This document shows, one piece after another, positions 1 through 54,836 of a stretch of 54,836 nt of DNA; the first letter of the stretch is position 1; each line of letters opens with the position of its first letter. The notes under the pieces were generated by a model. The model did no database searches, had not been told where the DNA came from, and was given only the letters and a program-made list of their open reading frames with translations. The stretch covers positions 13,781 through 68,616 of the forward strand of contig JALHNB010000036.1 of assembly GCA_022843745.1 (NCBI GenBank), given 5' to 3'. The position numbers and the translations under genes are program-made. This DNA comes from Anaerolineae bacterium (lineage in GTDB: Bacteria > Chloroflexota > Anaerolineae > Aggregatilineales > Phototrophicaceae).

Positions 1-858
1 TACATCTTTTAACCCTTCGGCAAATGCTGCTTTTTCGCTGCCAATCACCACCGTCGGGATGTCGTTTTCGGTATGCTTGCGGTTGCCGATTTCCTCGATG
101 TTGCCGTGATCGCTGGTGATAATCATCAGCCCTTCGTCATCATCCCATACTTCAAGCGCGCCCGCCATCACCGCGTCGAATAATTCGAGAACAGCTACTG
201 CGTCCTTCATATCGCCACGATGACCGATCACATCCGTCATCCAGTGTGAGAAAAACGCAAAATCATATTGGCGCGAAATCTCGACCATTTTGATTCCGCC
301 TTCTCGCGGTGTGTAAATCGGCGTGTCTGAGTAGCCGAGTTCGGTGTGCCAGCCTTCGCCTGTCCAATCGACGGCTAACGCTTCCCCGCTGTAAATTTTA
401 TCCTCGCCAAAGATTGGCAGCCCCGCTTCGAAAGTGGCCTGTTGGTAGCTCGAACGCAGCGCTTTTCCCCGGTTAATTGCGGCGTGCCAGCGTGGGGGAT
501 AGGCTTCGATCAGCGCGGCGGTTTTGCCATGCGCGACACATTGTTTGAAGAAATTATCTTCCGCGATCAGTTCCCGAATTGGCGGGTTGGGCTTGGGGCC
601 ATAATGTTCGCCAATAATTTGAGGCACGTTGCGCCCGGTGAGGATCGTCGCCTGTCCGGTGGCGCTTTGTGGTCGTCCGGGAACGCCGAGACGTGGGTCG
701 GTGGGGATGAATATGGCGCGTTCGCTTTCCTGTCGCCCGGTACTGCGCAGCCAGCGTTTGCCATTACTAAGTTGATGCAGTGTAGGAAGATTTGCGACGA
801 CGAACGGATTTACAGATGGATCATCATCACCGATGCCGACTCCATCCAGAAAAATCAT
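1..858 (-). CDS. Metalloenzyme, alkaline phosphatase/iPGM superfamily (3' end off window)
   Basis: The reading frame is open from the ATG at 858 to the left edge (286 residues), so the C-terminus is missing. It opens with FLDGVGIGDD, whose Asp5 is the usual first metal ligand. It has SATGQ at residues 65-69, where this superfamily carries its nucleophile, and TSDHGN around residue 250 with His262 further on, both typical metal-site elements. The family hydrolyses or transfers phosphate using two divalent metals; the substrate cannot be told from sequence. It lies 15 bases after a thioredoxin-like gene at the end of a minus-strand run starting at murJ. It is not a classical full-length phosphoglycerate mutase, which is much longer. 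Confidence 0.85.
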   Translation of the reverse strand, partial: MIFLDGVGIGDDDPSVNPFVVANLPTLHQLSNGKRWLRSTGRQESERAIFIPTDPRLGVPGRPQSATGQATILTGRNVPQIIGEHYGPKPNPPIRELIAEDNFFKQCVAHGKTAALIEAYPPRWHAAINRGKALRSSYQQATFEAGLPIFGEDKIYSGEALAVDWTGEGWHTELGYSDTPIYTPREGGIKMVEISRQYDFAFFSHWMTDVIGHRGDMKDAVAVLELFDAVMAGALEVWDDDEGLMIITSDHGNIEEIGNRKHTENDIPTVVIGSEKAAFAEGLKDV

Positions 859-873
859 GAGAATGTGAGTCAA

Positions 874-1380
874 TTATGGACTTTCCATTTCGACCAGTTG
901 ATTTTGTACGGTGCTGAGTTGATCTTCTGTGGGCGGGCTGTGGCTGCGCCAGACTTCATTACCCTGGGTATCGAGCAAGAGAAATTCTGGGGTATACGAA
1001 AAAGCATATTGTTCGCGGAGTTCGCGCCCGGTATCTGTGTGGATGTCCACGCGGAGAATATTGAAGTCGTCATCCAATTCTTCAGCAAGGGTATCCACAA
1101 CAGGGCGAATCGCCAGACAACCCGCGCAATAATTGCTGAAAAATTCCATGAATGTTGGCCTGCCATTTCGGATCATCGCTTCAGCCGCCGACATACTATC
1201 AACATCACTGAAGCCAGGACGCAGCAGCAGAAAACCTGCGATCATCAGTATCAGCAGGCCCGTTACGGCTGTTGAGATCACGCGCCAGTTCGTCAGAAAA
1301 TAACGCAGCACCAGGATGACGGCGACAAGCACAACCAAACTGATAACGACATATGAATATTGGTTAAAAATGCGATCCAT
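874..1380 (-). CDS. Membrane-anchored thioredoxin-fold protein
   Basis: A 168-residue protein with two hydrophobic segments (about 10-28 and 36-53), then a thioredoxin-like domain with a CAGC redox motif (Cys85, Cys88) preceded by FMEFFSNY. The Cys pair should face outside and act in thiol-disulfide exchange on exported proteins; that role is inferred from topology. A cis-Pro like that of thioredoxins is visible in SYTPEFLLLD. An AGGGA-type ribosome site sits just before the ATG. It lies between the MBL-fold hydrolase and the metalloenzyme and is probably cotranscribed with both. Confidence 0.85.
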   Translation of the reverse strand: MDRIFNQYSYVVISLVVLVAVILVLRYFLTNWRVISTAVTGLLILMIAGFLLLRPGFSDVDSMSAAEAMIRNGRPTFMEFFSNYCAGCLAIRPVVDTLAEELDDDFNILRVDIHTDTGRELREQYAFSYTPEFLLLDTQGNEVWRSHSPPTEDQLSTVQNQLVEMESP

Positions 1381-1449
1381 ATTGATCCCTTCGGTGACTA
1401 TAGAGGATAGCGCGAAAGGGCAGGAGCGTAAAGTTTCTCCAAAGCTGCT

Positions 1450-2112
1450 TTAATTTTTGTGTTGGCGGGCATATTCCAGCACAAATGGATTGGTTTGGCG
1501 TTCGCGTCCAATGGTAGTTTGCTGCATGTGACCGGGCAGGACATGCACATCATCGCCCAACGGCAATAATTTCTCGAAAATCGACTTCATCAGCAGATCA
1601 TAATCGCCGCTGGGTAAATCCGTGCGCCCGATGCTCCCCGCGAAAAGGCAGTCGCCGCTGAATACCAGCTTATGATCGCGCATGAAAAAACTGATATGAC
1701 CGGGAGCGTGACCGGGTGTGAAAATGGTTTCCAGCTTGATTGCGCCGAGTTCGATGATTTCGGGTTCACTGTTAAGCAGGCGATCCGGCTCGGCAGCTTC
1801 GGGGAAAAGATGCCCGACGAATGCCATACCGCGCTGGGGGAGGTCTTTGAGCCAGAACAGGTCGGCAGAATGTATATAAAATGGTGCGCCTGTGAGTTCT
1901 TTCAATTCTTTGCTGGCGAGTACATGGTCGAAATGACCGTGAGTCGCCAGAATCAGCTTGATCGTCCAGCCAGCATCGTGCGCGGTCTTGTAGAGCAGCG
2001 GCGCGTTATCTACCGGGTCGATAACCAGCGCTTCGTTGGTTTCCGTATCGGCGACAATGTAGCTGTTCGTGGATGCGATTCCGAGAGTCAGAATTTTGAT
2101 TTCAATGGTCAT
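1450..2112 (-). CDS. MBL-fold metallo-hydrolase, glyoxalase II-like
   Basis: A 220-residue protein with the THGHFDH signature at residues 57-63, GHAPGHISFF (second His), FSGDCLFAGSIGRTD (bridging Asp) and LPGH near the C-terminus. These are the two-metal ligands of the glyoxalase II/YcbL-like branch. Such enzymes hydrolyse thioesters such as lactoylglutathione analogues, or act as persulfide dioxygenases; the substrate is not decidable here. Its ATG overlaps the murJ stop codon in an ATGA, so the two genes are translationally coupled. Confidence 0.9.
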   Translation of the reverse strand: MTIEIKILTLGIASTNSYIVADTETNEALVIDPVDNAPLLYKTAHDAGWTIKLILATHGHFDHVLASKELKELTGAPFYIHSADLFWLKDLPQRGMAFVGHLFPEAAEPDRLLNSEPEIIELGAIKLETIFTPGHAPGHISFFMRDHKLVFSGDCLFAGSIGRTDLPSGDYDLLMKSIFEKLLPLGDDVHVLPGHMQQTTIGRERQTNPFVLEYARQHKN

Positions 2113-3782
2113 GCGGCAGCTCCCGCTGGTTTTCGGCGCAGAATAATTGTCAATAATGTGCGCAGTTCGTCCATGCGCAGCAGTATGGCGACACCCAGAA
2201 ACACCGCCGTACCCACGCCGATTTCAATCACTATCTGCGCGATGGTGAAGGCAAGGCCGCGTTCGGCTAGCCCCAGGCTGACCCACAGGGCATTTACGAT
2301 CACAATTGCCAGCGCCATGACTAAGCTAGCGGCTAAAGTTTTGAGGGCTGTTTGAGCCAGCGCACTTTCCTGGATACCGCGCCAGCGCCGCCGCAAAATA
2401 AACAGCAAGCCGATCACTTCAAAACTGTAGGCGAGGGTATTTGCCAGCGCAAGACCACCAACGCTGCCACTGACCGTTGGGAGTGATAAAAATGGCATTT
2501 GCCGCACGGCGAGATTTTGAAAACTGTTGGCCTCGACACTATTCACGCCGCTTAGAGTGATCGCCAGTGTAATATATATGATTGAGCCGCCAAGCGATGT
2601 CCACAGCGGGGTCAGCGTGTCTTTGTCGGCGTAAAAACCGCGCGTGACCACTTCTAAAACCGAATGAACGATAATGCCTAACGCGAAAAATCGCAGTGTG
2701 CTGTAGACCAGCGCCGAGGCGGACGTATCAAATGCGCCGCGCTCAAGAAGGCTGATAATCGGCTGACCGACAAAAATCAAGCCGATGGCTGAGGGGATGG
2801 TCGCGATCAAAATGAAGCGCACCGCACCCGACATGGATGCGCGTTTGCCATTTTCGTCGCCGATTTCGCTCAACGCCGCTAATGTCGGGAAAATAACTGT
2901 CGCCATCGCCGAGCCGATCAGGGTTTGCGGGATTTGCATCAAGCGCCACCCCCAATCGAGTGCGCTGGCTGCACCCGTTCCCAGACGTGAAACGATATTG
3001 GTGGTAATAATGCCGGTAAAGGTGAACAGGAGTAAATCGGCCATGCGGGGCAGCATCAAACGGGCGATACGCCGGAGATCGGGATCTTTGAGTCCCAATC
3101 CGCGTGTCCAGCGGGCGCGAAAGCGAATGAGGCCGGGTATCTGGATGCCAAGATGCAGGAGTGCGCCGATCACCGCGCCAATCGCGATACCACGCACGCC
3201 AAATGGCTCGACTAAAAATGCTGCGCCGAAAAGCAGCCCCAGGTCGAACATGATCGGAGCGAGGGCAGGTAACAGAAAATGATCGTGACTTTGCAGGATG
3301 CCGACGATGATGCCGCTGACCGAAAAAATGAGCGTACTGAATAACAGAATCCGCATCAATTCGACGGTCTGCTGTTGGTTCGCGCTGTCGAAGCCGGGAG
3401 CGACGACATTAGCGACCAGCCAGGGCGCGGCGATAAACACGATCAAACTGATGAGGAATGTCAGAATGAAAACCGTATTCACGACATGGCTGGCAGTGCG
3501 CCATGCTTTATCCAGATCACCTCGCGCCAGCAGACCACTGAAGATTGGAATGAATGCAAAGGCCAGCACGCCGCCCGCCAGTAAATTGAAAATCTGCTCC
3601 GGCAGGCGGTTGGCGATGACGAAGGCGTCCCATTCGGCGCTCACACCAAAAACATTCGCGATCAAAACGACCTGTGCCAGGCTGATGACTTTTGCCACGC
3701 CGAACGCGATCATGACGATAATGGTCGAACGCGCCACATTGCGGCTGCGATTTTCGACGGTTGGCGCTTTGCTGATCTCCAT
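2109..3782 (-). CDS. murJ: Lipid II flippase MurJ (MviN family)
   Basis: A 557-residue polytopic membrane protein with about 14 hydrophobic segments and the MurJ/MviN pattern: an N-terminal ARSTIIVMIAFGVAKVISL segment, then AEWDAFVIANRLPEQIFNLLAGG. MurJ moves the peptidoglycan precursor lipid II across the membrane. Length is normal for the family. It heads the run murJ-MBL-thioredoxin-metalloenzyme. It indicates that this organism makes a peptidoglycan-type precursor, which matters for the SEDS/PBP pair further right. Confidence 0.92.
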   Translation of the reverse strand: MEISKAPTVENRSRNVARSTIIVMIAFGVAKVISLAQVVLIANVFGVSAEWDAFVIANRLPEQIFNLLAGGVLAFAFIPIFSGLLARGDLDKAWRTASHVVNTVFILTFLISLIVFIAAPWLVANVVAPGFDSANQQQTVELMRILLFSTLIFSVSGIIVGILQSHDHFLLPALAPIMFDLGLLFGAAFLVEPFGVRGIAIGAVIGALLHLGIQIPGLIRFRARWTRGLGLKDPDLRRIARLMLPRMADLLLFTFTGIITTNIVSRLGTGAASALDWGWRLMQIPQTLIGSAMATVIFPTLAALSEIGDENGKRASMSGAVRFILIATIPSAIGLIFVGQPIISLLERGAFDTSASALVYSTLRFFALGIIVHSVLEVVTRGFYADKDTLTPLWTSLGGSIIYITLAITLSGVNSVEANSFQNLAVRQMPFLSLPTVSGSVGGLALANTLAYSFEVIGLLFILRRRWRGIQESALAQTALKTLAASLVMALAIVIVNALWVSLGLAERGLAFTIAQIVIEIGVGTAVFLGVAILLRMDELRTLLTIILRRKPAGAAA

Positions 3783-3820
3783 AAACCCCTCTGCGAAAAG
3801 TGCGTCAACCTGCCAGCAAA

Positions 3821-3850
3821 TGGCTGACTGGCTGAAATGCTGACAAGCTG
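3821..3850. repeat. Intergenic word repeat, family C (copy 1)
   Basis: The gap 3783-3858 holds GCTGACTGGCTGA followed by GCTGAAATGCTGAC (3831-3844). The second word occurs again at 33795-33808 and the first, inverted, at 33644-33656. Both sites are non-coding. This is a dispersed short repeat of unknown role. Confidence 0.6.
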
Positions 3851-3858
3851 ATCGCTAT

Positions 3859-5496
3859 TTACGCAAGCGCGTTGAGTTCCTGCTGTGCGGCGGTATAGCG
3901 CGGATTGTGACTGAGTGCCCGCCGGAAAGCACTGACAGCGCCCGCTGTGTCACCCTGCGCAGCCATCACTTTGCCCTGCCAGTAGTAGGTTTCTTCGACA
4001 TACTGTGCGCCATTCGTCAGATTGGCGTTCACCAGCGCCAGCACATCATTCAGCCGTCCCGCATTGAAATACGCTTCAAACGGGCCGTGTTGATACCAGG
4101 TGATGCGCCAGGGCAAAACGCCGACTCGCCGCGATTGGTCGTAGGCAGCGGCGGCTTCTTCGTAGCGGCCCAATTTTGTGAGCGCTGTGCCGATGTTGTA
4201 CCAGGCGAAGGGGTCTTGTGGATTAGCGCGGGCTTCCGTTTGTCCTACAGCCAGTGCATTTTCAGCAGCCGATGTGAGGTCAGCACGATTTCCGAGAATA
4301 CGGCTCACTTCACTTTCGCGATCCGGGTAATACAACACGATGAATGTGCGGTTGAAATCCTGCCAGTTATCGTCGAGCTGATCGTAATCCTCCGCGATGC
4401 CCGCGTCATTTTCGCCCGCCCCTAAAAAGCTATCATAAAGGTAAAATACACGCGAGAGGTCGTCATAACCGACAATGGTCTGGTAATGACCGATCCAGTC
4501 GTAGCCTTCGGGCATGTACCCAGTTTCGATGATAACCGGAAATTCAGCGGCGATAAAATCCTTGAGCATATCCAGATCGCCGCCGATTCGGGTAATCGCT
4601 TTTACGCCACTTTGCTCGTTAACGAAAGCCACCATTTCACCGGGGTTGACATTTTTGTCTTCTCGATCCGGCTTCAGGAACGAAGCGGCAACGGTTTGGT
4701 CGTCCTGCCAGCCAAAATAGCTTAATGCCATCGTGATATTTGCCGGGCCGCAGTTGTTCCAGGTTTGCTTGACGTGCCTAATCGCAAACAGCCGGGCTGA
4801 TGAGGGGCGCGACGGAACTGAAATCTGCACTTCGGCGGGTTGAGTCGGCGGGACAACGGCTGAATCATTTGAAGGTGTTTCGGTAGGTGCAAGCGTGGAT
4901 GTTGGCGGCAGGGGAGTCTGTGTGGATGTTGCCGTCGCACTCGCTTCAACCAGAATCGTCGGCGCTTGCGTTGGAACGGATGTTGGCGTTCCCGTTGACA
5001 AAAGCAAAGGGGCGGCCAGCAAATCCTCTGGCGAAATATCGCCATTTTCCGGCGGCGCGGACGTGGGAAGGACACCACCTGCGGGGGTTGGCGGCAGGAA
5101 GGCGCGCATAAATGGTAACTGCGTCACTACAATTTGCTGATATTCAGGCATCAAAGTGCTTTGGAAAAGTAAGACTCCGCCCAAACTGCCAATAATCATG
5201 AGCAAAAACAGACCGACTAACAGCCACAGCCAAAGTCGCCGAGGCAGCGCTTTTCTAAAAACGATTGCGCCGATCACGCTGCCGATAACCAGTAAACCGA
5301 CTGCGCCGATCCCCAATGGCATCAACGCAATGATGCGCTGTTGGCTGCGATAGATCAGAAAGGCAGCGACGGCAACGGCAATAAAATACAGAAACAGGCC
5401 AACAGTCAGCCCTAATAGAAGACGGGACGGCGGTTTTACTCCGTCATCGTATCGGTCTTGTATGGGCCTCTGCCCCGTTTGTTGTTCTGACATCAT
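3859..5496 (-). CDS. Membrane-anchored C39-like cysteine protease with TPRs
   Basis: A 545-residue protein in four parts. Residues 26-112 form three transmembrane helices. Residues 135-225 are a Pro/Thr/Ser-rich stalk. Residues 233-390 are a C39-like peptidase domain with NNCGPA (Cys249), GHYQTIVGYDD (His337) and YDSF (Asp355), so the Cys-His-Asp triad looks complete. Residues 425-540 are TPR repeats. C39-like domains process peptides or double-glycine leaders; the TPRs probably bind the substrate or a partner. The domain should lie outside the cell. Two ATGs stand in tandem (5496 and 5493), with GGAG upstream. I do not know the natural substrate. Confidence 0.85.
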   Translation of the reverse strand: MMSEQQTGQRPIQDRYDDGVKPPSRLLLGLTVGLFLYFIAVAVAAFLIYRSQQRIIALMPLGIGAVGLLVIGSVIGAIVFRKALPRRLWLWLLVGLFLLMIIGSLGGVLLFQSTLMPEYQQIVVTQLPFMRAFLPPTPAGGVLPTSAPPENGDISPEDLLAAPLLLSTGTPTSVPTQAPTILVEASATATSTQTPLPPTSTLAPTETPSNDSAVVPPTQPAEVQISVPSRPSSARLFAIRHVKQTWNNCGPANITMALSYFGWQDDQTVAASFLKPDREDKNVNPGEMVAFVNEQSGVKAITRIGGDLDMLKDFIAAEFPVIIETGYMPEGYDWIGHYQTIVGYDDLSRVFYLYDSFLGAGENDAGIAEDYDQLDDNWQDFNRTFIVLYYPDRESEVSRILGNRADLTSAAENALAVGQTEARANPQDPFAWYNIGTALTKLGRYEEAAAAYDQSRRVGVLPWRITWYQHGPFEAYFNAGRLNDVLALVNANLTNGAQYVEETYYWQGKVMAAQGDTAGAVSAFRRALSHNPRYTAAQQELNALA

Positions 5497-5852
5497 GCAA
5501 TACGATCTCCGACCAGGTTACAGTAAAAGTGATGAGTGAAAGTTTAAAACGCTGTGCTATAGGCGAAAAATTGTTTTCGAATCCCATAAACCGCGCTTTT
5601 AACTTCTTGGTAATCGGGTTAGTTTGCCACAGATATGTCTGTTTTGCAGCAGTATTTGCTGACGTTTACCCGACGATCTGGGGCATTATAACTGGAAGCA
5701 GACTGGTTGACGATACACGGCGCTGTTAGAATGAGCAAGGTTTAGTTTAGTTTTAATGTTTATAGACTATAGTGAGAACGTGCAATAATCCTAGTGAGAA
5801 CGTGCAATAATCCTAGTAAGAACGTGTAGTATTCATCGAGGGACTCGGCTTT
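5497..5852. other. 356-base divergent intergenic region
   Basis: Divergent region between the C39-like protease (minus) and the flippase-like gene (plus). I see no convincing gene; a 66-codon frame at 5529-5729 has no ribosome site and no family features. TTGACG at 5707 is followed 14 bases later by TAGAAT, a poorly spaced promoter-like pair. The right end carries the 22-base tandem repeats listed separately. Confidence 0.5.
5770..5835. repeat. Three 22-base tandem repeats upstream of 5853
   Basis: Units start at 5770, 5792 and 5814. The first two are identical and share TAGTGAGAACGTGCAATAAT; the third is diverged (TAGTAAGAACGTG). The 22-base spacing is about two helical turns, so identical faces would repeat on one side of DNA. 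They end 18 bases before the ATG of the flippase-like gene, as direct-repeat operator arrays often do. Confidence 0.75.
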
Positions 5853-6923
5853 ATGCAGAAATATCGGAATCGAATTATCGCAGGATTCGCGATTGGTTTC
5901 GTGATTTACGTGGTGCTTTTGCTCTTTGTAAATACGGACGATTTGCTTCAGCAGTTAAAGATTTACCCCTGGGAACTCTTCATTCCGGTCATTCTGCTCA
6001 AATTTGTAGCCTGGTTTTGCCGTTTTATTCAGTGGCATTACTTTTTGGGCGTGATCGATGCCAACGATAAAATCAGCCGTTTCGACAGCACCGTCCTGTT
6101 TATTTCCGGCTTTTCGATGGCCGTCAGCCCCGGCAAAATCGCCGAAATGCTCAAAGCGGTTGTGTTAAAAACAAAGACGGGCATTCCAATTGCGAAAAGT
6201 GCCCCGGTGATTATCGCTGAGCGTGTCGTGGATGGGATCGCGGTGCTGCTGCTGTCATTTATCGCTATTCTGATCGCTGGAGACAATATTCAGCTTGGCG
6301 AAGAATACCGATTTATGATTATTCTCTCGTCGGTGCTGCTGCTGGTTGGCCTGGTCGCTGTGCAGCTTCGCCCAGTGGCCTACTTTTTCCTGAACATGAT
6401 TGCTCGCCTGCCACTCGTCAAACGCCTGCACGAACCGTTAGTCACGTTTTATGAGAGCAGCAACGAAATGTTTAAGCTCAAGCACATTATCATCCCCACG
6501 TTGTTCGGCATGGTCGCTGCTGTGGGGGATGTGATCGGCTTTATGATTATACTGACCGGCTTTGGCATTGAGATGAACGCGACACTATTTCTGCAAACGA
6601 CAGTGATCGTCTGTCTGGCATCGGCAATTGGCGCATTAAGTGGTGTACCCAACGGCGCAGGTGTCACCGAAATTTCGGTTGGTGCGATGCTCATGGCGAT
6701 TGTCGCGCCGACAAACCCGGTGATGACGCTGCCAGTGGCGACGACAGCGGCACTTGTGGAAGGATTTTTTCACAAATGGTTCCGCGTATTTGTGGGATTG
6801 GGTGTTGGCGTGATTTTCCGCAAACGCCTGATTTCGCCAGAAGTTGAAACGACGATTGCTGAGATGGAAGCAGAACGTGCTCAAAAACGAGCCGGACTCA
6901 CTGTGGAGACGGGAAACGCATGA
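5853..6923 (+). CDS. Flippase-like membrane protein (LPG synthase TM / UPF0104 family)
   Basis: A 356-residue protein with about eight hydrophobic segments, including a GKIAEMLKAVVLKTKTG loop typical of the UPF0104/AglD-type membrane domain. The catalytic half of lysylphosphatidylglycerol synthase is absent. Members of the family move or modify lipid-linked groups; the cargo is unknown. The last four bases overlap the PHP gene, so the two are coupled. The start is the first ATG after the tandem repeats. Confidence 0.85.
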   Translation: MQKYRNRIIAGFAIGFVIYVVLLLFVNTDDLLQQLKIYPWELFIPVILLKFVAWFCRFIQWHYFLGVIDANDKISRFDSTVLFISGFSMAVSPGKIAEMLKAVVLKTKTGIPIAKSAPVIIAERVVDGIAVLLLSFIAILIAGDNIQLGEEYRFMIILSSVLLLVGLVAVQLRPVAYFFLNMIARLPLVKRLHEPLVTFYESSNEMFKLKHIIIPTLFGMVAAVGDVIGFMIILTGFGIEMNATLFLQTTVIVCLASAIGALSGVPNGAGVTEISVGAMLMAIVAPTNPVMTLPVATTAALVEGFFHKWFRVFVGLGVGVIFRKRLISPEVETTIAEMEAERAQKRAGLTVETGNA

Positions 6924-7606
6924 CCGACACATGGAATGTCGATTTACATAGCCATACACTTTGGTCGAAAGATTGCCTGACGGAATTTAATACGATTCTG
7001 CGCCTGTGCGATCAACGCGGCATTGATCGAATCGCGATCACCGATCACAACACCGCTGAAGGTGCGCTGGCGTTGCAAAAACTCGCGCCGGGGCGCGTGA
7101 TCGTGGGCGAAGAAATTATGACCACTCAGGGCGAAATTCTGGCCTATTTTGTGCGCGAAAGTGTTCCCGCTGGACTGACACCGGAAGAGACGATTCGCCG
7201 CCTCCGCGAACAGGGTGCGGTTATCAGCGTGTCCCATCCCTTTGACCGACTGCGCAAAGGGGCATGGCGCGAAGAAGATTTACTAAAAATTGTGGACAAA
7301 ATTGACGCAATTGAAATTTATAATGCCCGCTGCATCGTGAACAGTGACAACGACAAGGCGATTGCATTCGCCAAAAAACACAGCTTGATCGGAACGGTAG
7401 GGTCAGACGCACACACACGCCCGGAATATGGTCGATCAATGGTCAAAATGCGCCCTTTTACCGATGACCCGGAAGATTTTCTCGATGCGCTGCAAGAGGC
7501 CAGCTATATCATGCGCCTCAGCCCCATTTACGTTCACTTGGGCAGCAAAGCCGCGAAATGGTCGAAAAAGTTAGGGCTTAAGCCGCGCTTATGGGCAGGT
7601 GGCTAA
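6920..7606 (+). CDS. PHP domain phosphoesterase
   Basis: A 228-residue PHP-domain protein. Visible motifs are DLHSHT (metal-binding HxH, residues 8-13), ITDHNT, GEEIMT, SHPFD and GSDAHT, in the expected order. PHP proteins use a trinuclear metal site to cleave phosphoesters such as small nucleotides or histidinol phosphate. Length fits the stand-alone YciV-like branch but lacks anything that fixes the substrate. Its stop overlaps the stop of the convergent PBP gene in the bases CTAA. Confidence 0.85.
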   Translation: MTDTWNVDLHSHTLWSKDCLTEFNTILRLCDQRGIDRIAITDHNTAEGALALQKLAPGRVIVGEEIMTTQGEILAYFVRESVPAGLTPEETIRRLREQGAVISVSHPFDRLRKGAWREEDLLKIVDKIDAIEIYNARCIVNSDNDKAIAFAKKHSLIGTVGSDAHTRPEYGRSMVKMRPFTDDPEDFLDALQEASYIMRLSPIYVHLGSKAAKWSKKLGLKPRLWAGG

Positions 7607-9012
7607 TTCTGCCGTAACGCCTCGTGGGCTGCCGCCAGCACTGTGCCGCCGATGTCTGCCGCGAGGCCGGGATCGTTGCTGTTTTCCAGCACCACCGCGA
7701 CTGAAATCGCCTGCCGACCCGCAATTGTCGCGAAGCCAACAAACCACGCCTGCGTTTCATCCCCTGAATAGGCAATCGTGGCATGACCACCAATGTCAAT
7801 ATTGGGACGCGCTGCGTTAAAAGCCGCGCCATTGGCAACCGCGCTGCGCATGAGGTCTTGAAGCTGCCGCGCGGTGTTAGCATTGGCGTAGGGGATCGTT
7901 GGGCGGATAGCCTCCACTGGAATCCAGGCATCCGATTCCGCTGCGCGTGTTGCCGCCAGTGTATAGGGCTGCGGTGCATTACCATCGTTGATAATCGCTG
8001 CCGCCATGACCGCCATTTGCAACGGCGTGACCGTCAGATTGCCCTGCCCAAGCGCATTTTCAACGAGATTATCGGTAGTGATGAGCGGAAAAGAAGTGAC
8101 AGAGGCTCCCGTCGCCGGCTGTGGAACAAAGCCCTCAAGGCTAGGTGGGCGATTGAGTTGAAAAGTGACGAACGTATCCTGAATCTTTTCTCTGTCCAGT
8201 GTTTCTGCCAACTCCTCGAATGGTTTTGGACAGGCAAAAGCATAAGCATCACGCAGCGTTAAGGCCATCTCCGGCAGGCGTACTGCACAAGACACATCGA
8301 CATTTGCTAGCTGAACGGTATCTGTCGCATTCTCAATCACCGTTTCGAGCGGCTGCCTGTTCAGCAATGCCGCCGCCATCAACAGGGTTTGTAATGTGCC
8401 GCCGGGTTGGTAATTGGCTTGGAGAGCACGGTTGAAAAAGGGCTTCCCTGGCGCTTCGATCAGCATTTCCCAATCGGCATCCAGCGTGTTTGGGTTGTAG
8501 GTCGGCAGGCTGACGAGTCCTAATATCTCCCCGTTTGGCACACCCATAACAACGACAGCGCCCACACGCCCATTCAGTGCCTGGGCGATTTGCTGTTGAA
8601 TGCCCAGATCAAGCGTCAATTTGATGTCTGTGCCAACTTGAGGCCGATGGAGAAGCTGGGTGGTGAAATCACGATTGTCGCCCCGCAGGATGCTGTTATA
8701 AGCTGCCTCCGCGCCTCCTGTGCCATAGCGCAGACTGTAATAACCGAGCGCACTGCTGGTTTCGGGATACTCATAATTTCGGCTTACGCTTCCGTCTTCC
8801 CCTATTGTGGATGTTGCCAGGAGATGATCGGCGCGATCCACAATATCACCCCGCAGAATAGCGGCTTCAGCCTCGAACAGGCGCGGGTTATCCTCACGCG
8901 TGAGTATTGTATCTATGCCGAAAATTGCCCAATATGCTGCGGCCAGCGCGACAATGGCAAATCCTGCCAGCACACCAAGCAGAAGACGGTTGATTTCGCG
9001 AGTCGAGCGCAT
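7603..9012 (-). CDS. PbpA-like class B PBP with degenerate catalytic motifs
   Basis: A 469-residue protein with one N-terminal transmembrane helix and the short PbpA layout of actinobacteria. The flanks of all three penicillin-binding motifs align well, but the motifs themselves are lost. PGSTFK is PGGTLQ (Ser to Gly205, Lys to Gln208). SCN is ACP (residues 260-262). KTG is HAT (residues 410-412), although QAWFVGFA follows as expected. It should therefore lack transpeptidase activity and bind no beta-lactam, perhaps serving as a scaffold for the SEDS polymerase encoded just upstream. I chose the ATG at 9012 (GAGG nine bases before, four bases after the SEDS stop) over an upstream in-frame start at 9054. 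Confidence 0.88.
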   Translation of the reverse strand: MRSTREINRLLLGVLAGFAIVALAAAYWAIFGIDTILTREDNPRLFEAEAAILRGDIVDRADHLLATSTIGEDGSVSRNYEYPETSSALGYYSLRYGTGGAEAAYNSILRGDNRDFTTQLLHRPQVGTDIKLTLDLGIQQQIAQALNGRVGAVVVMGVPNGEILGLVSLPTYNPNTLDADWEMLIEAPGKPFFNRALQANYQPGGTLQTLLMAAALLNRQPLETVIENATDTVQLANVDVSCAVRLPEMALTLRDAYAFACPKPFEELAETLDREKIQDTFVTFQLNRPPSLEGFVPQPATGASVTSFPLITTDNLVENALGQGNLTVTPLQMAVMAAAIINDGNAPQPYTLAATRAAESDAWIPVEAIRPTIPYANANTARQLQDLMRSAVANGAAFNAARPNIDIGGHATIAYSGDETQAWFVGFATIAGRQAISVAVVLENSNDPGLAADIGGTVLAAAHEALRQN

Positions 9013-9016
9013 CGGC

Positions 9017-10321
9017 TCAATCCTCACTTGCTGAAAGGCGCAGCAGCAAGCCAATAATGATAAAACTGATGAGGAGCGAACTGCCGCCGTAGCTTAAAAA
9101 CGGAAGTGTGACCCCGGTGAGTGGAATCACCTTGAGGACACCTGCCATAATCATCAGGCTTTGAACGGCAATTAACATGCTCAAGCCTGCTGCCAGCAGG
9201 GATAAAAAGGACTGTGGCCGCTGTGAAATGGCGATTCGCAATCCGCGAGTGACGATGACCGCAATGCAAGTGATGACGACGATGATGCCCAGCAAGCCCC
9301 ATTCCTCCGCAATCGCTGCGAAGATAAAATCGGAGTGGGTCACGGGGATATACCCCGGCGACCCCTGTCCAATTCCCTGACCAAAGATGCCACCTGCCGC
9401 GAATGCCAGCAAACTCTGTACGATCTGGAACGCGCGTCCATCTGCTTCCGGCCAGGGATTCAGCCAGATGTCCACGCGCAGTTCGACAACCGCGAATAAC
9501 TTGTAGGCGACAACACCTGCTATGAGAATGAGCGCTGCACCGCTGGCAAGAATAAAAGTCGAGCCGCTGGCGACATAGAGCAGCACCAGAAAGACGATAA
9601 AAAATAAGATCGCTGTTCCCAGATCGCGCTGCCACACCAGAATGACGACAGACATACCCCACATGAGCAAAATCGGCCCGTAGATTCGCGGCGAAACATT
9701 CAGAAATCGTCGCCCGCCACTCATTTCCTCGGCACGAAGCGCGGGATATTGTTCAGCGAGATAGCTTGCCAGAAACGCGACCAGAATAATCTTGAGTGCC
9801 TCGGACGGCTGAAAAAAGACGGAGCCGATTCCTAGCCATAACTGCGGTGCGTCTGCAAAACCAGAGGGGTTGCGCCCAAGAATGATTGTACCGACGAGCA
9901 GCACCAGGCCGATCATCAGCAGGATATAACGGTAATTACGCAACCAGCGCAAGGGGTGAGGGAAACCTGCGACGAGCATCATAACCCCCACAGAGATGAC
10001 TAACCAGACGGTCTGGCGATCCGCAAATGGCTGTGTGAGTCGGTTTATCAGCAGCAAACCCCATCCGCTGAGGAACATCGCGATTGGGAATAACAGCATA
10101 TCACGCCGGGGTAAACGTCGTTCCAACCACCATTGACCTGCGGCAGCGCAAACGACCCATACCACCAATTGCAGCGCATCGGTAATGCCAAATCCTGACC
10201 GGATGAACGCCAACGCGAAAAAATTGACCAGCAGAAATACACCTGCCAGGAGGAGCAGAATTCGCTCGACATTCAGAAATGATTTTTTTTCGTTGGTTTC
10301 AGGCGCGGTGATGGCAGTCAC
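9017..10321 (-). CDS. rodA: SEDS peptidoglycan polymerase, RodA/FtsW family
   Basis: A 434-residue polytopic protein with family landmarks: QPSEALKIILVAFLASYLAE (residues 171-190), WQRDLGTAILFF, the THSDFIFAAIAEEWG loop with the catalytic-type Asp331, and a C-terminal FLSYGGSSLL. It should polymerise lipid II into glycan strands together with a class B PBP. The catalytic features look intact, unlike its PBP neighbour. The start is a GTG seven bases after mtnP, with only a weak ribosome site. RodA and FtsW are hard to tell apart; the PbpA-like partner and FHA neighbours favour a RodA type. Confidence 0.9.
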   Translation of the reverse strand: MTAITAPETNEKKSFLNVERILLLLAGVFLLVNFFALAFIRSGFGITDALQLVVWVVCAAAGQWWLERRLPRRDMLLFPIAMFLSGWGLLLINRLTQPFADRQTVWLVISVGVMMLVAGFPHPLRWLRNYRYILLMIGLVLLVGTIILGRNPSGFADAPQLWLGIGSVFFQPSEALKIILVAFLASYLAEQYPALRAEEMSGGRRFLNVSPRIYGPILLMWGMSVVILVWQRDLGTAILFFIVFLVLLYVASGSTFILASGAALILIAGVVAYKLFAVVELRVDIWLNPWPEADGRAFQIVQSLLAFAAGGIFGQGIGQGSPGYIPVTHSDFIFAAIAEEWGLLGIIVVITCIAVIVTRGLRIAISQRPQSFLSLLAAGLSMLIAVQSLMIMAGVLKVIPLTGVTLPFLSYGGSSLLISFIIIGLLLRLSASED

Positions 10322-10327
10322 GGTGTG

Positions 10328-11203
10328 CTATTTCAATCCCAATGACCGCTGGACGATGGGTTGCAGCTTGCTGATCGCTGCGGACGCGAGTTGTTCGGGA
10401 TGCGTCATCACGGCATTGTCGAGCGCAGTATGGCAGGCATAACTGGCGCTGGTATCCAGATTTTCAACAGCTTGGGCGATGGCGTTTTGAGCGATTTTCA
10501 GATTGCGATTCATGGTCGCGACCACGACATCAACCGTGACAGGTTCTTCGCTGGTGTGCCACACATCATAGTCGGTAATGTGCGCCATCGTCGCGTAGGC
10601 GATTTCGGCTTCACGTGCGAGAAACGCTTCCGGACAGGTGGTCATGCCGATGATGCTGCATCCCCATTGGCGGAAAATCTGGCTTTCGCCTTTGGTGCTG
10701 AAGCGCGGCCCTTCGATGATGACGAAATTGCCGCCTTTGTGAACCGTGCCCCCCACAGTTGCCACTGAATCGACGAGCAGATCGCTTAATTCCGGGCAGA
10801 ACGGGTCCGCTACCGAAACGTGCGCGACCAATCCCTGCTCAAAAAAGGTGCGGCCCCGGTCTGCTTTCGTGTTGTCGTAAAGCTGGTCGGGAATGCAGAT
10901 ATGACCCGGCGCGTAATCTTCACGCAGCGAACCGCAGGCGTTCACGGCGATAATAAATTTGACTTTGAGCGATTTGAGCGCATAAATATTGGCGCGATAA
11001 GGGACAGTGGTCGGCGTGTAAACGTGGCCGATACCATGACGTGGAAGGAAGGCGACGCGCTTGCCGCGCAGCGTCCCGATCACAATCGCCGCGCTGGGTG
11101 CGCCAAATGGTGTATCGACAGTAACCACGCTCTTGTCGGTGATCTCCGGCATACTATAGAGGCCAGAGCCACCAATCACGGCGATTTCGACATTTTCAGT
11201 CAT
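10328..11203 (-). CDS. mtnP: S-methyl-5'-thioadenosine phosphorylase
   Basis: A 291-residue PNP/MTAP-family protein. It has the GGSGLY phosphate loop near residue 11, TVPYRANIYALKSL, NACGSL, and the MTTCPEAFLAREAEIAYATM...TDYDVW stretch typical of MTAP. The enzyme splits methylthioadenosine into adenine and methylthioribose 1-phosphate, which MtnA (at 50844) would isomerise. The gene lies inside a cell-wall operon, with seven bases to the SEDS gene, and its AAGGA ribosome site is the end of a repeat element in the short gap after the SDR gene. Confidence 0.92.
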   Translation of the reverse strand: MTENVEIAVIGGSGLYSMPEITDKSVVTVDTPFGAPSAAIVIGTLRGKRVAFLPRHGIGHVYTPTTVPYRANIYALKSLKVKFIIAVNACGSLREDYAPGHICIPDQLYDNTKADRGRTFFEQGLVAHVSVADPFCPELSDLLVDSVATVGGTVHKGGNFVIIEGPRFSTKGESQIFRQWGCSIIGMTTCPEAFLAREAEIAYATMAHITDYDVWHTSEEPVTVDVVVATMNRNLKIAQNAIAQAVENLDTSASYACHTALDNAVMTHPEQLASAAISKLQPIVQRSLGLK

Positions 11204-11212
11204 AAAATTTGT

Positions 11213-11239
11213 TCCTTATTCCGCATTCCGCATTGCGCT
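11213..11239. repeat. Word repeat, family D, supplying the mtnP ribosome site
   Basis: On the minus strand the gap after the SDR stop reads GCGCAATGCGGAATGCGGAA, then TAAGGAAC. ATGCGGAA is tandemly repeated, and the closing AAGGA lies eight bases before the mtnP ATG. Confidence 0.5.
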
Positions 11240-11245
11240 TTCCAA

Positions 11246-12037
11246 TTACATCGTTGACTTAATCGCGCCACCATCGACAGCCAGCGAAACACCCGTGATA
11301 AACCCTGCCGCTGGCGAACACAGAAACACGGCTGCATTCGCAAATTCTTCGGGCTTGCCGATGCGCCGCAGCGGTGTGCTTTGGTTGGCTTTAGCACGTT
11401 CTTCTTCAATGGTGGTGTTATTGGCCCGTGAGCGTGCGGTCATGAGATCATTCACGCGCTCGGTGTCGGTTGTTCCCGGCAAAATGCTGTTGACGCGAAT
11501 CCCTTCCGGGCCGAGTTCTAACGACAGGCTTTTCGTCAGGCCGAGAACCGCCGGACGCACGGTGTTCGATAGAATCAGATTATCAATCGGCTGTTTGGCG
11601 GAAGTCGAGGTAATGGTCAGAATTGCCGCGCGAGATGATTCGCGCAGATGCGGTAGCGCCTCTTTTATCAGGCTGATCGTACTCATCAGGTTGAGATTCA
11701 CGGCACTTTGAAATGCTTCGAGATCAAATTTGTCGAATGTCCCGGCAGGTGGGCCGCCTGCATTCGTGACGATAATATCCAGGCCGCCGAGCGTTTCGAC
11801 GGTATTCTTAATGAGGCGTTTGACGGACGCTGGATCCGTCACATCGGCAGCCATCGTGAAAACGGCGTTGCCACTGACCTCGACAATCGCGGCGGCTGTC
11901 TCCTGAAGTTTGTCCAGTTGGCGGCTGCTGATGACGACCCGCGCCCCTTCGAGACTGAATTGGCGGGCTGTTGCTGCGCCTAAACCTCTGCTGGCGGCTG
12001 TTACCAGAACTCTCGCGCCGATTAATCCCAAGTCCAT
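11246..12037 (-). CDS. SDR family oxidoreductase with altered catalytic site
   Basis: A 263-residue Rossmann-fold SDR. It has the nucleotide loop TAASRGLGAATARQF, the NAGG motif and an ITSTSA Ser segment. Where classical SDRs have YxxxK, this protein reads SNTVR, so the catalytic Tyr and Lys are Ser and Arg. I recall a subfamily of FabG-like SDRs with this change; its reaction is not settled. The start is the ATG at 12037, four bases after fhaB and with GGAG upstream; an in-frame start at 12094 lies inside fhaB and is less likely. It sits within the fha-rodA-pbpA run. Confidence 0.85.
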   Translation of the reverse strand: MDLGLIGARVLVTAASRGLGAATARQFSLEGARVVISSRQLDKLQETAAAIVEVSGNAVFTMAADVTDPASVKRLIKNTVETLGGLDIIVTNAGGPPAGTFDKFDLEAFQSAVNLNLMSTISLIKEALPHLRESSRAAILTITSTSAKQPIDNLILSNTVRPAVLGLTKSLSLELGPEGIRVNSILPGTTDTERVNDLMTARSRANNTTIEEERAKANQSTPLRRIGKPEEFANAAVFLCSPAAGFITGVSLAVDGGAIKSTM

Positions 12038-12041
12038 TTTT

Positions 12042-12485
12042 TTACTGCTCCAATTCCATGCGGTAGCGTGTGTTACCGACCCCGATAATGTCACCGTCGG
12101 TGATGATCGCTGGGCGGTGGATCATCACTTCGTTTAGTGTTGTGCCATTCCGACTCTGACGATCTTCCAGCCACCAATGTCCGTTGCGCAGCGCTACCAT
12201 CGCATGTTCACCGCTGGCAAACGTGTCGTGTATGGGAATGGCGTTGGTGGGGGAGCGCCCCAGGCTGGTGAGCGAGAGCAGAGGATAAGTCGTACCTGTT
12301 TCCAGGTATCTGCCGTCAATTTCCTTCAATTCGATCAATTGACCGTAGATGCGGCGATTCGCCTCAACCCCTGTGACCGCGCTGCGATAATCGCGCCATA
12401 AGATGATAAATAGCGCCAGCAGCACCAGCATGAGGATTATGCCAGAACCAACGCGCAAGAGAAATAGGATCGTTTCGGTAGTCAT
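12042..12485 (-). CDS. FHA domain membrane protein (FhaB-like)
   Basis: A 147-residue protein with one N-terminal transmembrane helix (about 7-30) and a C-terminal FHA domain. The FHA landmarks are SLGRSPTN, SGEHA, and SRNGTTLN in the last half. FHA domains bind phosphothreonine. Size and topology match mycobacterial FhaB, which couples Ser/Thr kinase signals to cell-wall synthesis; its order next to the DUF3662-FHA gene and ahead of the SEDS gene supports this. No kinase or PP2C phosphatase gene lies in the window. Confidence 0.88.
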   Translation of the reverse strand: MTTETILFLLRVGSGIILMLVLLALFIILWRDYRSAVTGVEANRRIYGQLIELKEIDGRYLETGTTYPLLSLTSLGRSPTNAIPIHDTFASGEHAMVALRNGHWWLEDRQSRNGTTLNEVMIHRPAIITDGDIIGVGNTRYRMELEQ

Positions 12486-12499
12486 TCAGGCTGGAAATT

Positions 12500-13264
12500 T
12501 CAAAGACTATTCATAGCGCCAGTTTGCGAGTCGTTCGACATATCTTCTTCGACATACAGGATCGAAGTCGTGCCGACACGGATCACATCTCCGGGTTGCA
12601 GGCGATGTTCTTTGATGCGAACCTCATTGACGAAAGTTCCCCCCTGACTGTCGGCATCAAAAATCGTGTAGTAGCCGAAACGCAGCCGAATCTGAGCGTG
12701 ATGGCGTGAGGTACGCAGGTCATCAATAATGAGGTGATTATCGTGACTCCGGCCTATATTGATGATCGACTGCTCCAGGTCGTACACTTTCTCGCCTCTG
12801 ACGATAAGCTGTGCATGAGACGGGATAGGGTGATTGTCCTCTTTGCGAACAGGTTTCAGAACCTGAGTCGTATTGTGCTTTTGGGTCATGTGGTCGGCTT
12901 TGATGACGAATTGCCCGTCTGCCAGGCTGGTATCAGCGACAAATAATACGACGGGCGCATTATTCAGATGATAGCCTACACTGGCCGCCAGTTCGATGAT
13001 TTGTTCGCTTAACACCTCAGTTAACGATGGATAACGGCGTTGGATGTGGTTTTGCGCAGTTGGATGAACGCGGATCACATAGCGATCCGGCGCAGTCAAA
13101 CGTGAATCAGCATCGTGCGCCGATTCAAGACTGTCTTCCATTGAGCGAGCGATTTGGAGAGCAATATCGCGTGCGCTGACGCGCTTGCCAAAGAGATTGG
13201 CGAATATGCCCTCAACCATTTTTTCGAGGCGTGCCTCTAGTCGTGCAATCTGTTGATCGTTCAT
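12500..13264 (-). CDS. FhaA-like protein, DUF3662 plus FHA domain
   Basis: A 254-residue cytoplasmic protein. Residues 1-115 match the DUF3662/FhaA N-terminal domain (LEARLEKMVEGIFANLFGKR at the start). Residues 165-240 are an FHA domain with NIGRSHDN, SRHHAQI and GGTFVNE. In mycobacteria FhaA binds the pseudokinase/MurJ complex and controls wall synthesis; murJ also lies in this window. A promoter ends eight bases before the ATG and no ribosome site is visible, so the mRNA is probably leaderless. It is the first gene of the run that ends with the PBP. Confidence 0.9.
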   Translation of the reverse strand: MNDQQIARLEARLEKMVEGIFANLFGKRVSARDIALQIARSMEDSLESAHDADSRLTAPDRYVIRVHPTAQNHIQRRYPSLTEVLSEQIIELAASVGYHLNNAPVVLFVADTSLADGQFVIKADHMTQKHNTTQVLKPVRKEDNHPIPSHAQLIVRGEKVYDLEQSIINIGRSHDNHLIIDDLRTSRHHAQIRLRFGYYTIFDADSQGGTFVNEVRIKEHRLQPGDVIRVGTTSILYVEEDMSNDSQTGAMNSL

Positions 13265-13272
13265 AAATGTGC

Positions 13273-13301
13273 ATTATAGCCTACGCTTATTATGCCATCA
13301 A
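13273..13301 (-). promoter_or_regulatory. Promoter of the fhaA operon
   Basis: On the minus strand TTGATG (13301-13296), a 17-base spacer and a perfect TATAAT (13278-13273). Only eight bases separate the -10 box from the fhaA ATG at 13264, so transcription should start at or next to the start codon. It lies just after the terminator of the preceding gene. Confidence 0.65.
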
Positions 13302-13330
13302 TGCGTAACGCGGATGATTAACAGAAAATA

Positions 13331-13374
13331 CAAACCGCCAGCAGCACCCGAAAAATGGGCTGGCTGGCGGTTTG
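13331..13374 (-). terminator. Rho-independent terminator after the parvulin foldase gene
   Basis: Twelve-base perfect arms CAAACCGCCAGC (13331-13342) and GCTGGCGGTTTG (13363-13374), with a further CCC/GGG pairing inside. On the minus strand the hairpin is followed by TATTTTCTG. It ends the foldase transcript right before the fhaA promoter. Confidence 0.75.
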
Positions 13375-13403
13375 TAATCGAGCTTGCTTCCAAACCGAAC
13401 GGC

Positions 13404-14729
13404 TTAGGACGCGATAAAAGCCGGGTCTGTTGGAACGTGATCTGTCCAGATAGATGAAATATCGACCTTCGTTTCTTCGCTGTTGCGCAGGTCTTCCAGC
13501 CATGTTGTGAAGCGACTATCTTTTGCCTGGTTTAGCTCATCTTCAGTGACCTCACGATTTTCGCGTGCGCGTACCTGAATAATGTGCCAGCCAAATTCTG
13601 TCTCGATGGGGCCGATGATCTCGCCAATCGGTGCTTCCATTACAGCATCACCGAAGGGCTTGACGAAGCCATAAACTGATGACCAACCGAGTTCGCCACC
13701 CTGTGCGCCGGAACCGGTATCGGTAGAACTTGCCCGTGCCAGGTCTGCGAATGACTCGCCATCGTTCAGGGCTGCCAGAATATCTTCAGCCTCTTCCTGC
13801 GTAGCGACCAGAATGTGACGTGCGTTGACATGCGGCGCGTCAGTCGTCAAGTCGGTGAGAACCGCATCGCGCAGTTTCTCTCGCAAGGCGCGTGTTTCGA
13901 AGAAGGTGCGAAGATCGCCATCGCCTACACGTGCCAGACGCTTGATATTGTTAAAATAGTCGTCCCGCCGGGTATTAAAATCATTCACCTGCTGGTCAAC
14001 TGTAAAGGTCGGTGTTGGCTCAATCGTCGGGAATGGCGTTGGGGTCACTGTCACATCGGCAGTGGCTTCCGCAGTGGCCTCGCCAGTTGCTTCGGCGGTT
14101 GCTTCCGGCGTCGCTGTTGGGGCAGGCGAAGGTGTCGGCGAGACAAACGGTGTTGGCGTGATGGTTGGAGTTAAGGTGGGTGTCGGCTCGACGCCAATGG
14201 TTTCACGGTTGAAGCCAAAGAAGGTATCAATCTGTTTCTGGATTTCTTCGTCGGTGACAGTGATGCCCATTTCAGCGGCTTTTTGACGCACAAGCGTGTC
14301 AGAAACCATATCTTCGATGACGGCATTGCCCATCTGGTCTGGAATCTGAGCTTTGGAGAGCCAGGTTCGCAAGGGTTCCTGACTGGCAAATTGATTCGGA
14401 TCCATGCCAAAAGCGCGGAGCTGGTTCAGATAGCCGTTGATCTGGTCGTTCAACAGTGCGCGTTCCAGCCGGACGCGGCTTTCGAACTGGGCGACGCTGA
14501 TGCTTTGCCCATTGACCGTTGCGACAGTCTGATTTGGGGTGATAATTAGTTCAAGTACGATAGCCGCAAGAAGAATAACCCCGATAATTGCTACTGTAAC
14601 CCCTGTACCGAGCAGCACGTAGCGCTGAACCTCGGCTTCACGCTGATGGCGGCTCTTTTGGGGGGCTGCCTCTATCGGCTTGGGCTTATCTTTGGGTATC
14701 CCCGTTGTTTTGGCTTGCCTTTTGGTCAT
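13404..14729 (-). CDS. Membrane-anchored SurA/PrsA-type foldase with parvulin domain
   Basis: A 441-residue protein. A basic cytoplasmic tail leads to a transmembrane helix (37-62), a SurA-like chaperone helix region (70-180), a long Pro/Thr/Ala-rich insert (181-242), the rest of the helical domain, and a parvulin domain at 299-388 (NARHILV, GESFADLA, GGELGW, FGWHIIQV). It should catalyse prolyl isomerisation and help fold exported proteins outside the membrane. The low-complexity insert splits the chaperone domain, which is unusual for SurA/PrsA. The gene has its own terminator, and a hairpin separates it from rpsR upstream. Confidence 0.88.
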   Translation of the reverse strand: MTKRQAKTTGIPKDKPKPIEAAPQKSRHQREAEVQRYVLLGTGVTVAIIGVILLAAIVLELIITPNQTVATVNGQSISVAQFESRVRLERALLNDQINGYLNQLRAFGMDPNQFASQEPLRTWLSKAQIPDQMGNAVIEDMVSDTLVRQKAAEMGITVTDEEIQKQIDTFFGFNRETIGVEPTPTLTPTITPTPFVSPTPSPAPTATPEATAEATGEATAEATADVTVTPTPFPTIEPTPTFTVDQQVNDFNTRRDDYFNNIKRLARVGDGDLRTFFETRALREKLRDAVLTDLTTDAPHVNARHILVATQEEAEDILAALNDGESFADLARASSTDTGSGAQGGELGWSSVYGFVKPFGDAVMEAPIGEIIGPIETEFGWHIIQVRARENREVTEDELNQAKDSRFTTWLEDLRNSEETKVDISSIWTDHVPTDPAFIAS

Positions 14730-14751
14730 AAATGCTCCTCATCATGAAAAT

Positions 14752-14781
14752 GGGGCGCAGTCTCTATCGTGACTATGCCCC
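14752..14781 (-). terminator. Probable terminator of rpsF-ssb-rpsR
   Basis: GGGGC (14752-14756) pairs with GCCCC (14777-14781), and AGTC with GACT inside. Read on the minus strand, the hairpin is followed by ATTTTC, a short U tract. It lies 43 bases after the rpsR stop. Confidence 0.5.
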
Positions 14782-14823
14782 GGTGCAGTATATCTTATCT
14801 ATAAGCCCGTCGCAGCAGCGCAG

Positions 14824-15180
14824 TTAGTCGTTTGAGTTGACGAAAGGCAGCAGCGCCAGATGACGCGCACGCTTGATCTCACGCGCCAGACTGCGTTGGC
14901 AGCGTGCGCAGTTGCCCGTTTGACGACGGGGGCGAATCTTACCAGTTTCATTGATAAATCTGCGGAGCGTATCCACGTCTTTATAATCGAAGCATTTGCC
15001 TTCGGGGCAGTATTCGGCATATTTCTGACGGCGGCGGTTGCCACCACCACGTCGATCATCGCCGTCCCCGTCTCTATCGGGACCACCTCGGCGAAAACGA
15101 TCCGAGCGGCCACGTCGCCCGCCGTCAAAATCGTCACCACCACCGCTGTCGTCTATTTCATCAAAATTCCGGTTGCTCAC
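14824..15180 (-). CDS. rpsR: 30S ribosomal protein bS18, extended N-terminus
   Basis: A 118-residue protein whose second half is a normal bS18 ([18 protein letters not shown] and [22 protein letters not shown]). It keeps the zinc-type Cys set: Cys58, Cys63, Cys91, Cys94. The first 52 residues are an unusual Gly/Asp/Arg-rich tail with RGG-like units, about 40 residues longer than most bS18. The start is GTG with AGGAG nine bases upstream. It is the last gene of rpsF-ssb-rpsR; rplI, which often follows, is replaced here by the foldase gene. Confidence 0.93.
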
Positions 15181-15215
15181 GAAATGTGTCTCCTGATTGT
15201 CTCAAAGCAGACGGC

Positions 15216-15605
15216 TTAGAATGCGTAATCCTCGCCGTCGCTTTCATTATCACTGTAGTCAATGTGTTGGCGGCGGTCTCCTAACAAGATCATCTCGTTG
15301 GCGACCAGTTCGGTACGGAAATGCTTCTTGCCATCTTCGTCCTCCCAACCGCGAGTCTGAAGGCGTCCCTCAACATAAACCTGCTGGTTTTTGCTCAGGT
15401 GAGCCTTACAGATTTCAGCCAGATTACCCCACGCGACGACGTTGAACCACTCGGTTTCTTCACGACGTTCCCCTTCAGAAGATGTCCAGGAACGGCTGGT
15501 CGCCACGCTAAAGCTGGTGACAGGCCGCCCGCTGGGGGTGTAGCGCATCTCCGGGTCACGCCCAAGATTGCCGATAATCATTACTTTATTCAAACCGCGT
15601 CCCAT
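15216..15605 (-). CDS. ssb: Single-stranded DNA-binding protein
   Basis: A 129-residue SSB. The OB fold covers residues 1-108 (NKVMIIGNLGRDPEMRYTPSG, then TEWFNVVAWG and GRLQTRGWEDEDG). The C-terminal tail is very short and acidic, ending EDYAF rather than the classical DDDIPF-like tip that recruits repair proteins. It binds single-stranded DNA in replication and repair. Its place between rpsF and rpsR is the standard bacterial arrangement. Confidence 0.95.
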   Translation of the reverse strand: MGRGLNKVMIIGNLGRDPEMRYTPSGRPVTSFSVATSRSWTSSEGERREETEWFNVVAWGNLAEICKAHLSKNQQVYVEGRLQTRGWEDEDGKKHFRTELVANEMILLGDRRQHIDYSDNESDGEDYAF

Positions 15606-15654
15606 AGGTGTTGACTCCTTAAATCCCTCGCATTGGGCAGGATTTAAAACCCAT

Positions 15655-15948
15655 CTACTTTTCCGAAAGGATAATCAGATAGCGCAAAATCGCGTTGGAA
15701 ATCTTGAGATTGCGTTCCAATTCGGGCAGATTAGCGGGATCAATGTCAGCTTCCATCAACACGTAATAACCGTCACGCTGTTTGTTGATCTCGTAAGCCA
15801 GCTTGCGCCGTCCCCAGCGATCAATTTTCGTGACCTGTCCTAGCTGATTGGCCTCCACCCAAGACTGAACCTGATTAACAGACTCGTTAATCACCTCTTC
15901 ATTGGGATCGAGGCGCACAATAAACGTTAGCTCGTATGCTTTTCTCAT
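15655..15948 (-). CDS. rpsF: 30S ribosomal protein bS6
   Basis: A 97-residue bS6 beginning MRKAYELTFIV, the family's normal N-terminus; it pairs with bS18 in the small subunit. I chose the ATG at 15948 because it matches the family. An in-frame TTG at 15960 lies only three bases after the AGGAG sequence, while the ATG lies 15 bases after it, so the ribosome-site spacing is odd for either. The leader can fold over that AGGAG (see the leader feature). Confidence 0.93.
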   Translation of the reverse strand: MRKAYELTFIVRLDPNEEVINESVNQVQSWVEANQLGQVTKIDRWGRRKLAYEINKQRDGYYVLMEADIDPANLPELERNLKISNAILRYLIILSEK

Positions 15949-15963
15949 CGGGATATTCAATTT

Positions 15964-16017
15964 CTCCTTCCCCGGGAATGCCCCACATAGACACGAGTAT
16001 GTCCTGTGAAGCGGAAG
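15964..16017 (-). promoter_or_regulatory. Structured rpsF leader, possible bS6:bS18 autoregulatory site
   Basis: In the minus-strand RNA, CUUCC (16017-16013) can pair with GGAAG (15971-15967), which overlaps the AAGGAG ribosome site. Inside, CACA pairs with UGUG and GACA with UGUC (16008-15984). A CCG follows the 5' arm. Many bacteria have a bS6:bS18-binding leader with a CCG feature before rpsF; this fold resembles it but I have not matched it to the published model. Confidence 0.45.
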
Positions 16018-16024
16018 TGTCCTG

Positions 16025-16030
16025 ATTATA
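16025..16030 (-). promoter_or_regulatory. Candidate -10 box for rpsF-ssb-rpsR
   Basis: A perfect TATAAT on the minus strand, about 77 bases before the rpsF ATG. TTGTCG lies 22 bases upstream, too far for a standard -35. The box also sits in an 8-base inverted repeat (16021-16040, CCTGATTA/TAATCAGG). Confidence 0.4.
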
Positions 16031-16060
16031 GTTAATCAGGCAATTATTCGTTCGACAATA

Positions 16061-17524
16061 CTATCTTACCGCCTGATTTTTGGCAACGGTTGATTCACGT
16101 GCCAGATGCGAACTCGTCAGCGCCAGCGCGACGACTAACCAGAACAGGGCGACTGAGGCTTGAAAGTCAATTCGAAAAAAATAGTGATCGGCAACTGCAT
16201 TGACCAGCACCGTCAGCAGTGCAGCATGAGCGCCCAGGTGGATCGAATCGAGGTCGATATTGTTACGCACGATGCGCCATGCACTTAACCCATAAGCGAA
16301 AACCGCGCCAATCGCCAACGCAAAGATTGCCACGCCCACAAGTCCGATCTGATTCGCCATAATCAGGTAGGTGCTGGCGACATCACTGTAAAAATTGATC
16401 CCCGGCGTTCCGGTGAATCCGACTCCGAAAATAGGGTACTGGCTGATGAGATTCAGCGAGTCGCTGTATTCGCCGATGCGCATCTGGGTCGCGAGGTCAG
16501 CGCCCGTGAACGCCTGTACAAAACGCTCGACAAAAATCTGCGTTTGTGGAAGCAGGAGCAGCAGCAGTCCGCCCACAATCAACACCGGTATATAGCGGCG
16601 GTAGCGCATCACGCCGATGAAAAATATGCCTGTCGCGAAGCCGAGAATGGATGCTCGCGAAAACGTGAGGAATAAGCCTGCCGCGACAACCCCCATGAGA
16701 ATCAACGTCAGCCAGCGCCAGCGCAAAACTGGCTTTTGGGCGAAAAGCTGCGGCGCGATCATCGAGGCCGAAATCGCCATGACACCGCCGAGCGCGTTGG
16801 GGTCAACCCATGTGCCAATCGCGCGTTCCGCCAAACCTGGATTGTCTTCGATATATCGTATAACGCCGCCGTTTGGATAGCCGATCCGAGCCAGACGCAC
16901 GAGAAGGCGCTCGGTCAAATCATCTGGCAGGATATAAAGGCCAATGGTGACGACGGCCTGCGCGCCCATCGCCAGTATAAAAACCAGCACCAACCGCCGC
17001 AGCATGGTCGGGTCGCGCAGAAGATCAACCAAAATAAATACCATACCGATACTGAGCAGGGCTTCAGCAAATTGGCGCATCTTGGCTGAAGTCGGCGGGG
17101 CATAACGCAGGCCGAGCGCAAAGCTCAAAATCAGCCATAACATATAGACCGCGACCAGGGCGTGAACAGGGGTTAATTGCAATTGTTGTCGCCGTCCAGT
17201 CATCCACTGAAACAGGTAAACCACTACAAATGCGCCCATCGCCATGTCTAAAAATGTCGGTGTGAGGCCGATTTTGAATGGCAGCGTGCCAAACGGGAGC
17301 AGCGCGACGACTGCGATCACACCATAAAGTGCGGCGGAAACATCCGTTAAAATATAAATCGCCGCCAGCGCACCCACCACCGCGCCAATCGCAATCGTTG
17401 GCCCGGCTACCGCTAACAGCAGGCCGAGCAGACCGCCAACTAAGCCAATGGTGAGTCCGACGAGAATCGCATGTGTGCGTGGATTTTGACGTGTGTACCA
17501 ATTCTGAAGGGCATTACTCTGCAT
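16061..17524 (-). CDS. O-antigen ligase-like (Wzy_C) membrane protein
   Basis: A 487-residue protein with about 12 hydrophobic segments and a large external loop before the last helices. It has the Wzy_C-like pattern: TFSRASILGFATG, then RIGEYSDSLNLISQYPIFGVGF and a glycine-rich NQIGLVG. Such proteins polymerise or ligate polysaccharide from lipid carriers. The His often found in the large loop is not evident. It is last in the glycosyltransferase run (GT2-GT4-GT-C-YfhO-this gene). Confidence 0.85.
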   Translation of the reverse strand: MQSNALQNWYTRQNPRTHAILVGLTIGLVGGLLGLLLAVAGPTIAIGAVVGALAAIYILTDVSAALYGVIAVVALLPFGTLPFKIGLTPTFLDMAMGAFVVVYLFQWMTGRRQQLQLTPVHALVAVYMLWLILSFALGLRYAPPTSAKMRQFAEALLSIGMVFILVDLLRDPTMLRRLVLVFILAMGAQAVVTIGLYILPDDLTERLLVRLARIGYPNGGVIRYIEDNPGLAERAIGTWVDPNALGGVMAISASMIAPQLFAQKPVLRWRWLTLILMGVVAAGLFLTFSRASILGFATGIFFIGVMRYRRYIPVLIVGGLLLLLLPQTQIFVERFVQAFTGADLATQMRIGEYSDSLNLISQYPIFGVGFTGTPGINFYSDVASTYLIMANQIGLVGVAIFALAIGAVFAYGLSAWRIVRNNIDLDSIHLGAHAALLTVLVNAVADHYFFRIDFQASVALFWLVVALALTSSHLARESTVAKNQAVR

Positions 17525-17529
17525 TTAAA

Positions 17530-17561
17530 CTCTGTGACCTCTGTGCCTCAGTGGTTCAATT
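17530..17561. repeat. CACAGAG word repeat, family B (copy 1)
   Basis: On the minus strand TTGAACCACTGAGG is followed by CACAGAGGTCACAGAG. The TGA inside ACCACTGAGG is the stop codon of the YfhO-like gene, so the element supplies that gene's last codons. Confidence 0.6.
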
Positions 17562-19800
17562 TCTTGCGCCGAAATATCAATGCGACCCCAAAGATAGCAA
17601 GTGATCCCCAGGTTAACAAGCTGAGAATTGCGCCGATACGGTAACTCAGTGGATCATAAACGAAACGGACATCGTGTTCTCCTGCGGTTACAGCGACAGC
17701 CGAGAGTGCGCCATACGCCCGAAAAATCTCGACTGTTTCGCCATCAATGGTCGCCTGCCAGCCGGGATAATCAGGATGGGCAAGCGAGAGAATCGCGTCA
17801 GTCGGAGCATTGATGCTAATCGTGAATGACTCCGGCGCAAATGACGTAATTTCTGCCGTTCCGCCTTCTGATTCGCCGCCATCTAGTGTGATTCCAGGAT
17901 CGCGATTCAAAATAATCGTCCGCCGCGCGTCAAAGTTTGGATCATGCAGAAGGGCATAGGCAAATTCATCACTGTCCAGAATTTCGGCATCATAAACCAA
18001 GTGTGCGAAGGGACGCGGGTTTGAAAGGTGATGCAGGTTGACCGCACCGTAGCGATCTTCACCCGCACCCATAATCTCGCTTTCAACAGGAAGTTCGCTC
18101 CAATCCGTGTAGACATAGCGCACCGCGAACAATTCCCATGCCAGGGGATTGATCTTTTCGGGTTCGATCAACCGATATGGCCCTTCCAAAAACAAGGGAC
18201 TGATGCCGCGCATGTCCATCACGCCGTAGAGACTGCCGAAATTGTCATTCAGCCCACGAAAACCATCGACACGGAATGGCGTTTCGTTATCCGCCAACAT
18301 TTGCGCCACCAGCGGCGGGGGAGTCATGGAAAGCTGCTGAGTCGGTGGCACAGGATCGTAATTGCTCTCTGTGTCCATGTTTACGGTGAACAACTCAAAC
18401 ACGAACAGAGCGACCAACAGCCCGTGAAAAACCAGCGTTTGCGGTTTGTTGAGAATCTCGCGGATGAGCAAATAGAGCAGGACGGCAATCACCGTGCTAA
18501 AAATCGCGATGCCGAGTTTTTCGCCCTGTTCGAGATTACCCGCCAGCCAACGCTCTGTAAAAACGAATGCGATCACCGCACCACAAACGCCGATCATGCT
18601 GAGTATGCCGCGCTGCAAATTTCTCGTTGCAATAGGCCACTGCTCTTTATCCCAACTGAGTAGATGCGCTGCACCCAGCCCTGCTAGAATCGCCAAGCTG
18701 TTGCTCACCAGATAGGCGGCGCGTTCCTGCCCCCGGAAAAATCGCAGACCTGGCAGAATATTGTAGAAAAGCGGGAAAATCGCGCTGTTCGCACCAAAAC
18801 TTAAGCCTAACGCGATGACCGCGACCAACCCCCAGAAAATCCCACCTTTCAATCTGCGCCAGATCGCGATTAACGCCAGCGCCAGCCCGATAATGCCAAC
18901 ATACAGTGGCGAAAAAACGGTCATCATGCCGGGAAAAATGAACTGCATCAGGTCTTGAAATGGGAATCCGTTGCCTTTGGCATCGTAACTGAAGCCGACA
19001 CGCGCGGTATGTGGCAGATATTCCAGGCCGGGGAGAAGCTGTACCGCTGCCATGCCGCCGCCGATTGCCCCAAATAAAATGATCCCTGTGACAGCCTGTG
19101 TCCAGCGATAATTTCGGATATAAGCGCGATAGGCAAGGTAAGCGATCAACAGATACGTCAAAAACCAGCTTGTTTGGGGGTGTCCAGCCATCCACGAGAG
19201 GCCATAAGCAAAGCCTGTCAGCACCAGCCAGCGCCATTTGATTTTTTGGCCGCGTGTGGCTTCGGTGATGCCCAAAATCGCTAGTGGCAGCCAGATTCCA
19301 GCCTCAAGTAGTGCCAGTTGCAGCGGTGGATAGCCCGTGAGAAACCCGCTGTAGGCCGCCACAATCGCTGCAACCAACCCGCCGATTACGCTTCCCGGCT
19401 GTGTCAATGTTAGCCGCCGGACGAGCGCGTACATCATCAGCGAATATAGCAAGACGTGAAATGTCATTTCCAGTTCGAGCGCGTGATATGTCCAGCCGCC
19501 GGAAAGCACACTTAAGCCAATCGTGATGAGCCGGGGCGGGTAAAATACTGCTGATTGTGTATCCGCCAGAAACGGCAGGCCACCATTGTTATAGGGATTC
19601 CAGAGTGGAATCTCGCCCTGTGCGAAGCGTTGATATTGATATGCGCCAAAAGCCACGAACTGGCCTGAAAAATCGCCTTTTTCCAGCGAGGCTTGATCGC
19701 CCTCCATCGGCGTGAACAGCCGCCAGAAAAACCACAGCCACAGGCCGATCAAAATCAGAATCGAAGTCAGATCAGGCGATAGCTTTATTCGTGTAGTCAT
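17548..19800 (-). CDS. YfhO-family membrane protein
   Basis: A 750-residue protein with about 12 transmembrane segments, a large C-terminal domain (about 500-710) and a final helix, the architecture of YfhO/BcsA-unrelated GT-C-like proteins. An Asp-containing first loop (PMEGDQASLEKGDFSGQF) and DTQSAVFYP match the family's N-terminal part. YfhO proteins glycosylate wall polymers such as lipoteichoic acid in Firmicutes; the acceptor here is unknown. The start codon overlaps the GT-C gene by four bases. The last residues LNH come from a repeat element. Confidence 0.85.
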   Translation of the reverse strand: MTTRIKLSPDLTSILILIGLWLWFFWRLFTPMEGDQASLEKGDFSGQFVAFGAYQYQRFAQGEIPLWNPYNNGGLPFLADTQSAVFYPPRLITIGLSVLSGGWTYHALELEMTFHVLLYSLMMYALVRRLTLTQPGSVIGGLVAAIVAAYSGFLTGYPPLQLALLEAGIWLPLAILGITEATRGQKIKWRWLVLTGFAYGLSWMAGHPQTSWFLTYLLIAYLAYRAYIRNYRWTQAVTGIILFGAIGGGMAAVQLLPGLEYLPHTARVGFSYDAKGNGFPFQDLMQFIFPGMMTVFSPLYVGIIGLALALIAIWRRLKGGIFWGLVAVIALGLSFGANSAIFPLFYNILPGLRFFRGQERAAYLVSNSLAILAGLGAAHLLSWDKEQWPIATRNLQRGILSMIGVCGAVIAFVFTERWLAGNLEQGEKLGIAIFSTVIAVLLYLLIREILNKPQTLVFHGLLVALFVFELFTVNMDTESNYDPVPPTQQLSMTPPPLVAQMLADNETPFRVDGFRGLNDNFGSLYGVMDMRGISPLFLEGPYRLIEPEKINPLAWELFAVRYVYTDWSELPVESEIMGAGEDRYGAVNLHHLSNPRPFAHLVYDAEILDSDEFAYALLHDPNFDARRTIILNRDPGITLDGGESEGGTAEITSFAPESFTISINAPTDAILSLAHPDYPGWQATIDGETVEIFRAYGALSAVAVTAGEHDVRFVYDPLSYRIGAILSLLTWGSLAIFGVALIFRRKKLNH

Positions 19801-22067
19801 GAACCCTCTCCATTGGGAAGGACTCGGATTCGACTGAGATAAATGAAATCATCGGCTTGCCCACCATCCGGCGTGATGATGCGCAGGCGCGGGAATGTGC
19901 CATCCGGCGCTTCACGGTACAAGCCAAGTTCAAGCTCGTAGATTCCAGGGGTAGTTGGCGTATCTGCATTGACCGTCAGATTGCGCACATCCTCGATAAT
20001 TTCCCCCGGCTGCCATGTTGAGGTTGGCGCATTCCAATCGACGGGCATTCCATCGGATGAAGCGTATTTGGTCAGGGTGGTGGGGTCGATGATATTGGCG
20101 AACACTTTGTAATCGTCGGGCATTTTTTCCAGCCCGCGCCAGTAAAGGGTTAATTGTGTTGTTTCGCCTGCTTGTGGGGTCAGATCAGTGATCTGATAGC
20201 CGACGAGTTCGAGCAGATTGCCGAAATTGACGCGAACCGGATTCGGCACATTCAGTTCAGAGTCGCGCGGCATTAACCGGATTTGCCCGATACTGTAAGT
20301 CTCTCGCCCATCAGATGTGACGAGACGTTCGCCCGTTAAGCGGTCATTCCAGCCGATTTGCACCTCCAGAGTCATTGGCGCGTAGGCTGTAAACGGAATC
20401 CATACGGCGATTGGGTTATCCCATGCGCGGCCTGCTGGCAGATCAGAAGTCGCCAGTTTGCCGCCGCCGGGATAAATATCACGCTGGCTGATGATGACAT
20501 TATCCGGCGTGACCAGATGCACGAACAGACTCCAGTCGTGATCTGTGGGGCCGACCATCCACCAGCCTGTGTCAATCAGGACATATTGCTCCGGCTGAAC
20601 ATCCGTATTCAAAATTTCAGCGTGATACAAATTGATGAGGCTGAATTCTGCGCCTTCAGACGTAAACCCAGAGATGGTACGTGTGGGTGTTGTCTGTGGT
20701 GGCAGGGCATAGGCGGGTGCGATCACGAAAATGGGGACGGCGAACGCGATGAGAGCGAAATATCCCACAACCCCGGTCATCATGGCTGGACGCATACGCC
20801 CCGGCAGCCACCATGTCAGGCCAACAACGATCCATATCGCAATACAGGACAGTGCGCCGAACATCAAGCGCCCTTGTGAGGCAGGTGTTTCCGCCGTCCA
20901 GCGGAGATATGAAATGAACGAGATGACCGGCCATATGATCGTAATCATTATAGGGAGTAAAGGCGCAGCATGACCGAAGGAAATCCCTGTGGGACGCTGC
21001 GCCCGTATAAATCGCCATAAAACAAAAATTGCCGCGCCGATCAACCCGATTCCGCCGATAATGTTGAAAATCAGATAGACGATTTCCGGCATTGGCACGT
21101 TCACGCCGCCAAAAAATCCCCAGAATGCCTGCGTAAAACTGTGGCGCTCACTCCATATTTGCGCAGTGTTCGCGGGAATTGCCCGCCGCCCTACGATATC
21201 GAGAAAGTTATTCAGGCCAGTCGGGTCGCCGAAAAGCTGAATATTGCGCCAGTACCACCAGCCCGCAATCGCAACCGTCAGTACGCCGGAGATGACCCCG
21301 CCGAATACCAGAGGTCGCCAATCGCGCAGTCGCACACTGACCACTAACAAGGCCAGCGCCACCAGTGGAATCAAAAAGCCGATGTTGAATTTTGCCAGCA
21401 GCCCCGCACCTGTGACGATGCCGATCAACGCATAATCGCGCCAGTGGGGGAGGCGCGTCACTTTGAGCAATCGCACGATCAACAGGATGAGCAAATTGCC
21501 AAGAAAGTTGGATAAATTGTCGTTGTTGACCGAGCCGCTGATAAACAAAAACATCGGCAGAAACGCGACGAATGCCGCCGCACCCAGTTGAACAACCCTG
21601 TTGTCTGGGAAAATTTCTCGCGCTAGTTGATAGGTGACGATGACCGTTCCCAGGCCAAGCGCAATCGAGAAAAGGCGAACGATATGCACCGCCAGCGTCG
21701 TTCCATGCCAGGGAAACGACTCAATTTCGGTGCGGTGTACCATCATATTCGCGTTGCCATCTGGTCGGACAATGCCGATGTCTGCATGGGGATTGACGCG
21801 GCGCACCATTTCCATATCGGATGTGTCGATCCCTGCCGTCAAAATCGCTGCCAGCATGTAATAAAGCGGCGGTTGGCTGCCTTCCTGCCGCCAGGGGCCA
21901 ATATTGGCGGGGTCTTGCGGTGGGAGTTGCAGCCCGTTATCCGCCAGATATTTGACCATCGGGTAATGCCAGAGTTCATCGGAAGCCTCGAAAATCGGCG
22001 TTGTGATGCTGTAAATCGTCGCCAGAATCACGTAGACCGCGAGAATCACATAAAGGATACGGCTCAC
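19797..22067 (-). CDS. GT-C glycosyltransferase (PMT/ArnT-like, DUF2142-like)
   Basis: A 756-residue protein. Its N-terminal half has about 12 transmembrane segments with the GT-C first-loop pattern IFEASDELWHYPMVKYLADNG, whose acidic residues are expected to be catalytic. Residues 480-750 form an external beta-rich part. It should transfer a sugar from a polyprenyl-phosphate donor to an extracellular acceptor. The start is a GTG whose bases overlap the GT4 stop (GTGA). Family assignment within GT-C is uncertain. Confidence 0.85.
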   Translation of the reverse strand: MSRILYVILAVYVILATIYSITTPIFEASDELWHYPMVKYLADNGLQLPPQDPANIGPWRQEGSQPPLYYMLAAILTAGIDTSDMEMVRRVNPHADIGIVRPDGNANMMVHRTEIESFPWHGTTLAVHIVRLFSIALGLGTVIVTYQLAREIFPDNRVVQLGAAAFVAFLPMFLFISGSVNNDNLSNFLGNLLILLIVRLLKVTRLPHWRDYALIGIVTGAGLLAKFNIGFLIPLVALALLVVSVRLRDWRPLVFGGVISGVLTVAIAGWWYWRNIQLFGDPTGLNNFLDIVGRRAIPANTAQIWSERHSFTQAFWGFFGGVNVPMPEIVYLIFNIIGGIGLIGAAIFVLWRFIRAQRPTGISFGHAAPLLPIMITIIWPVISFISYLRWTAETPASQGRLMFGALSCIAIWIVVGLTWWLPGRMRPAMMTGVVGYFALIAFAVPIFVIAPAYALPPQTTPTRTISGFTSEGAEFSLINLYHAEILNTDVQPEQYVLIDTGWWMVGPTDHDWSLFVHLVTPDNVIISQRDIYPGGGKLATSDLPAGRAWDNPIAVWIPFTAYAPMTLEVQIGWNDRLTGERLVTSDGRETYSIGQIRLMPRDSELNVPNPVRVNFGNLLELVGYQITDLTPQAGETTQLTLYWRGLEKMPDDYKVFANIIDPTTLTKYASSDGMPVDWNAPTSTWQPGEIIEDVRNLTVNADTPTTPGIYELELGLYREAPDGTFPRLRIITPDGGQADDFIYLSRIRVLPNGEGS

Positions 22068-23209
22068 GTTCGCGCCCCGATGATGCGCTGAAAAAACTCA
22101 ATCGTGTCTGCGGCGATGTTCGACCAATCGAAATTTGCGGCCAATTTTGCTGACCCTGCTTGTAAATGTGCGCGGATTTCCGGGGAGTTTAAAAGCTGAT
22201 GTAAAGCGCTAGTCAACGTAGCAGTGTCATTTGGCGCTACGAGCAGCATATTTTCTTCATGTTTAAATGTCGGAATATTGGCTTGAGGGTTCGTCGTGAC
22301 AATCGTGCAGCCATAATGAATTGCTGCCATCAGACTGCCGCGACGGTAGGATGCGCCATCCAAAAATGGCAGGACAACGACATCGCTGGCCTTGAGATAA
22401 CTCCCAACAGCGAGATCGTCGATAAATCCTGTATGATGAATAAACGCTTCGAGTTTTAAGTGATGAATCCGATTCATTATTTCGGCAGCATAATCGGCGT
22501 TGGTGGGGTCGCTCGTCCCGTCAGTGTCGCCGATCATCACTAATTGCGCTGAAACTCCACTTGCCCGCAAATCGCGCAGGCCTTCCAGTAAATTCTCGAT
22601 CCCTTTACTCCGGTTCAGCAGCCCAAAATAGGCGATCAAAAAATCACCCTCACGTGCTCCAGCTTTTTCGCGCCAGGGACGCGGATCAAAATCCGGCGGC
22701 AGGGGAGTCAAAATATTGCTGCCGATAGGGATAAGTTTCACACGTGGAAGGCTTTTGACTTTTTCAGCATCTTCAGGGTTGGTGACGATGACACCTGCCG
22801 AACGCCGCGCCAGATGCATCACAATCCAATTGCGCAGCGGCCCGGCTTTAGGAAACAGATACGGAAAGCGCAGATCGTGAAAGGTGGTGATGATCGGGAT
22901 ATGGCGGATCATGTCTGGTAAAAAGTGTATCCAGGGGGACATGGCATAGGCGGCGGTCTGGAATTGCAGATTAATCAGATCAAGTCGCTCATTTTTTGCC
23001 CACTGGTTGATGGCGCGTAGACTACTCAATCCCCAGTTTTGTAGGTGGTTGGTCAGATGGATTCTGGGATCATCATTTTGCGCAGAATCGCTGGTGAAGA
23101 CGAAAACTTCCTGACCCTGGCGAACCAATTCACGTGCGAGAATTTGCGTATATGCGCCGACTCCGCCGCGCATAGGTGGATATTCCCCTGTAACGATGCC
23201 AATGCGCAT
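22064..23209 (-). CDS. Glycosyltransferase family 4
   Basis: A 381-residue GT-B enzyme. The acceptor-side Gly-rich loop is YPPMRGGVGAYTQILARELVRQG, and the donor domain has FGLLNRSKGIENLLEGL and VVLPFLDGASYRRGSLMAAIHYG where retaining GT4 enzymes keep their EX7E-like motif; the first Glu is replaced. It should add a sugar from a nucleotide donor to a lipid-linked glycan at the cytoplasmic face. Its ATG directly follows the GT2 stop codon. Confidence 0.9.
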   Translation of the reverse strand: MRIGIVTGEYPPMRGGVGAYTQILARELVRQGQEVFVFTSDSAQNDDPRIHLTNHLQNWGLSSLRAINQWAKNERLDLINLQFQTAAYAMSPWIHFLPDMIRHIPIITTFHDLRFPYLFPKAGPLRNWIVMHLARRSAGVIVTNPEDAEKVKSLPRVKLIPIGSNILTPLPPDFDPRPWREKAGAREGDFLIAYFGLLNRSKGIENLLEGLRDLRASGVSAQLVMIGDTDGTSDPTNADYAAEIMNRIHHLKLEAFIHHTGFIDDLAVGSYLKASDVVVLPFLDGASYRRGSLMAAIHYGCTIVTTNPQANIPTFKHEENMLLVAPNDTATLTSALHQLLNSPEIRAHLQAGSAKLAANFDWSNIAADTIEFFQRIIGART

Positions 23210-24139
23210 TTAGCTGACTTTCAGGCCGGAGCGTAAAATCTGCCAGTAAGCTTTGATGCGTTCGCGGCGCATTTCGCGTTTGTGACCGAGCAGACTCTTG
23301 CCGCTTTCCAGCGCGATCTGCCACAGATAATTGAGCAGCAAAAACGCACGTAAAAAATAAGCGGTCACACGCCCATGATATTTGCGGAAATAGCGCAGTT
23401 TGCTCTCCTGGAAATAAATGTGGCGGTGAGCGACGGCCTGGTCGGTGCTTTTGCCACCGTGATGGATGATCTGCATGCTGCCGAAATAGACGACCCGCCA
23501 CCCGGCGTTTTTGGCGCGTTTACACCAATCAAGCTCCTCGGAAAACATCACGTAGCCCTCGTCCAGTCCCCCGATTTGCTCGTAAACTTCGTGCCGCGCC
23601 ATGAGTGCCGAGCCTTGCACCCAATCTACGTCAAATACACCGTCATCGGGCGACTCTGCCACATAATAATGATCTAAGAGCGATTTGGGTGCGAAAGGTT
23701 GCAACCAGGTGCTTTCAAAAAATGCGACCATTAGCGTCGGGAAGCGGCGGCGGGTCGATTGAGCCGAGCCATCGCTGTTAAGTGTGCGTGGGCCGATGAT
23801 CCCCACATCAGATTTCACATCGAGATAGTCAACCATATGCGAAAGTGCATTGCCGACAATTTCCGTATCCGGGTTGAGCATCAAAATGTGTCGCCCCTGC
23901 GCGATTTTGAATGCGAGATTATTGCAGCGGACGAAACCCAGATTTTCGCTCTGCGGCAGCAGTTTCACCTTTGGAAAGCGCTTTTGAACCATCGCCACAC
24001 TGTTATCCGTGCTGGCGGAATCCACGACGATCACCTCGATACGAAGCTTGTCGTTGGGGCGCTCAAAAATGCTTTTGAGGCACAGCGCCAGCAAATCGGC
24101 CACATTCCAGCTCACAATGATGATCGAAAGATCGACCAT
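23210..24139 (-). CDS. Glycosyltransferase family 2
   Basis: A 309-residue GT2 enzyme of the rhamnosyltransferase-like group: IIIVSWN, VVDSASTDNS, NLGFVRCNN, the metal-binding NPDTE, VQGSALMARHEVYEQIGGLDE and SEELDWCKRAKNAGW. It adds a sugar, often rhamnose, to a growing polysaccharide; GDP-deoxyhexose genes at 36934-38940 could supply donors. I chose the ATG at 24139, which has AAGGA seven bases before; an in-frame ATG at 24154 contains that ribosome site itself. It is the first gene of the polysaccharide run. Confidence 0.9.
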   Translation of the reverse strand: MVDLSIIIVSWNVADLLALCLKSIFERPNDKLRIEVIVVDSASTDNSVAMVQKRFPKVKLLPQSENLGFVRCNNLAFKIAQGRHILMLNPDTEIVGNALSHMVDYLDVKSDVGIIGPRTLNSDGSAQSTRRRFPTLMVAFFESTWLQPFAPKSLLDHYYVAESPDDGVFDVDWVQGSALMARHEVYEQIGGLDEGYVMFSEELDWCKRAKNAGWRVVYFGSMQIIHHGGKSTDQAVAHRHIYFQESKLRYFRKYHGRVTAYFLRAFLLLNYLWQIALESGKSLLGHKREMRRERIKAYWQILRSGLKVS

Positions 24140-24286
24140 AGCGCATTCCTTCATTTCAATTTCACCGTAAAGATTATAGGCGATAACGAGAAAATTTACA
24201 GATTCCGAGTTTTTCGATCACACTTCGATAACATCTTGACCCTAAGCTGTATTCAATAAAAGATACGGAATAAGGGATGAATAAAC

Positions 24287-25264
24287 ATGAATACTCGAAA
24301 AATCGTTATTGGTGCAGCGATTGTGATGCTGGTCACATTAGGAATTGGTGCAGCCAGCGCACAGGAAGCCGCGCAGGAAAGACCCGGAATTGGTGTGATT
24401 CGGCAGATTGTGGACATTCTGGTCGATGAAACGGGTTTGACTCCGCAGGAAATCCGGGCGCAGGTGCAGGGCGGAATGACTTTAGCGGAAGTGATCGAAG
24501 CCAATGGCGGCGATGTAAGCGCGGTCACGAAAGCCGTTTTGAGCGCCGCGACAGAGCAAATCAACAGCGCAGTTGAAACGGGTCGAATCACGCAGGAACG
24601 TGCGAATCGTATGACGAGTAATCTGCCTGATCTGATCGAGCGTGGCTTGAATGGTGAACTGCGCGGCGATAGAGTGGGTCGCCGCCCTGTGCGCGAGGCT
24701 AGTCGGCAGATTTTGGTTGATGTAGTCGCCGAAGAAACCGGGCTGCGTCCGGCGCGAATTCTGCAACAACTGCGCGATGGCTCGACTCTGGCTGAGATTA
24801 TCACGGCTAATGGTGGCAATGTGGACGAAGTCATTACTGCTGCGGTTGTCGCTGCTACCGAACGGATTAATGAGGCTGTCGTCAACGGCAATATGACGCA
24901 GGAGCAGGCAGACACGCTGACCGCTTCACTGCCAGATGTTTATACTGCGGCGATTAACGGCGAACTGGGGCATCCACGCCTGGAATTGATGGTCAGTTTT
25001 GGGGTTGTTCGACTGGCAGCCGATGAAACGGGACTTGAGCCGCGTGAGATCGTGCGGCAGTTGATGGATGGCAAGTCACTCTCCGATGTGCTGACCGAGA
25101 ATAATGTTGATGTGAACATTTTTATCGACACAGCCGTCACTCAAGCACAGGAACGCCTGAATCAAGCCGTGACCAACGGGCGCATCACACAGGAACAGGC
25201 TGACGAGCGCCTCGCCAATCTACGTGAGACATTGATTGAACGCATCACGCAGGTTGGCGTATAA
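24287..25264 (+). CDS. Secreted protein with three ~100-residue repeats
   Basis: A 325-residue protein with a signal peptide (residues 1-25, cut likely after ASA). Three repeats start near residues 36, 137 and 236. Each carries ETGL, then TLAEVI or a variant, an ANGG- or NNVD-like turn, an AATE-type helix, and GRITQEQA or a variant. The repeats are helical and acidic. I do not recognise a named family. The gene stands alone on plus between the glycosyltransferase run and glpD. The gap 24155-24286 holds TTGACC at 24236 but no good -10 box. A role as a cell-envelope or metal-responsive periplasmic protein would be a guess. Confidence 0.85.
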   Translation: MNTRKIVIGAAIVMLVTLGIGAASAQEAAQERPGIGVIRQIVDILVDETGLTPQEIRAQVQGGMTLAEVIEANGGDVSAVTKAVLSAATEQINSAVETGRITQERANRMTSNLPDLIERGLNGELRGDRVGRRPVREASRQILVDVVAEETGLRPARILQQLRDGSTLAEIITANGGNVDEVITAAVVAATERINEAVVNGNMTQEQADTLTASLPDVYTAAINGELGHPRLELMVSFGVVRLAADETGLEPREIVRQLMDGKSLSDVLTENNVDVNIFIDTAVTQAQERLNQAVTNGRITQEQADERLANLRETLIERITQVGV

Positions 25265-25282
25265 TAACCAGCGATGTTAGAT

Positions 25283-25310
25283 TGTAGGGGCGCAGCGTGA
25301 TGCGCCCTTC
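25283..25310. repeat. GTAGGGGCG palindrome, family A (copy 1)
   Basis: TGTAGGGGCGCA and TGCGCCCT form an eight-base stem with one bulged G. It lies 19 bases after the stop of the secreted repeat protein and before glpD; no U tract follows. Confidence 0.6.
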
Positions 25311-25338
25311 TTAAATTCAGGAATATAGGGACACCAGC

Positions 25339-27024
25339 ATGACTCGGCAAGCCACTCTTGATTCTATCCGCAGCAAACCCAATGTTTCCGTTTTGATTAT
25401 CGGCGGCGGGATCAATGGTGTTGGCCTGTTTCGCGAATTAGCGCTGCAAGGTGTAGACGTGCTGCTGGTCGAAAAGTCGGATTTTTGCGCGGGAACGAGC
25501 GCCGCTTCTACCCGCGTCATTCACGGCGGCCTGCGCTATCTCGAAAACGGCGAATTTCGGCTGGTGCGCGAGGCGTTGCAGGAGCGTAATCGTTTGCTGG
25601 CGAATGCGCCGCACTCGGTCAAGCCACTGCCGACGACCATCCCGATTTTTAGCTGGACAGCAGGTATGATTTTCGCGGCGAAAAAATTCCTGGGCTTCAG
25701 CGACAAGCCGGGAGATCGGGGGGCGCTGCTCATCAAGGCCGGGCTGACATTGTACGATGGGTTTTCTGGCAGGCAGCGTGTTTTGCCGACTCATCGCTTC
25801 ACTTCGCGGACAACCGCATTGTCGCAGCGCCCCCAACTCAACCCTGATGTTGTTTGTATGGCGACCTACTATGATGCCCAAATCAAGCACCCGGAGCGTC
25901 TGTGTTTAGAACTGATTCTGGATGCCGAGGCTGCATCCCCCCAGGCACTCGCGTTGAATTATGCCCGTGTTACAGGCGCAGAGGGTGACAGCGTTACCCT
26001 GTATGACGAAATTACAGGCGAAAATCTGACAGTCAGGCCACAAATCGTTGTCAACGCGACAGGCGCGTGGATTGACTTTACCAACAAGGCGATGAACCGC
26101 GAAACACAGTTTATCGGCGGGACAAAAGGCTCACATCTGGTCATCGAGCACCCGGAGTTGCACAAGGCAGCAAACGGGCAAATGCTCTATTTCGCCACGC
26201 CCGAAGGCCGCATCTGCATTTTTTACCCATTTGGCGCTAAAGTAATCGCGGGATCAACCGATATTCCAGTCGATGACCCTGAAACGGCGGTTTGCGATCA
26301 GGATGAAGAAGCTTATATCCTCGATTCAATTCGCCACGTTTTTCCGTCGATTTCGGTAGATCGTTCGCACGTCGTTTTTCGATTCTGTGGCGTTCGTCCC
26401 CTTCCGCGCAGCACCGCCGCTACAACGGGACAGATCAGCCGCGACCATCACTCTGCGCTCACTCCACCTGGCGATGGCGTGAAATTCCCGATCTATTCGC
26501 TGATCGGTGGCAAGTGGACGACCTTTCGCGCCTTTTCCGAGCAGGTCGCCGATCAGATTTTGCCCGTTTTGGGACAAACGCGAAAAACTCGCTCTGAAAA
26601 TCTGGCGATTGGTGGCGGCAAAAACTATCCGCAAAACGATGCGAATCGGGAGCGATGGATCGCGGAAAATAGTCGAGGGCTGCCGAAAGAGCGCGTTCTG
26701 ATACTCCTTGAACGCTACGGCACACGCGCTGTGGAAGTGATCGCATTTATCATCGCCGATTCGGACTCGCCATTAGCGCATCATCCAGCGTACAGCCGCC
26801 GCGAGATTCAATTTTTAGCATCCTGCGAATGGATCATGCATCTGGACGATCTGATTCTACGGCGGACATTGATCGGAATGTTGGGCGAATTGAGTGCGGA
26901 TTTACTCAACGAATTAGCAAAAACTGTCGCGCCTGTGCTGAATTGGTCGCCGGATCAACTGCAAGCTGAGATCGAGCGAACGATGCAAATTTTTAAGACG
27001 ATTCACGGTGTCAATATTCGATAA
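25339..27024 (+). CDS. glpD: Glycerol-3-phosphate dehydrogenase
   Basis: A 561-residue FAD enzyme. The N-terminal FAD loop is IIGGGINGVGLFRELALQG, followed by EKSDFCAGTSAASTRVIHGGLRYLE, the GlpD signature. A C-terminal helical domain covers about 400-560. It oxidises glycerol 3-phosphate to dihydroxyacetone phosphate and feeds electrons to quinones. Length is normal. It stands alone, with an AGGGA site eight bases before the ATG. Its last 14 bases overlap the 3' end of the convergent enolase-like gene. Confidence 0.93.
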   Translation: MTRQATLDSIRSKPNVSVLIIGGGINGVGLFRELALQGVDVLLVEKSDFCAGTSAASTRVIHGGLRYLENGEFRLVREALQERNRLLANAPHSVKPLPTTIPIFSWTAGMIFAAKKFLGFSDKPGDRGALLIKAGLTLYDGFSGRQRVLPTHRFTSRTTALSQRPQLNPDVVCMATYYDAQIKHPERLCLELILDAEAASPQALALNYARVTGAEGDSVTLYDEITGENLTVRPQIVVNATGAWIDFTNKAMNRETQFIGGTKGSHLVIEHPELHKAANGQMLYFATPEGRICIFYPFGAKVIAGSTDIPVDDPETAVCDQDEEAYILDSIRHVFPSISVDRSHVVFRFCGVRPLPRSTAATTGQISRDHHSALTPPGDGVKFPIYSLIGGKWTTFRAFSEQVADQILPVLGQTRKTRSENLAIGGGKNYPQNDANRERWIAENSRGLPKERVLILLERYGTRAVEVIAFIIADSDSPLAHHPAYSRREIQFLASCEWIMHLDDLILRRTLIGMLGELSADLLNELAKTVAPVLNWSPDQLQAEIERTMQIFKTIHGVNIR

Positions 27025-28261
27025 CAGGCAGTCCGGTTTCAGCTTCAATCGCCAGCAAACGGTTATATTTCGCCAGTCGTTCGGACTGGGTAATCGAGCC
27101 GACTTTGATGTGATCGACCACCCAGCCCGTCGCGAGATCGGCTAACCAATTGTCCTCAGTTTCGCCGCTGCGGGCGCTGACGACCACCCGCCACCCGGCA
27201 GCTTTCGCCAGATCGCAGGCCTCTCGCGCTTCCGTGAGCGTACCAATCTGATTAACTTTGAGCAGGAGCGCATTCGCCGCACTCTGGTTAATCGCTTTTT
27301 GGATTCGCGTTGGATTGGTACACAGCAGATCGTCACCCAGCACCAATCCTTTTGCTGACCTGCGAAAGGCTGCCCAATGATCCCAATCATCTTCCGCCAG
27401 CCCATCCTCGATGCTTGTAATTGGGTATTGTTCCAGCCAGGACAGTAATTTTTCGGCCATCGCGCTGCCATCTAAACGCTCGTTGCCAAGCTGGTAAAAT
27501 CCCGCGTCATAAAAATGACTGGCAGCGACATCGACGGTCAGTGCCACGTCAACGCCGGGTTTTAAACCAGCAGCTTCAATTGCTTCGACTGCCGCTTCGA
27601 TCATCGACTCAGAATCCGCGAACGCCGGTGCAAGTCCGCCTTCATCGGCGGTCAACAGGCGCATCCCATATTTTTTGTAGACCAGCTCTGCTGCCGTCTG
27701 GAACACCTCAACCGTCATCGCCAATGTATCGTCCATCGTGCGCGTTCGCAGCGGCATGATCTGAACGTCCTGAATGGCGATTTGCCCACCAGCATGTTTG
27801 CCGCCGCTGAATAGGTTAATCATCGGGCGAGGGAGGGTTGTTAGCTTTTGATTTCCCGCAAAATATTTATAGAGTGGAACTGCCTGGTTGGCAGCACAAG
27901 CCTGCGCGAAGGCCAGTGACACGGCGAGAATCGCGTTCGCGCCCAGGCGTGATTTATTCGCTGTATCGTCCAGTTCGATCAGCACATGATCGAGTTCGGC
28001 TTGATCGGCAAATGTTCGCCCGTGAAACGCCTGATTGATTTCGCCGCGAATATTGTCGACAGCTTTGCGGCATCCCAGACCGCGATAGCGCTTCGGATCG
28101 CCATCGCGCAGTTCATGGGCCTCCGCCGTACCCGTTGATGCGCCCGACGGCACGGAAACCGTTCCTGAAGCGCCATTCGCAAAAGTGCAGGTCGCCTGCA
28201 CGGTTGGCCTTCCACGACTGTCGAGAATTTCGAGGGCATCCAGGCGCTCAATGATCGGCAT
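27011..28261 (-). CDS. Enolase paralogue with altered active site
   Basis: A 416-residue enolase-superfamily protein aligning along its whole length with glycolytic enolase. Kept (yeast numbers in brackets): SGASTG loop, His156 (159), Glu207 (211), metal ligands Asp244, Glu285 and Asp310 (246, 295, 320), Lys335 (345) and Lys386 (396). Changed: Glu168 is Asp165 and His373 is Ala363, the latter in VSARSGETED where enolases read VSHRSGETED. True enolases almost always keep both. It may dehydrate another 2-phospho acid, or be a weak enolase. It is the last gene of RidA-SDR-kinase-enolase; its ATG overlaps the kinase stop by one base. Confidence 0.9.
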   Translation of the reverse strand: MPIIERLDALEILDSRGRPTVQATCTFANGASGTVSVPSGASTGTAEAHELRDGDPKRYRGLGCRKAVDNIRGEINQAFHGRTFADQAELDHVLIELDDTANKSRLGANAILAVSLAFAQACAANQAVPLYKYFAGNQKLTTLPRPMINLFSGGKHAGGQIAIQDVQIMPLRTRTMDDTLAMTVEVFQTAAELVYKKYGMRLLTADEGGLAPAFADSESMIEAAVEAIEAAGLKPGVDVALTVDVAASHFYDAGFYQLGNERLDGSAMAEKLLSWLEQYPITSIEDGLAEDDWDHWAAFRRSAKGLVLGDDLLCTNPTRIQKAINQSAANALLLKVNQIGTLTEAREACDLAKAAGWRVVVSARSGETEDNWLADLATGWVVDHIKVGSITQSERLAKYNRLLAIEAETGLPVIEY

Positions 28262-29274
28262 CAGGGCAAACTCCCAACAAAGCGTTCAATAAGGTCAGCG
28301 ATGTGTAACGGCGGATCAGCCATAAGTTGTAGAACGGCCTCACGCTGGCGGCTGCGGGCATTCGTATCGAAATATTCCAGCGGCGAACGTCCGGCGACTC
28401 GCGCCAGCAGACAGGCCAACGTATGGCGAACTGCGCGTGGCTCAAGCGCATCTGCCCAATCAAGCGACTGAATTTCTACAAAATAAGTCTGCCAGTAATG
28501 CAGCGCCGCCTGTTGAAAATCGGTGCGTTTTTCGCGAATGTGATGCGCCTTGCTTAAGAGGTGCGTCATCGAAAAGCCGATGTCAAAAGCCGGGTCGCCC
28601 CAATGGATGACCTCATAATCGAGCAAAATCAGTCGCTCATGATAAACGAGGATATTTTTCGGGCTGTAATCTCCATGAACCAGTGACAACGGCGTATTAC
28701 GTGTTTCCTCAACTAGCGCGTTCAAAAATTTCGCTGCTTCGGAGACTTGCGATGCGGTATAGAGATAGTAGGGTTCTAAACGCAGCGACTCAAAAAATGA
28801 ACGATCTTCAAAATGCGGCGCGATTTCGCCCCGATGTTCATAGGCACGGCGCTCAATCGTGCCGAGCAGTACGGCGAACTGGGCAACATGATCGAGACTC
28901 AGCCGTCCATCCAGCAGCATTCGTTTCCAGTTTTCGTGCGGCTGGGGGATGGCCTGCATTGCCAGAATGTGTGCCTCATGATCTTCAAAAACGAACGTGG
29001 GCAGCGTATCCGGCGGCGCGATCTTGCCCAGCCAGCGTAAACCGGATGATTCACGGTGAATGCGCTCCGGGCTGCTGAACCAATCAACCGCTACACGCAG
29101 CTTTTCTAACGCCTGTTTGAGTACCCAGCTTTCGCCCGATTCGCGCTCGACCAAAACTGTGCGATTCGAAACGCCACCCTGCAACACCTCGATTCGTGGC
29201 GTTTCATTTGGCTGAATATGTCCCGCCTGTCGCAAGTAGGCGATCAGATCATCCGGCTGTTCAATATCCAGCAT
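28261..29274 (-). CDS. APH/choline kinase-family phosphotransferase
   Basis: A 337-residue kinase of the aminoglycoside phosphotransferase fold. It has a Gly-rich GGVSNRT loop, WVLKQ (ATP Lys), the Brenner motif HGDYSPKN and the metal-binding LLDYEVIHWGDPAFDIG. The spacing resembles methylthioribose kinase more than drug-resistance enzymes, but the substrate is unknown. It should phosphorylate a small hydroxylated metabolite in the cytoplasm. It follows the SDR by five bases and overlaps the enolase-like gene, so its product may feed that enzyme. A link to mtnA is possible but MtnP makes the same phosphate sugar directly. Confidence 0.85.
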   Translation of the reverse strand: MLDIEQPDDLIAYLRQAGHIQPNETPRIEVLQGGVSNRTVLVERESGESWVLKQALEKLRVAVDWFSSPERIHRESSGLRWLGKIAPPDTLPTFVFEDHEAHILAMQAIPQPHENWKRMLLDGRLSLDHVAQFAVLLGTIERRAYEHRGEIAPHFEDRSFFESLRLEPYYLYTASQVSEAAKFLNALVEETRNTPLSLVHGDYSPKNILVYHERLILLDYEVIHWGDPAFDIGFSMTHLLSKAHHIREKRTDFQQAALHYWQTYFVEIQSLDWADALEPRAVRHTLACLLARVAGRSPLEYFDTNARSRQREAVLQLMADPPLHIADLIERFVGSLP

Positions 29275-29279
29275 CGTGC

Positions 29280-30035
29280 CTATTCTTCCGAAATCTGACC
29301 GCCGTCGATCACCACTGATTCGCCTGTGACGAACGAGGCTTCATCCGACGCTAAAAAGGCGAATACGTTGGCGACTTCATCTGGCTTTCCGTAACGGCCT
29401 AATGGGATTTTTTGCGTATATTCGGTGATATAGGCTTCGTCTGCGCCGCCTTCCGTGACCAGATCGGTCAGGATGAAACCCGGTGACACACAGTTGACAC
29501 GAATGTTATGTGTTGCGAGTTCAATCGCCATCGTTTTGGTCAACAAAATGACACCCGCTTTTGAAGCGTTGTAGGCCGCCAATCCTCTTTCGCCCATCGT
29601 GCCATTGGTCGAGGCCATATTGACGACTGCGCCACCTTTGCCTTGCGCGACCATCACCCGCGCCGCCAGTTGTCCTAGGATGAACACCGCGCGAAGATTG
29701 ACGTTCATCACGCGATCCCAGGCATCCAGAGTGTGTTCAAGGAAGGGCTGGAAAATGCCTGTACCCGCGTTATTGACTAGGACATTGAGTTCGCCAAATT
29801 TCGCCTGTGCTTCGCCGATGAGCGCCTCGCAAAATGCCGGGTTGGTGACATCACCAGTCAAATAATGTACCTCACCAAATTGGCTTAACTCCTGTGCGGA
29901 AGCAGCGATGCGGTCTGGTACGAGATCGCAAATCACGAGTCGTGCGCCTTCCTGCAAGAATTTTTTGGCGATGGCTTTGCCGATCCCGCGCCCCGCGCCT
30001 GTGATAATCGTGCTTTTTCCTTCGAGGCGTAACAT
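29280..30035 (-). CDS. SDR family NAD(P)-dependent oxidoreductase
   Basis: A 251-residue classical SDR: TGAGRGIGKAIA loop, NNAG, catalytic Ser in NMASTNG and YNASKAG (Tyr and Lys present). The C-terminus has SPGFILTD and GESVVIDGG. It should interconvert an alcohol and a ketone. The gene starts inside the RidA stop codon (TAATG) and is followed five bases later by the kinase gene, so it belongs to a four-gene operon. Substrate unknown; the best-annotated relatives act on sugars, sugar acids or 3-oxoacyl compounds. Confidence 0.9.
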   Translation of the reverse strand: MLRLEGKSTIITGAGRGIGKAIAKKFLQEGARLVICDLVPDRIAASAQELSQFGEVHYLTGDVTNPAFCEALIGEAQAKFGELNVLVNNAGTGIFQPFLEHTLDAWDRVMNVNLRAVFILGQLAARVMVAQGKGGAVVNMASTNGTMGERGLAAYNASKAGVILLTKTMAIELATHNIRVNCVSPGFILTDLVTEGGADEAYITEYTQKIPLGRYGKPDEVANVFAFLASDEASFVTGESVVIDGGQISEE

Positions 30036-30415
30036 TATTTGTCCCCGACGTAGGCGATCACGTCAATCTCGACCAGAATGCCCATCAATTGGCTGCCGAC
30101 GGTGGTACGCACTGGTTTTGGGTCAGGAAAATAGGTCGCGTACACTTTATTGTAGCGATCAAATAGGGCTACATCACTCAAATGCACCGTCGATTTGACG
30201 ACATCGGCCATCGTCGCGCCGCCCGCTTCCAGAATCGCTTTGATATTTTCGAGCACCTGGGCGGTCTGTTCTTCAATGGTTTCCCCCATTAGCCCTGTGG
30301 CTGGATTGCGCGGCCCTTGCCCAGCGACGAACACAAAATCGCCAGCGCGGATTCCTTGCGAATAAGCTCCAGCAGGGCCAGCAGCACTTGATGTTTTAAT
30401 TTGTTGTTTCGGCAT
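30035..30415 (-). CDS. RidA family protein (enamine/imine deaminase)
   Basis: A 126-residue RidA/YjgF protein. It has AYSQGIRAGDFVFVAGQGP, NIKAILEAGGATMADVVK, and the active-site PKPVRTTVGSQLM with the conserved Arg. RidA hydrolyses reactive enamines such as 2-aminoacrylate made by PLP enzymes, or acts in specific catabolic steps. The AAAGGA ribosome site is the end of a repeat element. It is the first gene of RidA-SDR-kinase-enolase; a RidA in such an operon suggests an amino acid or amine intermediate. Confidence 0.92.
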   Translation of the reverse strand: MPKQQIKTSSAAGPAGAYSQGIRAGDFVFVAGQGPRNPATGLMGETIEEQTAQVLENIKAILEAGGATMADVVKSTVHLSDVALFDRYNKVYATYFPDPKPVRTTVGSQLMGILVEIDVIAYVGDK

Positions 30416-30424
30416 GAAAAGATT

Positions 30425-30466
30425 CCTTTAGCGATTAGCTTTTAGTCGTTAGCTTTTAGCGAAAAG
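30425..30466. repeat. Word repeat, family E, before the RidA gene
   Basis: TTAGCGATTAGCTTTTAG and GTCGTTAGCTTTTAGCG are tandem copies of a TTAGCTTTTAG word. On the minus strand its end forms the AAAGGA site of the RidA gene. Confidence 0.5.
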
Positions 30467-30470
30467 TCAA

Positions 30471-30593
30471 AGACTTAACACAGAGATGCTGAGATGCAGG
30501 ATCGCAGAGAAAAAGAGTCCTTTGCGGTTCTCTGCGTTCTTTGCGCCTTGTGTTAAAAGCGTTTTAATTCTCTGTGTTCTCTGTGGTTCAATT
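30471..30593. repeat. CACAGAG element, family B (copy 2), nested inverted repeat
   Basis: This fills most of the M20-RidA gap. Outer arms TTAACACA (30475-30482) and TGTGTTAA (30549-30556), and inner arms CGCAGAGAA (30503-30511) and TTCTCTGCG (30528-30536), are perfect inverted repeats. The right end on minus reads TTGAACCACAGAGAACACAG directly after the M20 stop codon. Confidence 0.65.
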
Positions 30594-31869
30594 ACTGCTG
30601 TACCCCGCACCAATTCATCGCACCCAAGATAAAAATCTCGACCAGGCGCAAGTAATCATCGACGAAAATAAATTCGTCGGGCGAGTGCGGGCCGCCGCCA
30701 GTTGGCCCCAGCAGCACCATCGGTGTCGGGCTGAAAAGGTTGAAAATATGCCCGTCGCAGGCGAACGGAGCGCCTTGAACAGTCGCAGGTTTGCCCAGCA
30801 CGGCGGTTGTCGCCTCGGAAAATACGCCAATCCCGTCGTGATCGGCGGCAATTTCGCTGCCATCCAGCCAGCGAATCGGCTTCCACTCCGGCTCAAATTC
30901 GGCTAAGACATTATCTTTAGCCTGCGCCGCACGGTAAAAATTTTGCAGGTCGGAGATGACATCATCCTGCGTCATGCCGGGGTATGTTTCGATCCAAGCG
31001 GTCATCCATGCGTTGCTCGGTACGCGATCCGCGAAGAAATTGGCGTTCACTTCCCCGGCTTTCAGTTGATTGATGAGAACGGGAATGCCATGATTATTTT
31101 TGTAAATTTCCGGGACAGTGACGGTCGTGTGGCGGTGGGCTGACCATTCATTGAGCATGGTGATAAAGCGAGCAATCGCGCTGGTCGGGTCAATCGCTTT
31201 CTCAGGGCTGAAACCCCATCCCGGCTTACCGCGAAAAGTGACGCGCACCATCAGGCCGCCATGATGCGCCGGGCAAACGATCAGGTTGGTCGGCTCCGGG
31301 ACGACGGCAAGATCGGCGTTATATTTCAGACGTGCGCCCAATGTGCCGTTGCAGCCACCAAATTCTTCGTCCACCACGCTTTCGATCATTAGGTCGCCTT
31401 GCAGTGTTATTCCCAGATCGTTGAGCGCCTTGATCGTCAAAATCGAGGCGACCAGTCCGGCCTTCATGTCATATGAGCCGAGTCCCCAGAATTTACCGTC
31501 GGAAATTTCGCCACCCCAGGGCGGTTTGCTCCAGGGGTCAACGCCTACCGGAACGGTATCCATGTGGCTGGAGTAAATGAGCGAACGTCCGCCGCCGCTG
31601 CCGCGCCGTATGCCCATTACGTTAGGCCGTCCGGTGCAAGGGCGCTCCGCCCAATATCGCGGATGTTCGAGCAAGCCGGGGACGGAGCTGATCTCGTAAA
31701 TATCGATCTCGCAGCCGAGACTGCTCAACAACCCCGCGACAGCCATTTGGCCTTTTTGCTCATTGCCAAGCGGCGCGAGATTTTGCGTCTCGATGCTGAC
31801 GATGCTACGCAGACATTCAAAAATCATCGACTGGTGATTCTGCACCCAGTTATGGATTTGTTCATTCAT
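30592..31869 (-). CDS. M20 family metallopeptidase/deacylase
   Basis: A 425-residue M20 enzyme related to ArgE/DapE. Visible metal-site motifs are SSHMDTVPVG, GLGSYDMKAGLV, VVDEEFGGCNG (catalytic and metal Glu), VVPEPTNLIVCPAHHG and a C-terminal GGGPHSPDE. It hydrolyses an N-acyl or peptide bond of a small amino compound using two zinc ions. Substrate unknown. It lies upstream of the RidA operon on the same strand but behind a 176-base repeat-filled gap, so cotranscription is uncertain. It is divergent from the aldehyde dehydrogenase gene. Confidence 0.9.
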   Translation of the reverse strand: MNEQIHNWVQNHQSMIFECLRSIVSIETQNLAPLGNEQKGQMAVAGLLSSLGCEIDIYEISSVPGLLEHPRYWAERPCTGRPNVMGIRRGSGGGRSLIYSSHMDTVPVGVDPWSKPPWGGEISDGKFWGLGSYDMKAGLVASILTIKALNDLGITLQGDLMIESVVDEEFGGCNGTLGARLKYNADLAVVPEPTNLIVCPAHHGGLMVRVTFRGKPGWGFSPEKAIDPTSAIARFITMLNEWSAHRHTTVTVPEIYKNNHGIPVLINQLKAGEVNANFFADRVPSNAWMTAWIETYPGMTQDDVISDLQNFYRAAQAKDNVLAEFEPEWKPIRWLDGSEIAADHDGIGVFSEATTAVLGKPATVQGAPFACDGHIFNLFSPTPMVLLGPTGGGPHSPDEFIFVDDYLRLVEIFILGAMNWCGVQQ

Positions 31870-31987
31870 GATTTACCCTTTTAATGGCAGTGTGAGCCGC
31901 ACAAGAGTATATCCACAACGGCTTTTGGTGTGCAACCAACTGGCATTAGCGATAGTGAGGTCTCATGAGGCATAATTGGGGCATTCT

Positions 31988-32017
31988 TGTAGGGGCGCAG
32001 CCCGCTACGCCCCTACA
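31988..32017. repeat. GTAGGGGCG palindrome, family A (copy 2)
   Basis: Perfect 10-base arms TGTAGGGGCG and CGCCCCTACA, with AGC/GCT pairing inside. It lies 31 bases before the aldehyde dehydrogenase start in a divergent region. Confidence 0.65.
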
Positions 32018-32047
32018 CCCAATAAATTTGTCAATTGCGAGGAAAAA

Positions 32048-33631
32048 ATGACCTTACAACCTGTTCTGATCGCTGGGGAATGGCGGCAAGCCGATTCTCC
32101 CGCCGGTTCATTTCAAGCGATGAACCCGACCACGAAAACCGCTATGCCGGACGAATATCCGGTTTCCAGCGCCGCCGATGTCGATGCCGCACTGCAAGCG
32201 GCCTATGAAGCGGTTGTCGCGCTGCGTTCTATTCCGGCGAGTAAAATTGCTGATTTTCTCGAAGCCTTCGCCGCCAATATCGAGGCACACATTGACGAAT
32301 TGGTCGAGATGGCCTATCAGGAATCGGCACTCCCCAGAGAGCCGCGTTTGCGCTCGGTAGAACTGCCGCGCACGACGAATCAGTTGCGTCAGGCCGCCGC
32401 AGCCGCCCGCAGCTTTTCGTGGAATCACCCGACCATCGACACCAAGACCAACATTCGCTCGAAATACGGCCCGCTGAACGGCGCAGTCGTCGTTTTCGGC
32501 CCGAACAATTTCCCGTTCGCCTTCAATTCTGCCGCAGGAGGTGATTTTGCCGCCGCGATTGCCGCTGGAAATCCAGTCATTGCCAAAGCCAATACCGGAC
32601 ACCCCGGTACAACGCGCATTTTTGCTGAGGCTGCGTTCGAGGCTGTCAAAGCTACTGGCCTGCCAAAGTCGATGGTGCAGTTGATTTATCGCACGCCGCC
32701 GGACGTGGGCTATACGCTGGTATCGCATCCACTGGTTGGCGCGACGGGCTTTACGGGTAGTCGGAACGCGGGTTTGCGCCTGAAAGCTGCTGCTGATAAA
32801 GCTGGAAAGCCGATTTATCTGGAAATGTCGAGCATCAACCCGGTCTATTTCCTGCCGGGTGCGCTCGAAGAACGTGTGACGGAACTCGCGGCTGAATATG
32901 CCGGGTCGTGCATGTTGGGTGCGGGGCAGTTCTGCACCAATCCCGGCTTTGTCGTGTTGCTCGAAAATGCCCAGAGCGAAGCCTTTATTCAGGGCGTTGC
33001 TGAGATGTTCCGCACCAAGCCTGCTGGGATTTTGCTCAGTCAGCGCGGCCCCGGCGATATTGCCGATGCGATTGCCTTGATGCAGCAGCATGGCGCGGAA
33101 GTGGTCGTCGGCGGCAAGGAAGTCACCGATTCGGGCTACAGCTTCGAAAATACGCTCCTGCGCGTTTCCGGCGATGCGTTTGTGCAGAATCCCGAACCGC
33201 TGCAAAGCGAAGCATTCGGCGCGGTTGGGCTGTGTGTGTTAGCGAAAAATGAAGATCAGCTTCTGGAAATCGCAGAACATCTGGAAGGCAACCTCACGGG
33301 CGCGATTTACAGCCATAAAGGTGGGCAGGATGACGCGCTTTATAACCGTATCGAGCCGCTGCTGCGCACTAAAGTGGGGCGTTTGCTCAACGACAAAATG
33401 CCGACAGGAGTCGCGGTCAGCCCGGCAATGAATCACGGTGGCCCGTATCCCTCAACCGGACATCCCGCGTTTACCGCAGTCGGCATTCCGGCATCCATGA
33501 TTCGTTTCGGCGCACTTTACAGCTACGACAATGTGCGTTCGCACCGTCTGCCGCCGGAATTGCAGGATAAGAATCCCACTGGGCAAACCTGGCGTTTCAT
33601 TGACGGGGAATGGACACAGCGGGATTTATAG
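32048..33631 (+). CDS. NADP-type aldehyde dehydrogenase, ketoglutarate-semialdehyde-like
   Basis: A 527-residue ALDH of the long NADP/2,5-dioxovalerate dehydrogenase group: FGPNNFPFAFNSAAGGDFAAA, catalytic Glu in LEMSSINPV and catalytic Cys296 in GAGQFCTNPG. These enzymes oxidise 2-oxoglutarate semialdehyde, the end of non-phosphorylating pentose, hexuronate and hydroxyproline breakdown, or fatty aldehydes. I chose the ATG at 32048, which has GAGGA upstream; an in-frame start at 31976 would translate the repeat element. An FGGY kinase and SDR follow on the same strand, suggesting sugar or sugar-acid use. Confidence 0.92.
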   Translation: MTLQPVLIAGEWRQADSPAGSFQAMNPTTKTAMPDEYPVSSAADVDAALQAAYEAVVALRSIPASKIADFLEAFAANIEAHIDELVEMAYQESALPREPRLRSVELPRTTNQLRQAAAAARSFSWNHPTIDTKTNIRSKYGPLNGAVVVFGPNNFPFAFNSAAGGDFAAAIAAGNPVIAKANTGHPGTTRIFAEAAFEAVKATGLPKSMVQLIYRTPPDVGYTLVSHPLVGATGFTGSRNAGLRLKAAADKAGKPIYLEMSSINPVYFLPGALEERVTELAAEYAGSCMLGAGQFCTNPGFVVLLENAQSEAFIQGVAEMFRTKPAGILLSQRGPGDIADAIALMQQHGAEVVVGGKEVTDSGYSFENTLLRVSGDAFVQNPEPLQSEAFGAVGLCVLAKNEDQLLEIAEHLEGNLTGAIYSHKGGQDDALYNRIEPLLRTKVGRLLNDKMPTGVAVSPAMNHGGPYPSTGHPAFTAVGIPASMIRFGALYSYDNVRSHRLPPELQDKNPTGQTWRFIDGEWTQRDL

Positions 33632-33640
33632 CCGGTCAGC

Positions 33641-33818
33641 GTCTCAGCCAGTCAGCTAGACGAAGGACTGAGCCATGAGACTGAGGTCTGAGTTTAGTAC
33701 AAAGTGCTGAGTATAAAGTGCTGAGTCAAAGACAAAATTCTTAAACTCAGCACTCAGCACTTTTAATTTGGTGCTGTTTAATAATTCCTCAGAAGCTGAA
33801 ATGCTGACTTGCTGAGAC
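33641..33818. repeat. Nested inverted repeat between ALDH and FGGY kinase (family C, copy 2)
   Basis: GTCTCAGCCAGTCAGC (33641-33656) is inverted at 33803-33818 with one mismatch in 16. GCTGAAATGCTGAC at 33795-33808 matches 3831-3844 exactly. Inside lie repeated TGCTGAGT words. The element fills almost the whole 202-base gap. Confidence 0.65.
33701..33764 (+). terminator. Hairpin able to terminate the ALDH transcript
   Basis: AAAGTGCTGAGT (33715-33726; a second copy at 33701-33712) pairs perfectly with ACTCAGCACTTT (33752-33763), and the pairing runs into TTTT on the plus strand. The 25-base loop is long for an intrinsic terminator. It lies inside the family C element. Confidence 0.45.
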
Positions 33819-33833
33819 TCTGAAAGGCAAAAA

Positions 33834-35351
33834 ATGCTACTTCTTGGGATCGACATTGGTACAACGGCGGCGAAAGCAGCCCTGTTCAGCCCAGATGGGC
33901 GCTTGCAGGCTGTCGGGCAGGCTGAGTACGCTGTGAATCACGTTCGCCCCGGTTGGGTCGAGCAGAATCCTGAAGATTGGTGGCAGGCGGTTTGTGTGGC
34001 GATCCGGCAGGCGCTTGCCAGTGTACCAAACAGTGCCGATCAAGTTGGGGGAGTTGCGGTCAGTGCGCAAGCCCCGACTCTGATCGCTCTGGATCGCTCC
34101 GGTCAGCCTGTGCGTCCCGCCATGATCTGGATGGATCGCCGCGCGGAAGCTGAAGTCGCGCAGATTAACGACCAGTTGGGGGCGGAAAATGTCTATCGTG
34201 TCACGGGCAACCGAACCGATGCGTTTTATGTCGCGCCCAAGCTTTTGTGGTTCAAAAATCATGAGCCAGCCTTGCTCAAGAAAACCCATAAGCTGGTGCA
34301 GATTAACGGCTACATCAATTATCTCCTGACCAATACCTACAGCCTGGATAATGTCCATGCGGGATTATTGCAGCTTCGTGATTATGCGACAGGGGGATGG
34401 TCAGCCGAACTATGCGATTTATGCGGTGTCAAAAATTCACATTTTCCTGAAATCCTGCCAGGGCATCATATCCAGGGGGAAGTCACACCCAAAGCAGCTG
34501 AGGCTACAGGTTTACGGCCCGGTACGCCTGTCATGGTCGGCACGGTAGACGGCGCGGCGGCGGCGGTTGAAGCAGGTGCGGTTGACCTCGGCGCGGCGGC
34601 GGAGATGACCGGGACATCGACTGTTTTGCTGATGCCGAACGATGGCAGCGTGTCTGAATCCGCCTTCATCGCCATGCCCCATGCTATTCCCGGACTCCAT
34701 TTGCTGCTCGGCGCGATGGTTGCTTCTGGCGCGAGTCTGCGCTGGTATCGCGATCAATTTGGTCTAACAGAAGTTCAAGCCGCTTCAAATCTGAAGCTTG
34801 ACCCGTTCGATCTGCTCACGCAGCAAGCGGCGCAGGTCAAACCTGGCAGCGATGGCGTGATTTTCTTGCCCTACATGATGGGCGAACGTGCTCCGTTGTG
34901 GCATACCAACGCGCGAGGCGTGTTTTTCGGCGTGTCACTATCGACGCAAAAAGCCGCTTTCATCCGCGCGATTCTGGAAGGGACAGCCTTTGCGCTCCGG
35001 CATAATGTAGAGGTTGCGCGAAAAGCCGGGGTGACGATCACGGAAATTCGCTCTGTTGGCGGCGGGACTCGCAGCGCCCTCTGGAATCAGATCAAAGCGG
35101 ATGTATTAGGCGTTCCCGTGCTGCTGCCGGAAGCATCTGTGGGTGCGCCTTTCGGAGATGCGATACTGGTTGGCATGGGGCTGGGACTGTATCCGAATAT
35201 TAGCCAATCGCTGCGCGAGATGGTCAAATTGCAAACGCGCTACGAACCGAACGCCGAAAATCATAAGCGCTACAGTCAGATTTACCCGATTTTCCGCAGC
35301 ATCTATGAGCAGTTGCGCGAAGTTTTTGACAGCGCGGCAGAAATTAATTGA
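33834..35351 (+). CDS. FGGY family carbohydrate kinase (xylulokinase-like)
   Basis: A 505-residue FGGY kinase. The N-terminal phosphate loop is GIDIGTTAAKAALF; WMDRRA carries the catalytic-region residues; MTGTSTVL and SVGGGTRSALWNQIKADVLG form the C-terminal signature. It phosphorylates a sugar or polyol with ATP; xylulokinase-like spacing is the nearest match. It lies between the ALDH and an SDR on plus. Its stop TGA is the TTGA of the following CACAGAG element. Confidence 0.9.
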   Translation: MLLLGIDIGTTAAKAALFSPDGRLQAVGQAEYAVNHVRPGWVEQNPEDWWQAVCVAIRQALASVPNSADQVGGVAVSAQAPTLIALDRSGQPVRPAMIWMDRRAEAEVAQINDQLGAENVYRVTGNRTDAFYVAPKLLWFKNHEPALLKKTHKLVQINGYINYLLTNTYSLDNVHAGLLQLRDYATGGWSAELCDLCGVKNSHFPEILPGHHIQGEVTPKAAEATGLRPGTPVMVGTVDGAAAAVEAGAVDLGAAAEMTGTSTVLLMPNDGSVSESAFIAMPHAIPGLHLLLGAMVASGASLRWYRDQFGLTEVQAASNLKLDPFDLLTQQAAQVKPGSDGVIFLPYMMGERAPLWHTNARGVFFGVSLSTQKAAFIRAILEGTAFALRHNVEVARKAGVTITEIRSVGGGTRSALWNQIKADVLGVPVLLPEASVGAPFGDAILVGMGLGLYPNISQSLREMVKLQTRYEPNAENHKRYSQIYPIFRSIYEQLREVFDSAAEIN

Positions 35352-35379
35352 ACCACAGAGACACAGAGGACACAGAGCA
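35346..35379. repeat. CACAGAG word repeat, family B (copy 3)
   Basis: AATTGAACCACAGAGACACA, then GAGGACACAGAG. It begins at the FGGY kinase stop codon and its AGAGGA is the only ribosome-site-like sequence before the SDR's TTG start. Confidence 0.65.
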
Positions 35380-35381
35380 AG

Positions 35382-36154
35382 TTGACTAATTCAAATACAG
35401 ATTCTTTTAATGACAATTTAGAAGGTCGGGTTGCGCTGGTGACGGGCGGATCACGTGGTATTGGGCGGTCAATTTGCCTTGCGTTAGCTGCGAAGGGCGC
35501 AGTCGTTGCTGTCAATTATCGCGCACAGGCTGCGGCTGCTGATGAAGTTGTCGCGCAGATTCAGCAAATGGGTGGTAAAGCCGCAGTATTCCAGGCGGAT
35601 ATGGCTGATTTCGAAGCGCCAAGCAAATTAGTCGATCAAGTTTCTGCTCAGTTAGGCGCTGTTGATATTCTGGTCAATAATGCCGCTGAAATGACCGATT
35701 CCTCCGTTGCTGATATGACCGATGAGATTTGGGAGCAGACTCTATCGGTCAATCTGGGATCGGTTTTTCGCTGCACACGTGCCGTTATCCCGGCGATGAA
35801 AGCGCGAGGCTGGGGGCGAATCATCAATATTTCGTCGCAGGCGGTTTATACGGGATCAGCCAACCATGCCCATTACGCCGCGTCGAAATCCGGTTTGCTC
35901 GGATTGACATTTTCGCTGGCGAAGGAACTTGGCCCATCAGGAATCACCGTGAATCTGGTCGCGCCGGGGCGAATCCTCACCGATATGCTGCTGGAACGCT
36001 CGACAGGGCGTGAAGAAGAATGGATGAAGCAGACACCGCTGCGCCGTTTTGGTAAGCCGGAAGAAGTTGCTGCTGCTGTTGCTTTTCTGGCATCAGAGGG
36101 CGCGGGCTATATCACAGGCGCGAACCTGCACATCAACGGCGGCCTCGTGATGGA

Positions 36155-36158
<4 letters not shown>
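35382..36158 (+). CDS. SDR family oxidoreductase (FabG-like), TTG start
   Basis: A 258-residue classical SDR: VTGGSRGIGRSIC loop, NNAAEMTDSS, catalytic Ser in NISSQAV and YAASKSGLLG (Tyr and Lys present), LVAPGRILTD and ITGANLHINGG. It should reduce or oxidise a ketone/alcohol. No in-frame ATG precedes the Rossmann loop, so the TTG at 35382 is the likely start; it lies 11 bases after GAGGA in the repeat element. It follows the FGGY kinase by 30 bases and converges on tatD, overlapping it by four bases. Confidence 0.88.
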
Positions 36159-37917
<1,759 letters not shown>

Positions 37918-37974
37918 CTAAATAGTGCCGAGGACGACTGCTGCTTTGAAAACTGTGTCCTCATCTGGAAATAA

Positions 37975-38002
37975 AGTATAGCGTGAATCAGGGGTGTGTC
38001 AC
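37975..38002 (-). promoter_or_regulatory. Promoter of gmd-tatD
   Basis: On the minus strand GTGACA (38002-37997), 16-base spacer, TATACT (37980-37975); each box matches five of six consensus bases. The -35 overlaps the rmd stop codon. The leader of about 57 bases contains a GAGGAC/GTCCTC hairpin (37930-37962). Confidence 0.55.
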
Positions 38003-38940
38003 GAGCGTTTTGTCATCGTTGCTTGTACGCGCTGACGACAGTCATTCAGTAAATCGAGCAGTGTTTGCTCAAATGCAATTTTTGGCTCCCAGCCTGTCGC
38101 GCTGCGCAGCTTCTCGGCGCTCCCTGATTTAAATGAGTCGCGTTGATTTCCGCTGGTTTCGATGCGTGGGCGAACAGAACTGTGGCTGAGTAAAATATTG
38201 AGCAGGTCTTCCACACGGTAGGTTTTCCCTGACGCGAGGTTATAAACGTCGCCCGGAGTCCCTTTTGCCATGAGCAAGGCATAGGCCCGCACGACATCGC
38301 GCACATCGGTGAAATCGACCTGTGCTTTCAGGTTACGCACCTTGATAACCGATTCGCGCTGTCCCGCTTCAATCTCCGCAATCTGAGTTGCGAAATCGGC
38401 GGCGACAAATCCAGGCGATTGACCTGGGCCAGTGTGGTTAAATGGGCGAACCCGTATGACTGGTAGTTTTTGATTGTATTCCAACCCCATCATATCCTGG
38501 GCATATTTGCTCATCGCATAGGGGCTGGTCGCGCAGATTGGTGAGTCTTCGGTGATGGTTTGGTGGGAGTCGCGAAAATCGTACAAATCGGCTGAACCGA
38601 CGATTAACACGCGCGACGAAAATGGCACACACGAATCTAAAATACTGCGCTGGGCGTTGATATTGTTTTCAATGGTCGTCCAGGGTTGCAAGTAAGATTG
38701 CGCGGGGGATGATAAAGCCGCCAGATGATAAACCTGATCGGGGAGTATCTGCTCGATCAAAAATTTCACAGCTTGCGTATCGCGTAAATCAAGCTGGTGA
38801 AAAATGACAGACGCGGCATTCGCTTGGGAAATAGCTTCAAGCGTCGTCCCGTGAATTTCGACATCTGGTTGGGTGTCGGCAATATGCTGCGAAAGGTGTT
38901 TGCCTACAAAGCCGCCTGCGCCTGTAATGAGTACCCGCAC
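37999..38940 (-). CDS. rmd: GDP-4-keto-6-deoxymannose reductase-like epimerase
   Basis: A 313-residue extended SDR: VLITGAGGFVGKHL loop, LAALSSPAQSYLQPW, GSADLYDF, YAMSKYAQDMM (catalytic Tyr and Lys) and RPFNHTGPGQSPGF, a stretch typical of Rmd. It would reduce GDP-4-keto-6-deoxymannose to GDP-D-rhamnose, using the product of gmd. The start is the GTG at 38940 (AGGA seven bases before); a longer frame from 39072 adds 44 residues of no family character. A perfect TATAAT lies at 38982-38977 without a clear -35. Confidence 0.85.
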   Translation of the reverse strand: MRVLITGAGGFVGKHLSQHIADTQPDVEIHGTTLEAISQANAASVIFHQLDLRDTQAVKFLIEQILPDQVYHLAALSSPAQSYLQPWTTIENNINAQRSILDSCVPFSSRVLIVGSADLYDFRDSHQTITEDSPICATSPYAMSKYAQDMMGLEYNQKLPVIRVRPFNHTGPGQSPGFVAADFATQIAEIEAGQRESVIKVRNLKAQVDFTDVRDVVRAYALLMAKGTPGDVYNLASGKTYRVEDLLNILLSHSSVRPRIETSGNQRDSFKSGSAEKLRSATGWEPKIAFEQTLLDLLNDCRQRVQATMTKRS

Positions 38941-39007
38941 GTTGATTTCCTGTTTTCCATCAGAATAACAGGCAGGATTATAGCGAACCGGATTTGATGC
39001 GCTAGCC

Positions 39008-41095
39008 TCAATTCGCTGGATAGGGCAGCACAAAAGCTTCGACAAGCTGCGATTCGGGATGCTGGAAAGCAATCACGTCATAATGCGTCCCCGGTTGGAG
39101 ATCGACTTGTCGTATCGTTGCGGCGATTTCATTAGTCACGAGATCGACGACATGAATGTCATTTGACCTCAGAGGCGCAAGCAGCACCGTCGAAGACATC
39201 CCCGGCCTGGCTTCCATCCCCAGAATGGTGGTGACACCAAACGGAATTGAACGGCGAAATAATTCGCCAGCGGGAGACTCACTGAGTCGGCTTGGATTGG
39301 TATCTGTTGCTGTCGAAGTTGAATAGGCCAGTCCAAATTGAGCATCATTGCTGCCAGTGGTGTTAATGAGCCGGAAGTGTGGTGAATTTCCGCCAAACAC
39401 CACGTCTGAATCGCTGATGACGAGCAGTTGGATATTCTGAGTACCAAAACCAAAGGCAACAATGCTGTAGTCAGAAGCGGGGTCGAATGTCGCGATTATT
39501 GAACCGAGTGTTTCGCCGGACTCGGTCACTTGCGCATCAATCGTATTATCGCCGCTGTTGGCGATGTTCATTTCGCTGCCATCACTGTAGGCAAGACCTG
39601 TTGCTATGGGCGATTCGTTCAGCAGGAAAGTCATGGGCAAGCCGCCGCTGACCGCATTAACAAAACGAACGCGCGTCGGAATTTCGGGCGTTGCTGTCGG
39701 CGTGACACCCAACTCCAGACCTTCGAGGCCTTCGTCAATGCCGACCCGTTCGCTCAAAATCAACGGTGGTCGATCAATGACACCTGTCACGAGATAAAGA
39801 TAAGTTCGTCCCGGCTCAAAAACAACATTCTGCGCGGTTTCGACCTGCTCACCCGCTACGCCACCTTCAACCCTGTTCCAGAAAAATGTGTATATCCCGG
39901 CGGTTTCAAATGCAGCGATTTGCGGGGGCTGCGCATAGCCGAGATCGCCGACGGCTTGCATTGGCCCGGCCTGCGTTTCGACCCGGATGTTCGTGACGTT
40001 GCTCAAAATGTTGACAAAGGCGACACGAGTCTGTGTGGGTGATGTTGGCGAGAGGTCTTCACGGTAATCGACCACGCGCAAATCTTCAGTTTCACCCACG
40101 ACGATCAGCGTGATAATGTCGTCGTCATTGACGATAAGCTGGCTGGTCGTTAAGGGAGTGGTGGGGTCTGCCCCTGCGCTGTAAACATTGACGGTGTAAA
40201 TACGCGCCGGAACATCCTGACGTTCGCTGGCGCGGCTGAATTCCAGATTGCCTGCGAGTGGCAAATTATCCAGCACAACATCCACAGAAATAAGTGATGT
40301 CGCGGCGTTGATGGCACGGATACTGGCGCTGCCCGGTGCGCGTATTTCCGCTTTTATGATGGTCAGATTATCAGGTTGCCCCACCAGCGCGAGGGTATAG
40401 TTGACGCGCTCCTGAAGGGTGATCGGATACGTGAATAAAATTCCGCTTTCACTGCGGAAATCGAGATTAATGCTGTCACTTGAGAGGGTAATGGGTAAAG
40501 CAGCGCTCCCAAATGCTAACGGCGGGGTGAGGTCAACATCACTCTGCTGCATGGTGATGTTGCCGCTGCCTTCGACAGCCTGGATGAAGGCGATACGACT
40601 CTGTTCTTTTGCCAGCGGTTCTGTGGACTCGGTGAAGCTCGACAGTTTGAGCGCATCCGGCGTTCCTGTAAAGAGCAGAATCAGCGATTCGCCGCCTTTG
40701 GGTGAAAAACTCGTCTGGAATAACGTTTCGCTTTCGACCACCGATTCGACCCGCAGCGTGTAATCCCCGGCAACAATGCCGGACGGCTCAGTGCTTTGGG
40801 TATAACTGAGGTTGGTCGCGACGGCCAATCGGTCAACAAAGACGTTGAAAGTTGGCACGTCCGGCGCAGCGTGAATGACTCGCATATAGGCCTGCTGTGA
40901 CGGATCCGTCGCGCGGGTCATGTCAATCGCGCGTGGGAGTGGCGTTGGCTGCGGCAGGGGTGTTGACGTGATTGTGGGGGTGAGAGTCGGCGTTTCTGTG
41001 GGTGTTGGAGGGGGGTCAGGCGTGGCAGGAGTATCGCAAGCCGCAACCACCAGCAGAACAAACAGGATGAACAAAACGCGCCGTAAATAACTCAT
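39008..41095 (-). CDS. Lipoprotein with DUF4397-like repeats
   Basis: A 695-residue protein with a lipobox (LLVVAAC, Cys19), then a Pro/Thr-rich linker (about 20-55) and about six DUF4397-like beta domains. Each domain begins with a line such as AYMRVIHAAPDVPTF, SIRAINAATSLIS or TRVRFVNAVSGGLP. DUF4397 domains occur in surface proteins and have no proven function. It is anchored to the outer face of the membrane. The next gene on the strand, with four such domains, is an obvious relative; a palindrome lies between them. Confidence 0.88.
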   Translation of the reverse strand: MSYLRRVLFILFVLLVVAACDTPATPDPPPTPTETPTLTPTITSTPLPQPTPLPRAIDMTRATDPSQQAYMRVIHAAPDVPTFNVFVDRLAVATNLSYTQSTEPSGIVAGDYTLRVESVVESETLFQTSFSPKGGESLILLFTGTPDALKLSSFTESTEPLAKEQSRIAFIQAVEGSGNITMQQSDVDLTPPLAFGSAALPITLSSDSINLDFRSESGILFTYPITLQERVNYTLALVGQPDNLTIIKAEIRAPGSASIRAINAATSLISVDVVLDNLPLAGNLEFSRASERQDVPARIYTVNVYSAGADPTTPLTTSQLIVNDDDIITLIVVGETEDLRVVDYREDLSPTSPTQTRVAFVNILSNVTNIRVETQAGPMQAVGDLGYAQPPQIAAFETAGIYTFFWNRVEGGVAGEQVETAQNVVFEPGRTYLYLVTGVIDRPPLILSERVGIDEGLEGLELGVTPTATPEIPTRVRFVNAVSGGLPMTFLLNESPIATGLAYSDGSEMNIANSGDNTIDAQVTESGETLGSIIATFDPASDYSIVAFGFGTQNIQLLVISDSDVVFGGNSPHFRLINTTGSNDAQFGLAYSTSTATDTNPSRLSESPAGELFRRSIPFGVTTILGMEARPGMSSTVLLAPLRSNDIHVVDLVTNEIAATIRQVDLQPGTHYDVIAFQHPESQLVEAFVLPYPAN

Positions 41096-41157
41096 AACCC
41101 GCCTCTGAGATTACATCTTCTATTTTGTCATTGTACCCGCGTCAGGGGAAAATGCCA

Positions 41158-41187
41158 GTAGGGGCGACTCGCCGAGTCGCCCCTATG
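41158..41187. repeat. GTAGGGGCG palindrome, family A (copy 3)
   Basis: The most perfect copy: 13-base arms TAGGGGCGACTCG (41159-41171) and CGAGTCGCCCCTA (41173-41185) around a single base. It lies in the 99-base gap between the two DUF4397 genes. Confidence 0.7.
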
Positions 41188-41194
41188 TGGATGT

Positions 41195-43759
41195 TTAGGT
41201 TGATGGAACAGGGGTGAGCGTTGGTACGAGAGTCGGTGTCGGCGTGAAACGTGCGCTATCTGGTTCGTCTGCGACAATTGGCACATCGAGGAGTTCAAAT
41301 TCTCCCTCATTGAACGTCAGGCGGACGAAAGCTGCCGTTTCGGTACGGGCGGCAATCCAGCCATCAAGACCTTCAAAGGTCACATGCAGCCAGTTTCCAT
41401 CGCCTGTACGCTCGCTAACGATCAGGCGTGTTCCGCTGGGGATTGGTGCGAGAACTTCGGCATTCGAAGTGGGATTGCGGCGCAGATTCAGATTGGCTCC
41501 GGGATCAAGTTCCACGACGGCGACAATCGCATCTTTCACAGGGTCAACCGTCGGCTGTACGACAGCGGCAGAACCTGCGGTTTGTTGACCGCGCTCATCA
41601 TCTGCGGTGATCGCCAGCAGCCCTTTTTCTTGCAGGAATTCCGGCGTGGTTGGCTCACCATTGAACTGATAGGTGAGGTACTGTGTGCTTGCCCAGCCCG
41701 TAATCGTGCTGCCATCCGGCGCGGCATAGCTGACGAAAATCCACTCGCCATCTTCTTTGAGTCCGACAAATTCGGCAACAGTCCCTAACGGAAGCTGCGC
41801 CAGCACTTCGCCAGTGCTTTCCGGTGTGCGCCGTACATTAAGGTTGCTATCAGGCGCAAGGTTAAAAACGACAACCGTTACAAGGTCTCTACGGCCTTCT
41901 GGACTGGTGATATTCGTATCGCGCGATTCACCAGGGGTGTTGGCTGGGACAGTAGGCAGATTTCGCAGCAGAACATTTTCGCCACTTGCTGTGTTGACAT
42001 CAATGTAATCGCCACGCGCCCAGGCATCAATAAAGCCGCCATCGGGTGTGTTGAAGGTGACAAAGAGCCATGTCGTTTCGGGGTCGAGATCTGTACGCTC
42101 ATCTTCGAGCAGCGATACCGGGTCGATATATTCGTAGTCATCAGGAATTTGAGTCGCGCTTAATGGCAAATCCGCAATTTCGCCTTCGCGTCCATTGACC
42201 GTGACGGTAGTCCCCGGCGGGATGACACCGAGCGAAAGCGCCTGGCTGTTGGGATACTGCCGAAGCTGCAAATTCGCGCTTGGGTCAAGGTTAAAGACGC
42301 GCCCCGTCAATGTATTATCGGTAGGTGCGGACACAATCGGCGCGGGAGTCTCTGTCGGAGCGACAATCGGCGCAAGGGTTGGAGTAGGAGATTGCGCTGG
42401 TTGTTCAGCCGTTTGTGATTCTGGTGATGGGACAAGTGTCGCTGTCGCCACTGCGGCAACCGTTACAGCTTCCGCACCCGGCGCACTGGCGATACCCTGC
42501 GCCAAAGCGATTGGCTCAAGCGATGTCACAAAAGTTGATTCGCCGCCAAAAGCCAGAACGTTGTAGAACGTGCCGCCATAGTAGTTCGCAGCAGGAATAC
42601 TGACATTTTCAGCATCACCGGGTGAAAGAACTATTGTTTGCGAACTGGGTGTAACCGCAGAGATGCCACTGGAATCACCCGCCGGGATATTGTCTGCCAC
42701 AACCGTGCCGTCTTCCAGCGAAGCCGAGAAGGTTGTGTCACCCGAACTGCCATTGATGACGCGAATCAGCGCTTGATTCGGGGTGGCAATGCTCAGATCG
42801 TCCGTCAATAGTTTGACAGAAATAGCATCGGATGGGCCAAGCGCAAGGGCTGTCACCCAATCGCCACTTTCGACAGTCACACTCTCGCTGACCAGACTTT
42901 GCTGCGTTCCACTTTCGCGCAGCTCAACGGTATAAGTACCACCGGGAACGGAAATATAGCGGGTGGCTGGGCTGCTGCCGACAGGATCGGTCAGGGTAGC
43001 GATAGGCGTGTCATTAACGTAAACATCAACAGAGGGCGCGCCGGGAACACCATGCACAAAGCGCACAAATGCGCTGTCTGCGTCCGCTTGGGTAGGCGCG
43101 GAAAGGAGCTTGAACTGAGGTGTGACTGCTGTGCCATACAGCACGAGAATATGCGATGCGCCGCTGTTGAGCGCAAGCGTACCCAATGAGAGTAATGCGC
43201 TGTCAACACCTTCGCCGGAGGGTACAACCACCATATTGTAGGGAAATACAGGTATATCCAGTGTCCCGGCAGCCTGGTTGTAAGCGACTTGCAGCAGCAC
43301 AGGGCGGCCATCGTCCAGCAAAATATCGACGGGTGGCGCATCAGCGATTGCGTGAATAACCGTGAAACGCGCTTTGCCCAGTGGCAGCGGATCCAGGATG
43401 TCCTCAAAAGCTGTAAATGCGATGGGATCGGTAAAAGACGAAACCACCATCGTCAGGGATTGCCCTGCGCCGGGTGTAATGATCTGCTCCCAAAGAGGTG
43501 ATGTTACACCCATCTGAGTAACAGTTAACGAGCTTTCTCCGGCAGGTAGATTGATGTATTCCGTTGCCTGACCGAAAGCCAGAGTGCTCACGGTCAATTG
43601 GCCGTTGGTGTAGACATCAATCGCTGTTGCGCCAGGGATGGCATGGACGAAACGAACGAGAGCGCTGTCGCCCGATTGAGCAAGCGCAGTCATACCACCC
43701 AGAGATAATACAAACAAGATCAGCATCAAGCTGAGTGCGAGGCGTTTCCAATGTACCAT
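41195..43759 (-). CDS. Secreted DUF4397 and SH3b multidomain protein
   Basis: An 854-residue protein with a signal peptide (1-28). Four DUF4397-like domains follow (about 30-400; SALVRFVHAIPGATAIDVY and SAFVRFVHGVPGAPSVDVY are near copies), then a Pro/Thr/Ala linker (about 430-480). Three SH3b domains follow (NLQLRQYPNS, NLNVRRTPES, NLNLRRNPTS) and a Pro/Thr C-terminus. SH3b domains bind cell-wall material, so it is probably wall-associated. A perfect AAGGAGG ribosome site precedes the ATG. A GCGGT/ACCGC hairpin lies in the 68-base gap after ahcY. Confidence 0.88.
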   Translation of the reverse strand: MVHWKRLALSLMLILFVLSLGGMTALAQSGDSALVRFVHAIPGATAIDVYTNGQLTVSTLAFGQATEYINLPAGESSLTVTQMGVTSPLWEQIITPGAGQSLTMVVSSFTDPIAFTAFEDILDPLPLGKARFTVIHAIADAPPVDILLDDGRPVLLQVAYNQAAGTLDIPVFPYNMVVVPSGEGVDSALLSLGTLALNSGASHILVLYGTAVTPQFKLLSAPTQADADSAFVRFVHGVPGAPSVDVYVNDTPIATLTDPVGSSPATRYISVPGGTYTVELRESGTQQSLVSESVTVESGDWVTALALGPSDAISVKLLTDDLSIATPNQALIRVINGSSGDTTFSASLEDGTVVADNIPAGDSSGISAVTPSSQTIVLSPGDAENVSIPAANYYGGTFYNVLAFGGESTFVTSLEPIALAQGIASAPGAEAVTVAAVATATLVPSPESQTAEQPAQSPTPTLAPIVAPTETPAPIVSAPTDNTLTGRVFNLDPSANLQLRQYPNSQALSLGVIPPGTTVTVNGREGEIADLPLSATQIPDDYEYIDPVSLLEDERTDLDPETTWLFVTFNTPDGGFIDAWARGDYIDVNTASGENVLLRNLPTVPANTPGESRDTNITSPEGRRDLVTVVVFNLAPDSNLNVRRTPESTGEVLAQLPLGTVAEFVGLKEDGEWIFVSYAAPDGSTITGWASTQYLTYQFNGEPTTPEFLQEKGLLAITADDERGQQTAGSAAVVQPTVDPVKDAIVAVVELDPGANLNLRRNPTSNAEVLAPIPSGTRLIVSERTGDGNWLHVTFEGLDGWIAARTETAAFVRLTFNEGEFELLDVPIVADEPDSARFTPTPTLVPTLTPVPST

Positions 43760-43827
43760 CTTTCCTCCTTAAATGTTACCAGGATGCCTTTGGGAAGCTA
43801 TTGTAATGCGGTTTGAAGCTTACCGCT

Positions 43828-45192
<1,365 letters not shown>

Positions 45193-45202
45193 TCATTGAA
45201 TC

Positions 45203-46174
45203 TCAGACATTTTCAGCTTGTAAAAGTGAGTCCAGCAGGCCTTCATCGTCAAAATGACTGCGGAAGCGGGCGATGAACTCTGGCATTGTGTAACGGTGAT
45301 TTTGTGTCCCTGTTTGCTCCAGGACGTAGGTCGCGCAGAGAGCACCCACTTGCCCAGCGAGTTTAAGCGGCCAGCCCGCCGCCAAGCCGCGCAAAAAGCC
45401 TCCGCGATAGGCATCACCCGCGCCAGTGGGGTCTTTGATGTCACCGACAGGGAACACCGGAATGAAAATGAGGTCGCCATTCAGATAGACGTGTGAGCCG
45501 TGTTTGCCCTGTGTAATGACCAGGATTTCGATATTTTTACGCAGGTCGTCAATGGTAAGACCCGTCTTATTGCAGATAATCTCCGCTTCATAAGCATTGA
45601 CGATCATGGCATAAGCGCCTTTCATGCTCTCTGCCAGTTCTTCACCACTCAAACGCGGCACTTGCTGGCTGGGGTCATACACAAAGCGAATCTCACGTTC
45701 GCGGCATTCGTCAGCCAGCTTCATCATCGCCACCGGATCGTTCGGCGAAATGACGACCATATCCGGTTTGCCATCGTAAACATCAGCCAGCGTATAATTG
45801 CGGGCATAGGCCATCGCGCCTGTATAAAACGAAGCGATCTGATTATTGTCGAGGTCAGTGTTTACGAAAAATGAGGCCGTAAACACCTCGTCAATCTGGC
45901 GAACGGTGCTGCAATCGACCCCGCTATCGTCCAACCATTTGCGGTAATCGGGGAAATCACGCCCGACTGTTCCCATTAATTTCGGTTTCATACCGAGCAG
46001 CGCCATATTATAGGCAATGTTGGCGGCGACTCCACCCCAATGCTTGGTCATGTCATCAACGAGAAAGCTGAGGCTGACCTGATGTAGCTGATCGATGATG
46101 AAATGATCGGTAAAATGACCTGGGAAACGCATGAGGTAGTCGTAGGCGATTGAGCCTGTTATGATAATATTCAT
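45203..46174 (-). CDS. PfkB family kinase, possible adenosine kinase
   Basis: A 323-residue PfkB/ribokinase-fold protein: GGVAANIAYNMALLGMKP (Gly-rich substrate loop), VISPNDP, VITQGKHGSHVY and the catalytic DPTGAGDAYRGGFLRGLAAG with Asp as base. It phosphorylates a sugar or nucleoside. Its place directly upstream of ahcY suggests adenosine, which would pull SAH hydrolysis forward; ribose or fructose 6-phosphate are alternatives. The divergent promoter region (46175-46286) has an extended -10 (TGG then TAAAAT on minus, 46237-46229). Confidence 0.85.
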   Translation of the reverse strand: MNIIITGSIAYDYLMRFPGHFTDHFIIDQLHQVSLSFLVDDMTKHWGGVAANIAYNMALLGMKPKLMGTVGRDFPDYRKWLDDSGVDCSTVRQIDEVFTASFFVNTDLDNNQIASFYTGAMAYARNYTLADVYDGKPDMVVISPNDPVAMMKLADECREREIRFVYDPSQQVPRLSGEELAESMKGAYAMIVNAYEAEIICNKTGLTIDDLRKNIEILVITQGKHGSHVYLNGDLIFIPVFPVGDIKDPTGAGDAYRGGFLRGLAAGWPLKLAGQVGALCATYVLEQTGTQNHRYTMPEFIARFRSHFDDEGLLDSLLQAENV

Positions 46175-46286
46175 TGAGGTTGAGATTCCTGGTTAATGTT
46201 GAGCGGGACTTTAACAAAACAGCGACGGATTTTACCACAATCTACCGATCAGACCAGATCAATTCACTCCGTCAGGAGGTCAGAAA

Positions 46287-47630
46287 ATGACAACATTCGA
46301 TCATCGCCGCATTTCACATCATAAGATAAAACTGGATGTTGATGGCTTAAGACAGGGTTTTTACAGCGATAAATATTTTGAAAATGTCGTCCATGTGCTG
46401 CAAGGCGCTCACGCCGAGGGCTACCAGTTCGCAGGCAAGAGTCCGCGAATGCTGTCTACCAATGCTGGAAAAATGCCGATTGGTGATTTGATTGTCGAAG
46501 GGCAGTTTTTTAACCGTCGTGCGCCATTTGCGTTGGTTGCTGGTGTCGATGCAGCATTGGCGATGATTCGCGCCGCGACGGGTTATTATGAGGGTGAAAA
46601 TTTTGTCGAAACCTGGGATCAGCTTGAGATCAGAGCTGTAGAGGATGGCGTTTTGACTCATTATGGTGGCGATCCGATGAACGTCCAGACTGTCATCGAG
46701 ATTTGTGGGCGCTATCGTGATTTCGCGCTGCTCGAAACGCCGATGCTGGGTGTGATGACCCGCGCCTCACGCATCGCCACTAACGTTTACAATCTGCTTC
46801 AAGTCGCCAATCGGAAACCTGTGCTGTTTTTCCCGGCGCGTTTTGATCTGCCCGAAGTCCAGTCGATTGACGGCTACGCGTATTGGGTGGCTGTCCAGCG
46901 CTATAATTATGAAACTGGTAATCAACTTCCGGCACTTGTGAGTACCGACGCGCAGGGAGCTTGGTGGGGTGGTCGCGGTGGCGGAACAGTTCCTCATGCT
47001 CTGATCGCCAGTTTTCTCGCGGACACTGCCGAAGCGATGGAGGCCTATGCTCGCTATGTCCCGCCGCATGTGCCTCGTATTGCCCTGGTCGATTTTAATA
47101 ATGACACGGTTCGCGACTCGCTGGCGACCATCAACACGTTCTGGTCGCACTACCGCGCCGCGCTGGAAACAGGCGATACCGAAGCTCAAAAGCGCTGGAC
47201 TCTGAACGGTGTGCGCATCGACACCAGCAAAAACACGCGGGATGAATCAATGGGGCCGGATGATCCTTACGGCATCAATCCAAAACTGGTGCGCCTTGTG
47301 CGTGAGGCACTCAACAACGCATGGCAAAATTGGGATGTACCCGCGCATTTAAAGGATGAAGTGCAAAAATACTGCCGAAATGTGCAGATCGTCGTCAGTG
47401 GTGGTTTTGACCGGGTGCGTATTCAGGAATATGAACAGGCGGGCGTTCCGGTGGATGCTTATGGCGTTGGGTCGCGCTTTTTCCAGAACGACAGCGATAC
47501 GAATACCGATTACACAATGGACATTGTGCGTGTGCAGCTTGACGGTCAGTGGGTGGATATGGCAAAAGTAGGACGGCAGCCATGCGATAACCCGGATTTA
47601 CAGCCTGTCGATCTCAAGACGTGGGAGTGA
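46287..47630 (+). CDS. pncB: Nicotinate phosphoribosyltransferase
   Basis: A 447-residue NAPRT-family protein: DGLRQGFYSDKYFENV, ALLETPMLGVMTRASRIAT, a DFNNDTVRDSL strand, NGVRIDTSKNTRDE and VSGGFDRVRIQEYEQAGVPVDAYGVGS, the phosphoribosyl-phosphate loop region. It makes nicotinate mononucleotide from nicotinate and PRPP. A nicotinamidase and an NrtR regulator lie at 51940-53372, giving a complete nicotinamide route in the window. An AGGAGG site precedes the ATG. It is first in a plus-strand trio with the ATPase and DUF4058 genes. I saw no copy of the NrtR operator upstream. Confidence 0.85.
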   Translation: MTTFDHRRISHHKIKLDVDGLRQGFYSDKYFENVVHVLQGAHAEGYQFAGKSPRMLSTNAGKMPIGDLIVEGQFFNRRAPFALVAGVDAALAMIRAATGYYEGENFVETWDQLEIRAVEDGVLTHYGGDPMNVQTVIEICGRYRDFALLETPMLGVMTRASRIATNVYNLLQVANRKPVLFFPARFDLPEVQSIDGYAYWVAVQRYNYETGNQLPALVSTDAQGAWWGGRGGGTVPHALIASFLADTAEAMEAYARYVPPHVPRIALVDFNNDTVRDSLATINTFWSHYRAALETGDTEAQKRWTLNGVRIDTSKNTRDESMGPDDPYGINPKLVRLVREALNNAWQNWDVPAHLKDEVQKYCRNVQIVVSGGFDRVRIQEYEQAGVPVDAYGVGSRFFQNDSDTNTDYTMDIVRVQLDGQWVDMAKVGRQPCDNPDLQPVDLKTWE

Positions 47631-47637
47631 AAATTTC

Positions 47638-48948
47638 ATGGATGAAGAAAATAAGTCAGAGGGTTGGGGTGATTTCCGCAAAGATGCTGACAAAGGGCGT
47701 GAGCCGGAACTGCTTCCCGGCCAGATGGGACGGCGGTTAATCTCGATTCAGGCGCTCCTTGAGCGTATCGAAAAAGCCTTTCTCGAAGAACACAGCGAAG
47801 ATTCACTGGCAGAAGCGGACACCTCTGCCAAGCGCCTCAAACTGATTCTTGGCACAATTGATTATGTGCTGGCTGTCGAATCGATTCAGATGTCGAACGA
47901 CGAAAAAGCTAAACTGATCGGCAAGACCTACAGCAATTTATTCGGATATGGCCCACTCGATCCGTTATTTTTAGATGAGCGCGTGACGACCATTTCGCTG
48001 GATGGCCCCAATAAAGCTTTTGTGCGTTATGGTCATGGCGACCTAGTTTCGACAGGGCCGATTTTTCAGGACGAGGCACATCTGCGTCGGATTCTGCGGC
48101 GGATTTTGGTGGATGCGGATACAGATTTCCACGATGACCAGCCATTTATCGAAACAGGCTTACGAGTTGATAATCGCCCTGTGTCGATTAACATCATCTC
48201 ACCGCCGCTTTCTTTTGATTTCAATGTCGATATTCGTGTACACCCCAAAAATGCTCTTTCGCTCGATGATCTAGTTGAGTCAGGATTTTTGACTGCTCAG
48301 GCGGCGGCTCTCTTGACAGCGCTGATGCAATCACCACATGGTTTTGTCATCGTTGGCGATACCGAGGCAGGCAAGACAACGCTATTGAGTGCTTTGATGC
48401 AATTATTGCCGAATCCGAATCAGGCGATTGCGGTGGAACGAGCTGGCGAACTTCATCTGCCGGAAGGTGTGAAGCGGTTGATGACGGTCTGGCCGGGGAA
48501 AAATGATTCAGGGCTATCATTTGGGGCGCAGATCGGTGCGGCACTAGCGCAAAAACCGGCCTGTTTGATTTTGGACGAAGTGCGGGCTGATGAGCCGGAA
48601 ACGATTGCGCCGCTGCTGAGTGAAGCCGATGCACCCCGGCAAATCTGGTCGTTTCGTGGCCCATTCGATGCCAAGCGGCTGCGTAACGCCCTGAGCATGC
48701 TGGCGCGACGCGCGGATTTCGCACAGGGCGAAGCGATGGTTACAGCCATGTATCACCGTCTGCCGTTTGTGGTGACGGTTTGGCGTGTGCGTGGGCAAAT
48801 CCACCTCTACAGCATCGGCGAGTGGCAGTTTCGCAATTCGGACTACCCCGATTATGTGCTGCTGATGAAAAGTGAGGACAGCGAATTGAAGCTGACAGGC
48901 GAACGCCCATCACTACCGCTGGATTTGCCGGACGATTTTTGGGGGTGA
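47638..48948 (+). CDS. Divergent CpaF/TadA-like ATPase
   Basis: A 436-residue protein with the secretion-ATPase layout. A helical N-terminal part leads to YGPLDPLFLDERVTTISLDG (about 104-123), which matches the CpaF N-terminal domain. Walker A is GDTEAGKTT (240-248) and Walker B LILDEVRADE (310-319). The His box, normally TTIHANSPRDAL, reads WSFRGPFDAKRL (337-348), so the conserved His is absent. No pilin, TadB/C or other secretion gene is nearby. It probably hydrolyses ATP in another machine, or signals. It begins seven bases after pncB and ends three bases before the DUF4058 gene. Confidence 0.85.
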   Translation: MDEENKSEGWGDFRKDADKGREPELLPGQMGRRLISIQALLERIEKAFLEEHSEDSLAEADTSAKRLKLILGTIDYVLAVESIQMSNDEKAKLIGKTYSNLFGYGPLDPLFLDERVTTISLDGPNKAFVRYGHGDLVSTGPIFQDEAHLRRILRRILVDADTDFHDDQPFIETGLRVDNRPVSINIISPPLSFDFNVDIRVHPKNALSLDDLVESGFLTAQAAALLTALMQSPHGFVIVGDTEAGKTTLLSALMQLLPNPNQAIAVERAGELHLPEGVKRLMTVWPGKNDSGLSFGAQIGAALAQKPACLILDEVRADEPETIAPLLSEADAPRQIWSFRGPFDAKRLRNALSMLARRADFAQGEAMVTAMYHRLPFVVTVWRVRGQIHLYSIGEWQFRNSDYPDYVLLMKSEDSELKLTGERPSLPLDLPDDFWG

Positions 48949-48951
48949 GAT

Positions 48952-49824
48952 ATGCCAATTCATATTCGCGAGAATCAATACAAAGGTGTCAATGCGCACC
49001 TGAACAGCTATTTGCAGAATCAGCCGGGTGGCTGGTGGGAAGTCTTTCATAGTAATCATATCGCTGAGATTCGGAATGCAATTGATACCATACTTCCAAC
49101 TGGATATTATGCGCTGAATGAGAAATCGCTTCAGATCGACACTATTGACACGACTACAGGGCAGGAACAACGGGGTCGAACCAAATTAGATGTGGGTATT
49201 TATGGCACACGACCCGCAAACTCAACAGCCTCTGCAACAGCAACTCCAACAGCGGTTATTCCGGTGATGGAGACAATTGATGATGAAGATTCTTTGAGCA
49301 GCGTGGTTATTTATCAAGGAGATTCCACGCGCAACATCAAGCCAGTCACGCGCATTGAATTGCTTTCGCCAACCAATAAACCACCGAGTTCAAACAGCCA
49401 TTTTTATGTTACTCGGCGTAATGAAACTATTTTGAGTGGCATCAATCTAGTTGAAATCGACTATTTGCATCAAACACCCTCGCCGATCTGGAGATTGCCA
49501 AGCTATCCCAGGCGTGAACCTGATTCTTATCCTTACATGATTTTGGTCAGCAATCCACATCCCACCTTAGACGAAGGAGTTACACAAATCTTTGGCTTTC
49601 GCGTGGACGATCCAATCCCGTTCGTAGACATTCCATTGCTCGGAGACGACAAAATTCTATTTGATTTGAATACGGTCTATCACCGGAATTATATCGAAAA
49701 TCGCTACTTCTACGAAGTCGCCGCTGATTACGAGCAGAAACCGATGAATTTTGAGACTTATGATGAAGACGATCAACGCCGGATCGAAATGCTCATGGTT
49801 GAGATTAGCAAGAAATTCGAATAG
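48952..49824 (+). CDS. DUF4058 family protein
   Basis: A 290-residue protein matching DUF4058: an N-terminal HLNSYLQNQPGGWWEVFHSNHI stretch, RIELLSPTNKPPSS in the middle, then LVEIDYLH and a C-terminal YEQKP segment before a helix. DUF4058 is common in cyanobacteria, planctomycetes and Chloroflexota and has no known function; the ELLSPTNK segment recalls PD-(D/E)XK-like cores but I would not claim nuclease activity. It ends the pncB-ATPase-DUF4058 run; GGGGGTGAG just before the ATG is a strong ribosome site. Confidence 0.88.
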   Translation: MPIHIRENQYKGVNAHLNSYLQNQPGGWWEVFHSNHIAEIRNAIDTILPTGYYALNEKSLQIDTIDTTTGQEQRGRTKLDVGIYGTRPANSTASATATPTAVIPVMETIDDEDSLSSVVIYQGDSTRNIKPVTRIELLSPTNKPPSSNSHFYVTRRNETILSGINLVEIDYLHQTPSPIWRLPSYPRREPDSYPYMILVSNPHPTLDEGVTQIFGFRVDDPIPFVDIPLLGDDKILFDLNTVYHRNYIENRYFYEVAADYEQKPMNFETYDEDDQRRIEMLMVEISKKFE

Positions 49825-49842
49825 AGCAATTAGTTACCCGTT

Positions 49843-50829
49843 TTATGGAAAGCGATCTACTAACGTCCACTTGCTCTCATTCATTTCCCAATGAGCATAC
49901 AGGGCGATTCCATCAATTGCCTTATAGTCTTCACTCTGGACGATACCAGCACCCAAACCATAAACGGCGTTTTCTAAATATTCGGTTGTTGTGTTATGCG
50001 ATAAGGTGAATTCATCGGAAGCTGATATCCCAATAAGTAAATTAATGTCAGCCTGAGCGAGTACAGCGGCGCTGGTTTTAACCTGATACGCGATCCATGA
50101 TCGGTAATCGGATGGGAAAAATAAGCCGGAATCGTAGGCCATGATCGCAATTTGATCGCTGTTTTCGGCAACCGTTCGCAGATAATCGGGTGACCACAGA
50201 TGTACGGATTTTGGATAACGTACAATCGTAACTTCCTGCGTTGGATAAAGAGCGTGGGCTGCCAGTGAAAGGGTTGCACTCTCAGGTAGCGCGGCTCGAA
50301 TCTCCTGAAGTGTTTGAATATATGCTAAATCCCCATCCCAAATCGCTTCGGCATTTAAATGAACGCCATCAAATCCCATCTCACTAACGGTACGTTCGCT
50401 GAATTGAGCAAGTTTTTCCCGTGTCTCAGGATCAGCGAGGCGATTAGCAATATATTGCCCACCTGGCAACCTAATTTGTATGGGAACACCAATCCAGCTC
50501 AGTAAAATTATTTCTGGTGCGATTCGGTGCATTTGTTGAACGAAATACGCGGCATGGTCGAATGTTGGGTTGAAGCTATTATCCGCTTTCAGATAACTCA
50601 CATAGGCGAAAACGTATCGGATATGATGGTCCTGAAGGCTTTTCGCCAGGGCTTCAATTTCGGCATCGGTATGCGAATCCATCGCCCAGGTGACACTCAG
50701 CCACACGGCTTTGTTGGCGGAGTAATCCAGCGGCAACGTGGGAAGCGGCGGAGGTGGAAGGAATTGCCACGCGACCCACGCAAATAACAAAAGGCTGCCA
50801 ACCAAAAGAATTTTTCCGAACTTACGCAT
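49843..50829 (-). CDS. GH18-like secreted glycosidase
   Basis: A 328-residue protein with an N-terminal signal or anchor helix (5-24) and a Pro-rich stretch, then a TIM-barrel resembling GH18/YaaH-like domains. The GH18 DxxDxDxE motif is represented only by FDGVHLNAE (Glu near 163), with the Asp residues partly lost; IAIMAYDSG and LLIGISASDEF match later strands. It may cleave a beta-linked amino sugar polymer or be a binding relative. It starts 14 bases after mtnA and is probably cotranscribed. Confidence 0.8.
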   Translation of the reverse strand: MRKFGKILLVGSLLLFAWVAWQFLPPPPLPTLPLDYSANKAVWLSVTWAMDSHTDAEIEALAKSLQDHHIRYVFAYVSYLKADNSFNPTFDHAAYFVQQMHRIAPEIILLSWIGVPIQIRLPGGQYIANRLADPETREKLAQFSERTVSEMGFDGVHLNAEAIWDGDLAYIQTLQEIRAALPESATLSLAAHALYPTQEVTIVRYPKSVHLWSPDYLRTVAENSDQIAIMAYDSGLFFPSDYRSWIAYQVKTSAAVLAQADINLLIGISASDEFTLSHNTTTEYLENAVYGLGAGIVQSEDYKAIDGIALYAHWEMNESKWTLVDRFP

Positions 50830-50843
50830 GTGATGCCCAGCTT

Positions 50844-51887
50844 TTACAACGTTTCCCCGGCGACGGCAAGACGCAAACTTTCGGAGAACGGTGGACGAGC
50901 GATGCCATTTTCGGTGACAATGCCCGCCAAATAACGGTTTGGCGTCACATCGAAGGCTGGATTACGCGCTTTGAAGTGCATCGGCACGATGGGATTGCCA
51001 TAAGGCGCGAGAACCTCACTTTTGTCGCGCTCCTCAATTGGAATCAGGTCGCCACTTGCCAGCGCGAGGTCAACGGTGGACGTAGGTGCAACCGTGTAAA
51101 ATGGGATGCCATTCTCTTTCGCCAGCACCGCGATCTGATATGTGCCGATTTTGTTGGCGAAATCGCCGTTCGCTGCGACTCGATCCGCGCCAACCAGCAC
51201 CAGTTTGATCTCACCTTTTTGCATGTAAAATCCGGCGGCGGTATCTGGCAAAATATCGTAGCTGACTCCAAGCTGTTCAAGTTCCCACGCGCTCAGGCGT
51301 GAGCCTTGCAGCCGGGGACGGGTTTCATCCAGCAAAACGTGAAAATGTTTATTTTGCTCATGCGCGGCGCGGATCACGCCCAATGCCGTGCCATAATCGA
51401 CTGTCGCCAATGCACCCGTATTGCAATGGTGCAAAACCGTATCGCCATCCTGAATCAACGCCGCGCCATATGCCCCCATGCGCTGGTTAATCGCCACATC
51501 CTCATCGGCGATCCGCTGCGCTTCGTTCAGGAGTGCTGCCCGCAAGTCGTCCGGGTTTTGAAATTCGCCGCTGATCGCAATGCCCAACAGCTTATCGACA
51601 CCCCACGCCAGATTGACGGCGGTAGGGCGGGCTGCTTTCAAAACGGACGCTGCCTGCCGCAAATCCGCGATCAGATTTGCAATAGTTGTGGCGCTGCTTT
51701 GCTTCGCGGCCAATGCCATGCCAAAGGCTGCCGAAGCGCCAATCGCTGGAGCGCCGCGTACCGTCATATCCGTAATCGCAGCAGCGACGGATTGATAATC
51801 CGGTAAATCAACGACCACCAGCTCCCAGGGGATTTTCTTCTGGTCGATCATTCGAACCTGACCGTTATACCATTCGACTGTACGCAT
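50844..51887 (-). CDS. mtnA: Methylthioribose-1-phosphate isomerase
   Basis: A 347-residue MtnA: VRGAPAIGASAAFGMALA, HHCNTGALATVDYGTALG (catalytic Cys region), DETRPRLQGSRLSAWEL, GADRVAANGDFANKIGTYQIA and NPAFDVTPN. It turns methylthioribose 1-phosphate, the MtnP product, into the ribulose form. The later genes of the methionine salvage route are not in the window. A family A palindrome lies upstream. AGGA followed by AATTTT precedes the ATG. Confidence 0.94.
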   Translation of the reverse strand: MRTVEWYNGQVRMIDQKKIPWELVVVDLPDYQSVAAAITDMTVRGAPAIGASAAFGMALAAKQSSATTIANLIADLRQAASVLKAARPTAVNLAWGVDKLLGIAISGEFQNPDDLRAALLNEAQRIADEDVAINQRMGAYGAALIQDGDTVLHHCNTGALATVDYGTALGVIRAAHEQNKHFHVLLDETRPRLQGSRLSAWELEQLGVSYDILPDTAAGFYMQKGEIKLVLVGADRVAANGDFANKIGTYQIAVLAKENGIPFYTVAPTSTVDLALASGDLIPIEERDKSEVLAPYGNPIVPMHFKARNPAFDVTPNRYLAGIVTENGIARPPFSESLRLAVAGETL

Positions 51888-51915
51888 AAAATTTCCTGCA
51901 AGCCTTTCAGGATTT

Positions 51916-51942
51916 GTAGGGGCGGGTTTCAGTCCCGCCCTA
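51916..51942. repeat. GTAGGGGCG palindrome, family A (copy 4)
   Basis: TAGGGGCGGG and CCCGCCCTA form a nine-base stem with one bulge. The TAG of the right arm, on the minus strand, is the stop codon of the nicotinamidase gene. Confidence 0.6.
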
Positions 51943-52659
51943 ATCGGTGATCTCAGTATAAATTTCGATGCCGTTGAGCATCATGTGATAAAGAAAAACG
52001 AGATGCAAAAATTCAGCATCGTGCGGGACAGCGCCGATCTGCTTTGCCACGTCAACGGGTAAATCATAAGTATCGACGGTGTTCACGGGCAAAATAACCC
52101 GTATACCCTTCATCTGGTTTTGATTCGCCAGCAGTCGCACATACATCGCTAGTTGATAGGTGCAGAGATCGGTGCAGTCACCTACGATAATCCAATTTTT
52201 GATGTGCGGGCGGGCGCGAACCCACTTATCCATTTCCGGGTCAAGGCCACTGCTGATCGAATTTTTCTCGATGACGGTGATCTGATCAAAAAAGGGCAGG
52301 GCTTTGAACGCATCAACTGTTTGTGATTCTTCGGTGCCGCGTATGCAGTGCGGCGCATATTGAGCGAATTCTACCGCGTCCGGCGGATGTGTGTCCTGTG
52401 GCAAAGCGATGTCCCGCACACCATTCGCCCACGCACGCTCAAAAAGATGGGTGATCGGCTCGACAATCTCATTGACTCGCGGCGATGAGAGCGGCCCAAT
52501 GGTGCAAAACCCTTTAATGACATCGACGGAAATAATGGCGACTTTATCCGCGCCATCTTGCGTGAGAGATGCCAGTGAAAGGGGCTGCAAGTTGGCTTTC
52601 CAATCGAGCATCCACTGAATAAAAGGGCGGCTGTTGCCAATAAACTCGTCAATATTCAC
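51940..52659 (-). CDS. pncA: Nicotinamidase-like isochorismatase-fold hydrolase
   Basis: About 240 residues with the cysteine hydrolase fold. Numbering from an upstream in-frame TTG at 52674: Asp51 in ISVDVIKGF, Lys137 and Cys171 in GDCTDLC form the triad. Asp94, His96 and His109 (PQDTHPP, YAPHC) match the nicotinamidase metal site. It would convert nicotinamide to nicotinate for pncB. I prefer the GTG at 52659, which has GAGGG eight bases before; the TTG has no ribosome site. It directly follows nrtR, which supports the NAD salvage role. The stop lies in a repeat. Confidence 0.85.
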   Translation of the reverse strand: MNIDEFIGNSRPFIQWMLDWKANLQPLSLASLTQDGADKVAIISVDVIKGFCTIGPLSSPRVNEIVEPITHLFERAWANGVRDIALPQDTHPPDAVEFAQYAPHCIRGTEESQTVDAFKALPFFDQITVIEKNSISSGLDPEMDKWVRARPHIKNWIIVGDCTDLCTYQLAMYVRLLANQNQMKGIRVILPVNTVDTYDLPVDVAKQIGAVPHDAEFLHLVFLYHMMLNGIEIYTEITD

Positions 52660-52676
52660 GATTATTGCCCTCAAAA

Positions 52677-53372
52677 TTATGGGAAAAACCGACGGGCTTT
52701 GCTTTCTAGCTGTGCGTCTTTGCGGAATCGAAAGAGCTTCGCGGGTCGACCACCTGTTTGAATATAGCGGCTCACAGGCTCGACAATTTTGGCATCGCGG
52801 ATTTTCTTGCGAAAATTGGCTTTGTCCAGCTTATGATCGTCCAGAATTATCATGTAGGCTTCTTGCAGTTCGCGCAAGGTGAATTCTTCCGGCATGAGTT
52901 CAAACGCCGCCGCCGAGTATTCGATCTTATAACGCAGGCGTGTCAGTGCGTAATCGACGATTTCGCTGTGGTCAAACGCCATTTCAGGGAGCGCGTAAAC
53001 GCTGTGCCATGCCAGCGAGTCGGATTTATCGAGGCAATCCTGCGAGAGCTTGTCGGCGGAGACCAGCGCAAAATAAGCGACGCTAATCACCCGATGGCGT
53101 GGATCGCGAGTTGGCGCACCAAACGTATAAAGCTGTTGGAGATAGACGTTTTCGACTTCGGTCTGCTCTTTTAGCTGTCGAATTGCCGCATCGTCAAGCG
53201 CTTCATCCAAACGAACGAAACCGCCAGGGAGCGACCAATAGCCATTGTAGGGTTCACCCACGCGCCGCACGAGGCAGACCTGCAAATCCTGGTTGCGAAG
53301 CGTGAAAATCACCACATCAACCGCAACACTGGACAGCCAACCGGAGTTTGAAATGGATACGTCAGTATTCAT
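52677..53372 (-). CDS. nrtR: NrtR-type Nudix-related transcriptional regulator
   Basis: A 231-residue protein: an N-terminal Nudix fold (about 15-145, SLPGGFVRLDEALDDAAIRQL) and a C-terminal winged helix (FTLRELQEAYMIILDDHKLDKANFRKKI region). The Nudix box is degenerate (RQLKEQTEV for REUXEEXGU), as in NrtR, where the fold senses ADP-ribose instead of hydrolysing it. NrtR represses NAD salvage genes. I chose the ATG at 53372, with GGGAG five bases before; a GTG at 53384 is in frame but lies inside the -10 and operator. It is followed by the nicotinamidase gene. Confidence 0.9.
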   Translation of the reverse strand: MNTDVSISNSGWLSSVAVDVVIFTLRNQDLQVCLVRRVGEPYNGYWSLPGGFVRLDEALDDAAIRQLKEQTEVENVYLQQLYTFGAPTRDPRHRVISVAYFALVSADKLSQDCLDKSDSLAWHSVYALPEMAFDHSEIVDYALTRLRYKIEYSAAAFELMPEEFTLRELQEAYMIILDDHKLDKANFRKKIRDAKIVEPVSRYIQTGGRPAKLFRFRKDAQLESKARRFFP

Positions 53373-53387
53373 AGTGACTCCCACTAT
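53371..53387. promoter_or_regulatory. Probable NrtR operator
   Basis: A perfect inverted repeat ATAGTG-ACTCC-CACTAT. It covers the -10 box, the ribosome site and the first bases of nrtR, the right place for autorepression. I found no second copy before pncB. Confidence 0.65.
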
Positions 53388-53412
53388 ATGTTTGGCTGCC
53401 CGGCGTTGTCAA
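53383..53412 (-). promoter_or_regulatory. Promoter of nrtR-pncA
   Basis: On the minus strand a perfect TTGACA (53412-53407), 18-base spacer and TATAGT (53388-53383). The -10 ends ten bases before the ATG at 53372, so the transcript would have almost no leader. Confidence 0.7.
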
Positions 53413-53414
53413 GA

Positions 53415-54140
53415 TTATTGGTAGCCTTCAACTACAGCCACTAATAATTCGTAGGGTACAGGGCCGCGATCCCAGGTTTGCCCACCGGAGTTGATAAACT
53501 GTGGAGCCGCGTCACCCAGGCGAACCATAATCGTCGGGGTGCTTTTGACACCCACGCTCGTGCCCAATTGCATATCTTTGCTAAATTGATCGGCATCCTG
53601 TGCGCACCCCAAAAGCTCACTGTAATTCACGCCGACACGATCCGCCAGGGTGCGTGCTGTTGTTTCGTTGAAGCGTGCGCGGCTTCCAAGTTCGAACAAA
53701 ATGTCGTGTGATGACCAGAATGTTCCAGGCTTAAGAGTGTCGGTGCATTCTGCCAACTGCGCTGTATATGGGCCGTAGGTTGGGTCAGCAGCGCTGATAA
53801 ACATCCGATATTCAAATCTGGCTTGCCCGGTCAGAACATATCCCTCGATGAATTTTGCCATTTGCCCGGCATAATCCTGGCAGTGCGGACAGGCGAAATC
53901 TGCAAATTCGACGATAGTTACAGGCGCATCCGGGTTGCCCAGGACATATCCGCCATCTTCTGTGCGGCTTTTGGGAACGTCGTTATAGGTCGATGATGAG
54001 GCGGTTGGGATGCTGTTGTTGGAGATCATAATCGCCAGTATCGCGACGATGACCGCTGCGGCAACGATGACAGCGATGATCAGAATTGAGCGCTGTTGAT
54101 TAGTATTTGGTGCGCGTGGAGTTCGTTTGGCTTGCTGCAT
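53415..54140 (-). CDS. DsbA-like thiol oxidoreductase, membrane-anchored
   Basis: A 241-residue protein with a basic tail, one transmembrane helix (about 19-41) and a thioredoxin-fold DsbA/BdbD-like domain. The redox motif is CPHC in EFADFACPHCQDYAG; STPTIMV holds the cis-Pro loop. It should introduce or rearrange disulfides in exported proteins. The thioredoxin-like protein at 874 and the parvulin foldase are in the same functional area. Its 3' end is two bases from the -35 box of nrtR. Confidence 0.9.
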   Translation of the reverse strand: MQQAKRTPRAPNTNQQRSILIIAVIVAAAVIVAILAIMISNNSIPTASSSTYNDVPKSRTEDGGYVLGNPDAPVTIVEFADFACPHCQDYAGQMAKFIEGYVLTGQARFEYRMFISAADPTYGPYTAQLAECTDTLKPGTFWSSHDILFELGSRARFNETTARTLADRVGVNYSELLGCAQDADQFSKDMQLGTSVGVKSTPTIMVRLGDAAPQFINSGGQTWDRGPVPYELLVAVVEGYQ

Positions 54141-54191
54141 AGTATTTGATTTTTCCTTACTTTAAAGTGTTGAATTTAACGCATTCGAGCC

Positions 54192-54222
54192 TGATTCTCA
54201 ACTGCGAAAGCTGTGAGAATCA
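54192..54222. repeat. Hairpin at the 3' end of the ICMT-like gene
   Basis: Perfect nine-base arms TGATTCTCA (54192-54200) and TGAGAATCA (54214-54222), with a GC-GAAA-GC tip, a GNRA-type tetraloop. The stop codon of the ICMT-like gene is the first triplet of the minus-strand hairpin. No U tract follows on minus, so it may stabilise or process RNA rather than terminate. Confidence 0.5.
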
Positions 54223-54828
54223 ATTTTTGATTTTCAAAAATGGTATCAGCCAGGGTACGCGCTGTTGGTATTCCGCATAACTTGGCCCAAAGGCCGCTAA
54301 CAGTCGCCGTTCTTCTAACACAGAGCCGAAAATAAAGTATAATGTCGCGACAGTGTTAAATACAAACATAGCCTGGGACATTGTGGGGAACGGCCAGATC
54401 GCCATCAGCGAAAATAGATATAACGGGTGACGTACCACTTTGTAAACACCGTTGACTTGCAAGGGTTCGGCTGGCAGCGGGAGTGGCTGGTTGTTCAGAA
54501 AGGCACGCAGTTGGCTAACGCCAGTGAATTGGCCGAGGTCGATCTGCAAGAGCGAAACTAATAAACCGATCAGGCCAATAACCTGGATCAAACGCAGTAT
54601 CAGAGCCGGAGTGCCGCTGACCGACCATACACTATTTCCCGGATTCAAAATGATGAGCAGAAAAATCGGAATGAGCGAGATCGCAGCGATCACGTTATAT
54701 CCAATTCGATACAGGCCATAATAAACCCTTTCACCGAAGCGCTTGCGTATGAAACCTTTAATATTTTCCCCGGCCATAAGGCTGTGGGTCAGGCTGAATA
54801 GCACCATTGCGAATATGATTTCTGTCAT
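54220..54828 (-). CDS. ICMT/NnrU-like membrane methyltransferase-family protein
   Basis: A 202-residue protein with about five transmembrane helices. The C-terminal third has the family signature: GVYKVVRHPLYLFSLMAIW, then EERRLLAAFGPSYAEYQQRVPWLIP. This matches isoprenylcysteine methyltransferase/PEMT-like and NnrU proteins, which bind S-adenosylmethionine at that end. The substrate is unknown. The ATG is eight bases from the right edge, so upstream signals cannot be judged. It precedes the DsbA-like gene on the same strand. Confidence 0.82.
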   Translation of the reverse strand: MTEIIFAMVLFSLTHSLMAGENIKGFIRKRFGERVYYGLYRIGYNVIAAISLIPIFLLIILNPGNSVWSVSGTPALILRLIQVIGLIGLLVSLLQIDLGQFTGVSQLRAFLNNQPLPLPAEPLQVNGVYKVVRHPLYLFSLMAIWPFPTMSQAMFVFNTVATLYFIFGSVLEERRLLAAFGPSYAEYQQRVPWLIPFLKIKN

Positions 54829-54836
54829 GATTTTCA

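Follow-up and report, generated by a model that had tools for sequence, protein, structure and literature searches.

A class B PBP encoded beside a SEDS gene in an Anaerolineae (Chloroflexota) bacterium has lost all three motifs of its transpeptidase active site, a natural loss that is common to many families of its class. On comparative evidence, it is likely that this PBP is a fixed pseudo-transpeptidase, which is kept as a docking and activating partner of the SEDS protein, with cross-linking performed in trans by intact PBPs. Both the activation and the lack of penicillin binding are inferred. The features discussed are listed below in the coordinates of the window, i.e., the whole stretch of 54,836 nucleotides that was analysed.

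7603..9012, (-) strand: pseudo-transpeptidase, PbpA-type class B PBP; 469 aa, 3 of 3 catalytic motifs lost
8638..9012, (-) strand: PBP residues 1-125 (membrane helix, RxDNPR segment and pedestal)
8400-8389, (-) strand: SxxK position, which reads GTLQ (residues 205-208; codons GGC ACA TTA CAA)
8235-8227, (-) strand: SxN position, which reads ACP (residues 260-262; codons GCC TGT CCA)
7785-7777, (-) strand: KTG position, which reads HAT (residues 410-412; codons CAT GCC ACG)
10321-9017, (-) strand: putative SEDS polymerase of the FtsW/RodA type, cognate partner (Pfam FTSW_RODA_SPOVE, 1.9e-75)
9329..9331, (-) strand: codon of SEDS Asp331, in an HSD motif (H[ST]D)
10328..11203, (-) strand: phosphorylase, conserved neighbour (Pfam PF01048, PNP_UDP_1, 6e-42)
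12042..12485, (-) strand: FHA protein, FhaB-like (Pfam FHA, 1.1e-14)
12500..13264, (-) strand: FHA protein, FhaA-like (Pfam FhaA_N, 1.2e-22; FHA, 1.3e-17)

Results

The PBP keeps the PbpA fold and lacks the catalytic motifs

The PBP frame (9012-7603, (-) strand) is open, and its ATG lies four bases past the SEDS stop codon; an alternative TTG start at 9054 would make it overlap with the SEDS gene. Pfam recognized a Transpeptidase domain (1.5e-26, residues 151-446) and the pedestal domain of PbpA-type class B PBPs, PBP_dimer_2 (1.3e-8, residues 54-119). When the protein was compared with solved structures by phmmer, the top matches were six PbpA-type entries, including Mycobacterium tuberculosis (Mtb) PbpA. 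The AlphaFold2 model, built from 26 sequences, had a mean pLDDT of 89.9 and a pTM of 0.86, and its best fold match was Mtb PbpA (3lo7; Z 45.1, rmsd 2.2 Å over 389 aligned residues, 30% identity), with the following rows no more than 1 Z unit behind. A PHROGs search with the PBP gave no match. The transpeptidase fold, the pedestal and the N-terminal helix are thus all present (Pfam, AlphaFold2, fold search), but the protein fails the SxxK Ser/Lys, SxN and KTG criteria of a PbpA-type class B PBP. Residues 1-125 correspond to the part that faces the SEDS protein in known complexes. Without the catalytic serine, covalent penicillin binding is not expected; this is inferred from the sequence alone, and there are no binding data.

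The initial annotation had claimed the GTLQ, ACP and HAT replacements, had assigned the protein to PbpA by eye, and had argued that it is neither frameshifted nor a pseudogene. All three claims held: the codons were read directly, Pfam, phmmer and the predicted fold agree on PbpA, and the open frame carries the same losses as its homologues.

A gene at 6920-7606 on the (+) strand, which we take to encode a PHP-domain-like protein, is convergent with the PBP gene and overlaps its end by four bases. Opposite-strand matches to it were found in 21 of 56 named loci.

The SEDS partner is intact and the neighbourhood is conserved

The SEDS protein keeps Asp331 within its HSD motif, as the initial annotation had stated. 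This residue, which we take to be the catalytic-type Asp of SEDS proteins, is conserved as Asp in 174 of 175 loci, the remaining one having X. From the domain and the Asp we infer that the protein is a lipid II polymerase, in the absence of polymerisation data. The PBP is either fused to the SEDS protein or encoded on the same strand no more than 250 bases away in 171 of the 175 loci that have both.

Neighbour counts were taken from the 56 named loci in which 5 kb or more precede the SEDS frame. On the SEDS strand, a FhaA-like gene was present in 53/56, a FhaB-like gene in 53/56, and the phosphorylase, which we take to be MTA-phosphorylase-like, in 55/56; in the 25 rows inspected of the 56, all three were upstream wherever present. 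The FhaB-like protein of the window matched the NCBIfam model FhaB_Rv0019c (4.3e-18) with 65.9 bits, below that model's cut-off of 125. With this reservation, the criterion of having FhaA and FhaB homologues near the SEDS and PBP genes is met at the window. The gene order resembles the actinobacterial fhaA-fhaB-rodA-pbpA region; the PknA, PknB and PstP genes were not searched for.

Catalysis is lost in most of the class genomes examined

Of 298 class genomes searched, 295 gave some match, paralogues included. We examined 105 of these genomes: the 30 loci that this search returned plus 75 fetched ones, chosen from the best matches among the 298. Catalysis was lost in 89, intact in 15, and one case was an artefact, so that the losses which the initial annotation proposed to survey are widespread. 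At the family level, 20 families were lost-only, seven intact-only, and none contained both states. The script tally behind the 89 was 88 lost plus one scored as mixed (L176), a shortened protein with a Lys in the SxxK column and without SxN or KTG, which we counted as lost. Fourteen more genomes in the same score range (E ∼5e-37 to 1e-26), some of which resemble other PBPs, were not included, and matches weaker than the examined range were not covered. The 75 are from 80 stretches that were fetched by place; the other five (L204-L208) hold PBPs with intact motifs and no SEDS match nearby, which were taken for other PBPs and left uncounted.

The artefact, L157 (G006:C189:36110-42742), had looked like a recent second loss, in the genus of the intact L021; its KTG is intact. 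It was dropped as an assembly artefact: a low-complexity insert replaces the SxxK-SxN stretch, and there are 100 N in the locus.

Named relatives were obtained by a SEDS-profile scan of the GTDB collection, from which the best 80 of 170 were kept; the SEDS alignment was used, the PBP alignment having no stretch conserved enough. Together with the first 30 loci, this set gave 107 homologous PBPs, 106 of them readable at the motifs. The SxxK Lys and the SxN Asn were both lost in 104/106 and intact in the other two, and KTG was present in 2/106. The SxN Asn was replaced by Pro in all 104 lost homologues, and the SxxK Ser alone survived in 17 of them. The named loci are titled Chloroflexota or subgroups thereof, except L098 and L057 (Pleurocapsa minor, Bacteroidetes), which are probably mislabelled bins.

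In the 175 loci with both SEDS and PBP, some genomes are counted twice, as numbered and named copies; L005 is the same gene as L009. Seven loci without a SEDS match in their stretch (L143, L150, L151, L159, L160, L175 and L176) are among the 105 genomes and outside the 175, and L071, cut by a contig end, was dropped.

The initial annotation had named three findings that would refute it, the third being demonstrated penicillin binding. As to the first two, the class does contain intact homologues, though our sample has them only in other families, and the independent genomes with the same losses rule out a sequencing error at all three sites.

The SEDS tree points to a single loss of the active site

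As an outgroup for reading the direction of the change, we used 30 PbpA-type loci belonging to other Chloroflexota classes. According to the alignment, SxxK was present in 30/30 of them, and SxN and K[TS]G in 29/29 readable ones. On a SEDS tree rooted with ten of these loci, all lost rows formed one clade (SH-aLRT 90), with the intact L021 branching next to it (99). Only one change between the intact and lost states was needed on this tree of 105 rows, and one on an unrooted tree of 151 rows. Since the outgroup is intact and the lost rows fall in one clade, the loss is a derived state and, as far as present data go, a single event. On the rooted tree, the D,D-transpeptidase active site was thus lost once, anciently, in a large part of the class, and the lost clade of our sample has no intact member.

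The rooted tree was computed by a quick method without bootstrap, and left out two long branches (L194 and L197) and 54 of the 82 unfused representatives of the CP class, which is defined by the Cys-Pro pair at the SxN position. For the unrooted tree, six of the 175 loci (L071 and five short SEDS rows) were excluded, leaving 169 rows, and removal of near-duplicates (>90% SEDS identity) left 151. The fusion state changed seven times on the rooted tree and six times on the 151-row tree, and loss of the SxN Ser column accounted for four changes on the rooted tree; gains cannot be distinguished from reversals in these counts.

The anchor and pedestal remain constrained, and the catalytic half is relaxed

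Regional identities were compared at matched SEDS identity (45-60%) among 21 intact and 2563 lost unfused pairs, which are not independent; L196 was excluded, as were two CP-fused rows cut by a contig end. Identity was 0.45 in intact versus 0.43 in lost unfused pairs for residues 5-125, 0.58 versus 0.49 for residues 126-203, 0.48 versus 0.30 for residues 204-375, and 0.53 versus 0.30 for residues 376-469. In 18 close lost pairs, dN/dS of the N half ranged from 0.08 to 0.31; that of the C half ranged from 0.09 to 0.41 in 17 of them, the other pair being saturated. Within these 17 pairs the C half had the higher value in 12, tied in two and was lower in three, whereas the sole clean intact pair showed the opposite trend (0.13 for the N half, 0.03 for the C half). 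It follows that the gene is kept, with its catalytic half under weaker constraint. The anchor, pedestal and N-terminal lobe are about as constrained as in active relatives; the catalytic half has relaxed, and several lineages later shortened it.

Residues N42, R54, G55 and R78 were kept in 161/161 lost loci, as was G97 (161/161, versus 8/12 intact loci), and W423 in all 159 readable ones. Near the former active site, C242, C261 and P262 were invariant in the 126 CP-class loci, and His occupied the KTG Lys position, 410, in 72/126, the position being otherwise variable. Since C242 and C261 are also found in 7/12 and 8/12 intact relatives, respectively, they look like an old structural pair, and a disulfide at the former SxN site is likely, as far as sequence can tell.

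Fused, cut-down and stub forms followed the loss

In 53 of the 175 loci, SEDS and PBP are encoded in one open frame, with linkers of 3-28 aa. The motifs are lost in all 53, and the transpeptidase domain is dead or shortened. At the SxN Ser column, 32 loci show an alignment gap, and 20 do so at all three motif columns. Past residue 217, uncut intact proteins have 245-258 residues, and the shortest form has 118. A natural fusion (L027, 906 aa) was modelled with a pLDDT of 86.2 and a pTM of 0.75. The model, whose interface was not inspected, is compatible with a defined SEDS-PBP arrangement and does not prove it; a fold search with it returned 50 rows of PBP chains only, and is uninformative on the SEDS part.

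The most reduced form belongs to the window's own family. In L270 (G212:C14:457000-462500, ∼2428-2607) the PBP consists only of a 59-aa ORF, coding for a hydrophobic helix and RDDNPR, with an ATGA overlap with the SEDS stop. The stub ends at a convergent PHP-domain gene, which also borders the window PBP gene. The L270 SEDS gene is diverged and keeps the Asp. Either this PBP has been pared down to its anchor, or the stub is only a remnant; because the SEDS gene has diverged too, decay is possible. In another member of the family (L269, G146:C92:42500-47500) a frameshift near residue 120, be it real or a sequencing error, divides the PBP between two frames, and two drafts of the family (G178 and G191) show only two SEDS proteins each. 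From the split copy and these drafts we deduce that the system is dispensable in places.

The genome encodes other cross-linking enzymes

The source genome (7.96 Mb, 98.6% complete) encodes three SEDS proteins, and the window pair is the third SEDS-PBP pair of this bacterium, in a PbpA-like locus. There are eight transpeptidase-domain proteins in total (nine matches). The other seven have SxxK, SxN or SxD, and KTG, and three of these belong to class A, having a Transgly domain; seven YkuD-domain matches were also found. We infer that the cell has ample cross-linking capacity besides the window pair. The earlier suggestion that cross-linking is done elsewhere is plausible in view of the seven intact transpeptidase-domain proteins and the seven YkuD matches.

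Discussion

We propose that the membrane helix and pedestal of the PBP would dock on the SEDS protein, and that the docked PBP would activate or stabilise glycan polymerisation in the way that PBP2 acts on RodA, but would not cross-link the strand itself. Cross-linking would be provided in trans by the intact class A and class B PBPs of the same cell (or by L,D-transpeptidases). The pair is therefore predicted to be insensitive to beta-lactams as far as its own PBP is concerned. By itself RodA has residual activity, which the PBP2 membrane helix suffices to stimulate (PMC10449877), changes in the PBP2 pedestal activate RodA (PMC6207328), and polymerisation by FtsW/RodA in vitro requires their bPBP (PMC10257715). 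A kept anchor and pedestal, a lost catalytic site and a fused polymerase are likely the trace of an activating partner, with no biochemical datum from the clade. The activator or scaffold reading of the initial annotation is supported indirectly, by fixation in many families, single origin, regional constraint, repeated fusion and cut-down forms; SEDS activation itself is an inference from comparison. Strands left uncross-linked by an inactive PBP2 feed a toxic futile cycle (PMC6207328), and hence the proposal depends on effective cross-linking in trans.

These data leave room for a brake in place of an activator. The dead PBP would then hold the SEDS protein shut until a signal arrives, and its loss would raise polymerisation. 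PBP2 contact at interface II represses RodA until opened (PMC10257715), and therefore the partner could be a brake. In addition, the C half of full-length members is still under purifying selection, which anchor and pedestal alone leave unexplained. However, the SxN segment and much of the C half are gone in 32 loci that keep the gene, and the conserved parts are the anchor and pedestal, to which PMC10449877 and PMC6207328 ascribe activation. We consider a brake unlikely.

A ligand-binding pseudo-enzyme, whose dead pocket would still have stem peptide or nascent glycan as a ligand and would serve to position the strand or to sense substrate, is also improbable. The full-length fold is predicted with high confidence, the C half is under purifying selection and W423 is kept in all readable lost loci, but the SxN segment is cut away in 32 loci, and therefore such a role is not general to the clade.

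A decaying gene, i.e., a remnant carried beside the SEDS gene, would account for the repeated truncations, the split L269 copy, the 59-aa L270 stub and the relaxed catalytic half. It is very unlikely, given that the open frame is maintained in 20 families of the sample, dN/dS is far below 1 in both halves, five N-half residues (N42, R54, G55, R78 and G97) are kept in every lost locus, and the in-frame fusions retain the PBP. A new chemistry, with serine acylation swapped for a reaction via Cys261, Pro262 and His410, could be read into the invariant C242, C261 and P262 and the frequent His of CP-class loci, but we rejected it as very unlikely, because the cysteines are shared with intact relatives, position 410 varies and 32 loci retain the gene without this segment.

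The activating-partner reading can be taken further. In a bolder version, the clade would have uncoupled SEDS polymerisation from transpeptidation: the third SEDS machine would be an activation-only pair or a single fused protein making uncross-linked or trans-cross-linked glycan, beta-lactam-proof at its own partner, and the partner would be shrinking towards an anchor and pedestal sufficient for activation. On balance, we lean slightly against this version.

What a SEDS protein needs from its class B PBP beyond cross-linking has so far been approached, in the literature searched, by laboratory mutants and truncations. Here evolution made that separation: catalysis was removed, and the partner was kept, fused in several lineages and pared back. 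The full-length dead, fused dead, core-cut fused and anchor-stub forms are natural constructs for testing the parts of the partner, and a SEDS machine with a beta-lactam-insensitive partner of its own is predicted. In these bacteria, moreover, a count of PBP-domain proteins overestimates the number of transpeptidases.

Among known systems, Mtb PbpA shares the fold and the PBP_dimer_2 pedestal of the window PBP. Mtb PbpA adjoins rodA and FHA genes. Unlike the window PBP, it forms acyl-enzymes with beta-lactams (3upn, 3upo, 3upp), and unlike at its locus, the phosphorylase and an SDR gene lie between the FHA and SEDS genes at the window. The RodA-PBP2 complexes of E. coli and T. thermophilus also pair a SEDS protein with a class B PBP, which controls the polymerase via its membrane helix and pedestal (PMC10449877, PMC6207328, PMC10257715), but their PBP2 has transpeptidase activity. 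A B. subtilis PBP 2B without catalysis (S309A) supports division, with PBP 3 supplying catalysis (PMC5656894), and in S. aureus PBP1 the loss of catalysis (PBP1*) and the loss of the protein differ in phenotype, both being essential (PMC9426605). These cases, like ours, point to a role of class B PBPs beyond catalysis. They are laboratory-made, whereas the loss described here is natural, and in S. aureus PBP1, unlike in the window PBP, the activity itself is essential. Natural SEDS-PBP fusions in a single ORF have been reported without mention of lost catalysis (PMC10449877); the dead or shortened transpeptidase domains of all 53 fused loci go beyond that statement. A full-text search of the open-licence literature returned no account of a pseudo-transpeptidase that occurs naturally, throughout a clade, next to a SEDS protein. 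The component parts of the system are of known kinds, and what is new is a pseudo-transpeptidase that is both fixed and eroding.
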